From positions 62,001 to 126,000 of the forward strand of contig NZ_JAPRAQ010000007.1 of assembly GCF_029989365.1 (NCBI RefSeq): a DNA stretch of 64,000 nucleotides. The letters are read 5' to 3'. Numbering within the stretch: the first letter of the stretch is position 1; each line of letters opens with the position of its first letter. The stretch is from Bradyrhizobium sp. Arg816. Its GTDB lineage: Bacteria; Pseudomonadota; Alphaproteobacteria; Rhizobiales; Xanthobacteraceae. The translations under genes were made by a program, and so were the position numbers. The notes beneath the pieces are model-generated. The model did not search any database and was not told where the DNA came from. It saw nothing but the letters and a program-made list of their open reading frames with translations. Shown here in pieces: positions 1 through 64,000 of this stretch.

Positions 1-1
1 C

Positions 2-130
2 TTACTCTTGCTAGCAAGCATCTCGGAAAATCTCGGCCCCTGGGATGATTTTGAGTGGGGCATGATAAACGGAAAGCTCTCCGCTCTCCGTTGGGTCCTC
101 GGCGACGACTGGGATATGCTGGACACCTAG
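2..130 (+). CDS. 3' end of a gene cut by the window edge, unknown function
   Basis: An open frame runs from base 2 to a TAG at 128-130 and gives 42 residues that end in a Trp/Asp-rich tail ([19 protein letters not shown]). The composition looks like a real protein C-terminus and resembles the end of short hypothetical proteins I associate with Bradyrhizobium. The start lies outside the window, so the function cannot be judged. Confidence 0.5.
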
Positions 131-364
131 TTTTCGCTCGCACTCGAGCAGTTAGCCGAGAAACGCTGCTGGACGCATCTCTGAACTGGAGCGTGCTGGC
201 GATACTGGCCAATCGAAGGTCAACAGCAGATGGCGGCAGCTAGCGCGATCCCAGTCGTGCGAACGGCCCCGGTAGCGAGTGGGGAGTGCACCCACCCCCA
301 CCTCGCCATACCGTGCCTTGTGCCTTACCCCGTTGCGACCGATGAGGCGGACCTGACCCAAAGG

Positions 365-889
365 CTAGGAGCCGATCACCGCGAACCTCCCCATCGCACG
401 CCGCTTGGACTGCCACACCTCTGCGTCGGACTGGTAGTGCATATGAAGATGACGCTCCGGCGTCAGTACGAAAACATCATCTCCCCAATCTTCGCCAACC
501 GCGCAGAGGCTGACTGCGGCCTGACGCATAAGTCGCGGCGCCAGCAATCTTGGCAACACTAACCGGTAGCAAACACCATCGTGGACAAAGAAGCCGAGCC
601 GGACCATGAGCGCGAATTCGCGGCTGAACATGCCATAGCCATCCGCGTACAGCTCGAATGCGGCGGCACAATTCTGTTGCCTCAGCTCATCGAGCGTTTC
701 ACGAGCGAAGGCCGATAAATCTGGAATGCCATCGGCGTGAAGCAGATAGGCCTGATCGTGGAACTCCCGATCCTCCTGCGCGGCCGACCATAAGGCTTCG
801 GCTTCACTCGCCTTGGCGAGCCAAGCCGCTTCAAACTCGGGTCGCTCTCTTGGCATCTCTAAGAGGACGTGCGTGGCAGAAGGCGACAT
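365..889 (-). CDS. hypothetical protein
   Basis: A 174-residue soluble protein with no signal peptide or membrane segment and no domain I recognise. I chose the ATG at 889 because an AGGAGAG Shine-Dalgarno lies about 8 nt upstream; an in-frame start at 952 would add 21 residues without such a site. The N-terminal half is rich in Glu and Ala. It sits alone, antisense to its neighbours, beside the recombinase gene at 1223, so it may be cargo of the mobile region. Confidence 0.55.
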   Translation of the reverse strand: MSPSATHVLLEMPRERPEFEAAWLAKASEAEALWSAAQEDREFHDQAYLLHADGIPDLSAFARETLDELRQQNCAAAFELYADGYGMFSREFALMVRLGFFVHDGVCYRLVLPRLLAPRLMRQAAVSLCAVGEDWGDDVFVLTPERHLHMHYQSDAEVWQSKRRAMGRFAVIGS

Positions 890-1222
890 CTTCGGCTCTC
901 CTATAGATTCCTTGGCGGGTAGGAAAACTGTGCTTTTGCGCCCGACTCTCAAGCACAGTATCGCAGCACGATGCTGAGCGAAATGCCTCGCCTAGTCGGA
1001 GGCCGAAAAATTTTGGCGCGCGGTGTTGCGAACGTTTGAGATGCGACTGTTGGGGGACGCCAGGGGGGCGGTCGCCAGGGTACCAGCCGCTGCCCCACAC
1101 CGTCACGGCTTCGGGCGTTGAGCTCTATTCAAATGCTTCCGTCCTCTTCCACGCGCGGCTCTTGCGCAGATTCGCGCCTTGTAACATACTGACGCTCGTT
1201 TGCTTGTTACGAGATTGATGAT
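890..1222. other. intergenic stretch upstream of the recombinase
   Basis: No gene is supported here. The stretch must hold the promoters of the divergent genes on each side, but no clear sigma-70 or other box can be picked out. Confidence 0.4.
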
Positions 1223-1873
1223 TTGCAGCCTATCGTCGCCTACTATCGCGTTTCCCGAGAGAAGCAGGGCCGCTCAGGCCTCGGCCTCGACGGCCAGCGG
1301 CGCCTCGTCTCGGTCTTCGCCAGCAACGAGGACATGGAGATCGCAGGCGAGTTTACAGAGGTCGAGACCGGCAAAGGTGCAGATGCGCTCGACAGGCGCC
1401 CGCAGCTCGCCGCTGCCTTGCGGAAAGCTAAACAGCTCAAGTGTCCGGTCGTTGTGGCCAAGCTGGATAGGCTTTCGCGCGACGTGGCATTCATCGCCGG
1501 TTTGATGGCGAAAAGGGTGCCGTTCATCGTTTCGGAGTTGGGCAAGGGCGTTGACCCCTTCATGCTGCACATCTATGCCGCTGTGGCGGAAAAGGAACGC
1601 AACGTCATCGCTGAACGCACCCGCCTAGCTCTTGCGGAGGCTAAGCATCGAGGCAAGCGGCTCGGCAATCAAAGACAGGCCGAAATCAACAAAGCCGCTG
1701 CAGCGAGTCGGGACGCTCGGCTAGAGCCTATCCTGAAGACCATGTGGGATCTTCCCTACCGGGAGATCGCGCAGGAGCTGACCGAGCGTGGGATACCCGC
1801 ACCTCGTGGAGGCGGTTGGAATGCAATGACGGTGATGCGCGTCATGAAGAGGCTTGGAGTTGGTGGCGACTAA
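1223..1873 (+). CDS. recombinase family protein (small serine recombinase)
   Basis: A 216-residue protein of the resolvase/invertase superfamily. The catalytic domain (about residues 1-135) shows the nucleophile motif YYRVSREKQ, with Ser at about residue 11, and the conserved AKLDRLSRD arginine block at about 75-83. A helix E-like stretch [10 protein letters not shown] follows. The last 60 residues form a small helix-turn-helix ending in [18 protein letters not shown]. The only plausible start is TTG at 1223, with a weak ribosome site. Such enzymes cut and rejoin DNA at short crossover sites. No neighbouring crossover site was recognised, so it could drive resolution, inversion or element excision. 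Confidence 0.85.
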
Positions 1874-1931
1874 GCGTTGACCACGAAGTGACGTCGGCGA
1901 GCGCTTCTTGACCGCTGCCGCCTTCCTCTCC

Positions 1932-2213
1932 TCATTCCACAGGGATGCCTCTGGCAGGCCGCTTACTTTTGCTGAACATTTTCCGGGAAAGTGCGTACTT
2001 CGCCTCTCGGTTTCGCTTGATGATCTGCAACCCGCGCCCACCGTGCTTCAAGCAGGTCGGAACGCCCTTCAAGGCGATGTTGCGGCAGCGCTGCCCCGTG
2101 CATCGCGCGATAGCCTCGCACAGCCGCCTGTTGGCGCGTCCCGGCTTAATCGCCGTTTGTATCCGAGACGCTCTCCATGCCGCGTTTCCGCTCCCGGCAG
2201 TCTTGTGACGCAT
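1932..2213 (-). CDS. HGG-motif small zinc-finger-like protein
   Basis: A 93-residue basic protein. Its centre has the pattern C-x4-C-x10-C-x2-H-G-G (CTGQRCRN...CLKHGG), typical of short mobile-element proteins carrying an HGG motif and probably able to bind one metal ion. The tail is Lys/Arg-rich. ATG 2213 has GAGGAG about 8 nt upstream; the frame stays open to 2282 but without a better start. It faces the serine recombinase gene tail to tail and probably belongs to the same element. The function is unknown. Confidence 0.6.
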   Translation of the reverse strand: MRHKTAGSGNAAWRASRIQTAIKPGRANRRLCEAIARCTGQRCRNIALKGVPTCLKHGGRGLQIIKRNREAKYALSRKMFSKSKRPARGIPVE

Positions 2214-2514
2214 CCTCCCGGCTCCTCTGTCACTAGCTTGTTTGGCTACAACAAAGGTGGCGCCACCATGTATTTTGCACAAGGATGAGACTCAGTTTGC
2301 CCGCACAAGGCGCCTCAATGGCCTAATGGCCGCTATTCCTCTGGTGAGTTCGTGGCGGAGTATCGGCTTCATCAGTTGATTTGGTGGCGCTCATTTGCGC
2401 ATTGGTGCTCCGTTGGGGAAAGGCTAATGCGCGCACATTTGCGCATTAGCTTTTCCCTTAGGGCACCGATCAATAACGCGCAGATTGGCTTGCGCCATTG
2501 CTGCGCCATTGGCT

Positions 2515-4533
2515 TCAATCCAATGCGCATATTGTTCCCGGCCTCTTGGCGTTGTCGACCCGGAGGCCCTTCACAGTCTTTCGGGTTTCTGGATTGTTGT
2601 ACTCGAACTCGACCAGGAGCCCGCTCCGCAACCACGTCTGGATGACCTTGCGGGCCTCTCGCTCGGGCTTTTCTGGCGCGTGCTTGCTGACGACCTGCCA
2701 AGCCGCGCGGGTGGAGGCGTTCGGCGCAGCCGTGTAGAAGGTGCCGTCCGGCAAGCCTCGATCGATCTCAGTCAGCATGCTGTTCAGCCGAGCATCCGGC
2801 AAATCCGCCCACAGACGCGGAGGGTTCCAGACCTCGACCGTTTGAACTTCGTCACCATTGGGATACATGTCCGTCTCATTGCCGATCCTGACGCCAATCA
2901 ACTTGAACCAAGTTTCGCGACCGCCAACGGCAGCAAGGTTCACCTTGGCGCGGTCGTAGCGAACATATTGCCGGCGCTGCCCCTCAGAGATGCCGTACTG
3001 TTGCGCCTCCGCCTCACTCATTGGCGTCAAGGTGTAGGCCAGCCGGGTGGCATCGATGAGGGCGCTCGCGCCTCGACCGCGATGTGCGTCGCCCGGTCTG
3101 TCTTGGCCCTTTGAGGTATGGTGGGGCACGTCGACGGCGATATCATAGCGTATGGCAATGTCTGACAACGCTTGAAGAACGCCATCCACGGCCGAGTTCG
3201 AGTTCTCCTCGATGCGGTGGGCCTTCACCAAGGGATCGATGATAACGCAATCGATGTCGTGCCTCTCGATCGCCGCCTCGAGGTGGCCCCTGAGCTGCCC
3301 GTCCATGATATGGCCGGCGGCGTTCATAACTTTCAGCTTACCTGCGCTCGCGCCCGGCGCGGCGAGGAATAGCCAACCATCCAGCTCCGACCTGGCGATG
3401 TCGTAGTGAAGGCAGGCAGCCAGGATGCGCCGGCGCAACTCGTCCGCGTCATCCTCCAAACTAACAATCAGCACGCGGCAGCGTTGGAAGACGTGCTCAT
3501 CAGTCAGTCGGCGCCCGGTGGCGAGTGCGAGGGCCTGGAGAATCCGCATGGCAGACTTGCCAGTGCCTCCCCCGGCCAAGAGCGAGCTCACATATCGGCG
3601 GCAAAGGCTATTGCCGAGCAACCACGCGCGCGGCGGCGGCGCGTCGCGATCGAGAGCAGCGTTCCACTCCTGAAGTCCTGCGCCGCCATTTGACACCGGA
3701 AACTTCTGTTCCGCGCTTTCGACAAGACGCGGGATCTCCGCGTACCGTTCGCGCCACCTATCATCCCTAGGTGCAGCCGAGGCCTCCATGAGCGCCCGCA
3801 ATTGATTGACCGCGGCCCCCGGGCTCGTGCCGGAAGACGTCATCTTGGCGGCAAGGCCGCGCAGGGAGTCGTGCAACGCATGGCCCGCGATGACGTTTGC
3901 GGTCAATTCTTTCCAATCGCTCGGGCCGGCCAGGTCAGCGTCGGAGCCCTTGCCTTTGTGGAGCGGCCGCCGGTAGCCAAAGTTCGCCTCCAGCAGCGCG
4001 ACAATATCCGTAACGAGCTGCTGGGCCTCACCGCCGCTGATGTGCGGCAATTCCGCAAGAAGGACTCGCCCGGGCTCTCCGCCGTGCCAGCAATAGCTCT
4101 GGCCGGTGTCCGGGTGGACGCCATTGACAACGAGTTGTTGCCCGTCGCACAGGAACTCGATCTTTTCACTTACACCATTCGGTGCCGTGAGGTTCGCAGT
4201 GATCTTTTTGAAGACTTGATCAGTGCGGAACAATATTGCCCGCTTGGGCGGCTTCCCGATCCGAACCAGGACATGCCCGTAACGGTCCTTGATCAGGTCT
4301 TCAACTGCCTGAGCCGCATCCGCGTTGAGGATGTCGATGTCCAGCGAGGGCATTCGCCGCGTCAGGCAGCCCGTGTTCGTTGCGTGGGGGTAGAGTTTAC
4401 TCCAGATTTCAATGTCGCCTGCTGACGTCTGGTCCCGCTTCTGCCAGCCCTCGATGATCGGGCGCTTGCCGACCAGCGGCAGCGGCTCATAGCCACCACG
4501 CAACAAGATCTGGCGCACGTCCATCGGCGTCAT
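2515..4533 (-). CDS. primase-polymerase / AAA-type helicase fusion protein
   Basis: A 672-residue two-part replication protein. Residues 1-165 form a Prim-Pol (bifunctional DNA primase/polymerase) domain: the PLVGKRPIIEGW entry, the catalytic Asp pair in SLDIDI (about 65 and 67) and the GVHPDTGQSYCWHGG block (about 138-152). Residues 305-520 form a RepA/AAA_25-type ATPase with Walker A GGGTGKS (about 321-327), Walker B CVIIDPL and a PHHTSKG motor motif. The C-terminal 130 residues are probably DNA-binding. It should prime and unwind DNA for autonomous replication of an element. The ATG overlaps the stop of the upstream gene (ATGA), so it is the distal gene of the operon 5979>2515. Confidence 0.85.
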   Translation of the reverse strand: MTPMDVRQILLRGGYEPLPLVGKRPIIEGWQKRDQTSAGDIEIWSKLYPHATNTGCLTRRMPSLDIDILNADAAQAVEDLIKDRYGHVLVRIGKPPKRAILFRTDQVFKKITANLTAPNGVSEKIEFLCDGQQLVVNGVHPDTGQSYCWHGGEPGRVLLAELPHISGGEAQQLVTDIVALLEANFGYRRPLHKGKGSDADLAGPSDWKELTANVIAGHALHDSLRGLAAKMTSSGTSPGAAVNQLRALMEASAAPRDDRWRERYAEIPRLVESAEQKFPVSNGGAGLQEWNAALDRDAPPPRAWLLGNSLCRRYVSSLLAGGGTGKSAMRILQALALATGRRLTDEHVFQRCRVLIVSLEDDADELRRRILAACLHYDIARSELDGWLFLAAPGASAGKLKVMNAAGHIMDGQLRGHLEAAIERHDIDCVIIDPLVKAHRIEENSNSAVDGVLQALSDIAIRYDIAVDVPHHTSKGQDRPGDAHRGRGASALIDATRLAYTLTPMSEAEAQQYGISEGQRRQYVRYDRAKVNLAAVGGRETWFKLIGVRIGNETDMYPNGDEVQTVEVWNPPRLWADLPDARLNSMLTEIDRGLPDGTFYTAAPNASTRAAWQVVSKHAPEKPEREARKVIQTWLRSGLLVEFEYNNPETRKTVKGLRVDNAKRPGTICALD

Positions 4534-4880
4534 GCATTTCCCCCTGCACCGCCACCATGGACGACCCGGCTCATGAAGTCGTGGAACGCCGCATCAGACC
4601 GGATCAGCTCGATACGACGGTGCAGCCGCTTCCGGAGCTCTCTCAGCGTCTTGGAGGTGACGGCCTTGGAGTGCGTTGCTGCCAGAGACATGGAGAGCAT
4701 CCCGGCAAGCGCGGTGGTCAGGGCAGACGCCGTCTCCGCAGTTCTGAAGATAACCACGCCGGAGTCGTCCACCCTTGAGGTCTCTATGATGGCCTTGGTG
4801 ATCGCCGCCGACATCGCGCTCTCAAACGTCTCATCGTAGTGGTCGAACGCCCCTGCGTATTTGCCGTGAGGATCGGTCAT
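4530..4880 (-). CDS. small operon protein, unknown function
   Basis: A 116-residue protein starting MTDPHGKYAGAFDHY. ATG 4880 overlaps the TGA of the ParB-like gene, and its own TGA overlaps the ATG of the primase-helicase, so it is translationally coupled on both sides. It is predicted to be mostly helical and basic in the last third (LRELRKRLHRRIELIRSD). The tight coupling suggests a helper in replication or plasmid-like maintenance. An in-frame extension to 4964 is unlikely because it would overlap the upstream gene deeply. Confidence 0.7.
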   Translation of the reverse strand: MTDPHGKYAGAFDHYDETFESAMSAAITKAIIETSRVDDSGVVIFRTAETASALTTALAGMLSMSLAATHSKAVTSKTLRELRKRLHRRIELIRSDAAFHDFMSRVVHGGGAGGNA

Positions 4881-5581
4881 GGTACGGACTCGACGTCTCT
4901 GACGTACGCCGGGCCGGTGAACCCCAGGAACTGCTCCCTCTCTTTGCAGGATGCCCTGCGCCACGCCTCGGTCAACTCGCCGTAGACCGAGGTGCCGTGG
5001 TTCGCGACGACCACGTCACCCTGAGCCACATCAAGCTGCAGCGCCCCTTTTAAGTTGGCAGTGGATCCTCTGCCGTCTCGCCTGCGCCTGCCGTCCCTGC
5101 CGATCGTCTCCCTCAACTGGGGAATTTCCCCACTTGATTGTTCCTTTGCGCGGACCGAAGCGACCGTCTTGTGATCGACCTTCACGATCGCGGCGATCTG
5201 GCGGTTCGACTTGTCTGGCGCCAAGATCAAAAGCTTGGCGATCAGTTCCTGTTTTTGCTCCGTGGAGAGATGTCGTCGCAGGAAGTTCTTGGAGAGCACG
5301 TAGCTGATCGGGTCCCGGCCCGCTGCGTTGCGATGCGGGATGTTCTCCCAGTCAGGTTTTCCATTGGCGGTGACCAGCGTTGCGCCAGCCATTTCCATCG
5401 CGTCAAGCCGATTGCGGCCATCCAGCAACTGGCCCTCGAACACTGCGACGCCCTCATGCAGGCGGTTCTTCTGGATGTCGTCGCCGAGCTCTTGCAGCTC
5501 CTGCTCGGACATGAGCGTCAGCAGCTCGGCAGCTGGATGGATCGGCAGCGCGTCACGCCACGACAGTTTGCCTTTTGTCAT
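4877..5581 (-). CDS. ParB/Spo0J-like nuclease-fold protein
   Basis: A 234-residue protein with a ParB N-terminal-type domain (about 10-110): IHPAAELLTLMSEQELQELGDDI, then VFEGQLLDGRNRLDAM, the signature box of ParB-like proteins. A helix-turn-helix follows (SNRQIAAIVKVDHKTVASVRAK, about 130-152), and the C-terminus is basic. Such proteins occur in phages and integrative elements as regulators or DNA-binding factors; there is no ParA partner here, so true partition is unlikely. ATG 5581 is preferred over GTG 5590 from the spacing to AGAGGGG. It is second in the operon after the AlpA-like gene. Confidence 0.8.
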   Translation of the reverse strand: MTKGKLSWRDALPIHPAAELLTLMSEQELQELGDDIQKNRLHEGVAVFEGQLLDGRNRLDAMEMAGATLVTANGKPDWENIPHRNAAGRDPISYVLSKNFLRRHLSTEQKQELIAKLLILAPDKSNRQIAAIVKVDHKTVASVRAKEQSSGEIPQLRETIGRDGRRRRDGRGSTANLKGALQLDVAQGDVVVANHGTSVYGELTEAWRRASCKEREQFLGFTGPAYVRDVESVP

Positions 5582-5700
5582 ACCGGTCACCCCTCTTGCG
5601 CGAGAGATCCGACCGGCGTATTGGAAGGGCGTTGGAAACGCCGATCGTTCTCCGGTCGGGATTTAGAAACGCCGCCCCACTCTCCGGGGCGGCGTCTTGC

Positions 5701-5979
5701 TTAGGCGGCCTCTTCGGCCTGGCGCTGCCTATCTCGTTTATTGGCAGCGATGCTCGCGGCCTTCTCTTCTCGCTCAGCAATCCACGCGGCCACGGCCTCG
5801 TCCGCGATGCGGATGCCGGTGCGGCCAAGCACCATTTCGCGGGGCCCCCAGCCCTCGCGCTTTGCTCGTTCGTACGTGGATCTCGAGATGCCGACTGAGG
5901 AGCAGAACTCATCGACGGTCCAGGACGCACGCGGCACCGGATTGCGCAGACTATTCTCCTCGCGCGATCGACACGCCAT
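5701..5979 (-). CDS. AlpA/excisionase-like DNA-binding protein
   Basis: A 92-residue protein with a MerR/AlpA-type winged helix: SWTVDEFCSSVGISRSTYERAKREGWGPREMVLGRTGIRI, followed by AVAAWIAERE. The tail is strongly charged. ATG 5979 has the strong Shine-Dalgarno AGAGGAG; an upstream ATG at 6015 lacks one. It is the promoter-proximal gene of the minus-strand replication operon and diverges from a second AlpA-type gene at 6258, an arrangement typical of satellite or ICE control switches. The likely role is transcription control or excision. Confidence 0.75.
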   Translation of the reverse strand: MACRSREENSLRNPVPRASWTVDEFCSSVGISRSTYERAKREGWGPREMVLGRTGIRIADEAVAAWIAEREEKAASIAANKRDRQRQAEEAA

Positions 5980-6012
5980 GATGCTTCTCCTCTTTAGGAT
6001 GCCGAGTGCCTT

Positions 6013-6257
6013 CACTCACCTTGTTGACGAACAGTGTGCGCTCGACCTTCGAACGTGAAAAGAATTTTTCTGAAAAACGAGAGCTTACTTTTGGTTAGCT
6101 CAAGAATCTCAAAATCTAAAAAACCCCTGCAACACAGGTACTTCTTAAACAGCTTTCTTTTAGTTAGTCCCAAACTCGTGATCGAACAGACACTCGACTG
6201 AATCTGGCCTCGCGCTATCGTGGCCGCATGCTGTTTCAAGGAATATCGAGGTGAAGC
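6013..6257. promoter_or_regulatory. AT-rich divergent control region with imperfect direct repeats
   Basis: This 245-bp stretch between the two divergent AlpA-type genes is much richer in A and T than its surroundings. It contains two similar blocks, GCTTACTTTTGGTTAGCT near 6083 and GCTTTCTTTTAGTTAGT near 6152, about 70 bp apart. They could be operators for an AlpA-type protein or iterons of a replication origin. Promoters for both operons must lie here. Confidence 0.45.
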
Positions 6258-6530
6258 ATGACGACCACCTCCAGGCGAAGCGACCGGCACGACCTGCGGC
6301 CCATGCTAACTGAGCAAATGGTTCTCGAGCTTGTCCCGATCTCTCGCACCACTCTTTTTCGCCTCGAGCGCGCCGGCAAATTTCCGCGCTCGGTCTACGT
6401 CAGCCCGAACAGGCGGTTCTGGTTTCGCGATCAAGTCGTCGCGTGGCAGACCGCTATCAACGACAATGATGAGCGCAACCCGAAGCGAGGACGCGGCAAG
6501 GGGCGACGGCGGCAAAGCATTGCATCGTGA
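6258..6530 (+). CDS. AlpA family phage-type regulator
   Basis: A 90-residue protein with the classic AlpA fold: MLTEQMVLELVPISRTTLFRLERAGKFPRSVYVSPNRRFWFRDQVVAWQ (residues 16-64), followed by a basic RGKGRRR tail. AlpA proteins activate integrase or excision genes in satellites and prophages. GAGGTGAAGC precedes the ATG. It diverges from the ParB-like/primase operon. Its C-terminal half is duplicated about 210 bp downstream. Confidence 0.85.
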   Translation: MTTTSRRSDRHDLRPMLTEQMVLELVPISRTTLFRLERAGKFPRSVYVSPNRRFWFRDQVVAWQTAINDNDERNPKRGRGKGRRRQSIAS

Positions 6531-6589
6531 GCTGAACGTCAGAAGGCCGGGAGAATGCCATGCCCACGCCGCGCCAGATGGTGACGAGC

Positions 6590-6729
6590 CCAAAGTTCCC
6601 GCGCCTGGTCTAGGTCAGCCCAACCGACGACTTTGGCTTCGCGATCAAGTCGTCGCGTGGCAGACCGCTATCAACGACAATGATGAGCGCGATCCGAAGA
6701 GAGGGCGAGGCAAGGCACGTCAACATTAG
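6590..6729 (+). pseudogene. decayed partial duplicate of the AlpA gene
   Basis: Bases about 6600-6722 repeat the 3' half of the intact gene (about 6385-6507) with only a few changes, notably a near-identical 50-bp run coding DQVVAWQTAINDNDER. The copy has no start or N-terminal helices and ends at TAG. It arose by local tandem duplication followed by loss of the 5' part. Confidence 0.7.
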
Positions 6730-6894
6730 GCATTTGGCTCTCGGCCGCCAAAGCCAGCGTTATGGTCGATTCATATTCGTCCTCATGGAATAGCCTTTGC
6801 GCCTGAGATCGAAACGGTGTCACCTCTTCCCCGAGCACAGTTAACGTCCTGGCCTGATTGAGGACTGTTCCGATGCGCCTTCCAGTCCTTTATC

Positions 6895-7134
6895 GTGAGC
6901 GGCGCACTCTACGCCGCCACATCCGTGCAGGCGCAGACCTACGATCCCGCTTACCCGGTTTGCCTCCAAGTCTACACGGGCGGCTTCATGGATTACTATT
7001 TCGAGTGCGCCTACACCAATATGGCCCAGTGTCAGGCCTCCGCATCGGGGCGCAGGGCATCATGCGTGGTCAATCCTTACTATGCCGGGAAAGGCAGGAA
7101 GCCCGCAGTGCGTCACAAGCGAACGCATCAGTGA
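6895..7134 (+). pseudogene. DUF3551 secreted protein with a frameshift in the signal peptide
   Basis: The body YDPAYPVCLQVYTGGFMDYYFECAYT, followed by QCQASASGR and CVVNPYY, is the DUF3551 family with its four Cys. The family normally starts with MR(x)PV and a hydrophobic signal peptide ending AQA. Here ATG 6873 reads MRLPVLYRERR in one frame, while the hydrophobic stretch GALYAATSVQAQ lies in the other. One or two bases have therefore been lost or gained near 6890. A GTG at 6895 could give a 79-residue product with a stunted signal. The family is found mostly in Bradyrhizobium; its role is unknown. Confidence 0.7.
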
Positions 7135-7572
7135 CGACGTAATGCCGTCTGCTCTCGGTGCGCGCCGCCTGCCGCGATGTGACGCAGATCCCAACGTCAC
7201 TGTGACGGATTTGCCCAGTGTGATGCCGCGCTCGATGCGCGACGACGCGACGCGCACCAGCGTGGACGGAGCACGATCGCGCTCCAAAGAGAACGGAGCT
7301 GGACCGTCGAAAGTGACCACCCTCCGCGCGGCCTTGCCGGGTCCCCCAAGGAACGCCCCCTTCGCGGGGTACGCGCGACCGCGCCGTCTGAGGATATTTG
7401 CTGTTTCTTTGATTTCGCGCTTTCGTTTTGTACCAACTCGCACAGAAATGTGGTGCGCGGAGTGGCTTGCGCAAGCCATATTCAGGGTTGGAACGCGGGG
7501 ACCGACATAAGGTTTGCTTTTTGCGCATCATCGCGCTGCGCCGACGGACGCGCGCTGCATTGGAGGCGCTGC
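7135..7572. other. intergenic stretch without a supported gene
   Basis: Open frames exist on both strands, but they have Arg-rich shadow composition and poor starts, and nothing is recognisable. The promoter for the small gene at 7573 may lie at its right end. Confidence 0.4.
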
Positions 7573-7770
7573 ATGAAAATCATCGTTGATGAAACCGGCG
7601 AGGTCATCGCCATAGCAACGAATGATTATATTCTGCTCGGGGGCCACCATCGCCTGGCGGTGGCGGGCAGCATCGGCAAAAGATTGTTCTGGCGAGATAC
7701 CGGCGAACCTGTGAAGCTTGATTTCTTCTTCAAGCACCATCCGCATGGAAATTCCCGCCGTTCAGCGTGA
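7573..7770 (+). CDS. small hypothetical protein
   Basis: A 65-residue product starting MKIIVDETGEVIAIATNDYILLGGHHRLAVAGSIGKR. GGAGG lies 7 nt before ATG 7573. The sequence is well ordered (alternating hydrophobic strands) and unlike antisense noise, but I do not recognise the family. Confidence 0.45.
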   Translation: MKIIVDETGEVIAIATNDYILLGGHHRLAVAGSIGKRLFWRDTGEPVKLDFFFKHHPHGNSRRSA

Positions 7771-7856
7771 GCCGTTCGCCCTACTATCCTTTGAGTGGGC
7801 ATCCGGCATATCAGCGCGTGCAAGATCAGCTCTGAGCCCGCATCCGGTGTGGCGGC

Positions 7857-8129
7857 CTAGGGGAAGCGCCAAAAGGCCACTAGACGCCGCAGAAGCTTCC
7901 AGACTGGCCGGGATGCAGACGCGTCCCCGCCGTTAGGAGCGATGGAGGGCGCGCCGCCCTCCAACTCGGCAAGCCGCTCGACCAAACCTTCCAGTCGCAA
8001 CGGTAGCGGCTCGGCATCGTCCGCGAGGGCACCACGAAGCCGCTCGCCAATCTCCTTGCGGATCGCCCGGCATTGCTCAGGGTCTGGGGAATGGTCAGGG
8101 GTGAAGTGGGTTGCAGGGACCTCAACCAT
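7857..8129 (-). CDS. small acidic protein, weakly NepR-like
   Basis: A 90-residue protein. The central segment AIRKEIGERLRGALADDAEPLPLRLEGLVERLAELE has the pattern IGxxLR...PxPxRxxxLxxxL seen in NepR anti-sigma factors of the alphaproteobacterial general stress response, but there is no PhyR or EcfG gene beside it. It may equally be an unrelated helical protein conserved in Bradyrhizobium. ATG 8129 is preferred over 8138. Confidence 0.5.
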   Translation of the reverse strand: MVEVPATHFTPDHSPDPEQCRAIRKEIGERLRGALADDAEPLPLRLEGLVERLAELEGGAPSIAPNGGDASASRPVWKLLRRLVAFWRFP

Positions 8130-8138
8130 GGCGGCCAC

Positions 8139-8488
8139 CCTCGGCTTGGGCTTCGTTGCCCGGCAACTTCCGCGCTGCTGCGCTCACAACGCGCATCGGG
8201 CTTGCTCAGGTCCGGCGAGATCGCGATTTTTTATCATAGGTAAATCTGCATGGGCGTTGCGACACAATCCGCGTCCGCACAATTCGGTAAAACAGACTGA
8301 TCTTTCTTCTAGGAACCTACTCGGTTCGGTCCTATTCGCATCACCGGCCGAGGCACTGCCCGTAGGCGTCGGTGGCTGAGAGACCGATTGCGCTCCCGCC
8401 TGCACAAAGAGGGGATCGCATGCTGGCACACAGCGATATCAGCACTATCAGAGCTGGCTCTTTCGAGATGACGTAAATCTGCGCGCGT
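8139..8488. other. intergenic stretch
   Basis: No gene was recognised. A short A/T-rich segment at about 8225-8320 could hold promoters. Confidence 0.35.
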
Positions 8489-8650
8489 ATGCGTGAGACA
8501 GTGGCAAACTCGCGGGAAATACTAAAGACGCCAGCGCCCGACACCTTCCTTGGTCGCCAGCATTACGCGATGCTTTCGCTGCCTGAGCGAGACGAGGATG
8601 ACATGGCGGCCGTTGCCATCTTGCTCATTGCGAAGGTCGAGGAGCAGTGA
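8489..8650 (+). CDS. very small protein, first of a pair
   Basis: A 53-residue frame starting MRETVANSREILKTPAPDTF and ending in IAKVEEQ. Only one base separates its TGA (8648-8650) from the ATG of the next gene (8652), so the two are probably co-translated. The segment DTFLGRQHYAMLSLPERDED looks conserved rather than random. There is no known domain. Confidence 0.5.
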   Translation: MRETVANSREILKTPAPDTFLGRQHYAMLSLPERDEDDMAAVAILLIAKVEEQ

Positions 8651-8651
8651 C

Positions 8652-8873
8652 ATGGCTATTTACCGGCTACTACAAAACTCTGGCATGAGGCCGGAAGAGA
8701 TTAGCTCGATCACCGCAGCCTACGAGCAAGCGCTGCATACGCTCTGCGTGAAGGATCGGGACGACCCGCTAACGGAAATGATCGCCAAGAAGATCATCAA
8801 GATCGCGCAAACCGATGTCCGTGACCCCGCAGAGATATCGGCTCTGGCGATCAAAGAACTAGAAATGCGGTAA
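8652..8873 (+). CDS. small hypothetical protein
   Basis: A 73-residue helical protein (MAIYRLLQNSGMRPEEISSI...VRDPAEISALAIKELEMR). The GAGGAGCAG just upstream, inside the preceding short gene, can act as its ribosome site. It resembles short conserved Bradyrhizobium proteins of unknown role. Confidence 0.6.
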   Translation: MAIYRLLQNSGMRPEEISSITAAYEQALHTLCVKDRDDPLTEMIAKKIIKIAQTDVRDPAEISALAIKELEMR

Positions 8874-8908
8874 GCGGATCGCCCGCGCAAGTAAGCCCTG
8901 CCGAAGGA

Positions 8909-9169
8909 TCACCGCGTTTTTCGCTTGCGTGTTTGTTTGCGGCTTAGCCGTTTGGCGTTGGCCGCCACCTTCCTTCGATACTGCGCTACAATCTTGTCTC
9001 CGGATGCGCCAGCCATCAGGCTTGTACCGGCCTTCGCCGCCGCCAGCACTTTTTCACTCACCATGCGCTGGGCTTCACGTTGGGCTGCTTTGCCGCCGCG
9101 CATCAACTTCGCTAGGCGCAGTCCGATCACGCGATTGCTTTCTAGCCCCAGCATCATCCAGCTCCACAT
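8909..9169 (-). CDS. small hypothetical protein, basic C-terminus
   Basis: An 86-residue protein starting MWSWMMLGLESNRVIGLRLAKL. A hydrophobic N-terminus is followed by an amphipathic region (KAAQREAQRMVSEKVLAA) and a very basic tail (RLSRKQTRKRKTR). It resembles short Bradyrhizobium proteins annotated as hypothetical, possibly phasin-like in the centre. It is convergent with the pair at 8489-8873. Confidence 0.6.
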   Translation of the reverse strand: MWSWMMLGLESNRVIGLRLAKLMRGGKAAQREAQRMVSEKVLAAAKAGTSLMAGASGDKIVAQYRRKVAANAKRLSRKQTRKRKTR

Positions 9170-9419
9170 GCTGCAGACATTCCTAGCAACGCGAAGCGGT
9201 TCCGATCACATCAACGACCAGGGATTCGCGTTGTCCAATCAAAGCCGCGTGGCTTGCCACGACGGGCAGCAATCTACTCGCATCAATCCGCTGGCGCCAT
9301 GGCTAGTGCAAGGGTTCCTTCACCTTGATCCAGGGATACATCCGAATGAGCGATAGCGGGAAATCGCTGCGTGCTGAAGAGTAAGACCGCCGCTGCTGGG
9401 GGCCAAACGGAGATGTCCG

Positions 9420-9584
9420 ATGGGTGTGGCAGGCTGGCGCTTTGCGCATACGAAGAAAACCCTCCGCGTCCGGGCGGTCGTCATCTGCGTGCTGGAAGAG
9501 TTGCCGTTTGTCTGCCCGGTGGTAGTCGCAATCGGCTCCCTGATCATGATCGGCATCACGCTCTGCAAGGATTGGCCGCAGTGA
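9420..9584 (+). CDS. small predicted membrane protein
   Basis: A 54-residue frame, MGVAGWRFAHTKKTLRVRAV followed by a strongly hydrophobic stretch (VVICVLEELPFVCPVVVAIGSLIMIGITLC). The basic head and single membrane segment suggest an inner-membrane miniprotein. A weak GGAGATG ribosome site precedes it. There is no known family. Confidence 0.4.
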   Translation: MGVAGWRFAHTKKTLRVRAVVICVLEELPFVCPVVVAIGSLIMIGITLCKDWPQ

Positions 9585-10562
9585 GGGGGCCTTACCGCCA
9601 AGGCACTCATAACAGCAGGTAGACATCGACCATCAGATGCTTCTCGTATTCGGTCAGCGCCACGCTGCCGGGCGCGGCAGCTCCTCTGTGTGCGATACGG
9701 TACCAAATTTAGATGAGATTGCGAAAATGCTAATACGTTTAGGGCGGGCCGTCGCGCGGTCCCCGCGCATGCAGCAAACTCAGAAGGACCCGGACAACTT
9801 GCGGGCGGACCGCCATCCTGGGGCCTTCCGCCGCTCATGTCTGCTGGTGCAGTAAGAGCGGACTTCGATTTGGACCGCGTGGAAGTCCGGAAGTGACCCT
9901 GGCTGTGTAAAAACGCGAAAGATCGAAACACGGCTAGAATTCCAATCTTCGGCTAGCTCTCTAAGTTGAATGCGCTTGCGAGTTTGACCGCTAAGACGGT
10001 CCTGAGCGAATAACTTCTTCTATCGCCGTCGAGCGTCCTGGGGTTTTCACACAACCAAGACCCAAAACGGACATTGGCTTCGGCTCCAATTCCATCCAAG
10101 CTACCTCAAGATTAGTCGGAAAGTCCCGTGTTGCGGAGTCCTCTCGCGAGACTCGCGGTCCTCCCATTTTTGGAAAGCCGTCCCCTTTTGTCGTCGATCT
10201 GGCCGCTGTTGAAGACAATGATTCGCGCTGCGAATGCCAGGCTGCCACGAACCCGCCACTAGCCATCTGGACGGTTTCCAGTGCGGCTCCCAGCACCGCA
10301 TTGCCCAGATCGTCGATCCGACGAATATCAGAGCCGCGCCCGGCGGCGGGAACCATCTTTCGGACCGTTGTCGGACCGAGGAGGAAAGCTAACATCAGCA
10401 CTGAACGAAGACGCGGGTTCATCGTTATGGATTCACGCGCTGACCTGTCGCGATGACAGCATCGGCACGGGAGAACGCGGCATCGGGGGCGACATCGAGG
10501 GAAACTCGAACACTGGCGAACCGCCGTGCGATCTCGTTCCCCGCAACCCACGGAGAAGACGC
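9585..10562. other. long non-coding stretch with transposon-end-like repeats
   Basis: No protein gene is supported over almost 1 kb. TGGCTGTGTAAAAACGC at 9900-9916 is an imperfect inverted match to 10041-10058, as if flanking a 160-bp MITE-like remnant. The segment 10043-10070 recurs at 18869-18896 with about 25 of 28 bases identical. Confidence 0.45.
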
Positions 10563-10925
10563 ATGCTACGTAAAGGTCTCGTTGCCAAAGGCCTTATTGC
10601 CATCGCGGGCCTCGTGCTGATCGCAGGCACCTTCGATCCGCAGCCCGCCGACGCCCGCGGCGGCTACCGCGCGGGCGGCGGCCGGGCGGTCGCGGTTCGC
10701 GGTCCGGGAGGCGGTCGGGCCGTGGCGGTTCGCGGCGGCTATCGGGGCGGCTACCATGGCGGTTATCGGGGCGGCTATCGTGGCGCCTATGCCTATCGCC
10801 CCGGCGTGGCGGTCGGAGCGGCGGCGCTCGGCGCGGCCGCCGTCGGTTCCGCGGCCTACTACAACCAACGCAACTGCTACGACGCCTACGGCAACTACAT
10901 CTGTGGCGGATATCGCCCGTACTGA
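10563..10925 (+). CDS. Gly/Tyr/Arg-rich secreted protein
   Basis: A 120-residue protein. A Sec signal peptide (residues 1-32, hydrophobic GLIAIAGLVLIAGTF, cleavage near ADA-RGG) is followed by Gly-rich repeats GGRAVAVRG and GGYRGGYHGG. A short Ala-rich hydrophobic segment (VGAAALGAAAVGSAAYY) and a two-Cys tail (NCYDAYGNYICGG) complete it. Proteins of this type are common in the periplasm or surface of Bradyrhizobium; the role is unknown. GGAGAAG lies 6 nt before the ATG. Frames extending further upstream are not credible because they lack a signal peptide. Confidence 0.75.
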   Translation: MLRKGLVAKGLIAIAGLVLIAGTFDPQPADARGGYRAGGGRAVAVRGPGGGRAVAVRGGYRGGYHGGYRGGYRGAYAYRPGVAVGAAALGAAAVGSAAYYNQRNCYDAYGNYICGGYRPY

Positions 10926-11394
10926 TGCTGACCCGCACCGAACGGACGCTGCGCTCATGAAACCGTCGTCTTGGCTGATTTTTTCTTGCTTCGGCGGACA
11001 GAAGAGCCGCGACGGTTAAGATCGTTTGACGACGGCGGAGCCAGGCTCGGCAAGTCCGTCGTCATCGACGGGCTGTGCGCTTACGGCTGCACCATCGCGC
11101 CTCGCTGAGTTGCCGCACGGCCGGATCTGCGTGACCCTGGAGGTGAGCCTCGGCTTCCACCAGAGCCCGGTTCGCCCGCGGACCCCACGTCGGAGTTCGG
11201 TTCAACCGGTCCCATACCACGGCAATATGCTCGCCGACCCGGGCAGCGTTGCTTACCGGCCGCGATCACCATGCATCGCTGACGCCGCAACCGGTTACGA
11301 TGGCTACACCACAATCATATCGAAGCGCACCGGCATGGTTTCCGCGCCAGAACGGCTACGCGACCACCTGGATCATCTACAGCAATTCCAACCG
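10926..11394. other. decayed intergenic stretch
   Basis: No intact gene. The right end runs into the DUF1214 remnant and may contain more of its decayed 5' part ([19 protein letters not shown] in one frame). Confidence 0.35.
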
Positions 11395-11608
11395 GACCAC
11401 GCTGTCATCCTTACGATATCGACAAAATGAATCCTAACGACGATGGCAGCGTAACGATTTATGTTGGACCCAAGACACCAGATCGAAGGCCAATTGGCTA
11501 CCGACAGCGGGCAGACGACCAATGCCGACGATGCCATGCTACGGGCCAACCGAGGCTCTAAACAACAAAACGATCAAACTGCTGGATTTTGAAATCGTCG
11601 CCTTAAGT
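11395..11608 (+). pseudogene. remnant of a DUF1254/DUF1214 protein C-terminus
   Basis: Two frames joined by a shift near 11485 reproduce the end of the DUF1214 family. The first is [17 protein letters not shown] (about 11428-11480); the second is ANWLPTAGRRP...CYGPTEALNNKTIKLLDFEIV (about 11490-11600). The family end normally reads DGSxxIYxGPKAPxGxExNWxPT...RxYGPTEAxxxKTWxLPDxE. No start, N-terminal domain or long frame remains. Confidence 0.65.
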
Positions 11609-11801
11609 CTCCTTCTGGCCCCTTAGCGGAAGGTCTCTATGGCCCACTGACACGTCGGCTGGCCGGCGATGAGCGGACTTCGTGCAGAGCGGCCGCCATC
11701 GGCGGCTTATGACCCGAAGCCGACGTTTCGACCAGATGGCGAGCACAGTAAGGACAGCCGCCGCCGAGCACGGACCGGTTTCGCCCGCAAAACTTGTAAC
11801 C

Positions 11802-13658
11802 TCAGACCGCCGGCATCTGGCCGGCGGGCTTTGCGCGAGCGGTCTCGTCCGACTCTGGAGGTAGGGTGAACTGAAACACCGCGCCGCGAGGTTTATTGGC
11901 GCTCGCCCACATCCGTCCCTCGTGAGCGGCGATGATCGACCGGCAGATGGCGAGGCCCATGCCCATACCCTCCGGCTTGGTCGTGAAGAAGGCTTCGAAC
12001 ACGCGCTCCGCATCGTTCGGATCCAGCCCCATGCCGGAATCGCGCACGGTGACGAGCACGCCGCCCGCGGCATCCGCCTCCGTGCTGATCAGCACCTCCC
12101 GTGCTCCCTCGTCGGTGTCTCTCACGGCGTCGACCGCATTGAGGATCAGGTTGAGGATAACCTGCTGGAGTTGGATGCGGTCGCCGTCCACGGCCGGAAG
12201 GCCGGCCGTGAGCCCGCTCTGCAGCGAGACGCCATGCTTTAGAAATTCGCTGCGGGCCAGCGCGATGACCTCGAGGATGGCTTCGTTGAGGTCGAACCGA
12301 CTCTTGCGCGGCGGCGCCTTCTTGATGAGGACGCGGATCCGGCCGATGACCTGGCCGGCTCGGTTGCCGTCATCAGCGATTTGGCCGAGGATCTCCCGGA
12401 CCCGATCCAGGTTGGGCGGCTCAGCGGCGAGCCAGTTCAAGGCGGCGTCGGCGTTGGTGACCACCGCGGCGATCGGCTGACTGACCTCATGGGCGATCGA
12501 GGCCGTCAGTTGGCCCATCGCCGTGACGCGATTGACATGCGCGAGCTCCGCCTGCGCCGCGCGCAAGGCTTCGGAGGCCAGCATGTGGTCCGTGAGGTCG
12601 TGAACGATCGAGAGCGCAGCCTCGACCCCCTCTGAATGCAGCCGCAGAGGCGAATAGGTCACGACCCGGTAGCGCCGGCCGATGGGATAGGCAAACCACC
12701 CTTCGAAGCCGACGCCTTCTCCCGCGAAGCAGCGGTCTAGATACGGTTTGATCTCCTCAAAAAACTTTGTACCCAGCAGATCCCCAACGTACTGGCCGAC
12801 GAATCTGTCGGCCGGTATTTGCCAAATCCGCTCGTACACCGGGTTGACGCGTTGGAACCGACAATCGCGTCCAATGACACAGATCCCATCGGGTGAATTC
12901 TCGAACACCTGGCCGGTCAGATCCTCCACCCGCTTGCGTTCGGTGATGTCGTTATTGGTCTCCAAGGTCGCAACCGGATGGCCGCGCGCGTCCCGTTGAA
13001 GAGACCACCTGCTCGCCACGATTGCCGGCGTGCCGTCTTTCTTCGTGTGGATGAGTTCCCCTTGCCAGCGACCCGTGCGGAGCAACCCTGCCGTGATCTC
13101 TTCGAGCGGCACGGGGAAGACCGTCTGCAGGAGTTGGTGAGTGACCTTGCCGACGGCTTCCGCTTTCTTCCATCCATACAGCTCCTCGGCACCACGATTC
13201 CAGTAGACGATGGTGTCGTTCATGTCGCGCACGAAGATGGTGTCGTGGGTGAGGTCGAGGAGGCCGGCCTGCTCGCGCAGCACCAGTTCTCTCGATTGGC
13301 TTTGCACGGCGAGGAAACTCGCAACGCCGATCGTCGCAAGGCTGAGAAGGCCGTTTGCAACGGCGATGCTTAGCGATACCTGGTGCGGCGACAGAACATG
13401 GCTTAGCACCGTCAGCGCCATGCATGCCAATGTCGCGAGTACAACACCGCGCCACTGAAGAAACTTGGCCGCTAGCAGCACCACGCTGACGTACAGCACG
13501 CCGAAGGCGAACTCTGCGGGGGTAACTGTGTCAGCGACGAAGATCCCGATAGCGATGGCAGCGCAAATAACCGGGAGAAAACGCGACGTCGGTATCGTCG
13601 CCGAATTTAGATTGGTTTGCTCTTGCTCCGACCGCGCGTTAGGCCCCGCCACGGACAT
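11802..13658 (-). CDS. PAS-domain sensor histidine kinase
   Basis: A 618-residue membrane sensor. A predicted membrane block lies at about 28-120 (several hydrophobic helices), PAS 1 at about 130-240 (TIVYWNRGAEELYGW, ending NNDITERKR) and PAS 2 at about 248-360. HisKA follows with phospho-acceptor His390 (TASIAHEVSQPIA), then HATPase_c with N-box LILNAVDAV, G1 VRDSGMGLD and G2 GMGMGLAICRSI. The first PAS resembles FixL-like sensors, but no haem-ligand assignment is possible by eye. No response regulator gene is adjacent, so it is an orphan kinase. I start it at ATG 13658 because upstream in-frame sequence is Arg-rich and non-protein-like. Confidence 0.85.
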   Translation of the reverse strand: MSVAGPNARSEQEQTNLNSATIPTSRFLPVICAAIAIGIFVADTVTPAEFAFGVLYVSVVLLAAKFLQWRGVVLATLACMALTVLSHVLSPHQVSLSIAVANGLLSLATIGVASFLAVQSQSRELVLREQAGLLDLTHDTIFVRDMNDTIVYWNRGAEELYGWKKAEAVGKVTHQLLQTVFPVPLEEITAGLLRTGRWQGELIHTKKDGTPAIVASRWSLQRDARGHPVATLETNNDITERKRVEDLTGQVFENSPDGICVIGRDCRFQRVNPVYERIWQIPADRFVGQYVGDLLGTKFFEEIKPYLDRCFAGEGVGFEGWFAYPIGRRYRVVTYSPLRLHSEGVEAALSIVHDLTDHMLASEALRAAQAELAHVNRVTAMGQLTASIAHEVSQPIAAVVTNADAALNWLAAEPPNLDRVREILGQIADDGNRAGQVIGRIRVLIKKAPPRKSRFDLNEAILEVIALARSEFLKHGVSLQSGLTAGLPAVDGDRIQLQQVILNLILNAVDAVRDTDEGAREVLISTEADAAGGVLVTVRDSGMGLDPNDAERVFEAFFTTKPEGMGMGLAICRSIIAAHEGRMWASANKPRGAVFQFTLPPESDETARAKPAGQMPAV

Positions 13659-14277
13659 GCGGGGGCTCCCAGTGCCGCCACTGGGTCGGTCCCTTTCATT
13701 CGGCCAATCGGGCAACCTGACGCTCCCATCTCCAGAGCGATGGAGCAAAGCCGCTGACTCGCACCGCCAGTCACCCATTTGCGGCATCAGTCTGTCCCAA
13801 TCCACCCTGCGGGTAAAGCGGCAGCCGCGGAGCGCTGGCGACACAGAACAGCGCGGCGCAAGCCGAGGGCGACCACCGGCGGCCGACCTTCGATGGCCGT
13901 TCGCCCGCTCAAGCCGTCCAGCGTGCCGAGTTGCGGCTGGGCGAACGTCGGGTGGTAAGCACGCTGCCGATAGAGATGCCCGCTCGACCGGTCGCAATCG
14001 GAGGTGAACCGGAAGACATATGTTCGTTCCGAGCTTTACCGCTTCTGGCCCTTAGCTGAACAACGCTGAGCCAATTCGGATGTCGGCTATCGGCTGCGAA
14101 CCTGACGCGGGGCCGCCTTTGCTTCGACTGCCGCTTATGACCCAAACCGAGTTGGGCTCCGCTGCGTCAGATGAGATGGCACAGCTCAAAACCCGCTCCA
14201 CCTTCGGTTTACATTCTTTATACCAGCGGCTTATTCTTTGGGTGTGCGAAGATGCCTTCCTGCGAAGGGAGGACACC
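13659..14277. other. intergenic stretch between divergent regulators, with dispersed repeat
   Basis: No gene was recognised in the 620 bp. The segment 14041-14150 carries two pieces also seen in 11612-11730: GCTTCTGGCCCTTAGC and GCTTATGACCC. It is an old dispersed-repeat copy. Promoters for the kinase and the TPR regulator should lie here. Confidence 0.4.
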
Positions 14278-15843
14278 GTGAGGGTTGGCAACTTGCGCTA
14301 TTGCTTCGAGGAATTCGCATTTGACATCGACCGGCGCGAACTCCATCGCCGGGCAGAGGTCGTTTCCATTGCGCCACAGGTGTTCGATCTGCTCGAATAC
14401 CTGATCCGAAACAGGGAGCGCGTCGTCAGCAAGGACGACCTTATCAAGGCCGTTTGGAATGGTCGCATTGTGTCCGATGCTGCGCTTACGACCCGCCTGA
14501 ATGCTGTCCGCGCTGCCATCGGCGATACCGGCGAGGAGCAGCGCTTCATCAAGACGCTTCCGCGCAAGGGCTTCCGTTTCGTCGGACAGGTGCGGGAGAC
14601 GCGAGAAGTTGCGGACCCAAGTCCGAGCGATGCGCCCGAGAGCGCTCTCACGCTCCCCGACAAGCCCTCCATCGCCGTGCTGCCGTTCGAGAACATGAGC
14701 GGCGATCCCGAGCAGGAATACTTCGCCGATGGAATGGTTGAAGAGATTACTACGGCGCTGTCGCGGTTCAAATGGCTCTTCGTTATCGCTCGCAATTCCA
14801 GCTTTACCTACAAGGGCAAGGTGGTGAACGTGAAGCAGGTCGGACGCGAGCTGGGCGTGCGCTATGTGCTTGAAGGGTCCGTGCGCAAGGCGGCAGGGAA
14901 GGTTCGCATCACAGGGCAGTTGATCGATGCGGTTACGGGGGCGCACATTTGGGCGGACAGGTTCGAGCGTGACCTGACCGACGTTTTCGCTCTGCAGGAC
15001 GAGGTAACGGTCGCTGTTGTCTCCGCCATTCAGCCCAAACTGCTTCTAACAGAAATTGCGCTGGCGACACGGCAGCGACCGGAGAACCTCACCGCCTATG
15101 ATTTTTTTCTCCGCGGCTTACCGCAGTTTAACCTAGCGACCCGCGAAGGGAATACCGAGGCGATGAGGCTGGCCCGTCGCGCCTTGGAGCTGGACCCTCG
15201 GTTTGGCCCAGTCGCAGCTCTAGCAGGTAACTGTCACATGCAGAACGTCCTTCAAGGCTACGCTGTCGATCCTCAATTCGAGCGCAAGGAAGCAGTTCGG
15301 CTTGCTCACTTGGCATTGAGCATCGACGATAGTGATCCGGACACGTTAGCAAGAGCTGCGGTAATCTTGGCGTTCATGGTCGGCGATTGTGAAAGTGAGA
15401 TCGAGATGGCAGACCGGGCGGTCGTCCTCAATCCGAATTCATTTTGGGCATGGCACTGCAGAGGCTGGGTCTACAAAGTTGCGGGGCTACCGGAGGATGC
15501 GATCCGGAACTTCGAACGCGCCATTCGCATGAGCCCGGTAGACCCGCTGCTGCACCGGTCGTTTACTGGGATGGGGTGTGCCTTCATCGAACTTGGTCGG
15601 TTTGACGAGGCTATCGCCGCAGGGAAGAAAGCCCTACGTCAGAACCCCTCCTTTCCAACATCTTATCGCTGTCTCGCGTCCGCCTTCGCCCATCTAGGAC
15701 GTGACGCGGAGGCGCGTGAGGCGGCGGCACGTCTGCTTGAGGTCGACCCCAGCTTTACGATATCGGCGTACATCGCTCGGGGCGGGCAATCAAACTCGAA
15801 GCTGTTAATTGAGGGGCTTCGGAAAACGGGGTTGCCCGAATGA
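14278..15843 (+). CDS. winged-helix / TolB-like / TPR regulator (CadC-type)
   Basis: A 521-residue protein. Residues 5-100 form an OmpR/CadC winged helix (ELHRRAEVVSIAPQVFDLLEYLIRNRERVVSKDDLIKAVW...GFRFVGQV). Residues 125-270 form a TolB/FlgO-like domain often found in adenylate-cyclase-associated regulators (KPSIAVLPFENMSGDPEQEYFADGM...RYVLEGSVRK). The C-terminal half holds TPR-like helices (for example AIRNFERAIRMSPVDPL). It probably binds DNA through its N-terminus and proteins through the TPRs. GTG 14278 has AAGGGAGG 6 nt upstream. No adenylate cyclase catalytic domain is present. Confidence 0.8.
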   Translation: MRVGNLRYCFEEFAFDIDRRELHRRAEVVSIAPQVFDLLEYLIRNRERVVSKDDLIKAVWNGRIVSDAALTTRLNAVRAAIGDTGEEQRFIKTLPRKGFRFVGQVRETREVADPSPSDAPESALTLPDKPSIAVLPFENMSGDPEQEYFADGMVEEITTALSRFKWLFVIARNSSFTYKGKVVNVKQVGRELGVRYVLEGSVRKAAGKVRITGQLIDAVTGAHIWADRFERDLTDVFALQDEVTVAVVSAIQPKLLLTEIALATRQRPENLTAYDFFLRGLPQFNLATREGNTEAMRLARRALELDPRFGPVAALAGNCHMQNVLQGYAVDPQFERKEAVRLAHLALSIDDSDPDTLARAAVILAFMVGDCESEIEMADRAVVLNPNSFWAWHCRGWVYKVAGLPEDAIRNFERAIRMSPVDPLLHRSFTGMGCAFIELGRFDEAIAAGKKALRQNPSFPTSYRCLASAFAHLGRDAEAREAAARLLEVDPSFTISAYIARGGQSNSKLLIEGLRKTGLPE

Positions 15844-16073
15844 AACGTGCGGCAGTGCGAATTGCAACTGCAACCACGGAGTTTCTCGCACCAGATTTCC
15901 TCAGCAGCTGCGGTCGCGCGGTCCCCCACCTCTTCACGTCTCGCAAAGGACCCCAAACCCTTGTCGCGATTGGACAATCAAAATTCTCGTAGGAAATCCG
16001 CAACGCTATCGCGCGACAGAGGCTTTTGATACAACCGGTGATCGGCGGGTCCGGAGGCGCAAGGATCGTAGCC
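15844..16073. other. short spacer
   Basis: No gene or clear terminator was seen after the TPR regulator. Confidence 0.3.
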
Positions 16074-16913
16074 ATGCAAATAGATCGCCGGTTCGCAGAT
16101 TACGCTTTGACTGGTGGCTTCTTCCTAATTGGCCATATGGGCATGCTTTGGGCTGCAGGATATTGGCCAACCATCCGCGATGGACTTCAAGGTTTGGGGT
16201 TAGAACCCAACACTCTACTCACCCCTATCGTCACAGGCTTTGCCGGCGCTCTCGCTGTGATCGCCGTGTTCGTCGTTGGACTGATACTTGACCTGTCCGC
16301 TTCTGTTTTTCGCGGCGAGGAAATGAAGATATTCGCACGTCACCTCGACCATAACAGCGAGTGGATGACCTCGTTTATTGAAGCCCACAAAGCTTATTGC
16401 GGGGCCGACTACGAAACCTTCCGGCGCGTAATCCGTGAACTGCCCACCCCCCGCGCAGGGCAGATCTTCACATCTAAGTTTTGGAAGCCCGAGGAGTTTA
16501 AGTTTTGGAAGCCTGAGAAATTGCGCCGCGATTTCGAAGCAACGAAGGTCGCGTGGGGATTTGGCATAGCCTCCGAATATGAGCGTCTATTGAGCTTCTT
16601 CACATCTTACATTGGCCAGTCTGGATCTGCGCAGCTGACCTTGATGGCTGATCAATACTCGCTCTGGCGAACGGCACGCGCAATCGCGATGGCTCTGTGG
16701 CTACTCGCCATTGAAGCGGTACTTGTCTCGAACATTTTCGGCCTCGTCGCGGCGGCCGCAATCATCTTGCCTATCCCTTGGATAGTCTTTGGCCTCACCA
16801 TTTTTATTATTCGCGGACCCTATTCCCGAATGTGCTTCACCTTGTTTTCGCTGCTGTACATGACATGCGAAAAACAGATCGTGCCACGGACGAATGCGGA
16901 TCGAGCGCCGTAG
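16074..16913 (+). CDS. membrane protein of unknown function
   Basis: A 279-residue protein. Two hydrophobic helices lie near the N-terminus (YALTGGFFLIGHMGMLWAAG and the GFAGALAVIAVFVVGLILDL region). A soluble charged middle (about 75-190) has a short internal repeat, KFWKPEEFKFWKPEKL. Two more helices are near the C-terminus (MALWLLAIEAVLV..., IILPIPWIVFGLTIFII). Codon use is less GC-biased than its neighbours, suggesting recent arrival. No family recognised. ATG 16074 is preferred over 16026 because it places the first helix properly. Confidence 0.6.
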   Translation: MQIDRRFADYALTGGFFLIGHMGMLWAAGYWPTIRDGLQGLGLEPNTLLTPIVTGFAGALAVIAVFVVGLILDLSASVFRGEEMKIFARHLDHNSEWMTSFIEAHKAYCGADYETFRRVIRELPTPRAGQIFTSKFWKPEEFKFWKPEKLRRDFEATKVAWGFGIASEYERLLSFFTSYIGQSGSAQLTLMADQYSLWRTARAIAMALWLLAIEAVLVSNIFGLVAAAAIILPIPWIVFGLTIFIIRGPYSRMCFTLFSLLYMTCEKQIVPRTNADRAP

Positions 16914-18988
16914 TCAGCTGTGCCGAAAGCAGAGGTGAGTTCGACGGGGCGGCTCGGCTCGATAGAAGATGCTGGCGGAAGCGGCGAATAGGTCGGCACG
17001 CCACCATCGGCCGCCATCGCTACGACGAGCGCGCCAAGCGGCCCTCAGGAAGGCCATGCAGCCGCGTCAGGAGCGCAGGGGGGTACTGGCAGACCAGACC
17101 GGGTCGCAGCGACGGGGCAGCGCAGAAAGGGACCCACCCGAGGTCGCGACCGAACGCCAAATCGGGCCGCGCCAGCGCCATGTGAAACTAGGGCCTATCG
17201 GGGCCCGGAGGGTTCGGGCGGCGCTTTCGTTCGCCGGGCAAAACTCGAATAATGCCTTCATTTTCAGACACTTCCGTCGTTCTCAACGGGCCCGAAAAAG
17301 CGCTGGACGCCAGGACCACACGGTTTTGCCGTACGCGCGGCTCGCCATGTTCGCCGCAGATTTTCAGCCCTGTCGACGTAGCCCGAAAACTACTGGCGAG
17401 ACGGGCCTGTCAGCGCCGTTCGTCCGCACGAAGCCTCGGGCTCACGCAGAGCAATCCGGCCCGCCTTTTGCCATTCGCACCCGACGCTGCCGCGTCCACC
17501 GCAAGCCCGGCTCGCGACACTGACGACCACATGATCATCCCTCAAGGATGAACCTGGATGGGCGACACATACGCCATTTTCTGAATTTCGGTAGCGTGGA
17601 ATATTTTGTACGATGGGATTGACATGTTTGCGGTGTTTTGCGCGACGGAAATTCTGTAGCCGACGGAGCATATTTCGCCGAGAATGCCTCGTTCGTTTCA
17701 GCCGCCGCTGCGGCGCTTCGGGCGTGCCGCCGCGATGCGTGTGAAGAACCGGCTGCAACAACGGCGTGCGGCGATATCTTAGCGAGCCCAGGACACTAAC
17801 GCTACCAGCGCTTCTCGGCAGCGACAGGCAATTGCCGTCGTTGAGCGCAGCCACGACGAAGCTCGAAACGCGCTCAATGGGGGCACGTTGCTTTGGTGGC
17901 CTGAGCGCGGCTGACGGCGGCGTGTCGGTCGATCCAGAGACTTTTCTCAGACCGGAGATCGTCCCCTCCTTCGGCAACGATCGAATAATTCCCCAGCGTC
18001 TGCCCAATCCATTCGGCCTGACCTGCTTACAATCTCACATTGGCCGTGATGAGATTTTTCTTGATCTCCCGGTGCACACGTCATGCACACGCGTCCCTCT
18101 AACTAATTGAAACTCTTAAACTCTCGGTCCAATCCATCATGGGCCAGTTTCAGCTAACAACGGCTAGAACAGCGTGGTCGCGCAGTGCGCCGGCAAGGTT
18201 CTCATAAGCGCCGCGCACGAAATTGTCGTAAACGACGATCTCGCCGACGTCAGTCTGCGTTGGCTGATCGACCGCATGCCAATCAAATTGAGCCGCTTTG
18301 CGTCAAAACTGCCGGTGCTCGAAGCTACGCTTTGGGACCCGGCCCTTCTGTACGATCCAACGCGTTGCGATACTCCATTAGTCAAGATGCAATGGATTTT
18401 GGAATTCTACCGGGATACGCCAAGCTCACTACTTCGGTCAGAATTCTCAACGCGAAGGAAGCGAGAACAACTCGACCAGACCACGCTAAACTACGCGATA
18501 CCAACAGGCCGCACTACTCCCACTCAGTCATTTAGGACGACATTACGGCGTTGATTTGCAAGCACAAACTTTCAAGGCTGGGAGACAGATCCCGACGGTA
18601 TGCCCGCTCTAACTTTTGATGCCGAATTCACGGGAAAATTCGTTCTGGTCGGAAGAATGGCGACTTCGGCAAGTATCGGAATCAATCGCCTGAGTGGCCG
18701 CAAGTGCCTAGCCGGGACGGCTACGGCTCGTACTCGCACTGCATAGCTTCCAGTACCGTCAACGATCAGGAAAGCGCGGGTTCAGTTTGTACGATGATCG
18801 CACGCACCGTTCACTCGACTCTGTCGCCGACATACATGTCCGCTTTGCGCAGAAGCTGCCGTCCCGCCGTTTTGACACGACCAAGACCCAAACCGGAAGT
18901 TTGCCGGGCTCCGAGCACCGTTGCTTATTTGACCGCTTCAAGGGGGCGGTATTCCGCACCGGACCATGCGTCGGGTGATAAAAGGCGT
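16914..18988. other. 2-kb decayed region
   Basis: I find no convincing gene. The longest frame with non-shadow composition is 18174-18554 (+), 126 residues (SLRWLIDRMPIKLSRFASKL...), unrecognised and without a ribosome site. A 28-bp segment at 18869-18896 repeats 10043-10070. The region looks like an eroded insertion boundary. Confidence 0.45.
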
Positions 18989-19894
18989 CTACACGTTGAT
19001 CTCGCCGGCGGCCCGCACAATCGCTGCAATGGCTGCCTTGGCTGCCGGCGACGAGGTTCTCCCTCGTAAACGCACGATGCCCGTGCTCGACGGCGGCGAC
19101 AGCCAGCCCTGCACGACAAGCCGAACGAGCGCCCCGGATTCCAGCTCCTCCCATACCGCCGCGTCCGTCGCAGCCAGAACGGTATCCGTGGTGAGCGCGA
19201 CGGTCTTGAGCAAGCCGTAATTGTCGCACTCGAGCGCAATGGTGGCCTGCTGGCCCTCAGGCAGACCCAGCAGGGCGGCCAGTTCAACCGCTGCGCGGCT
19301 CAGCAGCGTAGGTGCCGCAAGACCGTACGCCCAGACTTCCTGCGGCGTATGCTCACGCCCAGCCAGCGGATGGCCTGCCCGCACATACAGGTTGCCCGGT
19401 TGCCCGCCGATCAGCTGGATGTCCAGCGCGGCCTCCCTGGGCATGTCGCTCACATCGGCGGCAAAGAACTCAATGTTCTCGGTACGCAGGCTCTCCAGCA
19501 ATTGCACCGAGTTGCCGACCTCCATGCGCAGCGCCACCTGCGGGTGCTGGCGGCGCAGCGCCACGAGCGCGCGTGGCATCAGGGTGGCCGTCAACAGCGG
19601 CCCGACACCGAAGGCCACGTCGCCGAGCTGGCTGTCGCGGTAAAGATCCACGTCGCGCTGCAGGCAACGTGCCTCGAACAGCAGCTTGCGCGCCCGCTCG
19701 ATGACGAATTCGCCCGCCGGGGTGGGGCGGACATCACCAACGTCGCGGTCGAACAGGCGAATACCCAGGTCGCTCTCGATCGCCTGGATACTGCGGCTGA
19801 AGGCCGGCTGGCTTCGGTGGACGGCTTCGGCGGCGCGGGCGAAGTGCAGGGTGTCGGCAAGGGCGACGACGTGGCTCAGACGGTGCAAATCCAT
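18989..19894 (-). CDS. LysR family transcriptional regulator
   Basis: A 301-residue LysR-type regulator. The N-terminal winged helix (1-60) reads MDLHRLSHVVALADTLHFARAAEAVHRSQPAFSRSIQAIESDLGIRLFDR. A linker helix and a periplasmic-binding-like effector domain (about 90-300) follow. It diverges from the sterol desaturase-type gene, the classic arrangement for a LysR regulator and its target. ATG 19894 fits the family start; the open frame further upstream runs into the shared promoter. The ligand is unknown. Confidence 0.9.
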   Translation of the reverse strand: MDLHRLSHVVALADTLHFARAAEAVHRSQPAFSRSIQAIESDLGIRLFDRDVGDVRPTPAGEFVIERARKLLFEARCLQRDVDLYRDSQLGDVAFGVGPLLTATLMPRALVALRRQHPQVALRMEVGNSVQLLESLRTENIEFFAADVSDMPREAALDIQLIGGQPGNLYVRAGHPLAGREHTPQEVWAYGLAAPTLLSRAAVELAALLGLPEGQQATIALECDNYGLLKTVALTTDTVLAATDAAVWEELESGALVRLVVQGWLSPPSSTGIVRLRGRTSSPAAKAAIAAIVRAAGEINV

Positions 19895-20005
19895 GTGTTG
19901 CGCTCCATGCATCAAGATGATGAGAACTATGCATTGGACGCATGTTGATTGCACTCCTAAAAATCGTCTCACGATAAAAACACGTGAGCGAGAGGAGACA
20001 CCCAC
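19895..20005. promoter_or_regulatory. divergent LysR / hydroxylase promoter region
   Basis: The 111-bp gap is AT-richer than the flanking genes (TGATGAGAACTATGCATTGG, then AAAAATCGTCTCACGATAAAAACACGTGAGCG). CTCACGATAAAAACACGTGAG has inverted ends CTCACG/CGTGAG (about 19968-19988) and could bind a regulator. It is a candidate, not a proven LysR box. Confidence 0.45.
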
Positions 20006-20902
20006 ATGAGCTCGCAACTGCAATACCTGCTAATCGGCGCCTGCATTCTGGGCTTTGCCGCCATGGAGTTTATCACTCGGCGGTATCAGACCACCGTACG
20101 AGACCACGCGACAGCCAACGACACCTGGCTGGAAGTGCTGATGTTCGTCAGCCTGATCGCCATCACCCAGCCCATCGCACTCCTGGGCAGCAACGCGCTG
20201 TGCAACTGGCTCATCCCCGCTCAGCACAACGCCTGGGCCAATTTGCCGTGGTGGGCCATGGCCGGCCTGCTGCTGATCGGCGATGACCTCACGCAGTATC
20301 TCTGGCACCGCGCCTCGCACTCGCCGCTGCTATGGCCGCTGCACCGCGCGCATCACAGCGCGGCCTACATGAGCGTGCGCATTACCTACCGCAACAACTT
20401 CTTCTACTACCTGATGATGCCGGGCCTGTGGATCGGCGGCGTGGCGGTGTATCTCGGTTTCGGTCCGGTCTATGCGGCGTACCTGGTGATCAAGCTGGCG
20501 GTCATCCTGGGCGCGCACTGCGCCTGGGCGTGGGACGCGCCGTTGTACCGCATCCGCGCGCTGCATCCGCTGATGTGGGTGCTGGAGCGCACCATCTCCA
20601 CGCCGGCCACGCACCAGGCGCACCACGCTCTCACCAACGAAGATGGCATCGGCCACTACAAGGGCAACTTCGGCAACCTGCTGTTCTTCTGGGACGTGCT
20701 GTTCGGCACCGCGCATATCACGCGCAAATATCCGGCCAAGGTCGGCCTGCAGGACGACATCCTGTTTGGCCCGGAGCGCTGGACGACGCAGATGTTCTAC
20801 CCGCTGGTCCATTCCAAGCGCGAGCATTCGGCGCTGCGCCCCGGCGGCTATGGCTTCACCGAAGCCGACCTAAAGACCGAAGCTAAACGGGAGGCAGCCT
20901 GA
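20006..20902 (+). CDS. sterol desaturase / fatty acid hydroxylase family protein
   Basis: A 298-residue integral membrane di-iron enzyme. The three His boxes are visible: HRASH (101-105), HRAHH (113-117) and HQAHH (about 205), with further His ligands nearby (HCAWAWD, HYKGNFGN). About four membrane segments flank them. The family hydroxylates or desaturates lipid C-H bonds; the substrate is unknown. GAGAGGAG precedes the ATG. It is probably controlled by the divergent LysR protein. Both genes favour CTG/GGC codons strongly and may have been acquired together. Confidence 0.88.
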   Translation: MSSQLQYLLIGACILGFAAMEFITRRYQTTVRDHATANDTWLEVLMFVSLIAITQPIALLGSNALCNWLIPAQHNAWANLPWWAMAGLLLIGDDLTQYLWHRASHSPLLWPLHRAHHSAAYMSVRITYRNNFFYYLMMPGLWIGGVAVYLGFGPVYAAYLVIKLAVILGAHCAWAWDAPLYRIRALHPLMWVLERTISTPATHQAHHALTNEDGIGHYKGNFGNLLFFWDVLFGTAHITRKYPAKVGLQDDILFGPERWTTQMFYPLVHSKREHSALRPGGYGFTEADLKTEAKREAA

Positions 20903-20989
20903 ACGACCGAGCCAGGTTCGACTTGCCCCCGTGGGTAGCGCATTCGAGGCACTGCAGCAGGCGTTCGCGGTGCCTCGGAAGGAGCCGAA

Positions 20990-21109
20990 ATGCGACACCA
21001 TCTGGCCCGCGAGCGGCCTCTTGACTACGCCGAGGTGACCCGAATGGAAACTATCATGCTTGCGGCTGGGTGGAGCGCCGCGTTGGTATTGGTTGGGAGA
21101 AGGCGATGA
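20990..21109 (+). CDS. very small protein coupled to the Bfd gene
   Basis: A 39-residue frame, MRHHLARERPLDYAEVTRME followed by a hydrophobic stretch TIMLAAGWSAALVLVGRRR. GGAAGGAG lies 6 nt before ATG 20990, and its TGA overlaps the ATG of the Bfd-like gene (ATGA). Its translation probably feeds the downstream gene; it may be a leader peptide or a one-helix membrane protein. Confidence 0.4.
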   Translation: MRHHLARERPLDYAEVTRMETIMLAAGWSAALVLVGRRR

Positions 21110-21303
21110 TTGTCTGTTCTTGCAACGTGTTCAGCGACCATCAGGTGCGGTCAGTGGTCGCAAAAGAGGAGCGACGGCCTCGTATGAGCGAGGTGTATGC
21201 CTGCCTCGGATGCAGCGCCCAGTGCGGCCGCTGCACTCACGCCATCAAGCGGATCATGGATGAAAGACCCCGCTCCGTTCATGCGGACGCAAGCGTGCAC
21301 TAA
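21106..21303 (+). CDS. bfd: bacterioferritin-associated ferredoxin-like [2Fe-2S] protein
   Basis: A 65-residue protein with the Bfd cluster motif: C-x-C near the N-terminus (MIVCSCNVFSDHQ) and C-x2-C in CLGCSAQCGRC. Bfd proteins pass electrons to bacterioferritin to release stored iron, or act as small NirB/BFD-like electron carriers. No bacterioferritin gene is adjacent, so the partner is uncertain. Overlap with the preceding short frame suggests translational coupling. Confidence 0.75.
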   Translation: MIVCSCNVFSDHQVRSVVAKEERRPRMSEVYACLGCSAQCGRCTHAIKRIMDERPRSVHADASVH

Positions 21304-21320
21304 CCTGGAGTTGATACATC

Positions 21321-22766
21321 ATGAACGTGCCTGTCAATTTCCGCTCGATCGCCATTGCCACTGAATTTCAGTCCTGCTTTGACAAGCAGCGTGCGGCCTA
21401 TCTGGCGGCGCCGGAGCCGTCCTACGCTCAGCGCAAGGCCGATTTGAAAGCGCTCGCTCAGCTCCTGAAGGACAACAAGGACGAGTTGGTCGCGGCGATC
21501 AACGCCGACTACGGCAACCGGTCTGAATTCGAGACCCTGTTCGCCGAATACTTCGTCGTCCTCGAAACGATCGCCGATGCCGCCAAAAATTTGAAGAAGT
21601 GGATGAAGCCGCAGCGCAGACACGTCGATTTCATGTCCTATCCGCTCGCGCGCAATCGTGTCATCCCGCAGCCGCTCGGCGTCGTCGGGGTCATCGTTCC
21701 CTGGAATTTTCCGCTCAATCTCAGCTTCTGTCCGCTCGCAGCGATTCTGGCGGCCGGCAATCGGGCGATGGTCAAGATGTCGGAAAACTCAAAGGCGCTC
21801 GCCCAGGCTCTGATGCGCGTTTCGCCGAAGTATTTTCCGATCGAGAAGCTTGCCTTTTTCGAGGATGGCGGCGGACGAGGACCGGGATTCTCATCATTGC
21901 CCTTCGACCATCTACTGTTCACGGGATCCGGTGCTACCGGTCGCTCGGTCATGGCCAACGCGGCCCGCAACCTCACCCCTGTCACGCTTGAACTGGGCGG
22001 CAAGGCACCTGCGATTGTTGGGCCTGACTTCCCGGTCAAAACAGCGGCGGAGCGCATTCTCTGGGTGAAGATGTTCAATGCCGGTCAGATCTGTACGAAT
22101 GTCGACTACATGTTTCTGCCCAAGGGAAGTGAGGACGAGTTCGTCCGCCATTGCCGTCGACTGTTTGCCGACCGCTTCCCTGATATCAACGGCCAGGACT
22201 ACACGTCGATCATCGATGAACGGTCTTTCGCGCGGCTGCAGGCGACGCTGGAGGATGCCCGCACAAAGGGCGCAGTCCTGATAAATCTTGCGGAACAGCA
22301 GGAGCCAGACGCGAAGCGTCGCAAATTTGCGCCGCATCTCGTGCTAAATCCGACCGAAGACATGATTGTCATGCAGCGCGAGATCTTTGGTCCGATCTTG
22401 CCGATCAAGACCTATGCAGATCGGCAGGAGGTCGCCGATTATATCAATAGTCACGACCGCCCGTTGGCAATCTATCCATTCACTCACAATGCCGAGCTGC
22501 GCGACTTCTACATCTCGCGGGTCATGTCGGGTGGCGTATCGGTCAATGAAGCTCTGCTGCACGTCGGCCAGCACGACCTGCCATTCGGTGGGGTCGGGGC
22601 GAGCGGCATGGGCCATTACCACGCGCGCGAGGGGTTCAACACCTTTTCAAAATTGCGCCCGATCTTCTACCAAGGCCCTCTCTCGCCGATCCAAATGCTA
22701 TTTCAGCCGCCCTACTCCGGCCGCCCAATGAGCATCTTGCGGACGATGATCAAGTGGAAGACGTGA
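21321..22766 (+). CDS. calB: coniferyl aldehyde dehydrogenase-like enzyme
   Basis: A 481-residue NAD(P)-dependent aldehyde dehydrogenase. The oxyanion Asn/NAD block VPWNFPLNLSF is at 126-136, the general-base Glu in ELGGKAP at about 224 and the nucleophile in GQICTN at Cys258. The family hallmark EIFGPILP and the short C-terminus (PIFYQGPLSPIQMLFQPPY) match the coniferyl aldehyde dehydrogenase subgroup better than general ALDHs. It would oxidise aromatic or long-chain aldehydes to acids. It is followed after 69 bp by an SDR, so the pair may act in one oxidation route. Confidence 0.82.
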   Translation: MNVPVNFRSIAIATEFQSCFDKQRAAYLAAPEPSYAQRKADLKALAQLLKDNKDELVAAINADYGNRSEFETLFAEYFVVLETIADAAKNLKKWMKPQRRHVDFMSYPLARNRVIPQPLGVVGVIVPWNFPLNLSFCPLAAILAAGNRAMVKMSENSKALAQALMRVSPKYFPIEKLAFFEDGGGRGPGFSSLPFDHLLFTGSGATGRSVMANAARNLTPVTLELGGKAPAIVGPDFPVKTAAERILWVKMFNAGQICTNVDYMFLPKGSEDEFVRHCRRLFADRFPDINGQDYTSIIDERSFARLQATLEDARTKGAVLINLAEQQEPDAKRRKFAPHLVLNPTEDMIVMQREIFGPILPIKTYADRQEVADYINSHDRPLAIYPFTHNAELRDFYISRVMSGGVSVNEALLHVGQHDLPFGGVGASGMGHYHAREGFNTFSKLRPIFYQGPLSPIQMLFQPPYSGRPMSILRTMIKWKT

Positions 22767-22835
22767 TGTGCGCGCTTGATCCTCCTAACCAATTGGCTGC
22801 GGCCCGGCTTCATTCTCATTCGCGCGGAGACCATC

Positions 22836-23516
22836 ATGAAGGGTAAAGTCGTTGTTATCACCGGCGCGCTGGGCGCGCTGGGCAAGGTGGTCGCCGAGGA
22901 AGCACATTCGCGGGGCGCGCGCGTCGCGGGCATCGATCATGCGGCGCCGCAGTTCGCGGCAACCGCCGAGCGGATCGAACTCGGCGGCGTTGACTTGACC
23001 GACGCCGCCCAGGCGAAAAAGGCGGTCGATGCCGCGGCGACGCATTTCGGCGCAATCGATGCGCTGATCAATATTGCCGGCGGGTTTACCTTCGAGACCA
23101 TTGCCGACGGCGATCCCAAAGCCTGGCAGCGCATGTACGCTCTCAATGTCGAGACGGCGCTGAACGCTACCCGCGCCGCGATCCCGCATCTTCTCAATTC
23201 GCACGCAGCCCGCATCGTCAATATCGGCACGATGGGCGCACTGCAGGCCAGCTCCGGCATGGGTCCTTATGCGGCGTCGAAGGCCGGCGTGCACAAGCTG
23301 ACAGAGTCACTCGCTGCCGAATTGAAAGGCAAGATCACAGTGAACGCAGTGCTGCCCTCGATCATCGATACCGCGGCAAACCGCGCCAGCATGCCGCAGG
23401 CCGATCCCGCCAAATGGGTCGCGCCGGAGGAACTCGCCGATGTTATCCTTTTCCTGGCAAGCGACGCCGCCAGTGCCGTCACCGGCGCGCTACTGCCGGT
23501 CAACGGACGGGTTTGA
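22836..23516 (+). CDS. SDR family oxidoreductase
   Basis: A 226-residue short-chain dehydrogenase. The Rossmann motif VVITGALGALGKVVAEEA is at residues 6-23, NIAGG follows strand 4, and the catalytic Tyr-Lys lie in YAASK. The usual Gly of TGxxxGxG is partly replaced (TGALGALG). ATG 22836 is chosen because the residues upstream are not conserved. It probably reduces or oxidises an alcohol/ketone linked to the preceding aldehyde dehydrogenase. Confidence 0.85.
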   Translation: MKGKVVVITGALGALGKVVAEEAHSRGARVAGIDHAAPQFAATAERIELGGVDLTDAAQAKKAVDAAATHFGAIDALINIAGGFTFETIADGDPKAWQRMYALNVETALNATRAAIPHLLNSHAARIVNIGTMGALQASSGMGPYAASKAGVHKLTESLAAELKGKITVNAVLPSIIDTAANRASMPQADPAKWVAPEELADVILFLASDAASAVTGALLPVNGRV

Positions 23517-24710
23517 CGCGTGACAAAAAGTCATTGAAACGTAACGGGGAGCCACGCGAATCCTGGACGCCGCGGTTTGCGGTCATTAGCTCATTCAAGG
23601 GGCGAGCGACCGATCCTCGGCAGGTCCAGATCGCGCCGCTTTGCACGCTATAGGCAAGTATCAACGCGAGCTATGCCTAGCGTCGGCTATTGGGCTGGGC
23701 ACTACATCAACCGCGACGGAGACTGGAGCGTCGCACGCGACGCACTTGGCCGCATCATCCGGTGCGAGACCGAGAAACTAGCACGTTCAGTCGCGCGCTA
23801 TCGTCGTCGTCGTCTCAAGCCGTTGGGAGGCGGAAACGCTAAGCTAGCGCGCTCTGAAAAGCGGTGCGGCAGGGACGGTGCTGTTGGCGCACCGCTTTTT
23901 CGTTGAATTCGAGCGGTTCCGTTGACTCCCACTTAGCTTGGGACGGACGCATTCGATGTCGACCTGCTCGAGCGTGGCTGAGCGAATTGCTAGGCCGGGG
24001 GTCATCACCGTTTCACTGAGGTGAATTGCACTTGTCAGAGGAAGGTCCGCGGAAATGTCCTACCGGCACGGATGGGTCTAACTTGGCGGACGACCGCTTC
24101 AATTCGTCCATCGAATGTTATGATATTTCTGCACTAGCCGGTCTCAAGCAAGCCGGCTTCATTGGAAGCTGAATTCGCGGATTCCTCCATACGACCCATC
24201 ATCTCGAAGCGGCGTCTCCTCGACTGGTGGCGCGACGACGAACTCCAACTGCGCGAGATCCATGATGCTGGATAGCCGAAACCGGACTGGAGAAGATTGA
24301 TGGTACACCACTTTCCTTCGTTGCCGGTGTCCAAGTTTGGGCGAACTGCTCGACCGGCCCAAGGGCTAAGGAGTAGGAGCTGAGCTAATGAAGCTCCCGG
24401 CGGAGACCGTCGATATGAGGCATGCGAACGCCGCTTCGACGTAAAGATTACTAAGCGATCCGGGCCCCTCATCGCCAAGATAATCAATGTAGTCCGGAAG
24501 CAAACCTTCAATTAGTCCGTTTTTGGCGTCGAGGATCGCCCCCATTTCGTCCTCCGTGAAGAAGGGGGAACACTGCCGTCGACTGGGTTGATAAGCCGGC
24601 CTTTTCAAGGGCCGGTACGATGAGATCTGGATGGATGTCTGTCCCGCTTGCAAGTGCCGCGCGTTCATGACGGGCGAGCAGACCGCTGAGGACATCAGTC
24701 AAGAACGTGA
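23517..24710. other. intergenic stretch with one palindromic terminator and no sure gene
   Basis: A 77-residue frame at 23673-23906 (+) (MPSVGYWAGHYINRDGDWSV...) is possible but overlaps the hairpin at 23857-23899. On the minus strand, two frames at 24366-24702 (LLARHERAALASGTDIHPDLIVPALEKAGL and DEMGAILDAKNGLIEGLLPDY) look like pieces of one broken gene that I do not recognise. Confidence 0.4.
23857..23900. terminator. perfect 12-bp hairpin terminator
   Basis: AAAAGCGGTGCG (23857-23868) pairs perfectly with CGCACCGCTTTT (23888-23899) across a 19-nt loop. Oligo-A and oligo-T at the ends allow it to stop transcription on both strands, most likely that of the aldehyde dehydrogenase/SDR operon. 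Confidence 0.65.
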
Positions 24711-25835
24711 CGAGTAACCGTCACCTACGCCGGCTTCTCAAACGAATCGATCCTGCTGGAGGAGCTATACAAGCGCGGTACTGCGCAGCCCCAGATCGCG
24801 CCCGATCTCTATGCCGGCGAGGGCTTACTCATGTTCTGGAGCCACCGACCGGTCGCACCATGGCAGACCGACGCCTGGCTGGCGCAGATGCGGCGGTCGC
24901 TGCGGCCGAACCAATATGCGCGCATGATCGAATGCCGGTGGACGACATCAGAGTCGGCGTTCATCGAAATCCAACTTTGGGACCAGTGCGTCGATCACGG
25001 TCTCCAGCCGGTCCAATCCGATCGTAATCTGCACGTATTCGTCGGCGTCGACGCCTCGCTGAAGCGGGACTCGACCGCGATCGTAGTGGTCACCACCGAC
25101 GGCGAGCGTGTCAGGCTGGTGCGGCATCGCGTGTTTCAGCCGTCACCGGATGCGCCGCTCGACTTCGAGGGCACGATCGAGGCTGAGTTCATCGATCTCT
25201 GCAACAACTTCGCGGTGCAGGAGATTCGGTACGATCCATGGCAGCTTGCCAGCGTCGCACAACGGATGATCAAGCGCGGCGCGCCGATGGTGGAATTTCC
25301 TCAGACGACCAGCAACCTCACCGACGCCAGCTCTAACCTCTACGAGCTGGTCAAGGCCAATAATTTGCAGGCCTATGCCGACGAGCCGCTGCGCACCTCG
25401 ATCTCGCAGGCGATCGCGGTGGAGACGCCGCGGGGATGGCGGATCGCCAAGGAGAAGCAGAAACACAAAATCGATGTTGTTGTCTCGCTCGCGATGGCAA
25501 GCCTCGCCGCGGTGAAGCAGGAGCAGATACCTGGCTGGGGCATCTTCGAGCATTACCGCCGCGCCAGCGAGGCGGCGACAACGCCGCCGCCGGTCGCCGA
25601 TACGGTGCGCATTGCCTGGCCCAAGGAGCAGCAGGTGCCGTCCCATCTCGAAGTCGAGGGCACCTCCTACCTCGTCGAGCTCGATGGCGCCAAGTTCGTA
25701 TTTCGCGTTACTAGAGATCACGCCCGCAAGCTGCTGAAGGGCCCGTTCCCGAACGCCGATCTGATTTCCTGCAACGAGGACATCGCCGCCGATCTAGATC
25801 CGTCTCACGTGCCGAGTATGAGGCCAAGTCTTTAA
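24711..25835 (+). pseudogene. phage large terminase subunit, N-terminal half missing
   Basis: The open frame begins without a start codon just after a TGA and encodes VTYAGFSNESILLEELYKRG, then the C-terminal RNase H-like nuclease of TerL. FVGVDASLKRDSTAIVVV has the catalytic Asp, IRYDPWQLASVAQR the second, and KIDVVVSLAMA the third acidic region. The Walker A/B packaging ATPase that should precede is absent. The first ATG is at 24831. It marks a decayed prophage with the portal remnant at 29.1-30.5 kb. Confidence 0.8.
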
Positions 25836-26880
25836 GCCGGACGAAGCCCTGGGAAGCCGATGGCATATCCCGAAGCACATGGGAGCGTCGTCGTCGTCGT
25901 AGGGCCGGCACTGAGATTGATGCAAGTCCGTGTCCAGCAAAGATAGGGGATTCACTGGTGGGCACGGACTTGCGTCACGTGGTCTTACCACTCCGCAGCA
26001 GGATCGAGCTACCCGCGATCGATTTCAGGAAGTTCGGTATCGTCGCGATCCGCGTGATGCAGGGATCTGATGTCCTGCGGACGTGGACGCGCGGCGCCTG
26101 AAGCGCCCGCGCGGGTCCACCGGTCACAGAATACGGGACAAGTGGGACATGCCGGGAACAATGTCCAACCTTGTCCCAAATGTCCCAGGGCGCGCTCTCT
26201 GGCGCGCGTTGACCAGCGAGACGTTCCGGTTGCCTGGTGCGCGGTATCGACACTAACCCCGGCCTTTGCTGCGACCTTCCTCACGGACAGTGATGGATCT
26301 GACGTCACAGCTGCCTTCGCCGATCGATCGGACGGTGTTCGTTTTTCGGAGCTTCCGGATCTCGAACGCCCATCTCCCGACGGACGTCAGCAACCGTTTT
26401 ATCGCTAGTATTGGTCTGCAGCGCGATCTCCGAGTCATTCGCCTTCGGATCACGCAAGATCGCCTGCTTGATCTGCCATCGGCTCTGCTCAGGTGTCAGG
26501 TGGCGAGACTGTCGCATCAGTCAGAGCGGAGTGGTCTACTTGCGGAAATTCCGCGGAGAGACCGCCATCGATTCGAGCGTGCTGATCGACATCGGCAGCG
26601 GCACGATTGCTGGGACGGTGTTCATTTTCTGCATTGTGCAGATTTTGAACACTCATCTCCGCACGCGGGACGTGCCCGTCTTCAGATTTTTTTTACGATG
26701 CCGCCTTAGCGCATCAGCTCGACCGCGATGGGCAGCGGGAGGCGCCGCCGCTGCCGCAACGGGGCAAAGCGGTTTAGGGCGGCGGCGCCGGGGGCGCGGT
26801 TGCAGTCCGGCCCTCCCGCATCTAACGGCCGCCGGGCCGGTGCCGTTCCTGATCGGAATGCCTATCTTTGAGCGCACCTT
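25836..26880. other. decayed prophage spacer
   Basis: No intact gene over 1 kb. The minus strand keeps a fragment of a helix-turn-helix protein (see 26253-26517). The rest is repetitive-looking short frames. Confidence 0.4.
26253..26517 (-). pseudogene. fragment of a ParB-like/HTH phage protein
   Basis: The frame reads RHLTPEQSRWQIKQAILRDPKANDSEIALQTNTSDKTVADVRREMGV. It matches in pattern the helix-turn-helix of the intact ParB-like protein at 4877-5581 (DKSNRQIAAIVKVDHKTVASVRAKE). No N-terminal ParB domain is found in any frame. Confidence 0.45.
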
Positions 26881-26885
26881 GGCGA

Positions 26886-26970
26886 TTTGCGAAACTTTCT
26901 AAGTTTTGCAAAAAAGTTATGGACGTAGAAAATCAACGCGTTACAGTTTGCGAAACTTATTTGCAAAAGT
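26886..26970. promoter_or_regulatory. putative res (recombination) site
   Basis: TTTGCGAAAC...GTTTTGCAAA (26886-26911) is a near-palindrome with 10-bp arms (one mismatch) and a 7-bp centre. About 35 bp on, TTTGCGAAACTTATTTGCAAAAG (26947-26969) repeats both half-site sequences. Repeated half-sites immediately before a resolvase gene are the normal layout of a res site, and they also allow autoregulation. Confidence 0.6.
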
Positions 26971-26981
26971 GGAGCGCGCAA

Positions 26982-27545
26982 ATGGCTGTCCTCGGCTACG
27001 CCAGAGTTTCAACCCGCGACCAGCATCTCACCGGGCAGATCGAGGCTCTAAAGGAGGCCGGCGCTACCACGATATACCGCGAGAAGGTTAGCGGCGTCCG
27101 AGCAGATCGGCCCCAGCTCGCGAAGCTCATGTTGGCCCTTCAGGCCGGTGACGTCGTCGTGGTGACGAAGTTGGATCGGCTCGGCCGCTCGACCCGTGAG
27201 TTGTTGGACCTGATCGAGCAGATCGGCTCGGCCGGCGCGGCGTTCCGGAGCCTCGGCGACCCGTTGTTTGACACCACGTCGTCGCAGGGCCGGCTTCTCC
27301 TGGCCGTGCTGGCCGCGATCGCGTCGTTTGAGCGCGACCTAATCCGCGAGCGCACCACCGAGGGCCGTAAGCGCGCCATGGCGGAGGGAAAACGGTTTGG
27401 CCGGAAGCCCAAGCTGACCGACTTTCAGCGGAAGGAAGCCCTGAAGCGCCGTGCGGCCGGCGAGACGCTGGCCGAGATCGCTAACACCTACGCGGTCAAC
27501 GTATCGATGATTTCGCGGCTGAGCCGAAAGTCTACGGATCGTTAA
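26982..27545 (+). CDS. resolvase/invertase-type serine recombinase
   Basis: A 187-residue DNA resolvase. The N-terminal catalytic domain starts MAVLGYARVSTRDQHLTGQI with nucleophile Ser10. The arginine motif KLDRLGRSTRELLDLI (about 66-81) and the helix E region SFERDLIRERTTEGRKRAMAEGKRFGRKPKL follow. The C-terminal helix-turn-helix is RKEALKRRAAGETLAEIANTYAVNVSMISRL. It belongs to the Tn3-resolvase/Hin branch and is preceded by a putative res site. After the TAA, the same frame continues for 41 residues with another helix-turn-helix-like segment. Confidence 0.9.
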   Translation: MAVLGYARVSTRDQHLTGQIEALKEAGATTIYREKVSGVRADRPQLAKLMLALQAGDVVVVTKLDRLGRSTRELLDLIEQIGSAGAAFRSLGDPLFDTTSSQGRLLLAVLAAIASFERDLIRERTTEGRKRAMAEGKRFGRKPKLTDFQRKEALKRRAAGETLAEIANTYAVNVSMISRLSRKSTDR

Positions 27546-27569
27546 CAGCGCAACGCCGCTATCGGCCAC

Positions 27570-27671
27570 ATGCTCGCCGCCGGCCAGTCGTGGAGCACGA
27601 TCCAGGCCGCCACGGGCTGCTCGCGAGCGACAATCGCCAAGATAGCCAAGCGCGGTCAGAAGGCCGCATGA
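27570..27671 (+). other. HTH-like continuation after the resolvase stop
   Basis: In the same frame as the resolvase, after its TAA, bases 27546-27671 read RNAAIGHMLAAGQSWSTIQA, then ATGCSRATIAKIAKRGQKAA and a TGA. This is a helix-turn-helix pattern typical of recombinase C-termini. It may be a residue of a longer recombinase whose end was changed by a new stop codon, or a separate 33-residue frame from ATG 27570. Confidence 0.4.
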
Positions 27672-27873
27672 GGCCATACCGCCTTTGCGCGCTCGCGTGG
27701 AGAATGGTCTTTTTGCTGGTTTCCGGGGAACAACAGACTTGGCAACGCGTCTGTTTGGGGCCCCCAGCCGATAGGTTAGCCCCAACCGCTGGAGGAAAAC
27801 TCGCAAAATCTATTGCGATGATCGGACGACGACAGGCATAATTTCCTGGATAGTTTGGACGGACCCGACTGCG

Positions 27874-28116
27874 ATGGAAAAACTTCGAAAAGCAGATCAG
27901 ATCTTGCCTACCCGGGCAGCTGGCTACATCCGCGGTGAGATCACCGCAACTCCATTGGAGTTTGTGAAAGAAATTAGGACGGGACTATTTAACCGCTTGC
28001 GGCATAGACAGATCAGTGACCGCGCTTACGAGCTCTGGGAGCAAGGCGGCCGGCCTATGACGGGGCGCGACCTAGATTTTTGGCTGGCGGCAGAGCGAGA
28101 GATCGATGCGCGATAG
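27874..28116 (+). CDS. DUF2934 domain protein
   Basis: An 80-residue protein. The C-terminal half RQISDRAYELWEQGGRPMTGRDLDFWLAAEREID is the DUF2934 signature (RAYxLWExxGxPxGxDxxxWxxAExE). The N-terminal 45 residues are unusual for the family and may be a separate basic segment. The function is unknown. Two more DUF2934 genes occur at 37621 and 51977 in this window. Confidence 0.75.
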   Translation: MEKLRKADQILPTRAAGYIRGEITATPLEFVKEIRTGLFNRLRHRQISDRAYELWEQGGRPMTGRDLDFWLAAEREIDAR

Positions 28117-28895
28117 CCAAAGCTAGATACTCGAAACCCATACTCCACCCGCCAGCGCGCCACGCCCGTGCGTTGGTGCGCCTCCGCGGGCCCGGAAGTT
28201 CGGTCTCAGAAAGGGCTGCTCAGAAGGCGCGGCAGGACCACTATTGGCATCGGCGATATTCGACTGGCGGGCTATGTTTTCCGGTGGGTTGCTCATCGCG
28301 ACCCGTTGCATTTGGAAGCGCGGCTAACCTGGCCCGGCTTGGTCGTCGTCACGCTGCGAGTCGCCTACGTTGCTACCCCGGTCATTCGCGCCGTCAGAGC
28401 TGATGTTGCCATCCGCTTCCGTGGACTCGGGGCTGTTCGTCCGATTCAGGAGAAGCTGTCTGCGCATCTCGACGAGGCGCGCGCGGCAATATTCCCGGTA
28501 TAGAAAATCGAAAATGGCGGGCGGCAAGACCGAGCCCTCCGTTGAATGGCGTGCGGTACCACAGCCTCGCCGCGCCGCATGTGAACGGGATCACACGCGA
28601 TCTATTCCCTGGCGCTGATGGGTCCGGCCTCGTTGCCGTAGCTTCGGGTCGACATTCAGTTGCACGCTTCCAGCGCGTGGCGTGAGTCGGCCGGCCTCCA
28701 GGACCCGCCGAATGGACGGCGGCTGGACGGCCTCCGCACGCGCCGCTGACGACCGCCCCGGCTAGCGCTCTCTCCTGCGAAGATGCACGAGTTACGTACA
28801 AAACACGTGCAAAATCAATGGCTTATTGATTTGTTCATGAGATCGCCTATATAGAACGGAGATAGAACGAAATTGCGGGCCGGGTAGGACGCAAA
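28117..28895. other. decayed spacer with an operator-like palindrome
   Basis: No gene is supported. The right end is AT-rich and contains the palindrome described at 28812-28832, followed by possible promoter sequence before ATG 28896. Confidence 0.4.
28812..28832. promoter_or_regulatory. perfect 8-bp inverted repeat, possible operator
   Basis: AAATCAAT (28812-28819) and ATTGATTT (28825-28832) are perfectly inverted around a 5-bp centre, in an AT-rich promoter-like stretch 64 bp before the start of the next frame. It fits a dimeric repressor site of the former prophage. Confidence 0.45.
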
Positions 28896-29171
28896 ATGGC
28901 TGACATAGCCGCACGTTTGAAGATCGATGGGCGAACATCTCTCGGCCGCGCGTTGAAGGCCGCTGACGCCCGCCGACGCGAGATTGCCGAGGGCCTCCTT
29001 GCCGATCTCCGATCGCGCGCCGTCAATGCGCGACCGAATTTGGGCCGCGAATACGGCCGCGTTGGTGTTTCTAGCCGAGCGAGCCGAGGCACGCGGCGAG
29101 GACAGTGCCGAACTGCGGCGCCAGACCACGGCTCTGGCCGGCGCCTTGCGAGGATTCTTATCGATGCCTGA
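28896..29171 (+). other. uncertain frame, possible decayed phage gene
   Basis: The first 55 residues (MADIAARLKIDGRTSLGRAL, then KAADARRREIAEGLLADLRS) look protein-like. After about residue 55 the better composition moves to the next frame (AALVFLAERAEARGEDSAELRRQTTALAGALRGFLSM, to about 29165). This suggests a frameshifted gene located before the portal remnant. Confidence 0.35.
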
Positions 29172-30524
29172 AAACGTCTTCATTGCGATTAACGACGAAG
29201 CGCTTCATTCAAAATCGAAAATCTACATTGGACGGGCTTTGGCGCGCAAAGGCGGGGGCGACCTCGACGAATATCAGCTTTGGGCTTACCTTCGAGATGC
29301 TCCGCTCGCTCGCCGAGAACTGCGATTTGCTCAGGATCGTTCTGGAGCGCAAAAAGGATCAAATTTGCCGTCTGCCGTGGACCATTCGCGCCCGACACGA
29401 TGGTCCAGCACACCGGAGACCGAAACTATCAGCGTTACCGGCGGCACAGCGTGAGCGCATTCGATCGTTGACAGCGTTTTTCAGGGAGCCGGACTACCTT
29501 TTGTCCTTCAGCACCTGGTTGCGGAGCTTGCTTGAGGATCTCCTCGTCATCGATGCGCCGTCGCTGTTCTGCAAACGCGATGGGCTCGGACGTCTCGTCA
29601 GACTTCAAATCACCGATGGTGCTACCATAAAGAGGATCATCGATCCCCACGGACGGACACCGGAGCCGCGCCTCTGGGATGATGGCGCGGACGCGTCCTC
29701 GCAGAGGTATGTCATCCAAGGGAATGTCGCGTTTCCTGCAGCCTATCAGCAATTACTTCACGGCTTGCCGGCAGCGAATCTCACGGTGCGGGACTTGGTC
29801 TACCGGCCGATGAACCTGCGACCAGGTCACGTCTTCGGCTTCTCCCCGACGGAGCAGATACTCCGCACGGTCAACATCGCAATCCGGCGGGCACAGTATC
29901 AGTGCGAATATTACGAAAGCGGTAATCAGCCGGAGGCGTTGTTTTCCTTACCTGCGAGCTGGACCGTACCAAGTGCAGAGATTTCAAGATTACTAGGACA
30001 ACCTGCACAGCGGAAACCTCGCGACGCGTCGCCGGATGAAATTCTTGGCCACTGATAACGGAAGCAACTCATACATTCCGATCAAGGAATCAGCGCTTAC
30101 CAACGAAATGGACGCGTGGTTGGCACGCGTCATTTGCCTGGCCTTCTCCTACCCCGTCTCAGCGCTGGATCAACAAGTCAATCACGCGACTGCCCAGCAG
30201 GCCGAGCGCACCGCCGAGGAAGAAGGCGTGGAGCCGACCAAGCAGTGGTTCAGCGATCTCGCGAACGACGTCATCCGTAGCGAGACCGGCTTCGATGACG
30301 TCGAGTTTGCCTGGATCGAGAAAGACGAGGTCGACCAGAAGCGGCAAGCCGAGATTTTGACATCGTATGTCGACTCCGGCGTGCTGACCATCGATGAGGC
30401 CCGCGAGCGTATCGGCGAAGAGCCCAGCCCAGATCCAATGGCGAGGGTCTTGGCGGTCAAGACCGCAACAGGCCGCGTGCCGATCACCAGTCAGCGCAAC
30501 ACCAGTCGCTCTGTGCTGTCTTAA
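29105..30524 (+). pseudogene. phage portal protein, frameshifted
   Basis: Two frames overlap at about 30040. The first (from about 29276) reads FEMLRSLAENCDLLRIVLERKKDQICRLPW, then RDLVYRPMNLRPGHVFGFSPTEQIL and RRAQYQCEYYESGN. The second (30036-30524) continues with MDAWLARVICLAFSYPVSALDQQVNHATAQQAERTAEEEG and LTIDEARERIGEEP. Together they give a phage portal protein of about 420 residues, the dodecameric gate for DNA packaging. The shift, and the lack of a clean start at the 5' end, make it non-functional. Confidence 0.75.
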
Positions 30525-30546
30525 TCTTCTCAAAGGGAGGCTCAGA

Positions 30547-30882
30547 ATGAGCAAACGACCTTCGAAGCGAATCCGCTCCACCTATAAGGCGTATACTACC
30601 AACCCCGCGACGTGGGCGAGCGTCGATTTCTGCGGCTACTATTTCGGCAATGATCGGCCGTTCCGCTTCAATGTCTGGGCCGGAGCCGAAGGTTTGTGCG
30701 TGTATGGCGTTAAAGGTGAGATGTCTCACTATCAGGCGGTGGAGACGGCCTTTTCGATATTGACCGCGGCGGCATTTCTGGACGGACTTACAGACAAAGA
30801 GCGAGAGAGGCTCAGGGAGATCGTGGCGATGGAGCCTATGTTCAACCGGCCGGCCGACGCCGAGCGCATCGCCGCGCGCTGA
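30547..30882 (+). CDS. hypothetical protein after the portal remnant
   Basis: A 111-residue protein starting MSKRPSKRIRSTYKAYTTNPATWASVDFCGYYFGNDRPFRFNVWAG. It is aromatic-rich with a helical C-terminal half. AAAGGGAGG lies 8 nt before ATG 30547, and a strong terminator follows at 30911. It is probably cargo of the decayed element; no family recognised. Confidence 0.6.
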   Translation: MSKRPSKRIRSTYKAYTTNPATWASVDFCGYYFGNDRPFRFNVWAGAEGLCVYGVKGEMSHYQAVETAFSILTAAAFLDGLTDKERERLREIVAMEPMFNRPADAERIAAR

Positions 30883-30910
30883 TCGCGCCGCTCGCTTCAC
30901 AGCAGCAAAG

Positions 30911-30937
30911 GCCCGCCGCTAACCCGGCGGGCTTTTC
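30911..30937 (+). terminator. rho-independent terminator
   Basis: GCCCGCCG (30911-30918) pairs with CGGCGGGC (30925-30932) across a 6-nt loop, followed by TTTTCCGTTTTT. It closes the gene ending at 30882. Confidence 0.8.
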
Positions 30938-31135
30938 CGTTTTTCAATCACGTTTGCGTATAATTCCTTACCAAGACTGCGCCAGCGCCTTCCCAAGATT
31001 ATCGACCGAAATTAATCAGCAACATCAACGTTGGGTGTGCGTAGGGACCCTTGTTGCGGCGACATGACATTTGCTGGAAATTGGCTGCACCCGTGCAATA
31101 TTTTAGGCGTGCGTAATCTACACGGGAGCACGCTT

Positions 31136-31303
31136 GTGAATCAGTCCAACGAAATGGCGACTTTGTCGCTGAAGATCCCCGACGACGTTCGTACGTTGTT
31201 GAAGGCGTGGGCCGCGCACAACGTCAGCAGCATGACGTGCGAGCTCGTTCGCGCTGTGCGCGAGCGAGCCGAGCGCGAGCAGCAGAAAGAGGCAGCGCGA
31301 TGA
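31136..31303 (+). CDS. small ribbon-helix-helix-like protein
   Basis: About 55 residues from GTG 31136, or 49 from ATG 31154. MATLSLKIPDDVRTLLKAWAAHNVSSMTCELVRAVRERAERE has the strand-helix-helix look of an RHH DNA-binding protein. Its TGA overlaps the next ATG (ATGA), so it leads a two-gene operon. There is no toxin gene next to it, so regulator is a safer guess than antitoxin. Confidence 0.55.
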   Translation: MNQSNEMATLSLKIPDDVRTLLKAWAAHNVSSMTCELVRAVRERAEREQQKEAAR

Positions 31304-31650
31304 GCGAGACAACGAAGGAGCCTCTTTACGGCGAGACCAACACTGGCGATGCCAGCACTTTGAACGATGACGAGATCGAGGAGATGATCCGTGATCTGTT
31401 CGATGAACACCTAAGCGAAGAACTCTGCCGCCAAGCGTCTGAATGGCTGAACCTGCGCCTCGACGTCTATCAAGCATGCGTCGAGCTTGGCTTGGCGCCC
31501 AACGCCGCCTTGAAGGAAGGAAAACGGCCAGTTGTGGCCAAGAAGGTCGCCCGCGCCAAGGGTGCCCGTAGACAATCGCGGACTGCAGCCCTGGCCCGCA
31601 AGAAGAATCGCGGTGGCAAGGGCAAGAGCGGCGGCGGAGGCGGCGGCTAG
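31300..31650 (+). CDS. hypothetical protein with Lys/Arg/Gly-rich tail
   Basis: A 116-residue protein. The acidic helical front (TLNDDEIEEMIRDLFDEHLSEELCRQASEWLNLRLDVYQACVELG) is followed by a histone-like basic tail (KKVARAKGARRQSRTAALARKKNRGGKGKSGGGGGG). ATG 31300 overlaps the previous stop. The tail suggests nucleic-acid binding. No known family. Confidence 0.6.
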   Translation: MSETTKEPLYGETNTGDASTLNDDEIEEMIRDLFDEHLSEELCRQASEWLNLRLDVYQACVELGLAPNAALKEGKRPVVAKKVARAKGARRQSRTAALARKKNRGGKGKSGGGGGG

Positions 31651-31685
31651 TCCAAGATGCGTAAGCAGACCGCTCTTCCTCCACA

Positions 31686-31898
31686 TTGCCGCCGCGCTTG
31701 ATCAGGCGCGAGGCGGCGGCGGCCTATATCTCCGTCAGCCCGAACACCTTCGACAAGATGATGGAGGAGGGTCGCATGCCGCGCCCTCGCGTGCTGGCCG
31801 ATCGGCGGCAGGCTTGGGACGTCAGGGAACTTGACATCGCCGTCCATAGGTTGCCCCATCAAGGCGAGCTCGCCGCCTCCGATGAGGGCTGGACATGA
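31686..31898 (+). CDS. AlpA-like excisionase/regulator
   Basis: A 70-residue protein from TTG 31686. LIRREAAAAYISVSPNTFDKMMEEGRMPRPRVLADRRQAWDVRELDIAVHRL is the winged HTH of the AlpA/Xis type. Its TGA overlaps the ATG of the integrase N-terminal fragment (ATGA), the usual xis-int coupling. It is intact, whereas the integrase behind it is broken. Confidence 0.7.
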   Translation: MPPRLIRREAAAAYISVSPNTFDKMMEEGRMPRPRVLADRRQAWDVRELDIAVHRLPHQGELAASDEGWT

Positions 31899-32930
31899 GA
31901 AAGCGCCGCCGGCTGCCCCAGCACGTCGAGGCCAACGCCGTAAAGGGCAAAGTCTACCTCTCGTTCCGCGTGCGCAGTCAGGACGGACCGCGCATCCTAA
32001 GCTGCGGAAGCTGCTCCTCTCGCAGCGGTGCATCTGCATTCCTTGACAGAAGATGACCTGATAACGTGGCGCGAGGGTTTGCCGGAGGACTTAAAGATCA
32101 CGACCAAGCAGCGGTTCGTGAATGACCTCAAGGCCGCACTAAATGCCGCGTGGCCACGGCTTTCCGCAGATCGGAAGAAACTAAATCCGACGTTCCTGGC
32201 CATTGTGAAGGCCGGCTTCAAAGCCGAGCGGATCGATGATGAGGATGATGTCTCGGTTGCTCGGGATAACCAGATCCTCACGGATGAGGAAGTTGGGTCC
32301 GTCCTTCAAGCTGCGTGTGAAGTCGATCAGGAGCAAGGATTCGATGGCGATCTATATCGGATCGTCGTGTGTCTGGCCGCGACCGGCGCGCGGTATGCCC
32401 AAGTCAGGCGAATGCGCGTTGGCGACGTACAGGTTTCGGCACGGCGTCTGATGGTGCCGGGCTCCTACAAGGGGCGCGGCGGCAATAGCGGCTCAGACCC
32501 GGTCCCGGTGGGCGACGATGTGATTGAGGTGCTTTTGCCCGCAATCGCCGGACGGCCAAACGATGCACCTCTTTTCGAGCGGTGGATCCATGAACAGCAG
32601 CCGGGAGGTATCGCCTGGAAGAAGTCTGAACGCGGTCCGTGGAAAAGAGGCGAACTTGCACGTCCCTGGAAGGCCATTCGCGAGCGCGCCGGTATGCCGG
32701 AGGTGATTCCCTATGCTTTGCGGCACTCAAGCATCGTGCGCGGTCTCCGAAAGGGCTTGCCTATCCAGCAGGTCGCCAAACTGCACAACACCTCAGTCAA
32801 AATGATCGAGCGGCACTACGCGAAATACATTGCGACCGCCCTGGAAGACCTCGCCAGGGCGGCGGTCGTGCCCCTGGTGCTGCGGAGAGCCGATGGGAAA
32901 ACGGGGGTAAGGGATAACCTGCGGTCTTGA
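31895..32930 (+). pseudogene. tyrosine recombinase (integrase), broken near the N-terminus
   Basis: Residues from ATG 31895 (MRKRRRLPQHVEANAVKGKVYLSFRVRSQDGPR) are a typical integrase N-terminus that ends at TGA 32054-32056. The rest lies in another frame (32028-32930): the SAM-like core-binding domain LTEDDLITWREGLPEDLKITTKQRFVNDLKAALNAAWPRL and a full catalytic domain. The catalytic residues are Arg in ATGARYAQVRRM, HxxR in ALRHSSIVRG, and His/Tyr in MIERHYAKY. Some 30-50 residues between the two parts appear deleted. It marks the right edge of the decayed element. Confidence 0.8.
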
Positions 32931-33113
32931 TCGGTGCGCCTCAAGGCCTCCCTCCACCTCGCAATATAATAGTCGGTCAATCTCGCCGGACTTCTGATTT
33001 AGACCCGATCCGACCTAAATTCGACGGGCGCGGTTGCCTGGCTAAGATTTCCGATGATGGTGTCGGCGGGCTCGCTAGGCATGCCGCTAATGATCTTTGA
33101 AACAGACATCCAT
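32931..33113. other. spacer at the element edge
   Basis: No gene. An attachment site would be expected near here, but no tRNA gene or matching repeat could be found by eye. Confidence 0.35.
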
Positions 33114-33836
33114 TTATAGTTTGGCCGCCCCTTTCGCCGCGTCCACGGCGTCCATCCCCGTCTGCCTGACGCGGTCCAGCGCCTCGTCGCCAAGATCGGT
33201 GAATTCCGCCCTCACGGTATCCGAGGCTTCGCGAAGGCTCTGTGCCAGGGCCTGCGTGCGCCTGCCGAAGTCATTCTTCACATCGTCGCTCAGCCTCCCC
33301 ATCGTCTCGGATTCAAGCGCCGTCACCCGGAATGCTCCCGCAACCGCCGAGCCGATCGCTATGCCAACGGCTCCGAGCAGCAGAGGCTGCCGTTCGAATG
33401 CGCCGGCCAGCGAGGATCGCGCCTTTTCGTAAGTTTGCTTCCCGGCCGATGAATCGGCGATCCCGCTCAGGGTCTCCTGCGCAGAGGCGATGCCATCGTT
33501 TAGACGCCCTTTCACCTTCTCCGCCGTGTTTGACACTGCGTCGGACGCGGCGCCCGCGGCCTTGCGCATGGCACCGGCCGTCTCGTGTGCTTCGTCGTCC
33601 AGATCCGGGGCGGTCGGCGGAGATGTCTCAAAGACCGATGCGGCGGATTGCGCGGCCTTGGCACCGAGATCCTTGGCCGGCGCCATCGCGGCCGTGAACG
33701 ATTTGGCAGCCGTCCGCATCTTCTCGTCACCGGTTATCAGCCAAAGCAGGCCACCTCCGACCAAGGCCGCCGCCAGGGGATTATCCTTCGCAGCTGCCAA
33801 CAGACTATCGACAAAACCGGGCTTTTCGCTGCTCAT
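33114..33836 (-). CDS. DUF3618-operon helical protein with two hydrophobic segments
   Basis: A 240-residue Ala-rich protein. A short membrane-like segment lies near the N-terminus (LAAALVGGGLLWLITG, about 20-35), followed by long amphipathic helices resembling apolipoprotein/LEA repeats. A second hydrophobic segment is at about 150-166 (LLGAVGIAIGSAVAGAF). It probably lies along or in the inner membrane. Its ATG overlaps the stop of the holin-like gene upstream (ATGA). It is the last gene of the operon 35926>33114. Confidence 0.7.
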   Translation of the reverse strand: MSSEKPGFVDSLLAAAKDNPLAAALVGGGLLWLITGDEKMRTAAKSFTAAMAPAKDLGAKAAQSAASVFETSPPTAPDLDDEAHETAGAMRKAAGAASDAVSNTAEKVKGRLNDGIASAQETLSGIADSSAGKQTYEKARSSLAGAFERQPLLLGAVGIAIGSAVAGAFRVTALESETMGRLSDDVKNDFGRRTQALAQSLREASDTVRAEFTDLGDEALDRVRQTGMDAVDAAKGAAKL

Positions 33837-34249
33837 CGCGCCATTCCCTTCACGGTATTCTTGTCTTTCTCGAGTTGCCGCATCGTCTCACCGGGTATCA
33901 GCTTTTTCGGATCCAACCGATTCATCCCGATCGCGATCAGAAGTCCCGCGAGGGCCGCGGCCACCACGGCTGACGTCAAATAGGACAGCGGCTGCGACCA
34001 GCCGGCGGAAATCAAAGCGGCCGAGAGGGCAAGCAGCGCCATCACCAGGGCGGGGATGACGAGGATGGCGCCACCGGCCAGAAAGCAGATTGCGCCAGCC
34101 ATGGTCCGCGTCTTTTCGGTCAATTCCGCCTTGGCGAGATCGAGTTCGTTCTGGAAAAGCTTCGCGGCCTGTGAAAGCGCATCGCCGAAAAGGCCTGATA
34201 CCGCTCGCAGATCGTCTCGTCCGGTCTTGACGTCGTCTTGAATGGTCAT
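33833..34249 (-). CDS. phage holin family/DUF1469-like membrane protein
   Basis: A 138-residue protein. An amphipathic N-terminal helix (SQAAKLFQNELDLAKAELTEKTRTM) is followed by two membrane helices (GAICFLAGGAILVIPALVMALLALSAALI and PLSYLTSAVVAAALAGLLIAIGM). This is the Actinobacteriophage-holin-III/YqjE-like family, which in proteobacteria is chromosomal and travels with DUF3618 genes; it is not a lysis protein. ATG 34249 is the only start that keeps this architecture. Confidence 0.78.
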   Translation of the reverse strand: MTIQDDVKTGRDDLRAVSGLFGDALSQAAKLFQNELDLAKAELTEKTRTMAGAICFLAGGAILVIPALVMALLALSAALISAGWSQPLSYLTSAVVAAALAGLLIAIGMNRLDPKKLIPGETMRQLEKDKNTVKGMAR

Positions 34250-34301
34250 GTCAACTCGCCGCTCTCTGATTGATCTGCCGGTGCGATGATCTCGCGATGG
34301 C

Positions 34302-34883
34302 TCATCCGCCGGATCCGCCGGACCGCGCATTGTCGTTCCCTGAAGACGCCGATCGATCGTGTCCCTGCGATGAAGAACCGCCGTCTGAGGCCCGCAGAAA
34401 ACGCACGGCGGCAAAGCCCGCGAGAACCGATAGGCCGAGGAAGGCAGCCGGCTGACGCTTGGCGAAACCGGTGGCGTTGTCGACGAGATCTCGGAAGCTG
34501 CCGTTGCGAATCTTCTCGCCAGCACCTTCGACGTATTCCGCCGCCGAGTTGATCCCCTTTGCCGCGAAAGGTGCATCGTTTTCGAACGCGCGTGCGGCCT
34601 CCCGGATGTTGCCGGCGAAACGCTCGATGAAATCAGCACTGGATTGCTGTTTGCCGCGCGCACGGTCCTGAAACTGATCGACGGCCCCGGACGCCACGTC
34701 CTTCGCCGCATCCGCCGCTTCCGCGAATTTCTCTCGCGCTGTATCGGTGGAAGCCCGAAGGGCCTCGCCGGCGCGCTCCTTCATTTCGGCTCCCGCGTCC
34801 TGCATCTGGTCCTTCAACCGCTCCGACAGAGGGGCATCCGGCGTTTGGGCGGCATTTCTCTGGTTCAGGTCGAGATCGCTCAT
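34302..34883 (-). CDS. Ala-rich helical membrane-associated protein
   Basis: A 193-residue protein. Charged helices (DQMQDAGAEMKERAGEALRASTDTAREKFAEAADAAKDVASGAVDQF) resemble LEA/apolipoprotein helices. One membrane segment is near the C-terminus (QPAAFLGLSVLAGFAAVRFL), and the tail is Ser/Gly-rich and polar. It sits inside the DUF3618 operon, 11 bp after the DUF3618 gene. The likely role is in envelope stress. Confidence 0.65.
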   Translation of the reverse strand: MSDLDLNQRNAAQTPDAPLSERLKDQMQDAGAEMKERAGEALRASTDTAREKFAEAADAAKDVASGAVDQFQDRARGKQQSSADFIERFAGNIREAARAFENDAPFAAKGINSAAEYVEGAGEKIRNGSFRDLVDNATGFAKRQPAAFLGLSVLAGFAAVRFLRASDGGSSSQGHDRSASSGNDNARSGGSGG

Positions 34884-34894
34884 CGGGTGCCTCT

Positions 34895-35926
34895 TCAGGT
34901 ATTCGAGTTCGTGGTATTGGGCTTACGGGTTTGATCAAAGGCGGCCGCGACGATGCCGTCTGCCGCTTCTTTCAGTCTCTCTGCGACGCCTTCCGTCATG
35001 CGACTGGCGTGTCTTCCGAGATCCGCGTCGGCGATGCTGGAAGCGACGGCATCTGCGGCCGACAGCGCCGCGTCCTTTGCGGCCTCGAAACCTGACGCCG
35101 TGGCATCGTTCGCGGCCTGTCTGACGTTGCCACTCGCCTGCCCCATAACCTTGGTCTCGGCATCGGTTGGCGGGAGTGCCGCGGCAATAATCGCGCCGAT
35201 CGCGATACCCAGACCGCCGATCAATGCGGCGTTGTCACCGATGACCTCGCGCGCCTCTGCGGGGGCCTGTTGGGCGGTATCCCTGGCCGCATCGGCCGTC
35301 TCTTTTGCGCCGCTACGCAGGCGTTCGAACGCGTCCTTGGCCGCATCCCTGGCTGCGTCGGCGCCGTCCGACGCCTTGCCAGCAAGAGTGTCGAAGGTAT
35401 GGGTCGCCTTGTCCTTGAGAACGCCGGCGGCGTCAGCGGCGGTATCGGCCAGTCCCGCAGCTCCGCCGCGGACTGAAGACGCAGTCTGCTGAACATTGTC
35501 CTGAAATCCCTGCGCGGCTGTCCTGGATTGATCCAGAACCTGCCCCGCCTGATCCTTGAGGGGATCGACCGCGTCCTGGACGCGGGCACGCACCGTCTTG
35601 GAGGTGAGAGCGAGTCCAGCGCCTATCATGAGCAGAGGCAGGGGCACGCCGCGCGCCATCCGCATGAGCGGCAGCGCCACAGCAGCACCGGCCGCAAGGC
35701 TCTGAATGGGATTCTCCAGCGCCTTGTCCTTGAGATCGCTGATCCACGTATGAGTCTTCCGACCGACGAAGTCGGAAACTTCGGACTTGATATGCTCCGG
35801 CGAAACCGCGTGGCGAATGTCTTGCGCCGTCTCGGTGATGCTGTCCTTCAACCGGTCGACCGTCGCCGCCAGCTCGGCACGGCTGCGCTCGGATTCGCGC
35901 CGGAGCTCCTCTACGGATCGTGTCAT
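34895..35926 (-). CDS. DUF3618 domain protein, envelope stress operon leader
   Basis: A 343-residue protein. The DUF3618 head (RSVEELRRESERSRAELAATVDRLKDSITETAQDIRHAVSPEHIKSEV, residues 3-50) is followed by membrane-like segments at about 75-112. Long Ala/Asp-rich amphipathic helices with a QTASS/DAAKDA repeat texture come next, then a Gly/Ala hydrophobic segment at about 228-245. The gene leads a four-gene minus-strand operon. A candidate EcfG promoter (GGAAC-N16-AGTT) lies 39-63 bp upstream. Confidence 0.78.
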   Translation of the reverse strand: MTRSVEELRRESERSRAELAATVDRLKDSITETAQDIRHAVSPEHIKSEVSDFVGRKTHTWISDLKDKALENPIQSLAAGAAVALPLMRMARGVPLPLLMIGAGLALTSKTVRARVQDAVDPLKDQAGQVLDQSRTAAQGFQDNVQQTASSVRGGAAGLADTAADAAGVLKDKATHTFDTLAGKASDGADAARDAAKDAFERLRSGAKETADAARDTAQQAPAEAREVIGDNAALIGGLGIAIGAIIAAALPPTDAETKVMGQASGNVRQAANDATASGFEAAKDAALSAADAVASSIADADLGRHASRMTEGVAERLKEAADGIVAAAFDQTRKPNTTNSNT

Positions 35927-35964
35927 CGCATCGCCTCGCTCGATTTTCTGAATGGCTGCGAGAC

Positions 35965-35989
35965 GAACTCACGCTATGTTGATTCGTTC
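35965..35989 (-). promoter_or_regulatory. candidate EcfG-type stress promoter for the DUF3618 operon
   Basis: On the minus strand GGAAC (35989-35985), 16 bp, then AGTT (35968-35965). The -35 is exact and the -10 matches 3 of 4 bases of CGTT. It lies 39 bp from ATG 35926. Confidence 0.55.
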
Positions 35990-36107
35990 CTACTTGCTTC
36001 CTTCGTGTGGCCACGGATAGACGCCGCTTCTGCGGCGGCCGAAAGACGGGGCATGACGAGCTCCCAGGAAGCCGGGGCGGCCAGTTGGCCTTCGTTGTCG
36101 CCCGTGC

Positions 36108-37004
36108 TTAGCCTAGCGATTTGTGAACCGCCGTGGCAGCAACCGCGGCGTGCCCCGTCGCAACGGATATCTGGTGAAGATCTGAAACGACATCTCCCGC
36201 CGCGTAGACTCCCTCGACCGTCGTCTGTTGGTGCCCATCCACCACCAGACAACCGACCTCGTTTGCAGCGGCGCCCAGTCGGACGGCGAGCTCCGATCCG
36301 ACAGAGCAGCCCAGAGCGGGGTAGAGCACATCGAACGTCCCCGCACCGTTCGATCCACTGGAAACGTGGATCGACCCGGCCTTGATCTCCAATTGGCTAT
36401 CAGCGAGCTGGACCGAGATTCCTGCCTCTTCGGCTTCCGCCAAATGCTCGGCGGTGGGGGCTCCGGTAACGACCAAGGTGACTCGGTCGGAATAGTGCCG
36501 CAGAAATCTCGCCTTTGCGAGAGCGCCTGCTCCCTGGCCCATCACGGCTATACGCCGATCGATGGCTTCGTAGGCGTCGCATACTGGACAATAGCGGACT
36601 ATACCTGCAAGGACCGCCTTTTCCACGCCGTCGATATCCGGAGCCTCATCCACGATGCCCGTTGCAAACAGCACACGACGTGCGCGAATCTCGAGATCGC
36701 GATAGACGGCTCGAAAACCGATGTCGGATTTTTCCAGGAAGGAAATCCGTTCCCGCACAAGCTCGACATCGTAAGACTTGGCTTGACATCGCAGCAGATC
36801 GAGCAGCTCTCGGCCCGAGACGCCGGAAGGAAATCCGGGATAATTATGGCTCTTGGGGATCCAGGCTGCCCGGCTTTTTCCCTCGTCGAAGACGGCTACG
36901 CGCCTCCGGTATCGCGCCAGATAGATTGCGACGGTGAGGCCGGCGGGACCGCCGCCCACGATCAGACAATCCAATACGCCCCTCACAATCCCACCGAGCT
37001 CCAC
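36108..37004 (-). CDS. thioredoxin-reductase-like NAD(P)/FAD oxidoreductase
   Basis: A 298-residue flavoprotein. The FAD-binding GGGPAGL is at 17-23, the redox pair C139-P-V-C142 lies in YCPVCDAYE (where classic TrxB has CATC), a second dinucleotide site is at about 157 (GQGAGALAKA) and the FAD-closing motif is VEGVYAAGDVVSD. The length fits TrxR-like enzymes that lack a partner thioredoxin gene. It likely reduces a disulphide or small oxidant in the cytosol. It lies between the DUF3618 operon and the iron permease gene. Confidence 0.85.
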   Translation of the reverse strand: MELGGIVRGVLDCLIVGGGPAGLTVAIYLARYRRRVAVFDEGKSRAAWIPKSHNYPGFPSGVSGRELLDLLRCQAKSYDVELVRERISFLEKSDIGFRAVYRDLEIRARRVLFATGIVDEAPDIDGVEKAVLAGIVRYCPVCDAYEAIDRRIAVMGQGAGALAKARFLRHYSDRVTLVVTGAPTAEHLAEAEEAGISVQLADSQLEIKAGSIHVSSGSNGAGTFDVLYPALGCSVGSELAVRLGAAANEVGCLVVDGHQQTTVEGVYAAGDVVSDLHQISVATGHAAVAATAVHKSLG

Positions 37005-37161
37005 TTTGGAAGCTGCCCCGAGCAGGGACCGTTCGGAACGGTTGCGGCGGCCGCGACGACCATTGTAAACGCCCTCATATTAACTTTGCTGATTTGCTTG
37101 GTGCGATTCAATTCCGTACCTCATCGGAGGTTGCTCGGGTCGGCGTATCAACGCGCAGCCA

Positions 37162-37485
37162 TCAGGATGCCTGGACCTGTGCGCGCTCTTGCTCGACTTC
37201 CTCGGCGTCCTTCTTGTCGACGTCCATGAGGTCGTCATCGGCATTCCCGACTGCCTTCAGGAGTTCGTCGAGCTTGGCATGAATGGCCTGAGTGTCGCGA
37301 TGCTCGGCGCGCTGGATGAGGAGTGTCATCCCCCAGGTCGCGAGCGTTGCGAACGAATGCCATTCCAATCCGTTGCCCAGGACGAGCCAGCAAGATCCGT
37401 AGGCCAGGAAGACGACGAATGCCGCCGGCCGCGAGGTCGCTACGCCAATTTTGGTAAGCCAGCCCTTGAGATCCGCGGATGACAT
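37162..37485 (-). CDS. low-affinity iron permease family protein
   Basis: A 107-residue membrane protein of the Fe_perm family: ATSRPAAFVVFLAYGSCWLV, then FATLATWGMTLLIQRAEHRDTQAIHAKLDELLKAV, the hallmark conserved block. Two membrane segments and an acidic tail are visible. Despite the name, its transport role in bacteria is not well proven. ATG 37485 lies only 8 nt from the -10 of a consensus EcfG promoter, so the mRNA would be almost leaderless. Confidence 0.8.
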   Translation of the reverse strand: MSSADLKGWLTKIGVATSRPAAFVVFLAYGSCWLVLGNGLEWHSFATLATWGMTLLIQRAEHRDTQAIHAKLDELLKAVGNADDDLMDVDKKDAEEVEQERAQVQAS

Positions 37486-37492
37486 GTCAGCC

Positions 37493-37517
37493 AACGTGAT
37501 CCAGCACAGCCCGTTCC
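37493..37517 (-). promoter_or_regulatory. consensus EcfG-type stress promoter
   Basis: Minus strand: GGAAC (37517-37513), 16 bp, CGTT (37496-37493), an exact match to the general-stress sigma consensus, directly before the iron permease gene. Confidence 0.65.
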
Positions 37518-37620
37518 ACCAACGATGGTCATGCGACAATGCACCATTGCCAAGAACTGCGCGTCTTTGGAACCTGTCGATCCGCTCTGCTTTGCCAAGG
37601 ACGAACGAACGGAGCATGAA

Positions 37621-37794
37621 ATGGGCTTGAGTGAGGAAGACATTCGCAGCAGGGCCTATTTTCTTTGGAAGCAGGCTGGCGAACCCGCAGGGGCGATGGA
37701 CGACCTCTGGTACAAGGCGGAGGCCGAGTTGTTGGCCGAGCGATCCGAACAGGGTGAGGTCCCGCAAGGAATGACGGACAATCTACCGCTGTGA
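37621..37794 (+). CDS. DUF2934 domain protein
   Basis: A 57-residue protein. MGLSEEDIRSRAYFLWKQAGEPAGAMDDLWYKAEAELLAER matches DUF2934 along almost its full length. It is divergent from the iron permease and upstream of fdhD. The function is unknown; the family is common in stress gene clusters of Rhizobiales. Confidence 0.75.
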   Translation: MGLSEEDIRSRAYFLWKQAGEPAGAMDDLWYKAEAELLAERSEQGEVPQGMTDNLPL

Positions 37795-37866
37795 TGACCG
37801 GCTCTCGAACCGACAGTCGACGGTGTCTCATGCGACAGCAGCGCGGACCTGGGTGGCCTCGGCTTA

Positions 37867-37891
37867 GGAACCATCCTCCCTTTGCGGCGTC
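37867..37891 (+). promoter_or_regulatory. candidate EcfG promoter of fdhD
   Basis: GGAAC (37867-37871), 16 bp, CGTC (37888-37891). It would start RNA near 37898, which favours the TTG at 37915 as fdhD start over the in-frame TTG at 37882. Confidence 0.5.
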
Positions 37892-37914
37892 GCTTCTTTT
37901 TGAGGGAGGACGCG

Positions 37915-38733
37915 TTGCACGGCTCGCAGTTCAGGCGCCAAGCGAACCTGCCGCACGCGGTCGTCGGCGTCGATTGTCGCGACCAGGACGGGCGACTTGC
38001 TGCCCGCACGCTTGCTGAAGAGACCCCCGTAGCCCTGGCGTACAACGGAACGACGCTTGCGGTTGTGATGGCGACACCCGCCGATCTCACCGATCTCGCC
38101 ATAGGGTTTAGCCTGACGGAGGGAATTATTGCCGGGCCTTCCGAGATCGAGGATTTGGACATCGTCCGGCACGGGGACAGCGTGGAGCTGCGGATGTGGC
38201 TCACATCCGACCGGAGTGATCGCCTTGCAACGCGGCGGCGGCGTCTGGTAGGCCCAACGGGTTGCGGCCTCTGTGGTATCGAAAGCCTGGCCGACGCCTG
38301 TCCGCCCGTTCCCCACATTACAAACCACCTGTCGCTTACCGCCGAGGACATTTCGTCTGCCGTGCATGCGCTGACAGCGGCGCAGGATATCAATCGTGCG
38401 ACCCGAGCAACGCACGCAGCCGGGCTATATCGGCCTGGCTTAGGGTTGTTGCTGCTGCGTGAAGATGTCGGCCGGCATAATGCCCTCGATAAGCTCGCGG
38501 GAGCGATGGAAGCAGAGGGCGTGACCGGGTCCTCTGGCGCGCTCATTCTCACCAGCCGCGTGTCGATCGAACTGGTGCAAAAGGCTGCAGCCATCGGCAT
38601 CGGCATTCTGATCGCGGTCTCTGCCCCGACCGCACTCGCCGTCCGAACTGCGACCGCGTCGGGAATCACGCTGGTCGGCGTCGCGCGCGGCAGCGAGTTC
38701 CAAGTCTTCAGCCAGCCCGGAAGCTTACGGTAA
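37915..38733 (+). CDS. fdhD: formate dehydrogenase accessory sulfurtransferase FdhD
   Basis: A 272-residue cytosolic protein that transfers sulfur to the molybdenum cofactor of formate-dehydrogenase-type enzymes. Family marks: ETPVALAYNG (substrate loop), DLAIGFSLTEGII, the catalytic Cys pair in GCGLCGIES, REDVGRHNALDKLAGA and SRVSIELVQKAAAIGI. I place the start at TTG 37915 because GAGGGAGG lies 5 nt before it and a promoter overlaps the alternative. Its client is probably the YdeP/FdhF-like enzyme at 45884-48205. Confidence 0.88.
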   Translation: MHGSQFRRQANLPHAVVGVDCRDQDGRLAARTLAEETPVALAYNGTTLAVVMATPADLTDLAIGFSLTEGIIAGPSEIEDLDIVRHGDSVELRMWLTSDRSDRLATRRRRLVGPTGCGLCGIESLADACPPVPHITNHLSLTAEDISSAVHALTAAQDINRATRATHAAGLYRPGLGLLLLREDVGRHNALDKLAGAMEAEGVTGSSGALILTSRVSIELVQKAAAIGIGILIAVSAPTALAVRTATASGITLVGVARGSEFQVFSQPGSLR

Positions 38734-38801
38734 GGAATCCGAACTCGCAGGAACCAAGCCGAAGCGCATCGATTTATAGTTCCCTTGAGCTGACGGGTCA
38801 G

Positions 38802-39368
38802 ATGAAGCGGATGACCAGCATTCTCCTCGCAGTTGTGGCGGCCCTGGCGGGCTGCCAGCGGGAGCAGCGGCAGTTGCGGCTCGACCCGCCGACAGCCGAT
38901 GCGCTCGACAAGATCGCGTTGATGCCGAATGGCATCGCCGGCGCCCCACCGCGGGTCTATTTCGCACTGGGCAAGCCTTACGAGGCCAATGCCTACAATC
39001 TGAGCCAAGGCAAACGACTGTATTCGTGGTTCGGCTGCAAGAGCTGTCACGGCGACGGTCAGGGTGGGAGCGGGCCGAGCTTCCTTGACGGCTGGTGGTA
39101 CTACGGCCCCGAGATGGTCTCCATCTTCGCCTCGATCCGGGATGGGCGGCCCCACGGCATGCCGTCGTTTCGAGACAAGATGACGACGGATCAGATCTGG
39201 CAGCTTGCGGGCTATGTACAGACCATCGGCTCCTATGAAGGCAAGACCGCTGCGCCGAGCCGGAACGACGAGAAGCAGACGCGACCTGCCGAAAATCGCG
39301 CACCGGCCAAACTGCGATTTGATCAGGGCCCCTCGCCGGTCCATTTGGATCAGGGACCGACGCCGTGA
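38802..39368 (+). CDS. lipoprotein-type cytochrome c
   Basis: A 188-residue protein with one haem c. A signal peptide with lipobox (LAVVAALAGCQRE, Cys18) suggests a lipid-anchored periplasmic protein. The haem motif CKSCH is near residue 81, and the distal Met is probably in GMPSFRDKMTTD. The C-terminal 40 residues are polar and Pro-rich. Its TGA overlaps the GTG of coxB. It likely feeds electrons to the oxidase. A weak EcfG-like box (GGAAC-N16-GATT) lies at 38750-38774. Confidence 0.82.
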   Translation: MKRMTSILLAVVAALAGCQREQRQLRLDPPTADALDKIALMPNGIAGAPPRVYFALGKPYEANAYNLSQGKRLYSWFGCKSCHGDGQGGSGPSFLDGWWYYGPEMVSIFASIRDGRPHGMPSFRDKMTTDQIWQLAGYVQTIGSYEGKTAAPSRNDEKQTRPAENRAPAKLRFDQGPSPVHLDQGPTP

Positions 39369-40375
39369 TCCGCGCCCTGAGCAAGATCTGTTTGAGCGCG
39401 ATGCTCGCCGTGCCGCTGGCCGCGTGCGGCAGCAATTGGCAATCCGCGCTCGACGTTCACGGCACCTCGGCAATCAGCCTGAAGCATCTCATCCTTCTGA
39501 TCGTCGCAGTCTGCTCCGTCGTCTGGATGCTGGTAATGGTCGCGCTGATCTGGGCTTTGTGGCACCGGCGGGAAGGCCTGTCGACACCACCTCAGCCTGG
39601 CCGCGAACGGCGCATGACCATCGCGGTCATCGGCGCCGTCATCGTCACCGCCGTCATCATCGGCACCTTCACCATCATGAGCTTCTTTGCCACGCGCAGT
39701 CTCAGCGTCGCCGGCCAGGACGAACTGACGATCCGGGTGCGCGGCCTGCAATGGTGGTGGGGCATCGAGTATCTCGGCCCGGATCCATCCCGGCGATTCG
39801 AGACCGCCAACGAGATCCACATTCCGGTTGGCCGCAGCGTGCACCTCAAGCTTGAGGGCCTCGACGTGATCCATTCATTCTGGGTCCCGAGCCTCGCCGG
39901 CAAGCAAGACCTGATCCCGGGCCGCTCCAATGAGCTCACGATCCGGGCGGAGCAGCCTGGCGTGTATCGCGGTCAGTGCGCGGAATATTGCGGCATGCAG
40001 CACGCGCACATGGCGCTGCTGGTGATCGCGGAGTCGCAGGACGATTTCGACAAATGGGCGAACGCGGAGCGGAATGCGGCGGCCCAGCCTGTCGAAGAGG
40101 AGGCGGCTGCGGGAATGCAGACGTTCCTGACGAAGCCGTGCGCGGCCTGCCACACCATCCGTGGCACCATTGCAGCCGGCACCACGGGGCCCGATCTCAC
40201 CCATGTCGGCAGCCGCCGGACCATCGCGGCGGGGCTGTTCGAAACCACGCGCGGCTCGCTCGCAGCCTGGATCGCCGATCCACAGACCATCAAGCCGGGC
40301 AATAACATGCCGATGGTGCCGCTCGCACCGGAAGAGTTGCGCGATGTCTCTGCTTATCTGGCGAGCCTGAAATGA
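39365..40375 (+). CDS. coxB: cytochrome c oxidase subunit II with fused cytochrome c
   Basis: A 336-residue subunit II. A lipobox-like N-terminus (VPLAACGSN) is followed by two membrane helices (about 40-66 and 84-108). The CuA domain has ligands His170, Cys205, Glu207, Cys209, His213 and Met216 (CAEYCGMQHAHM). A C-terminal haem c domain has CAACH at 259-263 and a distal Met in NNMPM. It accepts electrons from soluble or anchored cytochrome c and passes them to subunit I. The fusion is typical of caa3-type and CoxM-type enzymes. GTG start overlaps the cytochrome gene; stop overlaps coxA. Confidence 0.92.
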   Translation: MIRALSKICLSAMLAVPLAACGSNWQSALDVHGTSAISLKHLILLIVAVCSVVWMLVMVALIWALWHRREGLSTPPQPGRERRMTIAVIGAVIVTAVIIGTFTIMSFFATRSLSVAGQDELTIRVRGLQWWWGIEYLGPDPSRRFETANEIHIPVGRSVHLKLEGLDVIHSFWVPSLAGKQDLIPGRSNELTIRAEQPGVYRGQCAEYCGMQHAHMALLVIAESQDDFDKWANAERNAAAQPVEEEAAAGMQTFLTKPCAACHTIRGTIAAGTTGPDLTHVGSRRTIAAGLFETTRGSLAAWIADPQTIKPGNNMPMVPLAPEELRDVSAYLASLK

Positions 40376-42285
40376 ACATGCCCGCCAAAGCGTCCGACAC
40401 GCGCGACATCGACATCCAAGGCTCGTGCCTGACAGAGGCGTTGACTGAGACATGGAAGACGCCGCCCGGCATCTGGGGCGCGCTCACCACCGTCGATCAC
40501 AAGATCATCGGCCGCCGCTACATCTTCACGGCCTTTGTCTTCCTCGTGCTCGGAGGAGTCCTCGCCGTGCTGATGCGGATCCAGCTCGCGCAGCCAGAGG
40601 CGCGCCTGCTTGGTCCCGACCGCTATAATCAGATCTTCACCATGCACGGCGCCAACATGATGTTCCTGTTTGCCGTGCCTGTAATGGAGGCCGTGGCGGT
40701 CTATCTGGTGCCGCTGATGGTCGGCACCCGCAACATCGCCTTCCCTCGCCTCAACGCATTCTCCTACTGGATCTATCTTGCCGGCGGCGCGCTGCTCTGG
40801 ATTGCCTTTGCGCTCGACATGGGACCGGACGTCGGCTGGTTCGCCTATGTGCCGCTATCCGGGCCGCAATATGCCGCCGGCAAGCGCGCCGACATCTGGG
40901 CACAGATGATCACCTTTACCGAAGTCTCCGCGCTCGCAGTCGCTGTGGAGATGGTGGTCACCGTCTTCAAGCAACGCGCGCCGGGCATGACGCTCGACCG
41001 CATCCCCGTGTTCGTGTGGGCGATGCTGGTGACGTCCTTCCTGATCATCATGGCGATGCCGGCGATCATGGTCGCCAGCACCAGCCTGATCCTCGACCGC
41101 CTCGTCGGCACGCACTTCTTCAATCCGGCCGAGGGCGGTGACGTGCTGCTCTGGCAGCATTTATTCTGGTTCTTCGGCCATCCCGAGGTCTACATCATCT
41201 TCCTGCCGGCGGCCGGCATGGTCTCGACCATGATCGAACCGTTCGCGAGGCGACCGGCCTTCGGCTATCTCGGTCTGGTGATGGCGCTGATTGCAACCGG
41301 CATCCTCGCCTTCGGCCTGTGGGTGCACCACATGTTCGTGGCGGGTCTGCCACGACTAGGTGAGAGCTTTTTCACGGCGTCCAGCATGGCCATCGCGATC
41401 CCTGCCGGCATTCAGATCTTCTGCTGGCTGGCGACGCTGTGGGACGGCAGGCCGGTGTTCAAGACGCCGCTCCTCTTCATCATCGGTTTCTTCGTCACCT
41501 TTGTCATCGGCGGCCTTACCGGGGTGATGGTTGCCTCCGTCCCGTTCGACACCCAGGTGCACGACACGTATTTCGTCGTCGCGCATTTCCATTATGTGCT
41601 GGTCGGCGGCGCCGTTTTCCCGCTACTGGGCGCCATCCACTATTGGTTTCCCAAGCTCACCGGACGGATGATGAGCGAGACGCTTGGGCAGTGGTCGTTC
41701 TGGCTGATCATCACCGGCTTTAACGCCACCTTCTTTCCAATGCATATCCTCGGATTGGAGGGCATGCCGCGGCGAATCTACACCTATCAGCCCGACCTGC
41801 CTTGGCACGCTCTTAATGTGTTCGCGAGCCTCAGCTCCATCGTGCTCACCGCCGGGTTCTTGGTGTTCTTCATTAATGTCATCCGGAGCGCGTGGGCCGG
41901 CGACGTCGCTTCCGACAATCCCTGGGATGCAGCCACTTTGGAGTGGGCCACCTCGTCGCCTCCGCCCAGCTTCAATTTTGCGATGATCCCCGTCGTCAAT
42001 AGTTTGCATCCGCTCTGGGATTGCCGCGATGCGCTTGCTGTGGCAAAGGGCCTGCGTACCGATCGGCGCGAGCTGGTGGTGACGTCGCTCAATACTGCCG
42101 AACCACAGGCGCGCGAGGCCTCGCCGCGGAATTCGATCTGGCCACTGCTGACGGCGATCGCAACCAGCATCATGCTGATCTGGTCGATATTCACGCCCTG
42201 GGCGGTGGTGTGGGGCTCGATCCCGATCGCGATCGCCCTGATCGGCTGGTTCTGGCCCAAGGGAACGCCGGAGGACGAGGCATGA
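40372..42285 (+). CDS. coxA: cytochrome c oxidase subunit I (heme-copper oxidase, A-type)
   Basis: A 637-residue, 12-helix catalytic subunit. Haem and copper ligands: His92 (MHGANMM), His270-Pro-Glu-Val-Tyr274 (cross-linked His-Tyr and gating Glu272), His319-His320, and His405/His407 (VAHFHYVL). The Glu places it in A1-type oxidases. Odd: where the D-pathway entry Asp is expected (APDMAFPRLN in Paracoccus) it has Asn121 (TRNIAFPRLN), and where the K-pathway Thr/Lys are expected (PTGIKVF) it has Ala345 and Gln348 (PAGIQIF). The order II-I-III and these traits suit an alternative CoxN-like enzyme. Confidence 0.93.
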   Translation: MNMPAKASDTRDIDIQGSCLTEALTETWKTPPGIWGALTTVDHKIIGRRYIFTAFVFLVLGGVLAVLMRIQLAQPEARLLGPDRYNQIFTMHGANMMFLFAVPVMEAVAVYLVPLMVGTRNIAFPRLNAFSYWIYLAGGALLWIAFALDMGPDVGWFAYVPLSGPQYAAGKRADIWAQMITFTEVSALAVAVEMVVTVFKQRAPGMTLDRIPVFVWAMLVTSFLIIMAMPAIMVASTSLILDRLVGTHFFNPAEGGDVLLWQHLFWFFGHPEVYIIFLPAAGMVSTMIEPFARRPAFGYLGLVMALIATGILAFGLWVHHMFVAGLPRLGESFFTASSMAIAIPAGIQIFCWLATLWDGRPVFKTPLLFIIGFFVTFVIGGLTGVMVASVPFDTQVHDTYFVVAHFHYVLVGGAVFPLLGAIHYWFPKLTGRMMSETLGQWSFWLIITGFNATFFPMHILGLEGMPRRIYTYQPDLPWHALNVFASLSSIVLTAGFLVFFINVIRSAWAGDVASDNPWDAATLEWATSSPPPSFNFAMIPVVNSLHPLWDCRDALAVAKGLRTDRRELVVTSLNTAEPQAREASPRNSIWPLLTAIATSIMLIWSIFTPWAVVWGSIPIAIALIGWFWPKGTPEDEA

Positions 42286-42884
42286 GGGAAAGGATCGTGC
42301 TCGATCTCCGCAAGCTGCCGCTACACGGGATGGGGACACAGAGTGCCACCTGGTGGGGCACGCTCGCCTTCATGCTGATCGAGGGCACCGGCTTTGCCCT
42401 GGCGATCGCCGTCTACCTCTATCTGATGAGCCTGGCGACCACTTGGCCGATCGACGCTCCCCCACCCGATCTGCTTCCCGGCACATTGGTGACGCTCATT
42501 CTGCTCGTCAGCCTGGTGCCCAACATCCTGATCTCGCGCTGGGCGGAGCAGCAAGACCTGCGCAAGGTCAGGATCGGCCTTGTCGTCATGTCGATCCTGG
42601 GAATCGCGCCGCTGATCGTGCGCGTCTTCGAATTTCCTGCGTTGCGGATCAGTTGGGACACCAATGCCTACGGCTCCGTGGTTTGGCTCCTGCTGGGCCT
42701 CCACACCACGCACATCATCACCGACCTCGCCGACACCCTGGTCCTCGCCGCGCTGATGTTTACGCGCCACGCGCAAAATGCCCGCCGCTTCGGCGACGTC
42801 CAGGACAACGCCATGTATTGGAACTTTGTCGTTGCGGCGTGGCTTCCGATCTATGGCTGCATCTATTGGCTGGCACGGCTATGA
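42282..42884 (+). CDS. coxC: cytochrome c oxidase subunit III
   Basis: A 200-residue membrane protein with five or six helices. ATWWGTLAFMLIEGTGFALAIAVYLYL, VVWLLLGLHTTHIITDLADTLVLAALM and YWNFVVAAWLPIYGCIYWLARL match subunit III of short type. ATG 42282 overlaps the coxA stop. It stabilises subunit I and helps proton uptake. Confidence 0.85.
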   Translation: MRERIVLDLRKLPLHGMGTQSATWWGTLAFMLIEGTGFALAIAVYLYLMSLATTWPIDAPPPDLLPGTLVTLILLVSLVPNILISRWAEQQDLRKVRIGLVVMSILGIAPLIVRVFEFPALRISWDTNAYGSVVWLLLGLHTTHIITDLADTLVLAALMFTRHAQNARRFGDVQDNAMYWNFVVAAWLPIYGCIYWLARL

Positions 42885-43222
42885 GCGCATCAAAATTCCT
42901 GACCCATCTCACGATCTGGGCCGGCCTCTGGTTCGCCGCCGTGATCTGGGCCGTCAATATGCAGCTTGGACAAATCCCGCCCGATGTCGATTGCCGATCA
43001 ACGCTGCATGTCTCCGCCATCATCTCCCTTGCAGGCGCAATCTTGACGGCTCTGTCGGGCGTCGCGTCGTGGTCTTGCGCAAGAAGGCTGGGGGTCGCGA
43101 GCGCGCCCGCTCATACGATCGATTTCGCCAGAGCGGTCAGCGCCCTTTCCGCCTGCCTCTTCACCTTTGCTCTTGCGATGCAGGGCGGGGCCTCTCTGGT
43201 GCTGACGGGATGCGAAAGATAG
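42881..43222 (+). CDS. small membrane protein of the oxidase operon
   Basis: A 113-residue protein with three hydrophobic helices (FLTHLTIWAGLWFAAVIWAVNM, VSAIISLAGAILTALSGVAS, VSALSACLFTFALAMQGGASLVL). ATG 42881 overlaps the coxC stop, and its own end overlaps the CtaG-like gene by 13 bp. There is no family I can name; by position it is an oxidase subunit IV-like or assembly protein. Confidence 0.7.
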   Translation: MSASKFLTHLTIWAGLWFAAVIWAVNMQLGQIPPDVDCRSTLHVSAIISLAGAILTALSGVASWSCARRLGVASAPAHTIDFARAVSALSACLFTFALAMQGGASLVLTGCER

Positions 43223-44106
43223 CGGCAATCACGGCTGGCCTGCTGGCGGGTGGTGCGGCACATGCCCACGAGCTGACCCCGGACGTGAGCGGCGCGCGTT
43301 GGACGCTCGATCCCTGGATCGTCCTCCCTCTCATGGTTTTTGGTCTCATGTACGGCGTCGGCGCGCTTGTTCTGCTCCGGCGACGGGCTCGTGTTCCTGG
43401 TGCCGGACTCTGGCAAGTCGTTGCCTGCGCCGCCGGCTGGCTCTCGCTGATCGCAGCGCTGGTGTCGCCGCTGCACTGGCTTGGCGAACGGCTGCTCAGC
43501 TTTCACATGATCGAGCACGAGATCCTGATGGCCGTAGCCGCGCCGTTGCTGGTGATCGCGCGACCGGTTGGAACGCTATTGTGGTCCCTGCCCCGCCGCG
43601 TTCGCCTGTCGATCGGCCGCTGGATGCGGCTGCCTGCCACCGACGCCGTGTGGGGCTTTTTCAGCGCCGGTCGCACCGCAACGATCCTGCACGGAATGGC
43701 GATCTGGGGCTGGCACGCGCCGCTCCTGTTCGACGCAGCCGTTTCCAACCTCCTCCTGCACCGGGCGCAGCATCTCAGCTTCTTCCTGACGGCCGTCCTG
43801 TTCTGGTGGTCGGTGTTCAGGCGTAGTGAAACCGGGGCCGCCGCCTGGCATGTCTTCATCACCATGCTGCACACCAGCGTGCTCGGCGCCTTGATGGCGC
43901 TTGCGCCGCATCTGCTCTACCGGGAGCAACAGGAGGCTGCGGGGGCGTGGGGGCTCACTCCGCTGGAGGACCAGCAGCTGGCCGGCATCATCATGTGGGT
44001 GCCGGCGGGAACGATCTACGCCGGTGCGGCCCTGACCCTGATTGCGCTTTGGATCACGCGTGCCGCCAAGCAAACGGAGCGAACCGATGCCCTTCACGCG
44101 CAGTAG
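43210..44106 (+). CDS. CtaG/caa3-type oxidase assembly protein
   Basis: A 298-residue membrane protein of the CtaG_Cox (Caa3_CtaG) family. A signal/first helix is followed by about six more helices. The His-bearing motifs are LLSFHMIEHEILMAVAAPLLVIARP, ILHGMAIWGWHAPLLFDAA, LLHRAQHLSFFLTAVLFWW and FITMLHTSVLGALM. It is unrelated to the copper chaperone Cox11 despite the shared name and is thought to help copper-site assembly. It ends 20 bp inside the next gene. Confidence 0.85.
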   Translation: MRKIAAITAGLLAGGAAHAHELTPDVSGARWTLDPWIVLPLMVFGLMYGVGALVLLRRRARVPGAGLWQVVACAAGWLSLIAALVSPLHWLGERLLSFHMIEHEILMAVAAPLLVIARPVGTLLWSLPRRVRLSIGRWMRLPATDAVWGFFSAGRTATILHGMAIWGWHAPLLFDAAVSNLLLHRAQHLSFFLTAVLFWWSVFRRSETGAAAWHVFITMLHTSVLGALMALAPHLLYREQQEAAGAWGLTPLEDQQLAGIIMWVPAGTIYAGAALTLIALWITRAAKQTERTDALHAQ

Positions 44107-44497
44107 AATGCTTATCGCCCTGATCGTCGCAGCCGGCGTACTGACTGCCTCCGCCGTGGCAGGCGGGCTCGCCCAAAGTTACCGCAAGCAGACCGAGAAT
44201 ACCGCCCGGGCCATGACCGCCGGCGATCCAGCCCGGGCGCCTGCCCTGATCCGCCGCTATGGCTGCGCCGGATGTCATACCATTTCCGGCATCCCCGGCG
44301 GCGACGGTCAGGTCGGAAGCTCTCTCGCCGATCTGCGTCAACGCGTCTATATCGCTGGTGTGGTGACCAACTCGCCCGACAATCTCATAGGATGGATCGT
44401 AACGCCGCAGGCTTTCTCGCCGAGGACAGCGATGCCGGCCACGGGGATCAGCGAGGCGGAGGCTCGCGATGTCGCGGCCTATCTCTATGCGCAGTGA
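44087..44497 (+). CDS. membrane-anchored cytochrome c
   Basis: A 136-residue protein. The N-terminal signal/anchor (MLIALIVAAGVLTASAVAGGL) is uncleaved or cleaved near AQS. The haem motif is CAGCH in RRYGCAGCHTI, with a distal Met probably in RTAMPATGIS. It is last in the oxidase operon and is likely an electron donor to coxB. It overlaps the CtaG-like gene by 20 bp. Confidence 0.85.
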   Translation: MPFTRSRMLIALIVAAGVLTASAVAGGLAQSYRKQTENTARAMTAGDPARAPALIRRYGCAGCHTISGIPGGDGQVGSSLADLRQRVYIAGVVTNSPDNLIGWIVTPQAFSPRTAMPATGISEAEARDVAAYLYAQ

Positions 44498-44500
44498 GGA

Positions 44501-45418
44501 TCAGGGACGAGGCGTCGGCCGGGGCGGCAGCGACTTCACATAGACGGCGATCGCCTTGCGATCGCTGTCCGGCAACATCGCCGTATTCGTGACGACATCG
44601 GCCATCGACGAGCCGACGCGGCCATGATTGGGCGTATTTCCGGTCTGCAACATCGCCGCCACCTGCTGCTCCGACCAGTCACCGATCCGTGCCGGCGTGA
44701 TGTTGGGATAGAAGCCGGTGCCTTCAGGATCTTGCCCCCCGGCATAGCGGGTCCCTGGTTTAATGCCGCCGAACAGATCTCGTGATGAATGGCATTCCGC
44801 GCAGTGAGCCACCGCCTCGGTCAGATACCGCCCCCGATTCCAGGACTCGTCATGTCCGGCATCGACCACGATCGGTCCAGGCTTGAAGTAGAGAAGCTTC
44901 CAGAACCCCACAAAGCGGCGAATGCCAAAAACCAGATTGAGCTCGTGATCAGGCGCACGCCCCTTCACGGCGGGGAGCGTGCGCAGATAGGCCATGAGAT
45001 CTTGGACGTCCTCGGAACGCATGTGCGTGAAGCTCGAATACGGAAACACGGGATAGTAGTGGCGACCGTCGGGAGAAACACCGCGCAGCAGCGCGTTGGC
45101 GAGATCCTTCGCAGTCCAGCGTGCGATGCCGTCTACCGGATCCATCGAAATATTGGGTGCGCGAAACGTGCCAAAGGGCGAGGTGAGCGCTAATCCGCCG
45201 CCGAGATGCAAGCGATCAGCTTGTCCCGGCGAGGCGTGGCAGGAGGCGCAGTCGCCGGCTGCAAAAATGAGCTTCCCGCGTGCGGCATCGCCGGCGGTGT
45301 CAGAGACACGGCCTACCTCTGCCGAAGTGAAACGCACGGGCGCAGTCAGGAACCAGATCCCCGCAGCGGCGGCCACGATCGCGGAGGCTGCTGAGATCAC
45401 CCAGAGGCGTCTGCGCAT
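44501..45418 (-). CDS. dihaem cytochrome c
   Basis: A 305-residue periplasmic protein with signal anchor (VISAASAIVAAAAGIWFL) and two haem c motifs, CASCH (about 57-61) and CAECH (about 207-211). The pattern FRAPNISMDPVDGIARWTAKDLANALLRGVSPDGRHYYPVFPY is that of the cytochrome subunits of membrane alcohol/aldehyde dehydrogenases, but no catalytic partner gene is adjacent. It is convergent with the oxidase operon, leaving only 3 bp. Confidence 0.85.
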   Translation of the reverse strand: MRRRLWVISAASAIVAAAAGIWFLTAPVRFTSAEVGRVSDTAGDAARGKLIFAAGDCASCHASPGQADRLHLGGGLALTSPFGTFRAPNISMDPVDGIARWTAKDLANALLRGVSPDGRHYYPVFPYSSFTHMRSEDVQDLMAYLRTLPAVKGRAPDHELNLVFGIRRFVGFWKLLYFKPGPIVVDAGHDESWNRGRYLTEAVAHCAECHSSRDLFGGIKPGTRYAGGQDPEGTGFYPNITPARIGDWSEQQVAAMLQTGNTPNHGRVGSSMADVVTNTAMLPDSDRKAIAVYVKSLPPRPTPRP

Positions 45419-45459
45419 TTTTCTCCTCGTTCGCCGCCGACGCCAAGTCCGTGGTCAGA

Positions 45460-45753
45460 TCACCAGTGTCGATAATGCCGATAGTACCGACGATGACCGT
45501 AGTAAGGTCCGCCATAAGCATAGCCGGGGCCATAGGCGTAAGCGGGGCCATATGCGTAGCCGGGGCCATAGCCCGGACCAAATCCGTAAGGACCGTAGGC
45601 CCCGTAAGCTCCTGCCGCGAGTGCTCCGGCTGCGATTCCGAAGCCAATGCCCGGGCCGCCCCATCCGCCGCCGCGCCAATGTGCGTCCGCGGGGGTGACC
45701 GCGACTGTTGCGATCACGGCGACAGCGGCTCCAACTAATCCGATCTTCTTCAT
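45460..45753 (-). CDS. Gly/Tyr-rich secreted protein
   Basis: A 97-residue protein. A signal peptide (MKKIGLVGAAVAVIATVAVT, cleavage near ADA-HW) is followed by Gly-rich sequence with GPGYAYGPA-type repeats and an aromatic/basic tail (YYGHRRYYRHYRHW). The repeat unit GPGYGPGYAYGP is visible three to four times. Role unknown; comparable to the protein at 10563. Confidence 0.72.
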   Translation of the reverse strand: MKKIGLVGAAVAVIATVAVTPADAHWRGGGWGGPGIGFGIAAGALAAGAYGAYGPYGFGPGYGPGYAYGPAYAYGPGYAYGGPYYGHRRYYRHYRHW

Positions 45754-45883
45754 CTCAAACTCCAATCATCAAGTCGATGACGGTTCAATTCGGAAGGACC
45801 GTCGAAGTTTCTATTCACCTGTGGCGCCAATGGAGAGCTCGGGCCTATCGACAACACGAAAGGCCCACGCTCTGCAGTTGGGC

Positions 45884-48205
45884 TCAGTCGGTCGAGATCG
45901 GAATCTCGCCGCCTTCGATGATCTCCGGAATGATATCCTTGAACAGGCGCACCGGGACGGACTTCGCCGCGGGCACCTTGCTGCCTTCGGCATAGTGCCA
46001 CAGCGGGATCAGCCCATTGCATTCCGGGTAGTAGCCCGCAAGGCTCCTGCGCGGGATATCGTAAGGCACGACTTGGAGCTCGCTCAGGCTGCGTTCGACA
46101 CCATCGCCCGCTTCGGTGACCAGCGTGACGGTATCTCCGGACTTCAGCCCACCGTCCTCCATATCGGCTGGATTCATCAGGACGACATACCGACTGCCCT
46201 GGATGCCCCTGAATCGATCGTCTTCCGTGTAGATCGTCGTGTTGAATTGGCCATCCGCACGCATCGTCATCAGCTCATAGATGCCGTCGCCTTCTCGCGG
46301 CGACGCAAATGCCGCCTTGGGCACGGTGAAGTTCGCCTTACCGTTGGGCGTCTTCCACTTGCGCTCTCGGGCCGGCAACGGCCGAGGGAAGCCGCCGGGT
46401 TCGAACATGCGTTTGTTGAAATCCTTGAACTGCTCCGGATAGGTACGTTCAATGGCGTCCCGCACCTGCGCGTAATCAGCGACCCAGGCATCCCAGTCGA
46501 CCGCGGGATTAGGCCCCAGCGTGGCTTTGGCCAGCGCGGCGACGATCGCCGGCTCTGACAAGAGATTGTCCGCCACCGGCTGGCGCTGACCGCGCGAGCC
46601 ATGAACGCAGGTTGTCGAATCCTCCATCGACACGGCCTGCGGGCCGCTTGCCTGCTGGTCGATCTCGATCCGACCGAGACACGGCAGCAGATACGTCACC
46701 TCGCCCGGGACGATGTGGCTGCGATTGAGCTTTGTCGCGATCTGGACCGAGAGGCGCAGGCCCGACCATGCGGGCTCCATCAGCGATCGCTCCGGGATTG
46801 CGCGCACAAAATTGCCGCCAAGGCTGACGAAGCCGCGCACGTCTCCATTCAAAATGCCTTCGCAGGCATCCACGGTCGAAAGGCCGTCCCATCGCGGCGG
46901 CTCGAAGTCGTAGAGGTCGGCGAGCTTGTCGAGCGGCACGAGCTTGGACTTTTCGGAGATGCCGACGGTACGCTGGCCCTGCACGTTGGAATGTCCGCGG
47001 ATCGGCGAAATCCCCGAGCCGGGCTTGCCGATATTGCCGCCCAATAGCAGTAGATTGACGATCATCTTAGCCGTTTCGACGCCGTGCTTGTGCTGGGTGA
47101 TGCCCATGCCGTAATTGGCGATGACGGCATTGGCCGCCATATAGGTGTTGGCCGCGTCCAGCATGGCGGTTCGCGAAAGTCCCGATGCCCTTTCGATCTG
47201 GTCCCAATCCTGGGCGCGACAAAACGCGGCAAATTCCTCGAAGCCGGCGGTATGCTGTTCGACGAACGCGACGTCGATCACGCGTGGACCACCGTTCGTT
47301 CGCGCGATATCATCCGACTCGATAATCCATTTGCAGATGCCGGCGATGGCCGCGGCGTCGCCCCCGATCCGCACCTGATAGTATTGCGAGCTGATGCGTG
47401 TGCCGCCCGCAATCATCTGAACGGGACTTTGCGGATTGACGAAGCGCTCCAGTCCGCGCTCCCGGAGCGGGTTGAACGTGACGATCGGCACCCCGCGTTG
47501 GGCGGCTTCCTGGAGCGGATGCAGCATGCGCGGCGCGTTCGTCGTGGTGTTGTGACCGAAGAAGAAGATGCAATCGGTCTCGTCGAAATCCTTCAGCAGC
47601 ACCGTTCCGACCGGGACGCCGATCACTTCCGGCAACGCCACCGATGTCGTTTCGTGGCACATGTTCGAGCTGTCAGGGAAATTGTTGGTGCCGTACATCC
47701 GGCCGAACAGCTGGTACATATAGCTCGCTTCCAGCGAGGCACGGCCGGAGGTGTACATGATGACCGAGCGCGGATCGAGCGCGTTCAATTCTGTGCCGAT
47801 TTGCCGGAAAGCTTCGTTCCAGTCGACGGGCAGATATTTGTCGCTGCTGGGATCGTAGCGCATTGGCGTCGTCAGGCGCCCCTGCTCCTCCAGTTGATGG
47901 TCAGACCAGGTTCGTAGCTCGGTGAGCGTGTGCTGCGCGAAAAAATCCGGCGTGACGGTCTTGCCTGTTATCTCCCAGGCAGTCGCCTTGGCGCCGTTCT
48001 CGCAGAACTCGAACATGCGCGGCTCTGCGGGCTTGGCCCAGGAGCAGCTTACGCACATGAAGCCGCCAGTCTTGTTCTGCTTCAGCAATATCTCGCTGCC
48101 GAGAAGTGCAACTTCTTCTTGCGTGAGGATGTGAGCCACCGCACTGAGCGAGCCCCAACCGCCAGCGGGCGCGTCGTAACTTTCAATCTTTGCCTTTTGC
48201 CGCAT
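45884..48205 (-). CDS. YdeP/FdhF-type molybdopterin oxidoreductase
   Basis: A 773-residue molybdo-enzyme resembling E. coli YdeP, a formate-dehydrogenase-like alpha subunit. The family marks are the N-terminal GGFMCVSCSWAKPAEP, the cofactor region SSNMCHETTSVALPEVIG with a Cys where Sec/Cys may ligate Mo, and GHNTTTNAPRMLHPLQEAAQRG. The C-terminal domain ends MTMRADGQFNTTIYTEDDRFRG...VPYDIPRRSLAGYYPECN. There is no Fe-S cluster motif of the four-Cys type at the N-terminus, so it may be acid/stress linked rather than a classic formate dehydrogenase. FdhD is 7 kb away. Confidence 0.85.
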   Translation of the reverse strand: MRQKAKIESYDAPAGGWGSLSAVAHILTQEEVALLGSEILLKQNKTGGFMCVSCSWAKPAEPRMFEFCENGAKATAWEITGKTVTPDFFAQHTLTELRTWSDHQLEEQGRLTTPMRYDPSSDKYLPVDWNEAFRQIGTELNALDPRSVIMYTSGRASLEASYMYQLFGRMYGTNNFPDSSNMCHETTSVALPEVIGVPVGTVLLKDFDETDCIFFFGHNTTTNAPRMLHPLQEAAQRGVPIVTFNPLRERGLERFVNPQSPVQMIAGGTRISSQYYQVRIGGDAAAIAGICKWIIESDDIARTNGGPRVIDVAFVEQHTAGFEEFAAFCRAQDWDQIERASGLSRTAMLDAANTYMAANAVIANYGMGITQHKHGVETAKMIVNLLLLGGNIGKPGSGISPIRGHSNVQGQRTVGISEKSKLVPLDKLADLYDFEPPRWDGLSTVDACEGILNGDVRGFVSLGGNFVRAIPERSLMEPAWSGLRLSVQIATKLNRSHIVPGEVTYLLPCLGRIEIDQQASGPQAVSMEDSTTCVHGSRGQRQPVADNLLSEPAIVAALAKATLGPNPAVDWDAWVADYAQVRDAIERTYPEQFKDFNKRMFEPGGFPRPLPARERKWKTPNGKANFTVPKAAFASPREGDGIYELMTMRADGQFNTTIYTEDDRFRGIQGSRYVVLMNPADMEDGGLKSGDTVTLVTEAGDGVERSLSELQVVPYDIPRRSLAGYYPECNGLIPLWHYAEGSKVPAAKSVPVRLFKDIIPEIIEGGEIPISTD

Positions 48206-48239
48206 GCCGGGTTCCTCAACATCAAGTCTGTTAGGGGAA

Positions 48240-48264
48240 AACCTGAGAGATCATCGCCAGTTCC
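48240..48264 (-). promoter_or_regulatory. candidate EcfG promoter of the YdeP-like gene
   Basis: Minus strand: GGAAC (48264-48260), 16 bp, GGTT (48243-48240), 35 bp before ATG 48205. It overlaps the divergent promoter region of the DUF72 gene. Confidence 0.5.
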
Positions 48265-48273
48265 TCGGGATCA

Positions 48274-48298
48274 GGAACATTGCTCTGGTCGGAGCGTC
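48274..48298 (+). promoter_or_regulatory. candidate EcfG promoter of the DUF72 gene
   Basis: GGAAC (48274-48278), 16 bp, CGTC (48295-48298), 21 bp before ATG 48319. The -35 boxes of this and the opposite promoter are only 9 bp apart (GTTCC...GGAAC). Confidence 0.5.
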
Positions 48299-48318
48299 GA
48301 TAGATCGTTGGAGGCGTC

Positions 48319-49086
48319 ATGCACGGCCTATTGGCAACGCCGATTAAATTGGACGACGTCCGAATGGCACGCATTCTTATCGGCACCTCGGGCTGGCACT
48401 ACGCATCCTGGCGAGGTCCGTTCTTTCCCCGGGAGCTTCGGATCAAAGACCAGCTCAGCTACTATGCCGATCAGTTCGACACCACGGAGCTGAACGGGGT
48501 GTTCTACCGCACGCCGACGCCGGAGGCAGTGACGGCATGGCGGCAGCAGACTGGCCGCGATTTTGTCTTTGCCTGGAAGGCGTCGAAGTTCATCACGCAC
48601 TGGAAGCGTCTTTCAGATCGCTCCGAAAACAGCCTCGAGCTGCTGGAGGACCGCATGTCGCTGTTGCGCGGCAAGGCGGGGCCGATCCTGTTTCAGCTTC
48701 CGCCTCAGTTCGAGGTGGACGCCGAGCGGCTCGGCTCGTTCTTCAAGCTGCTGTCCCGGAAACGCCGCTACAGTTTCGAATTTCGCCACCCGAGCTGGTA
48801 TCAGCCGCGCATTCTCAGAATGCTGTCCGACGAGAACATTTCGCTCTGCCTGTCCGACCATCACGATGCGCCGGCGCCTTGGAAACGTACGGCGGACTTC
48901 GTCTATGTCCGTGGCCATGGCCCGAGCGGACGCTATCACGGCCACTATTCGCAGGCAGCGCTCGCCCAATGGGCCAAGCGACTCAAGTCCTGGAAGCGCC
49001 AAGGCTGTGACGTCTATGTCTATTTCGACAACGACCAGAAAAGCGCGGCGCCGGCCGACGCGCAGGCTTTGCGAGAGATGCTGTAG
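48319..49086 (+). CDS. DUF72 family protein (YecE-like)
   Basis: A 255-residue protein with a TIM-barrel-type DUF72 domain: ILIGTSGWHYASWRGPFFP, FDTTELNGVFYRTPTPEAVTAWR, FAWKASKFITHWKRL, LFQLPPQFEVDAERL, YSFEFRHPSWY, YVRGHGPSGRYHGHYS and YVYFDNDQKSAAPADA. The biochemical role is unknown; the family is often stress-linked. ATG 48319 has GGAGG 5 nt upstream; ATG 48364, where family similarity begins, is the alternative. Confidence 0.85.
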   Translation: MHGLLATPIKLDDVRMARILIGTSGWHYASWRGPFFPRELRIKDQLSYYADQFDTTELNGVFYRTPTPEAVTAWRQQTGRDFVFAWKASKFITHWKRLSDRSENSLELLEDRMSLLRGKAGPILFQLPPQFEVDAERLGSFFKLLSRKRRYSFEFRHPSWYQPRILRMLSDENISLCLSDHHDAPAPWKRTADFVYVRGHGPSGRYHGHYSQAALAQWAKRLKSWKRQGCDVYVYFDNDQKSAAPADAQALREML

Positions 49087-49758
49087 CGATTGAGCTAGGG
49101 GCCGCCAGCCACGGAGCCGGCGGTCGGCCAGATCGATCTTGCCGTTGACGATCAGCTCGTCGGAGCCTTCGACCTTCAACGATTGCGGCCGGTTTAGATC
49201 GTTTATGAGATGCACGTGAAGGGCTTTCGCCCATGCCGACGTTCCCGCCTATTTGCGCTCGCTTGGGATTACGACTGCCGAGCTTCTGCCGATCCACGCC
49301 TTTGTCGGGAGCGCCGACCTCGCGGACAGCATCCATTTCTTGAGGTGGCCTGACTTGGCTTCGATCAACTGCAGCACTTCGGCGCCGAATCCTTTTTTCA
49401 ACGTTGCGCTGAACGTTACGCTGAAGGCGGGGCCGATCCGAAACTGAAAGATTGGCGAGCAAGACCTGGCCGTTCTGCGGCATCATCTCGGAATGGCGTC
49501 AACAAGAACCGCAATTATATGGGCTTACGCAGATTCCGAAAAACCGGACATCCCATATCGGCAGCCCGACCTGTAAGACCGACGCCAGCCCTTTTCGTGA
49601 AGAATGGTCTTCGGCTGCCTGCAAGAGCGAAGGCCGCACCTTGAATGGAACCCCGAGCAAGCCTCGGGTGTTTTCCGGCGAGCGGTGCCTGCTTGCCGCC
49701 ATCAGATTTGCGACACCGGTAGGATCGATGAGCGCCGGGCCGCCAAGCGAGGTACTAA
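49087..49758. other. spacer with a GlgX-like remnant
   Basis: Bases about 49201-49225 read VYEMHVKGF and, in another frame, 49253-49310 read RSLGITTAELLPIHAFV. Both are N-terminal landmarks of glycogen debranching enzyme GlgX, so a decayed glgX piece lies here. The rest shows no gene. GGAAC-N17-TGTT at 49647-49672 could drive the transporter gene downstream. Confidence 0.5.
49190..49315 (+). pseudogene. fragment of a glycogen debranching enzyme gene
   Basis: VYEMHVKGF is followed after a deletion and frame change by the LRSLGITTAELLPIHAFV block, the order and motifs found in the N-terminal catalytic barrel of GlgX/isoamylase. Neither the preceding CBM48 domain nor the rest of the barrel is present. 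Confidence 0.55.
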
Positions 49759-50925
49759 GTGGGTCACCCGAACGCGGTTAGCAAGCGGATAGCCAAGCCC
49801 GGCACACCGACAGCATCGGATCGCGAAGCGTCTCGCAACTCGGCACAGCAAAAGCCACTGCCCCTTGGTTCGGGCGCGCGCATGAATGCCCGGGTGATCT
49901 TTGCAGTAGCGGTGGTAGCGCTCTCGTTGTGGACCGCCGGGGGATTTCTGCCACCTTTGATCTGGGCGACCATTCTAGCCGTCACCTTGTGGCCTCTCTA
50001 CATTAAGTTTGCGGCACGGCTCACCTCAGGCCCAACAAGGCTGGCAGCCGTCGCCTTCACGGCGATCGTCGCGCTTATCCTATTTACGCCTATGGCGCTT
50101 GCCGTCTACCAGGTTGCCGAGCAAGGCGGTGATATCGCGAACTGGCTGAAGAAGGCCAGGGAGAGCGGAATCGAAGTGCCCGACTGGATCGCTCGCCTGC
50201 CGGTCGTAGCAGAAATCGTGCAGCAATGGTGGCGCGATAACCTATCGAATCCGAAAGCCGCGACGGCTTGGCTTAAGACCGTCAATGCGGATGATGCGTC
50301 TGGTCTGTTTAACACGCTCGGCGGTCAGCTGATGCGTCGCCTGTTCATGCTCTTCTTCTCATTGTTTGCCTTGTTCGTGCTACTCAACAACGGCCGCTCG
50401 GTCGCTAACCGCACCGTCGAGACGTGCGATCGTATCCTGGGGCACCCCGGCGAGGGCGTGGTGCAGAAGATCGTGGATTCAATTCGAGGGACGGTGAACG
50501 GTACTGTGATCGTCGCCATCGGCGAGGGCCTGTTGATCGGCGTTGGATACGTTGCTGCAGGCGTACCAAATGCCATAATGTTTACCATTATAACCACGGC
50601 TTTTGCGATGCTTCCGTTCGGTGCTTGGGCAGTGTTCACGGCCGCTGCCGCAATGCTCTTGTCCAGCGGTGGCAGCGGGATCGCGGCCGCATGCGTCTTT
50701 GTCTGGGGCGGAATCGTCATGCTCGCGGGGGACCACTTTGTATGGCCAACTCTGGTCGGGGGCGCGGCACGGCTCCCTTTCCTCTTTGCGTTCGTCGGCA
50801 TATTCGGGGGGCTGGCTGCCTTCGGTCTACTCGGCTTGTTTTTAGGACCCGTCATCATGGCCGTGCTGTTGACGGTCTGGCGAGGGTGGATTTTTCGGCC
50901 TGAAGAGCAAAGCACCTCTGACTAA
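49759..50925 (+). CDS. AI-2E/PerM family transporter
   Basis: A 388-residue membrane protein. About eight membrane helices are visible, including VIFAVAVVALSLWTAGGFLPPLIWATILAVTLWPLY, LAAVAFTAIVALILFTPM, LFMLFFSLFALFVLL and the paired C-terminal helices. The family core GTVNGTVIVAIGEGLLIGVGYVAAGVPNAIMFTIIT and LPFLFAFVGIFGGLAAFGLLGLFLGPVIMAVLLTVW is complete. The family exports small molecules or acts as an ion antiporter; substrate unknown. GTG 49759 gives a 41-residue cytosolic head; ATG 49882 is the alternative. Confidence 0.85.
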   Translation: MGHPNAVSKRIAKPGTPTASDREASRNSAQQKPLPLGSGARMNARVIFAVAVVALSLWTAGGFLPPLIWATILAVTLWPLYIKFAARLTSGPTRLAAVAFTAIVALILFTPMALAVYQVAEQGGDIANWLKKARESGIEVPDWIARLPVVAEIVQQWWRDNLSNPKAATAWLKTVNADDASGLFNTLGGQLMRRLFMLFFSLFALFVLLNNGRSVANRTVETCDRILGHPGEGVVQKIVDSIRGTVNGTVIVAIGEGLLIGVGYVAAGVPNAIMFTIITTAFAMLPFGAWAVFTAAAAMLLSSGGSGIAAACVFVWGGIVMLAGDHFVWPTLVGGAARLPFLFAFVGIFGGLAAFGLLGLFLGPVIMAVLLTVWRGWIFRPEEQSTSD

Positions 50926-50930
50926 TTGCA

Positions 50931-51188
50931 CTACATGCGGCCCCGAAAGGGCTTTCGCATAAGCCTCACAGCGAGCGCTGATTCAGGCGACATCGGATAC
51001 GACGCAGACCCCGCCTCCTCCTTCGCACCGACTCTTATTTCCTGGGTTTGCCGCTCAAGGCGCCCTGCTCTCCAAAGTTTTTCCAGTGCATTCGCTATCT
51101 CGTGCTTCACCGCCGCAGACGCGTTGCCGGCCGTCTGCCAGGCACATCTGACGATCTTCACCAACTTGTCGTCGAGCGAGCGCGCCAT
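50931..51188 (-). CDS. small hypothetical protein
   Basis: An 85-residue protein (MARSLDDKLVKIVRCAWQTAGNASAAVKHEIANALEKLWRAGRLERQTQEI...). A helical, basic core is followed by an Arg-rich tail. It is tandem with the next gene upstream on the same strand and unrecognised beyond similarity of type to Bradyrhizobium small proteins. Confidence 0.55.
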   Translation of the reverse strand: MARSLDDKLVKIVRCAWQTAGNASAAVKHEIANALEKLWRAGRLERQTQEIRVGAKEEAGSASYPMSPESALAVRLMRKPFRGRM

Positions 51189-51198
51189 GACGAGCTAT

Positions 51199-51606
51199 CT
51201 ACGAGGCGTTCGCACGAGCACGCTGCTGCGCCTCTCGTCGTCGTTCCCGGCGTTGACGTCGGCGCAAGGCCCTGTCGGCGAGCCGCGGGAATGGCGGCAT
51301 TGGGGCGGGAGCGTCTTCGCGAGCGAGAACTTCTAATACTGGCTTTGCGGCCGGCTCGCGGCCCTCCATGAAAGACAACACGGAGCGGCCCTCGTCAGTG
51401 ATCCTCCAGCCACCGTTATCGCGTATGACGAGGCGCTGCGAAAAGATGTCTAGATCGGGCACCCGCGCTCCAAGGCGCTTCGTCCGCTCTGTCCATTCTC
51501 GTCCACTGGTCGCCAGGATCGCCATGTCACGCTTCACATCGACAATCGTGGCAAACCCGTTGGGGTAGCTCACCAAGATCTTCAGAAGTGTAACCTGGAA
51601 ATTCAC
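51199..51606 (-). CDS. hypothetical winged-helix-like protein
   Basis: A 135-residue protein from GTG 51606. VTLLKILVSYPNGFATIVDVKRDMAILATSGREWTERTKRLGARVPDLDIFSQRLVIRDNGGWRITDEGRSVLSFME has the shape of a winged-helix domain (Mrr_N/restriction-associated type). The tail is Arg-rich (RRRQRRERRREAQQRARANAS). It is transcribed with the 85-residue gene downstream. Confidence 0.6.
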   Translation of the reverse strand: MNFQVTLLKILVSYPNGFATIVDVKRDMAILATSGREWTERTKRLGARVPDLDIFSQRLVIRDNGGWRITDEGRSVLSFMEGREPAAKPVLEVLAREDAPAPMPPFPRLADRALRRRQRRERRREAQQRARANAS

Positions 51607-51740
51607 CCGCCAGCCTGTTGATCAGCGCCACATCGTTGGTGGCCTCCCAATAGGCCTTTCCGCCGACCTCGCTGGTTTCTCAAGTTCTTTGCCGTCAAGA
51701 CCAGCGCGAAGAAGTTCAAGGGCGTCCGGGAGGAGAATTG

Positions 51741-51821
51741 ATGGGCCGATTCTTTATCGGCATCATTATCCTCAGCATGGCGATAATCCTCGCCATGTAT
51801 TTCCACGTACTTATCCTATAA
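51741..51821 (+). CDS. 26-residue membrane miniprotein
   Basis: The frame MGRFFIGIIILSMAIILAMYFHVLIL is a single membrane helix. GGGAGGAG lies 6 nt before the ATG. It overlaps by six bases the end of a convergent DUF2934 gene. Confidence 0.45.
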   Translation: MGRFFIGIIILSMAIILAMYFHVLIL

Positions 51822-51977
51822 CGTGTCGGGCGTCCGCATGGGCGAGCCTCTATCCTCGTTGAGCAACTCCTGCTCTGCCAGGCGCCAGAAGTCCTCGTCT
51901 CGCCCTTCCGGTTTCCCGGCCTTCTCCCAAAGCTCGTAGGCGCGGGTGGCAACAGCTTCGTCAATACGGTTGTTCAT
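51816..51977 (-). CDS. DUF2934 domain protein
   Basis: 53 residues: MNNRIDEAVATRAYELWEKA, then GKPEGRDEDFWRLAEQELLN and a short tail. This is a complete, textbook DUF2934 domain (RAYELWExAGxPEGRDxxFWxxAExEL). It is too short for many gene finders. Confidence 0.75.
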   Translation of the reverse strand: MNNRIDEAVATRAYELWEKAGKPEGRDEDFWRLAEQELLNEDRGSPMRTPDTL

Positions 51978-52020
51978 TGGACTACTCCGGTTGTCGAACG
52001 GCGGCTGGGAACGCGTGGTG

Positions 52021-52263
52021 CTAATATTTGGGGGTCAGCCGATAGACGTCTCCCGGCATAAGCTCCAACTCTTCGAAAGTATCCTGCTGGTCGTCCGTAA
52101 TCTCTGCTGGCAGGATCTCTGCCGTCCATCCCTCAGACACTTCCGCAAGCACAAGTGTCACTGCCTGTGACGGTTTGGCGTAGGCTATCCAAAGCTGCTT
52201 TTCCGACCCGTCATCAGGCGTAACTTCAACGAACGTGAAAGAGTTTCCAAACGACTCTGCCAT
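52021..52263 (-). CDS. hypothetical protein
   Basis: An 80-residue beta-rich protein (MAESFGNSFTFVEVTPDDGSEKQLWIAYAKPSQAVTLVLAEVSEGWTAEILPAEITDDQQ...). ATG 52263 fits the family-like start; the frame upstream to 52335 is less likely. Unknown function; probably co-transcribed after the 66-residue gene. Confidence 0.6.
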   Translation of the reverse strand: MAESFGNSFTFVEVTPDDGSEKQLWIAYAKPSQAVTLVLAEVSEGWTAEILPAEITDDQQDTFEELELMPGDVYRLTPKY

Positions 52264-52298
52264 CACGACAAAATCGATCAGAACGCGACTTGTTGCTA

Positions 52299-52499
52299 TC
52301 ACTGGGGAGGACGCAAGCCCGGCGATCTCAACCACTCCTCGATATGGGAGGCGGTCTCCGTTTGACGAGCTTGGCGTAAAAGATGCTCACGCTCCTTTCC
52401 GGGCGCTAGTTCTTTCGCCCTTTGCCTGAGCGATTGCGCTGCGGCTGAAAGACGTTCTTCCAACGTTTGGGTCTGTTTGAAACGACGCCGCTTTTGCAT
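52299..52499 (-). CDS. small basic helical protein
   Basis: A 66-residue protein, MQKRRRFKQTQTLEERLSAA...ELAPGKEREHLLRQARQTETASHIEEWLRSPGL. The pattern is well known to me from short Bradyrhizobium proteins of unknown role. Its ATG is preceded by AAAGGAG. Confidence 0.65.
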   Translation of the reverse strand: MQKRRRFKQTQTLEERLSAAAQSLRQRAKELAPGKEREHLLRQARQTETASHIEEWLRSPGLRPPQ

Positions 52500-52976
52500 G
52501 CGCTGCTCCTTTCCGTTTGAGGAAGGCGGGAGCGCTGTGATGGGGCGATCTCATCACCGATAGCTGCCAAGTGTCCGCGCGGTGATGGCCGAAGGCTACT
52601 CCTGCCTCCACAGGTCAGATACAACAAAGGTTAGAGGCGCGGTCATTCTTCCCGCCTGAGTAAATTACTCATATCTCAACTTTTTGCTCGCAATCGTCAT
52701 CAATGAAATTGACTGTACGCCTGCTCCTTCGATGGCCATTTACTTCGGGCGTAGCTCAATGCCCTAAACTGGTTCGTGGCGAGCCGGGGCTTTAGTTCGC
52801 CACCTGCCCCCTCAAAGAAGGATCGCCGGCCAGCTTGAGGAGCGCGAAACCAGATCATTTCCGCCGGGGGTTCCAACCATCCGCACGGGCAGCATGAGGA
52901 ACCACTGCCTCTCTGCTCGGTTGGCAGCGGTCCCTACCAACTAGCCGAACTGCGCTGCACAACCACAAGGCCCGAT
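52500..52976. other. intergenic stretch
   Basis: No gene in 477 bp. Promoters for the 66-residue gene and for the split Crp/Fnr regulator should lie here; no box is convincing. Confidence 0.4.
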
Positions 52977-53710
52977 GTGCCACATATCGACATTTTGATC
53001 CGCAAACTGCGGAGTGACACCCACATCACTGGCGACGACGCCAAGGCAATTGAGCACCTGCCAGTTACTGTCCGTGAGGTCGCAGCTCAAACATCGATCG
53101 TGCGTGTCGGCGAGCGTCCAAATGCCTGCTGCCTACTCGTGAAAGGTTTCGCATGCAGGTCGAAAATCACTGACACCGGTAAACGGCAAATCCTGTCCTT
53201 CCATGTCCCTGGTGACGTTCCGGATCTCCAGAGCCTCTTTCTGAGAACTATGGATCACGACCTGATTTCGCTATCCAACGCCACCTTGGGCTTCATCGCG
53301 CATTCCGACATTTTGAGGCTCATCGACGACCGGCCATCCGTTGCTCGCGCCTTGTGGAGAGAACGCTGATCGACGCGGCGGTCTTCAGAGAGTGGATCGT
53401 CAATCTCGGTGCTCGGGACGCTCCCGCGCGGATGGCTCACCTTTTCGCCGAACTACACCGTCGATTGGCAGCTGTCGGGTTGGTTGACGAGGATCAGTTT
53501 GAGTTTCCAGTGACGCAGTCCGAGCTTGCGGAGGCGTTGGGAATTAGCGCGGTTCACGCAAACCGCATCATTCAGAAATTTCGCAGCGAAGGGCTTTTGG
53601 ACATCCGCAGGAACCACGTTGTATTCTTGGACTTTGCAAAGGTGGAAGTCACCAGCGGGTTCGATCCTGCGTATCTACATCAGCTTACACCGGGCGGACG
53701 CACCGAATGA
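52977..53710 (+). pseudogene. Crp/Fnr family regulator split by a one-base frameshift
   Basis: Frame 1 (GTG 52977 to 53369) holds the cyclic-nucleotide-binding-like domain (IEHLPVTVREVAAQTSIVRVGERPNACCLLVKGFACRSKIT). Frame 2 (53354-53710) holds its end plus the HTH (FEFPVTQSELAEALGISAVHANRIIQKFRSEGLLDIRRNHVVFLD). Adding one A near 53362 restores ALWRETLIDAAVFREWIVNLG and a regulator of about 244 residues. No Cys cluster of true FNR is visible at the N-terminus. Either a real mutation or a sequencing error. Confidence 0.8.
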
Positions 53711-53946
53711 CCCAATCAGGCCCAAAGCGATACTATGTTTCTGCGCCCGGTGAAATTGCCGACAGCAGTATTGAATTTCCCGACATCGAGGCAGCGCTAC
53801 TCGAAGCTGCCGATGCGGCGATTCTGATGGCGCGAGATCAATTGATTCTCCCACCGGCCGACGTTGTTTTAGAGGTCCGCTCCGACGACGTCAAAGTCGC
53901 GCAGGTCACCGTGAAGGTGTTGATCGAGAGGACTGAAAATAATTGA
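53707..53946 (+). CDS. DUF6894-like small protein
   Basis: A 79-residue protein, KRYYVSAPGEIADSSIEFPDIEAALLEAADAAILMARD...VLEVRSDDVKVAQVTVKVLIE. The layout (aromatic head, D-x-E-A-x-x-E-A helix, beta tail) is that of DUF6894. Its ATG overlaps the regulator's TGA, so it depends on that operon. Confidence 0.6.
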   Translation: MTQSGPKRYYVSAPGEIADSSIEFPDIEAALLEAADAAILMARDQLILPPADVVLEVRSDDVKVAQVTVKVLIERTENN

Positions 53947-54040
53947 TCGATCGGCAAGCGGCGTCCACGAGTGTCAGCGCGTGGACGGGCGCCGTTCTGG
54001 CGTTTCTCCACAAGCGACTGGATGCTCTGAAAGCTGCCGC

Positions 54041-54358
54041 TTAACCCGAACTACCAATCGGCATAGGGCGTGTTCTTGACTGCGTGTCTGTTGAAGTCGC
54101 ACGCACCGTCCGTCCACCAGACTGTTCCCGTTCCCCAAGACCGCGCTTTGCCTCATTGACGAGGCCGTGGGCGATGGCTTCGGACTCCGGGTCTTGGGTC
54201 GCCTTAGCCGCTTTCACCGCACGCCGCGCGGTCATCAGTTCCTTCACCAACCGCGCCTTATCGTGTGGAGCAAGATGGGGATTGCTCATCTGCCAAAGTC
54301 TATCGCGGACGACGAAATATCGCCGATCCGGCGTAACAGGATACTTGAGACCTGGCAT
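54041..54358 (-). pseudogene. conserved hypothetical protein with a C-terminal frameshift
   Basis: The first 75 residues (MPGLKYPVTPDRRYFVVRDRLWQMSNPHLAPHDKARLVKELMTARRAVKAAK) match a common family of about 110 residues whose end reads VWWTDG(A/S)PDFNRH...NTPYA. That end is present in a different frame: VWWTDGACDFNRHAVKNTPYADW, stop at 54051-54053. One base is missing at about 54125-54136. The function of the family is unknown. Confidence 0.7.
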
Positions 54359-55215
54359 CAGATGAAGGGCCTGCCTCCGGTTACGGCGACCGTCGTGCCA
54401 GACGTGTAACTAGACATCGGATCAGCAAGCATCACGTATGCCGTCGCCAGCTCCGCTGGTTGCCCCGCGCGCTTCATGGGCACCTGCTTGCCAAAGTTTT
54501 TCACGGTATCTTCCGGCATGGTCGACGGAATCAAGGGCGTCCAGATGGGGCCCGGCGCCACGGCATTCACGCGGATACCCTTTTCAGCCAGCATTTGCGC
54601 CAGCCCCCCGGTGAAATTTTGAATTGCACCCTTGGTCGTCGCGTAGGCCAGAAGCGTAGGATTCGGCATGTCCGAGTTCACCGAGGCCGTGTTGATGATG
54701 GCTGAGCCCGGGGGCATGTGCGGCACAGCGGCCTTGGCGAGGAAGAACATGGCATGGATGTTCACATCGAAAGTCATCCGCCATTCCTCGTCGCTGATCT
54801 CGGTAATATCCGCGAACGTCGCCTGATGCGCGGCGTTGTTGACGAGAATGTCCACGCCGCCGAGGTCTTGGACCGCCCGATCAACAACCTTCCGGCAGTG
54901 GTCCGCGGACCTCAGGTCGCCTTCGATCAAAACGACCTTGCGCCCTTCCGCCTCGACGAGGCCTGCCACTTCCTTGGCATCGTCGTGCTCCTCGAGGTAG
55001 GCAATCAGGAGGTCGGCGCCCTCGCGGGCGAAGGCGATAGCAACGGCTCTCCCTATTCCGCTGTCACCTCCGGTGATGATGGCTCGTTTGCCATGCAGGC
55101 GACCCGAACCCTTGTAGCTGATTTCGCCGTGATCAGGACGCGGGTCCATCTTCGCGGTCGAACCAGGCATCGGCTGGCCCTGGCTGGGGTAGGGCGGTTT
55201 CGGATACTCCTGCAT
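54358..55215 (-). CDS. SDR family oxidoreductase (YdaD/glucose-dehydrogenase-like)
   Basis: A 285-residue protein. A Pro/Gln-rich head (MQEYPKPPYPSQGQPMPGS) typical of general-stress SDRs is followed by the Rossmann motif ITGGDSGIGRAVAIAFAREG, NNAAH, the catalytic Ser region INTASVNSD and Tyr-Lys in YATTKG. The C-terminus GTTVAVTGGRPFI matches the subgroup. It is likely an NADP-linked stress dehydrogenase. A candidate EcfG promoter lies upstream at 55248-55273. Confidence 0.85.
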   Translation of the reverse strand: MQEYPKPPYPSQGQPMPGSTAKMDPRPDHGEISYKGSGRLHGKRAIITGGDSGIGRAVAIAFAREGADLLIAYLEEHDDAKEVAGLVEAEGRKVVLIEGDLRSADHCRKVVDRAVQDLGGVDILVNNAAHQATFADITEISDEEWRMTFDVNIHAMFFLAKAAVPHMPPGSAIINTASVNSDMPNPTLLAYATTKGAIQNFTGGLAQMLAEKGIRVNAVAPGPIWTPLIPSTMPEDTVKNFGKQVPMKRAGQPAELATAYVMLADPMSSYTSGTTVAVTGGRPFI

Positions 55216-55247
55216 TTCAGATCGATCTCCGCGGGTCGAGACCCGAC

Positions 55248-55273
55248 AACCTGCTGACGTCGTCCAAGGTTCC
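55248..55273 (-). promoter_or_regulatory. candidate EcfG promoter of the SDR gene
   Basis: Minus strand: GGAAC (55273-55269), 17 bp, GGTT (55251-55248), 33 bp before ATG 55215. Confidence 0.45.
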
Positions 55274-55322
55274 TGGCGCCCCGCGATGGTGCGATGGCAC
55301 CCAGCACGCTGCCCGCCCTCTC

Positions 55323-55490
55323 CTAAGACCGCGCGGGACGCGCTGCGCACAGCACCAGAACAGCGCGCTCGGCTTTGGATTCGCTGGCGCCCGGCCGGGT
55401 TCCGGCCACGCGGACGACCACTGCGCCTCCGCGGCTCTGGGCCACGACGTCGAAACGAACGTCATCATCTTCGTCGGTACAGGGGTTCAT
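55323..55490 (-). CDS. very small protein, third of a coupled trio
   Basis: A 55-residue frame starting MNPCTDEDDDVRFDVVAQSRGGAVVVRVAG. Its ATG overlaps the TGA of the gene before it (ATGA), giving good support despite its size. No family. Confidence 0.5.
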   Translation of the reverse strand: MNPCTDEDDDVRFDVVAQSRGGAVVVRVAGTRPGASESKAERAVLVLCAARPARS

Positions 55491-55597
55491 GCCGCGAAGC
55501 GTCCCGGCAAACCACCTCGGAGTTGGTCCATCAGCCGCTGCTCGCGCTCGATCCGACTCCGGTAGAGTTCGCGCTCCTGATCTTTGACGTCTGTCAT
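55487..55597 (-). CDS. 36-residue protein, second of a coupled trio
   Basis: MTDVKDQERELYRSRIEREQ, then RLMDQLRGGLPGRFAA: a highly charged single helix. Both ends overlap neighbouring genes by ATGA. It pairs with the 74-residue helical protein upstream. Confidence 0.55.
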   Translation of the reverse strand: MTDVKDQERELYRSRIEREQRLMDQLRGGLPGRFAA

Positions 55598-55818
55598 GAC
55601 GCCGCTCCCGCGCCAGCCTGCGACGCCACCTGTTCGGGCGGAGTAAAAGCGACGGGAAATACTTTGGAGGTCAAGGCCTTTAGCGCCGCATCCTCCTCGG
55701 ACAGACGCCGTTCGATGAACTGGCGCTCGAGGTCCGAAAGCTGCGTCTTCAACAGGCTGCGATAACGATGGATGTTGCTGCGGTGCGCCCGGATACGGGC
55801 AAAATCTTCGTCGAGCAT
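55594..55818 (-). CDS. 74-residue helical protein, first of a coupled trio
   Basis: MLDEDFARIRAHRSNIHRYRSLLKTQLSDLERQFIERRLSEEDAALKAL is a helical pattern that I know from short Bradyrhizobium proteins near stress genes. ATG 55818 is chosen by family start; longer frames upstream lose this composition. Confidence 0.65.
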   Translation of the reverse strand: MLDEDFARIRAHRSNIHRYRSLLKTQLSDLERQFIERRLSEEDAALKALTSKVFPVAFTPPEQVASQAGAGAAS

Positions 55819-55964
55819 CGTCGCCACTCCTGACGGTCTTCCATGTCCTTTGCGGTTTGAGAACGGGAAGCGAGCCTCCCGCGGCAAAAAATATTGAGCG
55901 CAGAAAACTTGTCAAGACGGCAGCCGTGCAACGCCGAAGTCCCCGCCCCTAGGTACTGAAAAAT

Positions 55965-56025
55965 ATGGCGCCAAAATTTTTCAGCCGCCTCTTGAATCGC
56001 CCTCGTGTCCTTCTAATTCGTCCTT
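55965..56025 (+). promoter_or_regulatory. possible heat-shock (RpoH) promoter
   Basis: CTTGAA at about 55991 is followed after about 14 bp by CCTTCTAATT, close to the alphaproteobacterial sigma-32 pattern (CTTG...CCNTNTNNNT). It lies before the RNA thermometer of the Hsp20 gene. The match is only partial. Confidence 0.35.
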
Positions 56026-56034
56026 CGCCGCAAG

Positions 56035-56143
56035 AGCGGTGTGCCGGGTGCCTTTACGGGCCCGACACGGGCGCCGGCCAAGAGGTCTTCGGACCCCGTC
56101 CAGCGCTCCCCCGTAACCATCTTGCTCCTAGGAGGACTTGGAT
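56035..56143 (+). promoter_or_regulatory. ROSE-type RNA thermometer
   Basis: The 5' leader of the Hsp20 gene is rich in short GC hairpins (GGTGCC, GGGCCC, GGCGCCGG). It ends with TTGCTCCTAGGAGGA (56122-56136): the U-U-G-C-U anti-Shine-Dalgarno block of ROSE elements pairing with the ribosome site AGGAGGA. ROSE elements were first found in Bradyrhizobium small heat-shock genes and melt at high temperature to allow translation. Confidence 0.75.
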
Positions 56144-56602
56144 ATGAGGACCACCTTCGACTTTGCGCCCCTCTGGCGCTCCACCATCGGCTTCGATCAC
56201 CTGGCCGGGCTCGTCGACAGCGCGCTGCGCCAGGCAACGGAAGACAATTACCCACCCTACAACATCGAACGATCAGGCGAAGACCGTTACCGGATCACGC
56301 TGGCCGTGGCCGGCTTCGGCGCCGACGACATCTCCGTGACTGCTGAGCAGAACGCGCTGACCATAGAGGCCAGAAAGCCCGAGACGGCCGCCGGCGAATA
56401 CCTCTATCAGGGCATCGCCGCGCGCCCCTTCCGGCGCGTATTCAACCTGGCCGACTACGTTCAGGTGAAGCAGGCCTCGTTCCAGCACGGACTGCTGATC
56501 ATCGACCTCGTCCGCAAGGTGCCGGAGGCTATGAAACCGCGCAGGATTCAGATCGCAGGCAGCGGCCGTGCCTCGGCGCAGATCGAGCAGAAGGCTGCCT
56601 GA
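56144..56602 (+). CDS. Hsp20/alpha-crystallin small heat-shock protein
   Basis: A 152-residue ATP-independent chaperone of class A (IbpA-like) type. The N-terminal arm (FAPLWRSTIGFDHLAGLVDSALRQ) is followed by the alpha-crystallin domain (YPPYNIERSGEDRYRITLAVAGFGADDISVTAEQNALTIEARKPE...YLYQGIAARPFRRVFNLADYVQVKQASFQHGLLIIDLVRKVPE). The C-terminal extension has RRIQI, the I-x-I/V anchor. ATG 56144 sits 7 nt after AGGAGGA and is thermoregulated by the upstream ROSE element. Confidence 0.9.
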   Translation: MRTTFDFAPLWRSTIGFDHLAGLVDSALRQATEDNYPPYNIERSGEDRYRITLAVAGFGADDISVTAEQNALTIEARKPETAAGEYLYQGIAARPFRRVFNLADYVQVKQASFQHGLLIIDLVRKVPEAMKPRRIQIAGSGRASAQIEQKAA

Positions 56603-56685
56603 TCGCTTTCTCGAACGAACAAGGCGGCGGGCTTTTGCCCGACGTCCATCACCATCCCCTGGAAAGGAGCGTAGGGAGACGACCG

Positions 56686-57015
56686 ATGACAAAGGCCAGG
56701 ACCAATTCCGGCAACATCAACCACCTCTTCCACCCCACCGCGCACTATACGTCTCCGGACGACGTGCTGAACGACCAGAAACTCTCCGCCCCCGAGAAAC
56801 GGATTATCTTGTCGTCCTGGGCGTCCGACATGTTTGCGGTTGAATCCTGTCCGGCGCTACGCGAGATCCCGGGCATGGGACATCCCATTCGGCTCGCCGA
56901 CATCCTCGCAACGCTGCGGCGCCTTGACGGTGAAGACGACGATCCGCCTCGCCCGGGCGGCGCTGCCATGCGACGGCGGCGGCCATCCGCTGCCTGTCTG
57001 GCGGGGTCGCCATGA
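56686..57015 (+). CDS. conserved hypothetical protein downstream of hsp20
   Basis: A 109-residue protein. MTKARTNSGNINHLFHPTAHYTSPDDVLNDQKLSAPEKRIILSSWASDMFAVESCPALREIPGMGHPIRLADILATLRRLDGEDDDPPRPGGAAMR is family-like throughout; the last 15 residues may be frame-shifted. I know the pattern from rhizobial genes of unknown function beside stress genes. It probably shares transcription with hsp20. Confidence 0.7.
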   Translation: MTKARTNSGNINHLFHPTAHYTSPDDVLNDQKLSAPEKRIILSSWASDMFAVESCPALREIPGMGHPIRLADILATLRRLDGEDDDPPRPGGAAMRRRRPSAACLAGSP

Positions 57016-57164
57016 TGCTCACTCTGGCCGTTCTCGGCACGGTGCTGAGTGATCACATCCCGGCGGATTTGACCCATACCGATCTCAGCGCTGCGGGGCT
57101 CGTCAGTGCGCAAACATCACCGCGTCGCCTGATCGCCAGCCAACTCGGTTCTCGGGTCTGGTGA
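57012..57164 (+). CDS. possible very small protein
   Basis: A 50-residue frame (MMLTLAVLGTVLSDHIPADLTHTD...) whose ATG overlaps the previous stop (ATGA). There is no other support. Confidence 0.3.
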   Translation: MMLTLAVLGTVLSDHIPADLTHTDLSAAGLVSAQTSPRRLIASQLGSRVW

Positions 57165-57527
57165 GCGACCATTCTCGCATCTCTTCAAAGGCAGCGATTC
57201 GCTTATGTTATTTCGAGAACTGGCAATTACGTCGGCGGTTTCAGCCGAGGCTTCGCTGTCGCTCCCGACCAGGATGGCGTCGAGCATTTTTGTGCTGATG
57301 ATTCGGGCGGCCCATTTCCGAAGGGATCCTTGCCGGTCTTGCGCAGGGCTTGCGGGGATGTAGCGAGCGGGTGACGGCGTGCAGCAAGCGAGCTCTTCGC
57401 GCTGGACGTCCCTGTCCTTGATCGGAGTCTCGAATAGGGCCTCCTGAATGTCACTGGAAAATCGGCCCCATACGTCCATGGCCACGCTTCCGAGTAGCGC
57501 GGCGAAGGCATCGGTTCTGCCAGCCAT
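57117..57527 (-). pseudogene. conserved hypothetical protein with probable C-terminal frameshift
   Basis: MAGRTDAFAALLGSVAMDVWGRFSSDIQEALFETPIKDRDVQREELA matches a short rhizobial family (DVWGxLPxDIQExLFE...) that ends in HxHHPRT. After residue 47 the family-like end LLHAVTRSLHPRKP lies in another frame, so the 136-residue frame is probably an artefact of a lost base near 57385. Confidence 0.5.
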
Positions 57528-57548
57528 GGGCTTCCCCCGTCGCAGGGC

Positions 57549-57573
57549 GGAACCGCGGCAGCCCTCCGGCGTT
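57549..57573 (+). promoter_or_regulatory. consensus EcfG promoter of the DUF892 gene
   Basis: GGAAC (57549-57553), 16 bp, CGTT (57570-57573): an exact consensus, 33 bp before ATG 57607. Confidence 0.7.
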
Positions 57574-57606
57574 CCTTTGAAATCATTGCGAGAGGAGAAA
57601 TCGGTT

Positions 57607-58122
57607 ATGGGCTTCTTCACCAAAGACATCAAAACCATGGACGACCTGCTGATCCACGGCCTTCAGGACATCTACTACGCCGAGCAGCAGATCCTTAAGT
57701 CGCTGCCGAAGATGATCGAGAAGGCGACCAATCGCGATCTGGTCACCGGACTTAAGAAACATCTCGAGGAAACCAACAGACAAGTCGAGCGGCTCGAGAA
57801 GGGGTTCGCGAAGCTGGGCAAGGAGCCTAGCGGCACGAAGTGCCCCGCGATCGACGGCATTATCAAGGAAGCCGACGAGACCGCTGGCGAGATCGAAGAC
57901 AAGGCAGTTCTAGACGCCGCCATCGTGGCCAACGCACAAGCCGTCGAGCACTACGAGATGTGCCGCTACGGGACGCTCATCGCGTGGGCTGAGGAGCTAG
58001 GTCACGACGAGATCGTCCGATTCCTCACGACCAATCTGAACGAGGAGAAGGCGGCGAACACCAAACTGAACACCGTGGCGCTTCGCAAGGGCGTCAATGC
58101 CAAGGCTTCGACCGCGGCCTAA
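57607..58122 (+). CDS. DUF892 / YciE-YciF ferritin-like protein
   Basis: A 171-residue four-helix di-iron protein. MGFFTKDIKTMDDLLIHGLQDIYYAEQQILKSLPKMIEKA carries the first Glu ligand; HLEETNRQVERLE, AVEHYEMCRYGTLIAWAEELG and LNEEKAANTKLNTVA carry others. The family stores or oxidises iron during stress. A consensus EcfG promoter and a terminator hairpin frame it as a single-gene unit. Confidence 0.9.
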   Translation: MGFFTKDIKTMDDLLIHGLQDIYYAEQQILKSLPKMIEKATNRDLVTGLKKHLEETNRQVERLEKGFAKLGKEPSGTKCPAIDGIIKEADETAGEIEDKAVLDAAIVANAQAVEHYEMCRYGTLIAWAEELGHDEIVRFLTTNLNEEKAANTKLNTVALRKGVNAKASTAA

Positions 58123-58140
58123 CGTCTTACGCCATGACTT

Positions 58141-58170
58141 CAGCGGCTCCGCGACATCGCGGGGCCGCTG
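58141..58170 (+). terminator. GC-rich hairpin after the DUF892 gene
   Basis: CAGCGGC-TCCGCG pairs with CGCGGG-GCCGCTG across ACAT, with one wobble. Only TTG follows, so the poly-U part is poor. Confidence 0.5.
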
Positions 58171-58443
58171 TTGCATTCCGCCTGAGGACGACCGCAGCCT
58201 GGCGAACCAAGCTGTCAACGAGGCACTGGAAGTGCAGGCGTTACGCCCCGGCCCATTGATTCACCGCCCGGCTATCCGGCTTACGACCCCTTAGCGGACA
58301 ATTTGACCTGAAGAAGCGCAGCGGCATGGCCGTGGTGCGGAGACCGAATGGATAGCCCCCAGGGCTGCGCAAGTTGATATGCCGCGGCCCGACACGACCC
58401 GCTGTCGAGAGGCCGACAGGCTCTATCAGAAACGGGAAAACTT
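58171..58443. other. spacer with dispersed repeat piece
   Basis: TTACGACCCCTTAGCGGACA (58281-58300) matches in pattern pieces at 11612 and 14041. No gene. Confidence 0.35.
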
Positions 58444-58468
58444 GGAACTTCGTAGGTCTGGACATGTT
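58444..58468 (+). promoter_or_regulatory. candidate EcfG promoter of the PepSY-like gene
   Basis: GGAAC (58444-58448), 16 bp, TGTT (58465-58468), 28 bp before ATG 58496. Confidence 0.5.
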
Positions 58469-58495
58469 GTGTCGGTCCACTACTGGAGGACGATA

Positions 58496-58816
58496 ATGAA
58501 CAGGAAGTTTCTTCTTTTGCTGACGGCTGCTTCGCTTTTGGCAGGTCCGTCGTTTGCGCAGAATCCGCCGGCCACTGATCGGCCGAACAACAACGCGGTC
58601 AACAGCTCTGGCCAAAACAATTCCAACAAGCCGGTATCAGGCGCAAACAGCTTCACCGAGGGGCAGGCCAAATCGAAGATCGAGCAAGCGGGCTACACCA
58701 ATGTCACCTCTCTGAAGAAGGACGACAGCGGCGTATGGCGCGGGAAGGCCAGCAAGGGCGGCGCCTCGACCGATGTTAGCCTTGATTTCCAGGGCAACGT
58801 GAACGCAGCCAAGTAA
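58496..58816 (+). CDS. small periplasmic protein, PepSY-like
   Basis: A 106-residue protein. A signal peptide (MNRKFLLLLTAASLLAGPSF, cut at FA-QN) is followed by an Asn/Ser-rich linker. A PepSY-like fold then reads SFTEGQAKSKIEQAGYTNVTSLKKDDSGVWRGKASKGGASTDVSLDFQGNVNAA. PepSY proteins often inhibit proteases or bind ligands outside the cell. CTGGAGG lies 6 nt before ATG 58496. Confidence 0.75.
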   Translation: MNRKFLLLLTAASLLAGPSFAQNPPATDRPNNNAVNSSGQNNSNKPVSGANSFTEGQAKSKIEQAGYTNVTSLKKDDSGVWRGKASKGGASTDVSLDFQGNVNAAK

Positions 58817-58852
58817 CTGTCCGCGCAGCAGCGAAGACAAGAGGGATTCAAG

Positions 58853-59473
58853 ATGACCGTTACAATTTCACGTCTTTACGACAACTATTCTGACGCGCAA
58901 CGCGCGGTGACAAGCCTGGAGGCGGCCGGCGTGCCGCATTCAGATTTGAGCATAGTCGCCAACAACTCCGACAACTGGTACAGCACTGACAAGAAGGTCG
59001 ATCGCGATCGCGATGGGGTTGACGATCGTGCCGAGGGGGCGGCTACGGGAGCCGGCGTCGGTGCAGGTCTCGGTGGCGCCGCAGGCTTGCTCGCAGGCCT
59101 CGGGCTGTTGGCGATCCCGGGCTTGGGTCCGGTGGTCGCCGCTGGATGGCTCGCGTCGACGGCGCTGGGCGTCGCAGCCGGCGGTGCCACGGGTGGTGTG
59201 GTCGGAGCATTGACACAGGGTGGGGTGTCCAACGAGGAAGCTCCGCTCTACGCCGAGGGCGTGAGAAGGGGCGGCACGCTGGTTTCGGCCCGCGTGCCCG
59301 ATGCCGATCGTGCGCGGTACGAAGCGATCTTGAACCAGTCAGCCGTCAATTTGCGCGACCGGAGCGCGGCTTGGCAGAAAGCTGGGTGGAAGAACTACGA
59401 CCCCTCGGCTCAACCTTATGGCGCGGACGATGTGCGCAGGGAGCGCCAACTCTACGGCACCGGCGTGCGGTAA
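58853..59473 (+). CDS. general stress protein 17M-like (YflT) domain protein
   Basis: A 206-residue protein. An N-terminal heat-induced stress protein domain (ISRLYDNYSDAQRAVTSLEAAGVPHSDLSIVANNSDN, 5-42) is followed by a Gly/Ala-rich membrane hairpin (GAGVGAGLGGAAGLLAGLGLLAIPGLGPVVAAGWLASTALGVAAGGATGGVVGAL). A second copy-like half comes next (EAPLYAEGVRRGGTLVSARVPDADRARYEAIL). It is probably a membrane-associated stress protein, and it ends at a strong terminator. Confidence 0.82.
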   Translation: MTVTISRLYDNYSDAQRAVTSLEAAGVPHSDLSIVANNSDNWYSTDKKVDRDRDGVDDRAEGAATGAGVGAGLGGAAGLLAGLGLLAIPGLGPVVAAGWLASTALGVAAGGATGGVVGALTQGGVSNEEAPLYAEGVRRGGTLVSARVPDADRARYEAILNQSAVNLRDRSAAWQKAGWKNYDPSAQPYGADDVRRERQLYGTGVR

Positions 59474-59480
59474 ATCAGTC

Positions 59481-59512
59481 GGCGGCCCACCTCAAGAGGG
59501 GGCCGCCCTTTT
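59481..59512 (+). terminator. rho-independent terminator
   Basis: GGCGGCCC (59481-59488) pairs with GGGCCGCC (59500-59507) across an 11-nt loop, followed by CTTTTCTT. Confidence 0.8.
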
Positions 59513-59924
59513 CTTGCATGCACTTTTTTGATCAGGGAGGTGCGGCCCTTTTTAAGCGGCCGCCCCTTTCCCAATGCCGGCGAGCCGGGCGGTCGTTGCA
59601 GCGTTGTCCGCCGTCAGAGTAAACAGCAGTCAGCACATTATCGGCGAATGGGAAGCGAACTTCACGTCTGTAAAACGCGAGAATAGTAAGTTGTGGCGGT
59701 GTCCCACGTTCCTCCAGCTTCAACTGTCGTGGGATATGGAAGTCGCCACCGAGAGCATGGTCACGGTAACGTGGTCGAGATGATCGCCAGCTTTAAGCGC
59801 CCTACATGCATGTGAGAAGTTTGCCAGGAGCGCGAACGAAATCGCGCTCTGGCCTTTCGGCGCGGCCAGGAACTCGGCCAGCCGCCGCGCGTTGCTGTCC
59901 CACAAAAATCAGAAAGTCCACCTC
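59513..59924. other. spacer without a supported gene
   Basis: About 410 bp with only shadow-like frames. The promoter of the small gene at 59925 is expected here but not visible. Confidence 0.4.
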
Positions 59925-60128
59925 ATGGGCATCGCAAAATACGAAATCTTCGGGACGGAAGGCACATGGCGGGTGCGCCACGATGGCAAGGCAGAAAATG
60001 AATACGCCACCAAGGAAGCCGCCTTCGAAGCCGCGATAGCAGCCGCCTCGATCGCGCTCCGGCAGGGCCATGACGTAACTGTAACTGCCCCCGCCAGCGA
60101 AACAGCCACCGGCGCCCCCGCGCTCTAG
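59925..60128 (+). CDS. DUF2188-like small protein
   Basis: A 67-residue protein, YEIFGTEGTWRVRHDGKAENEYATKEAAFEAAIAAASIALRQGHDVTVTAP: a beta-beta-beta-alpha-beta pattern as in DUF2188 (W-x-V-...-A-x-x-x-A). The function is unknown. Confidence 0.6.
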   Translation: MGIAKYEIFGTEGTWRVRHDGKAENEYATKEAAFEAAIAAASIALRQGHDVTVTAPASETATGAPAL

Positions 60129-60159
60129 ACGCGCATCACCTAAAACAGAGCGTGGCAGT

Positions 60160-60981
60160 TCAGCTGATGCGCTCCGATGGCGAAGGCCAGGGCGGTAACG
60201 GCGGCAAGCCAAGGACTTCGCGCACAGGGCCGAACGAACGTCTATGGGCAGCGCATGCGCCCAGCTGAGCCAGGGCGGCGTAGTGAGCACGCACAGGGTA
60301 GCCCTTGTGATCGGCGAACCCGTACCCGGGATGACGCGTGTCGAGCGTTCGCATTAGCGCATCGCGCGAGACCTTAGCCAAAATGGAGGCGGCCGCTATG
60401 CTCGCGGATTTGGCGTCGCCTTTGATAATCGCCTGCTGCGGGATGGCGATTTCTTTCAGGCGCTTCGCGTCGATCAGGAGATGCTGCGGCGTTATTCCCA
60501 GCCCTTCAACCGCCCGCCGCATGGCTAGGATGCCGGCCCAGTAGATGTTGATGGTGTCGATCTCCTCGACCTCGACGAACGCGACGGACCAGGAAGCTGC
60601 TTTTTCCTTGATCTCGATCGCGAGTTCCTCGCGGGAGTCCGCGTGGAGCTTTTTCGAATCGTCGATACCGACTATGCGCGTGCCGGGCTTCAGAATTACT
60701 GCCGCCGCCGCGACCGGCCCCGCAAGCGGACTCATCCCGGCCTCATCGACGCCCGCGATAGCTTCCTGCCCTTGGTCCCAGAGAAGTGTTTCAAAGCGCA
60801 GCATCTTGCGAAGCCGCTGCCCTTCGGAGCGGTTTTCAAAGCGCCTCTTTTCAATCGCGGCGAGGATGGAACGCGCTCCCGCCCGGGTGTCTGCGCGCAG
60901 AATTTCTTCGAGGCTCGCCTCAAGCGGCCTGGCCTCGACGACATAACGCTGGCGAAGTTCTTCGAGAGAGTAGCGGGTCAC
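60160..60981 (-). CDS. ribonuclease HII, variant lacking the GRG motif
   Basis: A 273-residue RNase H2-fold enzyme, which normally removes RNA and single ribonucleotides from DNA. The catalytic acids are present: Asp79-Glu80 (AGVDEAG), Asp in LLIDAKRL and Asp in IIKGDAKSASIAAASILAK. Conserved DDSKKL and HPGYGFADHKGYP are also present. The usual GRG just after DE (for ribonucleotide junction recognition) is Gly82-Met83-Ser84. A 70-residue N-terminal extension, as in some RNase HII, precedes it. GTG 60981 has GAGG upstream; the frame is open to 61116. Confidence 0.8.
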   Translation of the reverse strand: MTRYSLEELRQRYVVEARPLEASLEEILRADTRAGARSILAAIEKRRFENRSEGQRLRKMLRFETLLWDQGQEAIAGVDEAGMSPLAGPVAAAAVILKPGTRIVGIDDSKKLHADSREELAIEIKEKAASWSVAFVEVEEIDTINIYWAGILAMRRAVEGLGITPQHLLIDAKRLKEIAIPQQAIIKGDAKSASIAAASILAKVSRDALMRTLDTRHPGYGFADHKGYPVRAHYAALAQLGACAAHRRSFGPVREVLGLPPLPPWPSPSERIS

Positions 60982-61144
60982 GGCAGCCTCGGTATGGGGA
61001 GCTGCGGATGTGTCGCCAAGCTTTGTGGCGAATGTCTGAAATCGGGTTCCGCATGGCCTTAATCGCCTCGAAAGGCGATCTTCTTCGCCGCACAAAAGCG
61101 TCCGAAGGGGCTTCAATTTTGAAGAGTCCTAGGACCTCTGAAAT

Positions 61145-61702
61145 TTAGCGGAGTGTTTTTGCGAAGCAATCGTCATCCGCTGCCTCCGGCTTCTCCTTCT
61201 CCCGCTGCCTCAGATCCCTCGCGATCTCATCGATCGACGTTTCGCGTGCGAGTTCGTCCGGCGCGCAGTCGTCGTCATCGTCGCATTCGAGGCGTTTCGC
61301 GATGCGTTGCAATATGCGCAGCGATCTGGTCGCCTCGCGTTCCGCAAGGAGATTGATCTGCAGTTCGAGATGGTCGCGGCGCTCAAGGCTGCGGTCGATG
61401 GTGCCCTGCCGGATCAGCACGCAGGACGCCAGGAGGACCGCTTCGAGCGCGAGGATCAGTGCAAGAAGCGGAAACGGGTATTCGTCGATGGCGTGGTGCG
61501 GGAGCCAGACGTTGAATGCCATCCAAACGGCGACACCTACGAACTGCAGTACGATGAACTGTGTCGTGCCGACAAACCAGCCGATCCAGTGAAAAAGCCG
61601 GTGGTGAGCGGCGAGATCCTTCTCTTCCTCCTTTTCGAGGCGCAGTATGGCGTCGATATTTTCCGCCGGCGATCGGCTCTTTTCCGTTCCGGCGGGCGTC
61701 AT
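61145..61702 (-). CDS. DUF1003 membrane protein
   Basis: A 185-residue protein. Two membrane helices (FHWIGWFVGTTQFIVLQFVGVAVWMAFNVW and FPLLALILALEAVLLASCVLI) with the typical ending QGTIDRSLERRDHLELQINLLAEREATRSLRILQRIAKRL define DUF1003. Role unknown; proposed CorA-like or cyclic-nucleotide-related. It is second in an operon with the iron permease; TAA/ATG overlap by one base. Confidence 0.85.
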   Translation of the reverse strand: MTPAGTEKSRSPAENIDAILRLEKEEEKDLAAHHRLFHWIGWFVGTTQFIVLQFVGVAVWMAFNVWLPHHAIDEYPFPLLALILALEAVLLASCVLIRQGTIDRSLERRDHLELQINLLAEREATRSLRILQRIAKRLECDDDDDCAPDELARETSIDEIARDLRQREKEKPEAADDDCFAKTLR

Positions 61703-62157
61703 TACCCTGAGACCCGGTCTGCCGCGCGCCGCGCCGCTTTGCCCGTTTTGTCAACGGCTTCGTCACCAACCTTTTCCGCGGCCGCCCTCGCCTCGCATTT
61801 CGAGCGAATGTCTTCCAGCTCGTCATCCGTCAGGTGTTCGATGCCGACAAGAGAATTCCTGGCCTCGCTGACCCGGATCAGCTCATCAAGCTTGACCTGG
61901 ATCGCGGCGCTGTCGCGGTTCTGAGAATTCTGAATGAGAAAGACCATCAGGAACGTCACGATGGTCGTCCCCGTGTTGATAACGAGCTGCCAGGTATCAG
62001 AATAGCCAAAGAGCGGGCCGCTGACGGCCCAGACAATTACAATCCCTGCGGCAAGGATGAAGGTCGATGCCCTCCCCGCCGCAAGCGATGTCCGGTTGGC
62101 GAGATCGCCGAAGAACTTCGATACGCCCGAAGGCTCGCCCTTGTCCTTGCCGGTCAT
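61702..62157 (-). CDS. low-affinity iron permease family protein
   Basis: A 151-residue protein. SKFFGDLANRTSLAAGRASTFILAAGIVIVWAVSGPLFGYSDTWQLVINTGTTIVTFLMVFLIQNSQNRDSAAIQVKLDELIR is the canonical Fe_perm sequence, more complete than the copy at 37162-37485. ATG 62157 has GAGGG upstream; GTG 62190 is possible. A candidate EcfG promoter lies at 62182-62206. Confidence 0.88.
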   Translation of the reverse strand: MTGKDKGEPSGVSKFFGDLANRTSLAAGRASTFILAAGIVIVWAVSGPLFGYSDTWQLVINTGTTIVTFLMVFLIQNSQNRDSAAIQVKLDELIRVSEARNSLVGIEHLTDDELEDIRSKCEARAAAEKVGDEAVDKTGKAARRAADRVSG

Positions 62158-62181
62158 AGCGCCCTCATCAGCCGCTTTCTT

Positions 62182-62206
62182 AACCGGCACCGCGCATTAG
62201 GGTTCC
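62182..62206 (-). promoter_or_regulatory. candidate EcfG promoter of the permease/DUF1003 operon
   Basis: Minus strand: GGAAC (62206-62202), 16 bp, GGTT (62185-62182), 25 bp before ATG 62157, which favours this start over GTG 62190. Confidence 0.5.
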
Positions 62207-62214
62207 ATCCCACA

Positions 62215-62239
62215 GGAACCTTAGCCTTGTCTGCTCATT
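62215..62239 (+). promoter_or_regulatory. weak EcfG-like promoter, divergent
   Basis: GGAAC (62215-62219), 16 bp, CATT (62236-62239), 48 bp before ATG 62287. The -10 is poor. With the opposite promoter it forms the inverted repeat GGTTCC-N8-GGAACC. Confidence 0.35.
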
Positions 62240-62286
62240 GCCCCGGCAGATGGCGAAATTTGCGTCATCCCATTCAGGGGATAAAA

Positions 62287-63126
62287 ATGATTGATACCGT
62301 CGTAGTCGCGCCCGGCGACTCGGGAGCATCTTCTCTGTCAGGCGTTTCCTGGCCTTCAATCGTCGCTGGCGCCGTCGTCGCCTGCGCGATGACGCTCGTC
62401 CTCATCGCGTTCGGGACAGGGCTTGGCCTTAGCGTCGTCTCGCCGTGGGCGGGGTCCGGCATATCGGCAACGACCTTCAAGATCACGACCGGGCTTTATC
62501 TAATCGTCATCGCCATGATTTCCTCGTCGCTCGGGGGCTATATTGCGGGCCGGCTGAGGTCGGGCTGGGACGGCGTCGAGCGTGACGAAGTCTACTTTCG
62601 GGATACGGCCCATGGTTTTGTCGCCTGGGCGCTTGCGTCAGTCCTTGGCGCTGCGCTTTTGGCCACCCCGGCGACGAGCCTTGTCAGCAGCGCGGTGACA
62701 GGCGCAAGCCAGGGCGCAGCATCAAACGCCGCCCAGTCCGCGGGTCCGATGGACGGCTATGTCGACACGCTTTTGCGCGGCGACCCCGCGGCACAGGGCC
62801 AGAACGCAAATCCCGCCGACACGCGCAGCGAGGTGACGCGCCTGTTCACCCGCAGTTTCCGCAACGGCGGCGATCTCAAGGGTCCGGATCGTGAGTACGC
62901 GGCAAAGGTCGTGGCCACGCGAACCGGACTCAGCCAGGCGGATGCGGAGAAGCGCGTCAATGATGTGGTTACTCAGATCAAGGCGGACGCCGACGCCGCG
63001 CGCAAGGCTACGGCTGCCCTCGCCTTCTGGATTACGGCTTCGCTACTTCTCGGCGCATTCTGCGCAAGTCTTGCAGCCACCGAAGGCGGCGGCCTTCGCG
63101 ACGGCACCTGGAAACTCCGTCGCTAA
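62287..63126 (+). CDS. four-helix membrane protein of unknown function
   Basis: A 279-residue protein. Membrane helices lie at about 20-50 (VSWPSIVAGAVVACAMTLVLIAFGTGLGLS), 65-88 (ITTGLYLIVIAMISSSLGGYIAGRL), 112-135 (GFVAWALASVLGAALLATPAT) and 245-265 (ALAFWITASLLLGAFCASLAATEGG). Between the last two is a periplasmic or cytosolic domain with TRTGLSQADAEKRVNDVVTQIKAD, which is homologous-looking to a common rhizobial membrane family. Start ATG 62287. It is followed by a 22-residue miniprotein. Confidence 0.75.
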   Translation: MIDTVVVAPGDSGASSLSGVSWPSIVAGAVVACAMTLVLIAFGTGLGLSVVSPWAGSGISATTFKITTGLYLIVIAMISSSLGGYIAGRLRSGWDGVERDEVYFRDTAHGFVAWALASVLGAALLATPATSLVSSAVTGASQGAASNAAQSAGPMDGYVDTLLRGDPAAQGQNANPADTRSEVTRLFTRSFRNGGDLKGPDREYAAKVVATRTGLSQADAEKRVNDVVTQIKADADAARKATAALAFWITASLLLGAFCASLAATEGGGLRDGTWKLRR

Positions 63127-63141
63127 CTGAAAGGAAAGATC

Positions 63142-63210
63142 ATGCCCATTCTCTTATGGTTACTTGGAATCCCGATCCCGCTCATCATTCTGATCCTCCT
63201 ATTGAGGTGA
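63142..63210 (+). CDS. 22-residue membrane miniprotein
   Basis: MPILLWLLGIPIPLIILILL plus LR: one hydrophobic helix, with AAGGAAAG 4-5 nt before the ATG, 15 bp after the larger membrane gene. I know near-identical short frames from Rhizobiales, usually unannotated or as small hypothetical proteins. Confidence 0.6.
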   Translation: MPILLWLLGIPIPLIILILLLR

Positions 63211-63268
63211 GGGATAAATTCCGCGGCCGATGCAGTTGCTAAAACCGCCGGCATTGCTTTGAAATCGA

Positions 63269-63303
63269 GCTCAGTGCGGCCGAGATTTCCGGCCGCACTG
63301 AGC
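63269..63303. terminator. perfect 13-bp hairpin
   Basis: GCTCAGTGCGGCC (63269-63281) pairs perfectly with GGCCGCACTGAGC (63291-63303) across a 9-nt loop. No U-run follows, so it may be a rho-dependent or bidirectional terminator or an mRNA-stabilising hairpin. Confidence 0.65.
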
Positions 63304-63466
63304 GGTTGAGGCAGCGCCTAACGCGGCCTGAGCTCTGGCCGCGCGATTAACGGATGTTATACAGAATGTAATGAGCCATCCTCAGTTCGTGCGCGCCTTC
63401 CGCAAGATACCTGCGCCGGTCTTTGCCGGCTGCCCTTTGAGCGATGGAAGAGTTGCTTTAGTTGCG

Positions 63467-63840
63467 CTACTTCTTAGCGGGAGGGCCGCTCTTGTTTCCC
63501 GGGAGTCCCTTCACGCCCGAGCTGTCCTGCTGCTGCACAGCCTGATTGCTCCCGTCGTCGTGGCGTTCGCGGGAGGTCCGTTCTTCCCGCCCGGGGCGCC
63601 GCTTACACCTGTTCCCGAATTTTGCACGCTCGGCTGTCCGGCTGTGTTGCCGCCCATCTGACCAGGCATGTTATCAGATCCAGCCTTCTGGTCACCGACA
63701 ACGCCGGACGCTCCTGAATTCTTGGTCTTGATGCCTTTATCCGCTTCCTCCTGCACCTGGGCCGGGGAAGTTTGCTGCGCGAAGGCGGGCACAGCCGTCA
63801 CCGCAAGCAGAGCCGAAAACATCAAGGTTGAAATCCGCAT
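63467..63840 (-). pseudogene. secreted Gly/Pro/Ser-rich protein with C-terminal frameshift
   Basis: A signal peptide MRISTLMFSALLAVTAVPAF (cut at FA-QQ) is followed by EEADKGIKTKNSGASGVVGDQKAGSDNMPGQMGG and a GPPAN repeat. In the starting frame the protein ends in IRLCSSRTARA at 63511, but the expected repeat DGSNQAVQQQDSSGVKGLPGNKSGPPAKK lies in another frame ending at 63467. One base was gained or lost near 63550. GGGGAGG precedes the ATG. Unknown role. Confidence 0.65.
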
Positions 63841-64000
63841 GATCTGTCCTCCCCGGTTTAAGTGCCTGACAACTCTCGAGGCGACATTTCCTAATGCCGA
63901 GCAAATATTCTTTAAGGGTGCAACGCGATAGCCTTAACCAGAACGCCGCGCCGCTCAGGCGCTTCGGAGCCAGTCCGTTTGGTGCGGCTCAGGATCGGCT
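63841..64000. other. window end, no gene seen
   Basis: The promoter region of the secreted protein gene is likely here. No further gene can be supported before the window ends. Confidence 0.3.

Follow-up and report, generated by a model that had tools for sequence, protein, structure and literature searches.

This locus raises the question of what kind of mobile element, if any, a compact replication operon in Bradyrhizobium sp. Arg816 belongs to. The window, a stretch of 64,000 nucleotides of this genome (G000), carries four minus-strand genes encoding an AlpA-type regulator (alpA2), a ParB-like protein, a 116-aa protein and a fused Prim-Pol/helicase, with a second AlpA gene (alpA1) diverging from them. 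The operon probably serves a 47.8-kb integrative island as its module for replication and control. The preliminary description had seen a mobile-element replication and control module without obvious capsid genes, and this reading is supported, with no capsid gene found. The operon had however been taken as the compact element itself, whereas it lies within the larger island with the integrase 30 kb away.

Table 1. Features of the operon, its surroundings and the island ends in G000 (negative positions lie left of the window start).
Feature	Position	Strand	Basis or remark
attL core AGGACCACACG	-30444, outside window		just upstream of integrase
Tyrosine integrase, 467 aa	-30231 to -28828, outside window		Phage_integrase 1.2e-13
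orf365, 174 aa	365..889	-	family not recognised
Imperfect palindrome, 33 bp, res-like, 5' of serine recombinase	1180..1212	+	matrix scan
Small serine recombinase, TTG start	1223..1873	+	Resolvase 1.8e-20
116-aa protein with Cys/HGG motif	1932..2282	-	PHROG 3678 (1.7e-6, function unknown)
Prim-Pol + RepA/AAA_25 helicase fusion, 672 aa	2515..4533	-	Pfam, PHROG, 1g8y match
116-aa protein, encoded between ParB-like and Prim-Pol genes	4530..4880	-	
ParB-like protein, 234 aa	4877..5581	-	fold matches of predicted model
alpA2, HTH/excisionase-like, first gene of operon	5701..5979	-	PHROG, NCBIfam
Divergent control region	5980..6257	.	278 bp, 45% GC
alpA1, AlpA regulator, divergent from operon	6258..6530	+	Pfam, PHROG
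Second alpA1 copy, truncated remnant	6592..6741	+	
Right-end arm of island	17181..17311	+	similar in G058, G093 (part), G193
attR core AGGACCACACG, 11 bp	17312..17322	+	

The operon and the divergent AlpA gene comprise five intact reading frames at the positions first given for them; the coupling, the spacer and the extent of the element required correction. Only the ParB/116 aa and 116 aa/Prim-Pol junctions overlap, whereas the alpA2 and ParB-like genes, also described as tightly coupled, are separated by 119 bp. The fusion of a Prim-Pol to an AAA helicase is confirmed by Pfam (AAA_25 3.7e-36, Prim-Pol 1.4e-10), and the helicase half matches RSF1010 RepA (1g8y, 1.1e-16). An initial viral scan with the Prim-Pol protein as query gave no match. 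The protein matches 230 phage records and 799 plasmid records, none of them over more than 80% of the query length. The ParB-like protein, which found nothing above cut-off in Pfam and NCBIfam, matches 4 phage records and 36 plasmid records. Its predicted model is of modest confidence (mean pLDDT 64.6), and the top 12 PDB fold matches are all ParB, Noc or Spo0J chains, with E <0.001 in one of the 12 (2.6e-4) and low TM-scores (0.26-0.34 by query length). The 116-aa protein of the operon was found in its own genome alone among the 257 searched, and its model, built from one sequence, is poor (mean pLDDT 67.7).

The regulators are AlpA-like at varying strength. alpA1 barely passes the Pfam AlpA cut-off (21.3 vs 21 bits), and alpA2 matches PHROG 66 (excisionase/regulator, 4.9e-6) and scores under the cut-off of the NCBIfam 'excise' model. 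The divergence of the AlpA genes was described correctly, but the spacer, put at 245 bp and called AT-rich and repeat-bearing, is the 278-bp region of Table 1, with a GC minimum of 35% (100-bp window) and short repeats. These comprise direct repeats of 28 nt (71%) and 10 nt (90%) and one inverted pair of 12 nt, and may be due to chance. Direct repeats adjoining alpA1 were likewise limited to short matches. The longest block identical between alpA1 and its remnant is 53 bp.

The core AGGACCACACG occurs exactly twice in 124 kb, in equal orientation, and thereby delimits the 47.8-kb island from -30444 to 17322. The integrase, which has an Arm-DNA-bind_3 domain, lies some 30 kb left of the operon, separated from the left core by about 200 bp on its island side. 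The same integrase is present in 61 genomes. In 7/7 genomes displayed, AGGACCACACG TCTATATTTTGG stands immediately before the integrase, and a core of this type precedes it in 14 of 20 further integrase-anchored stretches, the other six having none. The core sits inside a dispersed Bradyrhizobium repeat, unoccupied copies of which were seen in other genomes; GTTTTGCCGTACGC follows the core at window position 17312 as well as in three unoccupied copies (L306, L307 and L308), and the core joined to GTTTTGCCGTACGC arose in none of 100 shuffles. A terminal integrase, a core at either end and an unoccupied copy of the site elsewhere are the marks of a predicted integrative island. Near-exact copies of the target site (at most one mismatch, own right end counted) numbered 5 in G000, 12 in G193, 11 in G093, 8 in G105 and 0 in G183, the five genomes searched. 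The unoccupied state of the exact G000 locus was not found. G111 has the left flank of G000 up to -31428 (91%) with a continuation that differs from the right flank, and empty-site searches around G027 and G111 gave no clean case. Scans of the window and of further loci showed no tRNA. The GC content of the island (0.604 vs 0.603 and 0.609) does not set it apart. An insertion site shared by the window and G058 elements, considered for their matching right flanks, was rejected as the matching stretches fall inside the island ends.

From these parts, a life cycle can be proposed. The integrase would recombine both cores and release the island as a circle, while the divergently transcribed alpA1 and alpA2 would govern the choice between staying integrated and induction. 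The ParB-like protein might bind the element. Priming by the Prim-Pol and unwinding by the RepA-type helicase would replicate the circle, and the serine recombinase could resolve multimers at its single palindromic site.

Alternatively, the serine recombinase might mobilize a compact unit that spans roughly 365-6741 (about 6.5 kb) and lies within an older island, a possibility that we consider quite unlikely. Related recombinases occur at 72 IMG/VR loci, and the outer ends of the unit are conserved next to different neighbours in G058, L134 and G093. orf365 adjoins the recombinase in G193, G141 and G027 and lies at its inner side in L135, L156, L227 and G093, and a homologue of the Cys/HGG-motif protein was found in G027. 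The palindrome was scored with a matrix made from the site in Table 1 and nine others, all ten picked by eye from 22 recombinase upstream regions; in others of these regions, including L132, L145 and L153, a palindrome was not obvious. A palindromic site lies upstream of the recombinase in all ten scanned sequences having upstream DNA, which fits a mobile unit. However, each of these holds one strong copy, as do the 124 kb scanned around the window, so there is no pair of sites to recombine, and integration via the serine recombinase is disfavoured. Homology among G058, L134 and G093 moreover crosses the palindrome without a break at its centre. The attachment repeats anticipated in the preliminary description are found as cores at the island ends, but direct repeats bounding the compact unit never exceed 13 bases in the four elements compared.

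Kin of the larger island occur in other genomes. Integrase orthologues of 71-83% identity lie 25-35 kb from the recombinase/AlpA module in G000, G193, G141 (32.1 kb, worked out by hand), G093 and G027, which is 5/5 genomes with both on one contig, a count in which G141 and G193 represent the same island and shared descent is ignored. Two-core islands span 43.8 kb in G193, with one mismatch in the right core, and 44.6 kb in G093. In G027, the integrase-end core alone was seen in the available sequence and the integrase frame is broken. G058 has its integrase on a separate contig, and in L136 and L227 the integrase next to alpA2 is a different one. Across the kin islands compared, the ends are conserved and the replication cassettes between them differ; by sequence comparison, the cassette is exchanged among islands. 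The distance from alpA1 to attR is 10.8 kb in G000, against about 1.4 kb at most from AlpA to the right end in the seven other elements in which both were seen. A recombinase fragment (-4303 to -4136) and a fragment of a recombinase upstream region (-9762 to -9695) are possible remnants, which together with the second alpA1 copy suggests accretion. The early module is of a type that phage satellites use, and the G000 island looks accreted from several such elements.

The size of 44-48 kb and the host-type cargo (gene calls read by eye) could also point to an integrative island mobilized by helper conjugation, with replication genes serving stability. The helicase of the plasmid RepA kind is in line with this idea, but relaxase or coupling genes were not noticed by eye among the called genes, and we regard conjugative mobilization as unlikely.

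Some compact relatives carry genes of phage-packaging type. G183 and G073 share the integrase family and G018 has another integrase; all three encode a major-head-like protein, which in G183 and G073 is accompanied by a small-terminase-like protein. These relatives were reached via helicase or ParB matches and form a non-random sample. The head-like protein of G183 falls under the Pfam cut-off (0.023) and its identification is supported by a PHROG match; a profile search of the three head-like proteins against solved structures gave no match. No portal or large terminase was found among called proteins of at least 300 aa in G183, G073 and G018 (scanned or integrase-matched). The right end of G183 is a 60-bp match at 73% identity without the exact core. 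The order alpA-ParB-small genes-PrimPol/helicase recurs in G018, within about 10.5 kb of sequence whose genes, as listed, make up neither a plasmid nor a complete prophage. The exact four-gene set was seen in the G000 genome alone.

Packaging-type genes in the compact relatives make the kit of the window island resemble that of phage satellites. The window island itself had no head-like or TerS-like match. At 1e-4, such queries matched none of the 20 integrase-anchored 20-kb stretches, which may stop short of the element end; an AlpA-like match was present in 10 of these and both cores in 4. Five large islands searched with head, two TerS and related queries gave no convincing structural match; in G093, a single partial match was to a protein whose function is not known. 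The earlier label of a satellite type is thus supported for some kin, and for the ancestry of the window island we infer it. Since no capsid or terminase gene was found, transfer of the G000 island would need a helper.

The operon could also be the early region of a decayed prophage that lost its structural genes, given that ParB-like, HTH and primase genes co-occur in phages. L360 has ParB-like and VapE-like matches amid phage-early-like genes, mostly named by eye, and ParB-like genes next to replication genes in such phage-type contigs mean that the gene set is not specific to satellites. In L263, a full-length PrimPol relative (36% identity) accompanies a small terminase identified by Pfam (8.8e-15), as well as a large terminase and a portal that were named by eye. 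Yet the five large islands gave no convincing structural match to the queries used, and several kin keep a coherent gene set, att cores and defence-type cargo, which makes a decayed prophage improbable.

P4-like satellites and CP4-57 carry an AlpA-family regulator, an integrase and a primase-helicase. The Arm-DNA-bind_3 domain of the G000 integrase presumably links it to P4; regulator, integrase type and primase-helicase are shared. The G000 island differs in its Prim-Pol with a RepA-type helicase and in its exchanged replication cassettes. P4 is named in PMC11389934. The Gram-negative PICIs EcCICFT073 and PmCI172, as characterized in sections of PMC6092414, have an end-located integrase, AlpA and their own primase-replication gene, all features shared with the G000 island. 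Some Gram-negative PICIs encode a small terminase, as do G183 and G073, and some a capsid-type protein, as do G183, G073 and G018 (PMC6092414, same sections). A packaging gene such as terS is not present in all PICIs. In that account, PICIs use unique, specific attachment sites and are induced by phages. In contrast, the Bradyrhizobium islands use a dispersed repeat, of which each of the five genomes searched has between 0 and 12 near-exact copies, and the G000 island is 47.8 kb long, with no terminase or capsid query matched. A head-type protein also likens G183, G073 and G018 to the capsid-forming PICIs treated in parts of PMC11389934, from which they differ in having this single head-type protein, with no portal or large terminase among their called proteins of at least 300 aa.

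The transfer route of large islands in soil bacteria is often not known. For one such family, it is now possible to name the ends, integrase, target repeat and replication module, and the packaging-type genes of a few compact relatives hint at transfer by phages. A broader picture is rather doubtful and is offered tentatively. Bradyrhizobium might harbour a phage-satellite family that integrates into a dispersed repeat and not a unique site, has compact forms encoding a small terminase and a short head protein, exchanges whole replication cassettes between fixed AlpA/recombinase ends and accretes into islands of 44-48 kb, their similar size stemming from packaging in helper capsids. The phage-type IMG/VR contigs L360-L363 have, like G000, a ParB-like gene close to replication-type genes; unlike the G000 island, L361 and L362 apparently also carry a large terminase (by eye). 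The preliminary description mentioned neither the serine recombinase and the alpA1 remnant nor the attachment cores and the remote integrase.

The operon belongs to an integrative island, of which it forms the early module. In its own genome (G000; 9.7 Mb), this island lies on a contig of 390 kb and measures 47,756 bp from core to core. All five genes of the preliminary description, four on the minus strand and a divergent one for AlpA, were found with intact reading frames. The 672-aa protein combines AAA_25 (3.7e-36) and Prim-Pol (1.4e-10) Pfam domains, and its helicase half is matched by the RSF1010 RepA helicase (1g8y, 1.1e-16). Within the genus, the nearest relatives of the helicase half differ from those of the Prim-Pol half. 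Nine of the ten best other matches to the protein cover only the helicase half (52-62% identity) and one the Prim-Pol half (G082, 58%), with some match present in 74 of 195 genomes. The ParB-like protein has no family over cut-off in Pfam or NCBIfam and is matched in 28 of 265 genomes. A DGRNR motif and an HTH region are common to it and its relatives, and the 12 best fold matches of its model, which is of modest confidence, are ParB, Noc and Spo0J chains with low TM-scores. The 116-aa protein was found only in its own genome among 257. Both AlpA-type genes match excisionase/regulator families of PHROGs, and the divergent one matches Pfam AlpA barely above the cut-off.

Features of the window island and related loci (negative positions lie left of the window start on the same contig)
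Feature	Source	Coordinates (strand)	Content or basis
~330-bp repeat	G000, contig C7	-30762 to -30434	
Left attachment core	G000	-30444	11 bp
Integrase	G000	-30231 to -28828	PF00589 search
Recombinase-upstream fragment	G000	-9762 to -9695	G058 type
Recombinase fragment	G000	-4303 to -4136	G058 type
orf365	G000	365-889 (-)	174 aa
Serine recombinase	G000	1223-1873 (+)	
Prim-Pol/helicase	G000	2515-4533 (-)	672 aa
116-aa protein	G000	4530-4880 (-)	
ParB-like protein	G000	4877-5581 (-)	
alpA2	G000	5701-5979 (-)	
alpA1	G000	6258-6530 (+)	divergent
Right attachment core	G000	17312	11 bp
Replication cassette	G027		Prim-Pol and VapE-like genes, named by eye or similarity
Replication cassette	G193, G141		sliding-clamp protein, Prim-Pol, helicase; the last two named by eye or similarity
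Replication cassette	G058, G093		Toprim-type primase and helicase, named by eye or similarity
Replication cassette	L134		Prim-Pol protein, named by eye or similarity
Reverse-transcriptase fragment	L119	1209-1814	
Type IV restriction-like gene	L119	3797-5032	
HmaC-type ATPase	L156, B. barranii	15115-17952	E 0
Dsr1	L325, G135 element	2621-6430	PADLOC, E 0

Searches of five genomes with PF00589 revealed one integrase type near the module. Orthologues of 71-83% identity are similarly placed in G193, G093 and G027 (the last with a broken frame), and the G058 copy lies on a separate contig. Integrase and recombinase are separated by 30.1 kb in G000, 32.1 kb in G193, 25.1 kb in G093 and 34.9 kb in G027, as well as by 32.1 kb (by hand) in G141, whose island is the same as that of G193. 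The odds of one integrase falling at random within 36 kb in G000, G193, G093 and G027 are ~4e-9 if common descent is left out of account. At 1e-60, the integrase is present in 61 of 257 genomes. The sequence AGGACCACACG TCTATATTTTGG precedes it in all seven genomes displayed, and among 20 further integrase stretches a core of such type lies upstream in 14 and is lacking in six. At the right end the core continues into GTTTTGCCGTACGC, as it does in three unoccupied copies (L306, L307, L308), a match for which zero are expected by chance; the arm to its left resembles G058, G093 and G193. Exactly two cores occur in the 124 kb read around the window. Core-to-core sizes are 44,590 bp in G093 and 43,783 bp in G193, where the right core has one mismatch, and the G058 island would measure ~44.2 kb on the assumption that two contigs adjoin. 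The target is a dispersed repeat: the core plus right half, with at most one mismatch, has 5 copies in G000, 12 in G193, 11 in G093, 8 in G105 and 0 in G183, counts that include the islands' own right ends. The ~330-bp repeat, which has several copies in each of six other genomes searched, ends in the attachment core. Recombination between the cores would excise the island, and the operon would then replicate a circular form. The G000 island also holds fragments of a recombinase and of recombinase-upstream sequence, as well as a truncated second AlpA gene sharing an identical 53-base block with alpA1, which are probably remains of earlier related elements.

The serine recombinase and orf365 adjoin the operon, and elsewhere other replication cassettes are bracketed by an AlpA gene and a comparable recombinase, which an orf365 relative usually accompanies. 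The cassette has been exchanged between recurring flanks. In the G193/G141 cassette, the sliding-clamp protein matches the Pfam central domain at 1.7e-10. No orf365 relative is present among the called genes of G058. A 33-bp imperfect palindrome lies upstream of the recombinase, and a scan with a matrix made from ten such sites gave one strong match in each of ten sequences with upstream DNA. L227, a sequence beginning at the recombinase gene, gave none. Given one site per element, multimer resolution or self-regulation would fit the recombinase better than integration. Next to the G193 module, at its AlpA end, a type IV restriction-like gene is situated inward of the right core and a reverse-transcriptase fragment beyond it.

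Compact relatives encode packaging-type genes. The G183 element (~10.8 kb, its right end resting on a weak match) has an integrase of the same family as the G000 island and a helicase 62% identical to the window helicase half, and also encodes AlpA and a PIN-domain protein. For its 356-aa protein the PHROG match is to major head family 617 (2.8e-12), with Pfam Phage_capsid scoring under its cut-off, and a small-terminase-like protein matches PF05119 over cut-off (1.7e-6) and PHROG 83 (6.6e-10). The G073 element combines AlpA, ParB-like, RepO-like HTH and FRG-domain proteins with a head-like protein (1.3e-11) and a protein whose TerS match is weaker (7.6e-5 to PHROG 1496, and under the cut-off in Pfam). 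G018 has a different integrase (weak Pfam match, 0.0089) and the order alpA2, ParB, two small genes and PrimPol/helicase, followed by a head-like protein (7.4e-8); a 121-aa protein weakly resembles a large terminase (0.0025). This element spans ~10.5 kb with chromosomal genes beyond, without a defined att core. Neither a portal nor a full large terminase was found in the three elements, in which all called proteins of at least 300 aa were scanned or matched to the integrase. Relatives of the head-like protein occur in 20 IMG/VR loci, including 13 that share 38-42% identity with the G073 protein over a stretch. Ten of the 20 contigs carry two separate head-like matches (L340-L345, L347, L348, L350, L353), and among five contigs with genes listed, L340, L343 and L348 have a longer fusion (640-731 aa) as one member of the pair.

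Head-like and TerS-like queries matched none of 20 integrase-anchored stretches, of which ten matched AlpA and four had both cores (13.5, 17.4, 17.7 and 19.0 kb). The five large islands gave no convincing match, with one partial match in G093 to a protein of unknown function. The absence of obvious capsid genes noted earlier holds for the window island with the head and TerS queries used. Given these negatives, packaging-type genes are a minority feature in the sampled part of the integrase family. We do not file the window island as a PICI because it attaches at a dispersed repeat and the searches found no packaging gene in the G000 copy. Its early module may function in the manner of those of PICIs or P4, with AlpA acting as a putative switch and transfer presumably depending on a helper. 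Searches of the literature on phage satellites, Bradyrhizobium, Alphaproteobacteria and AlpA, with subscription journals mostly outside their scope, returned no title or abstract opening describing such a family. Satellites have been proposed in soil bacteria, as a passage of PMC11389934 mentions.

Related elements carry further genes. Dsr1 adjoins the integrase of the 17.4-kb G135 element. The HmaC-type ATPase lies close to a recombinase unit. The IMG/VR sequence L259 (6,547 bp) has a 127-bp direct terminal repeat and may be a small circle; its genes include a recombinase, one resembling alpA2 and a pair that by eye is HicAB-like.
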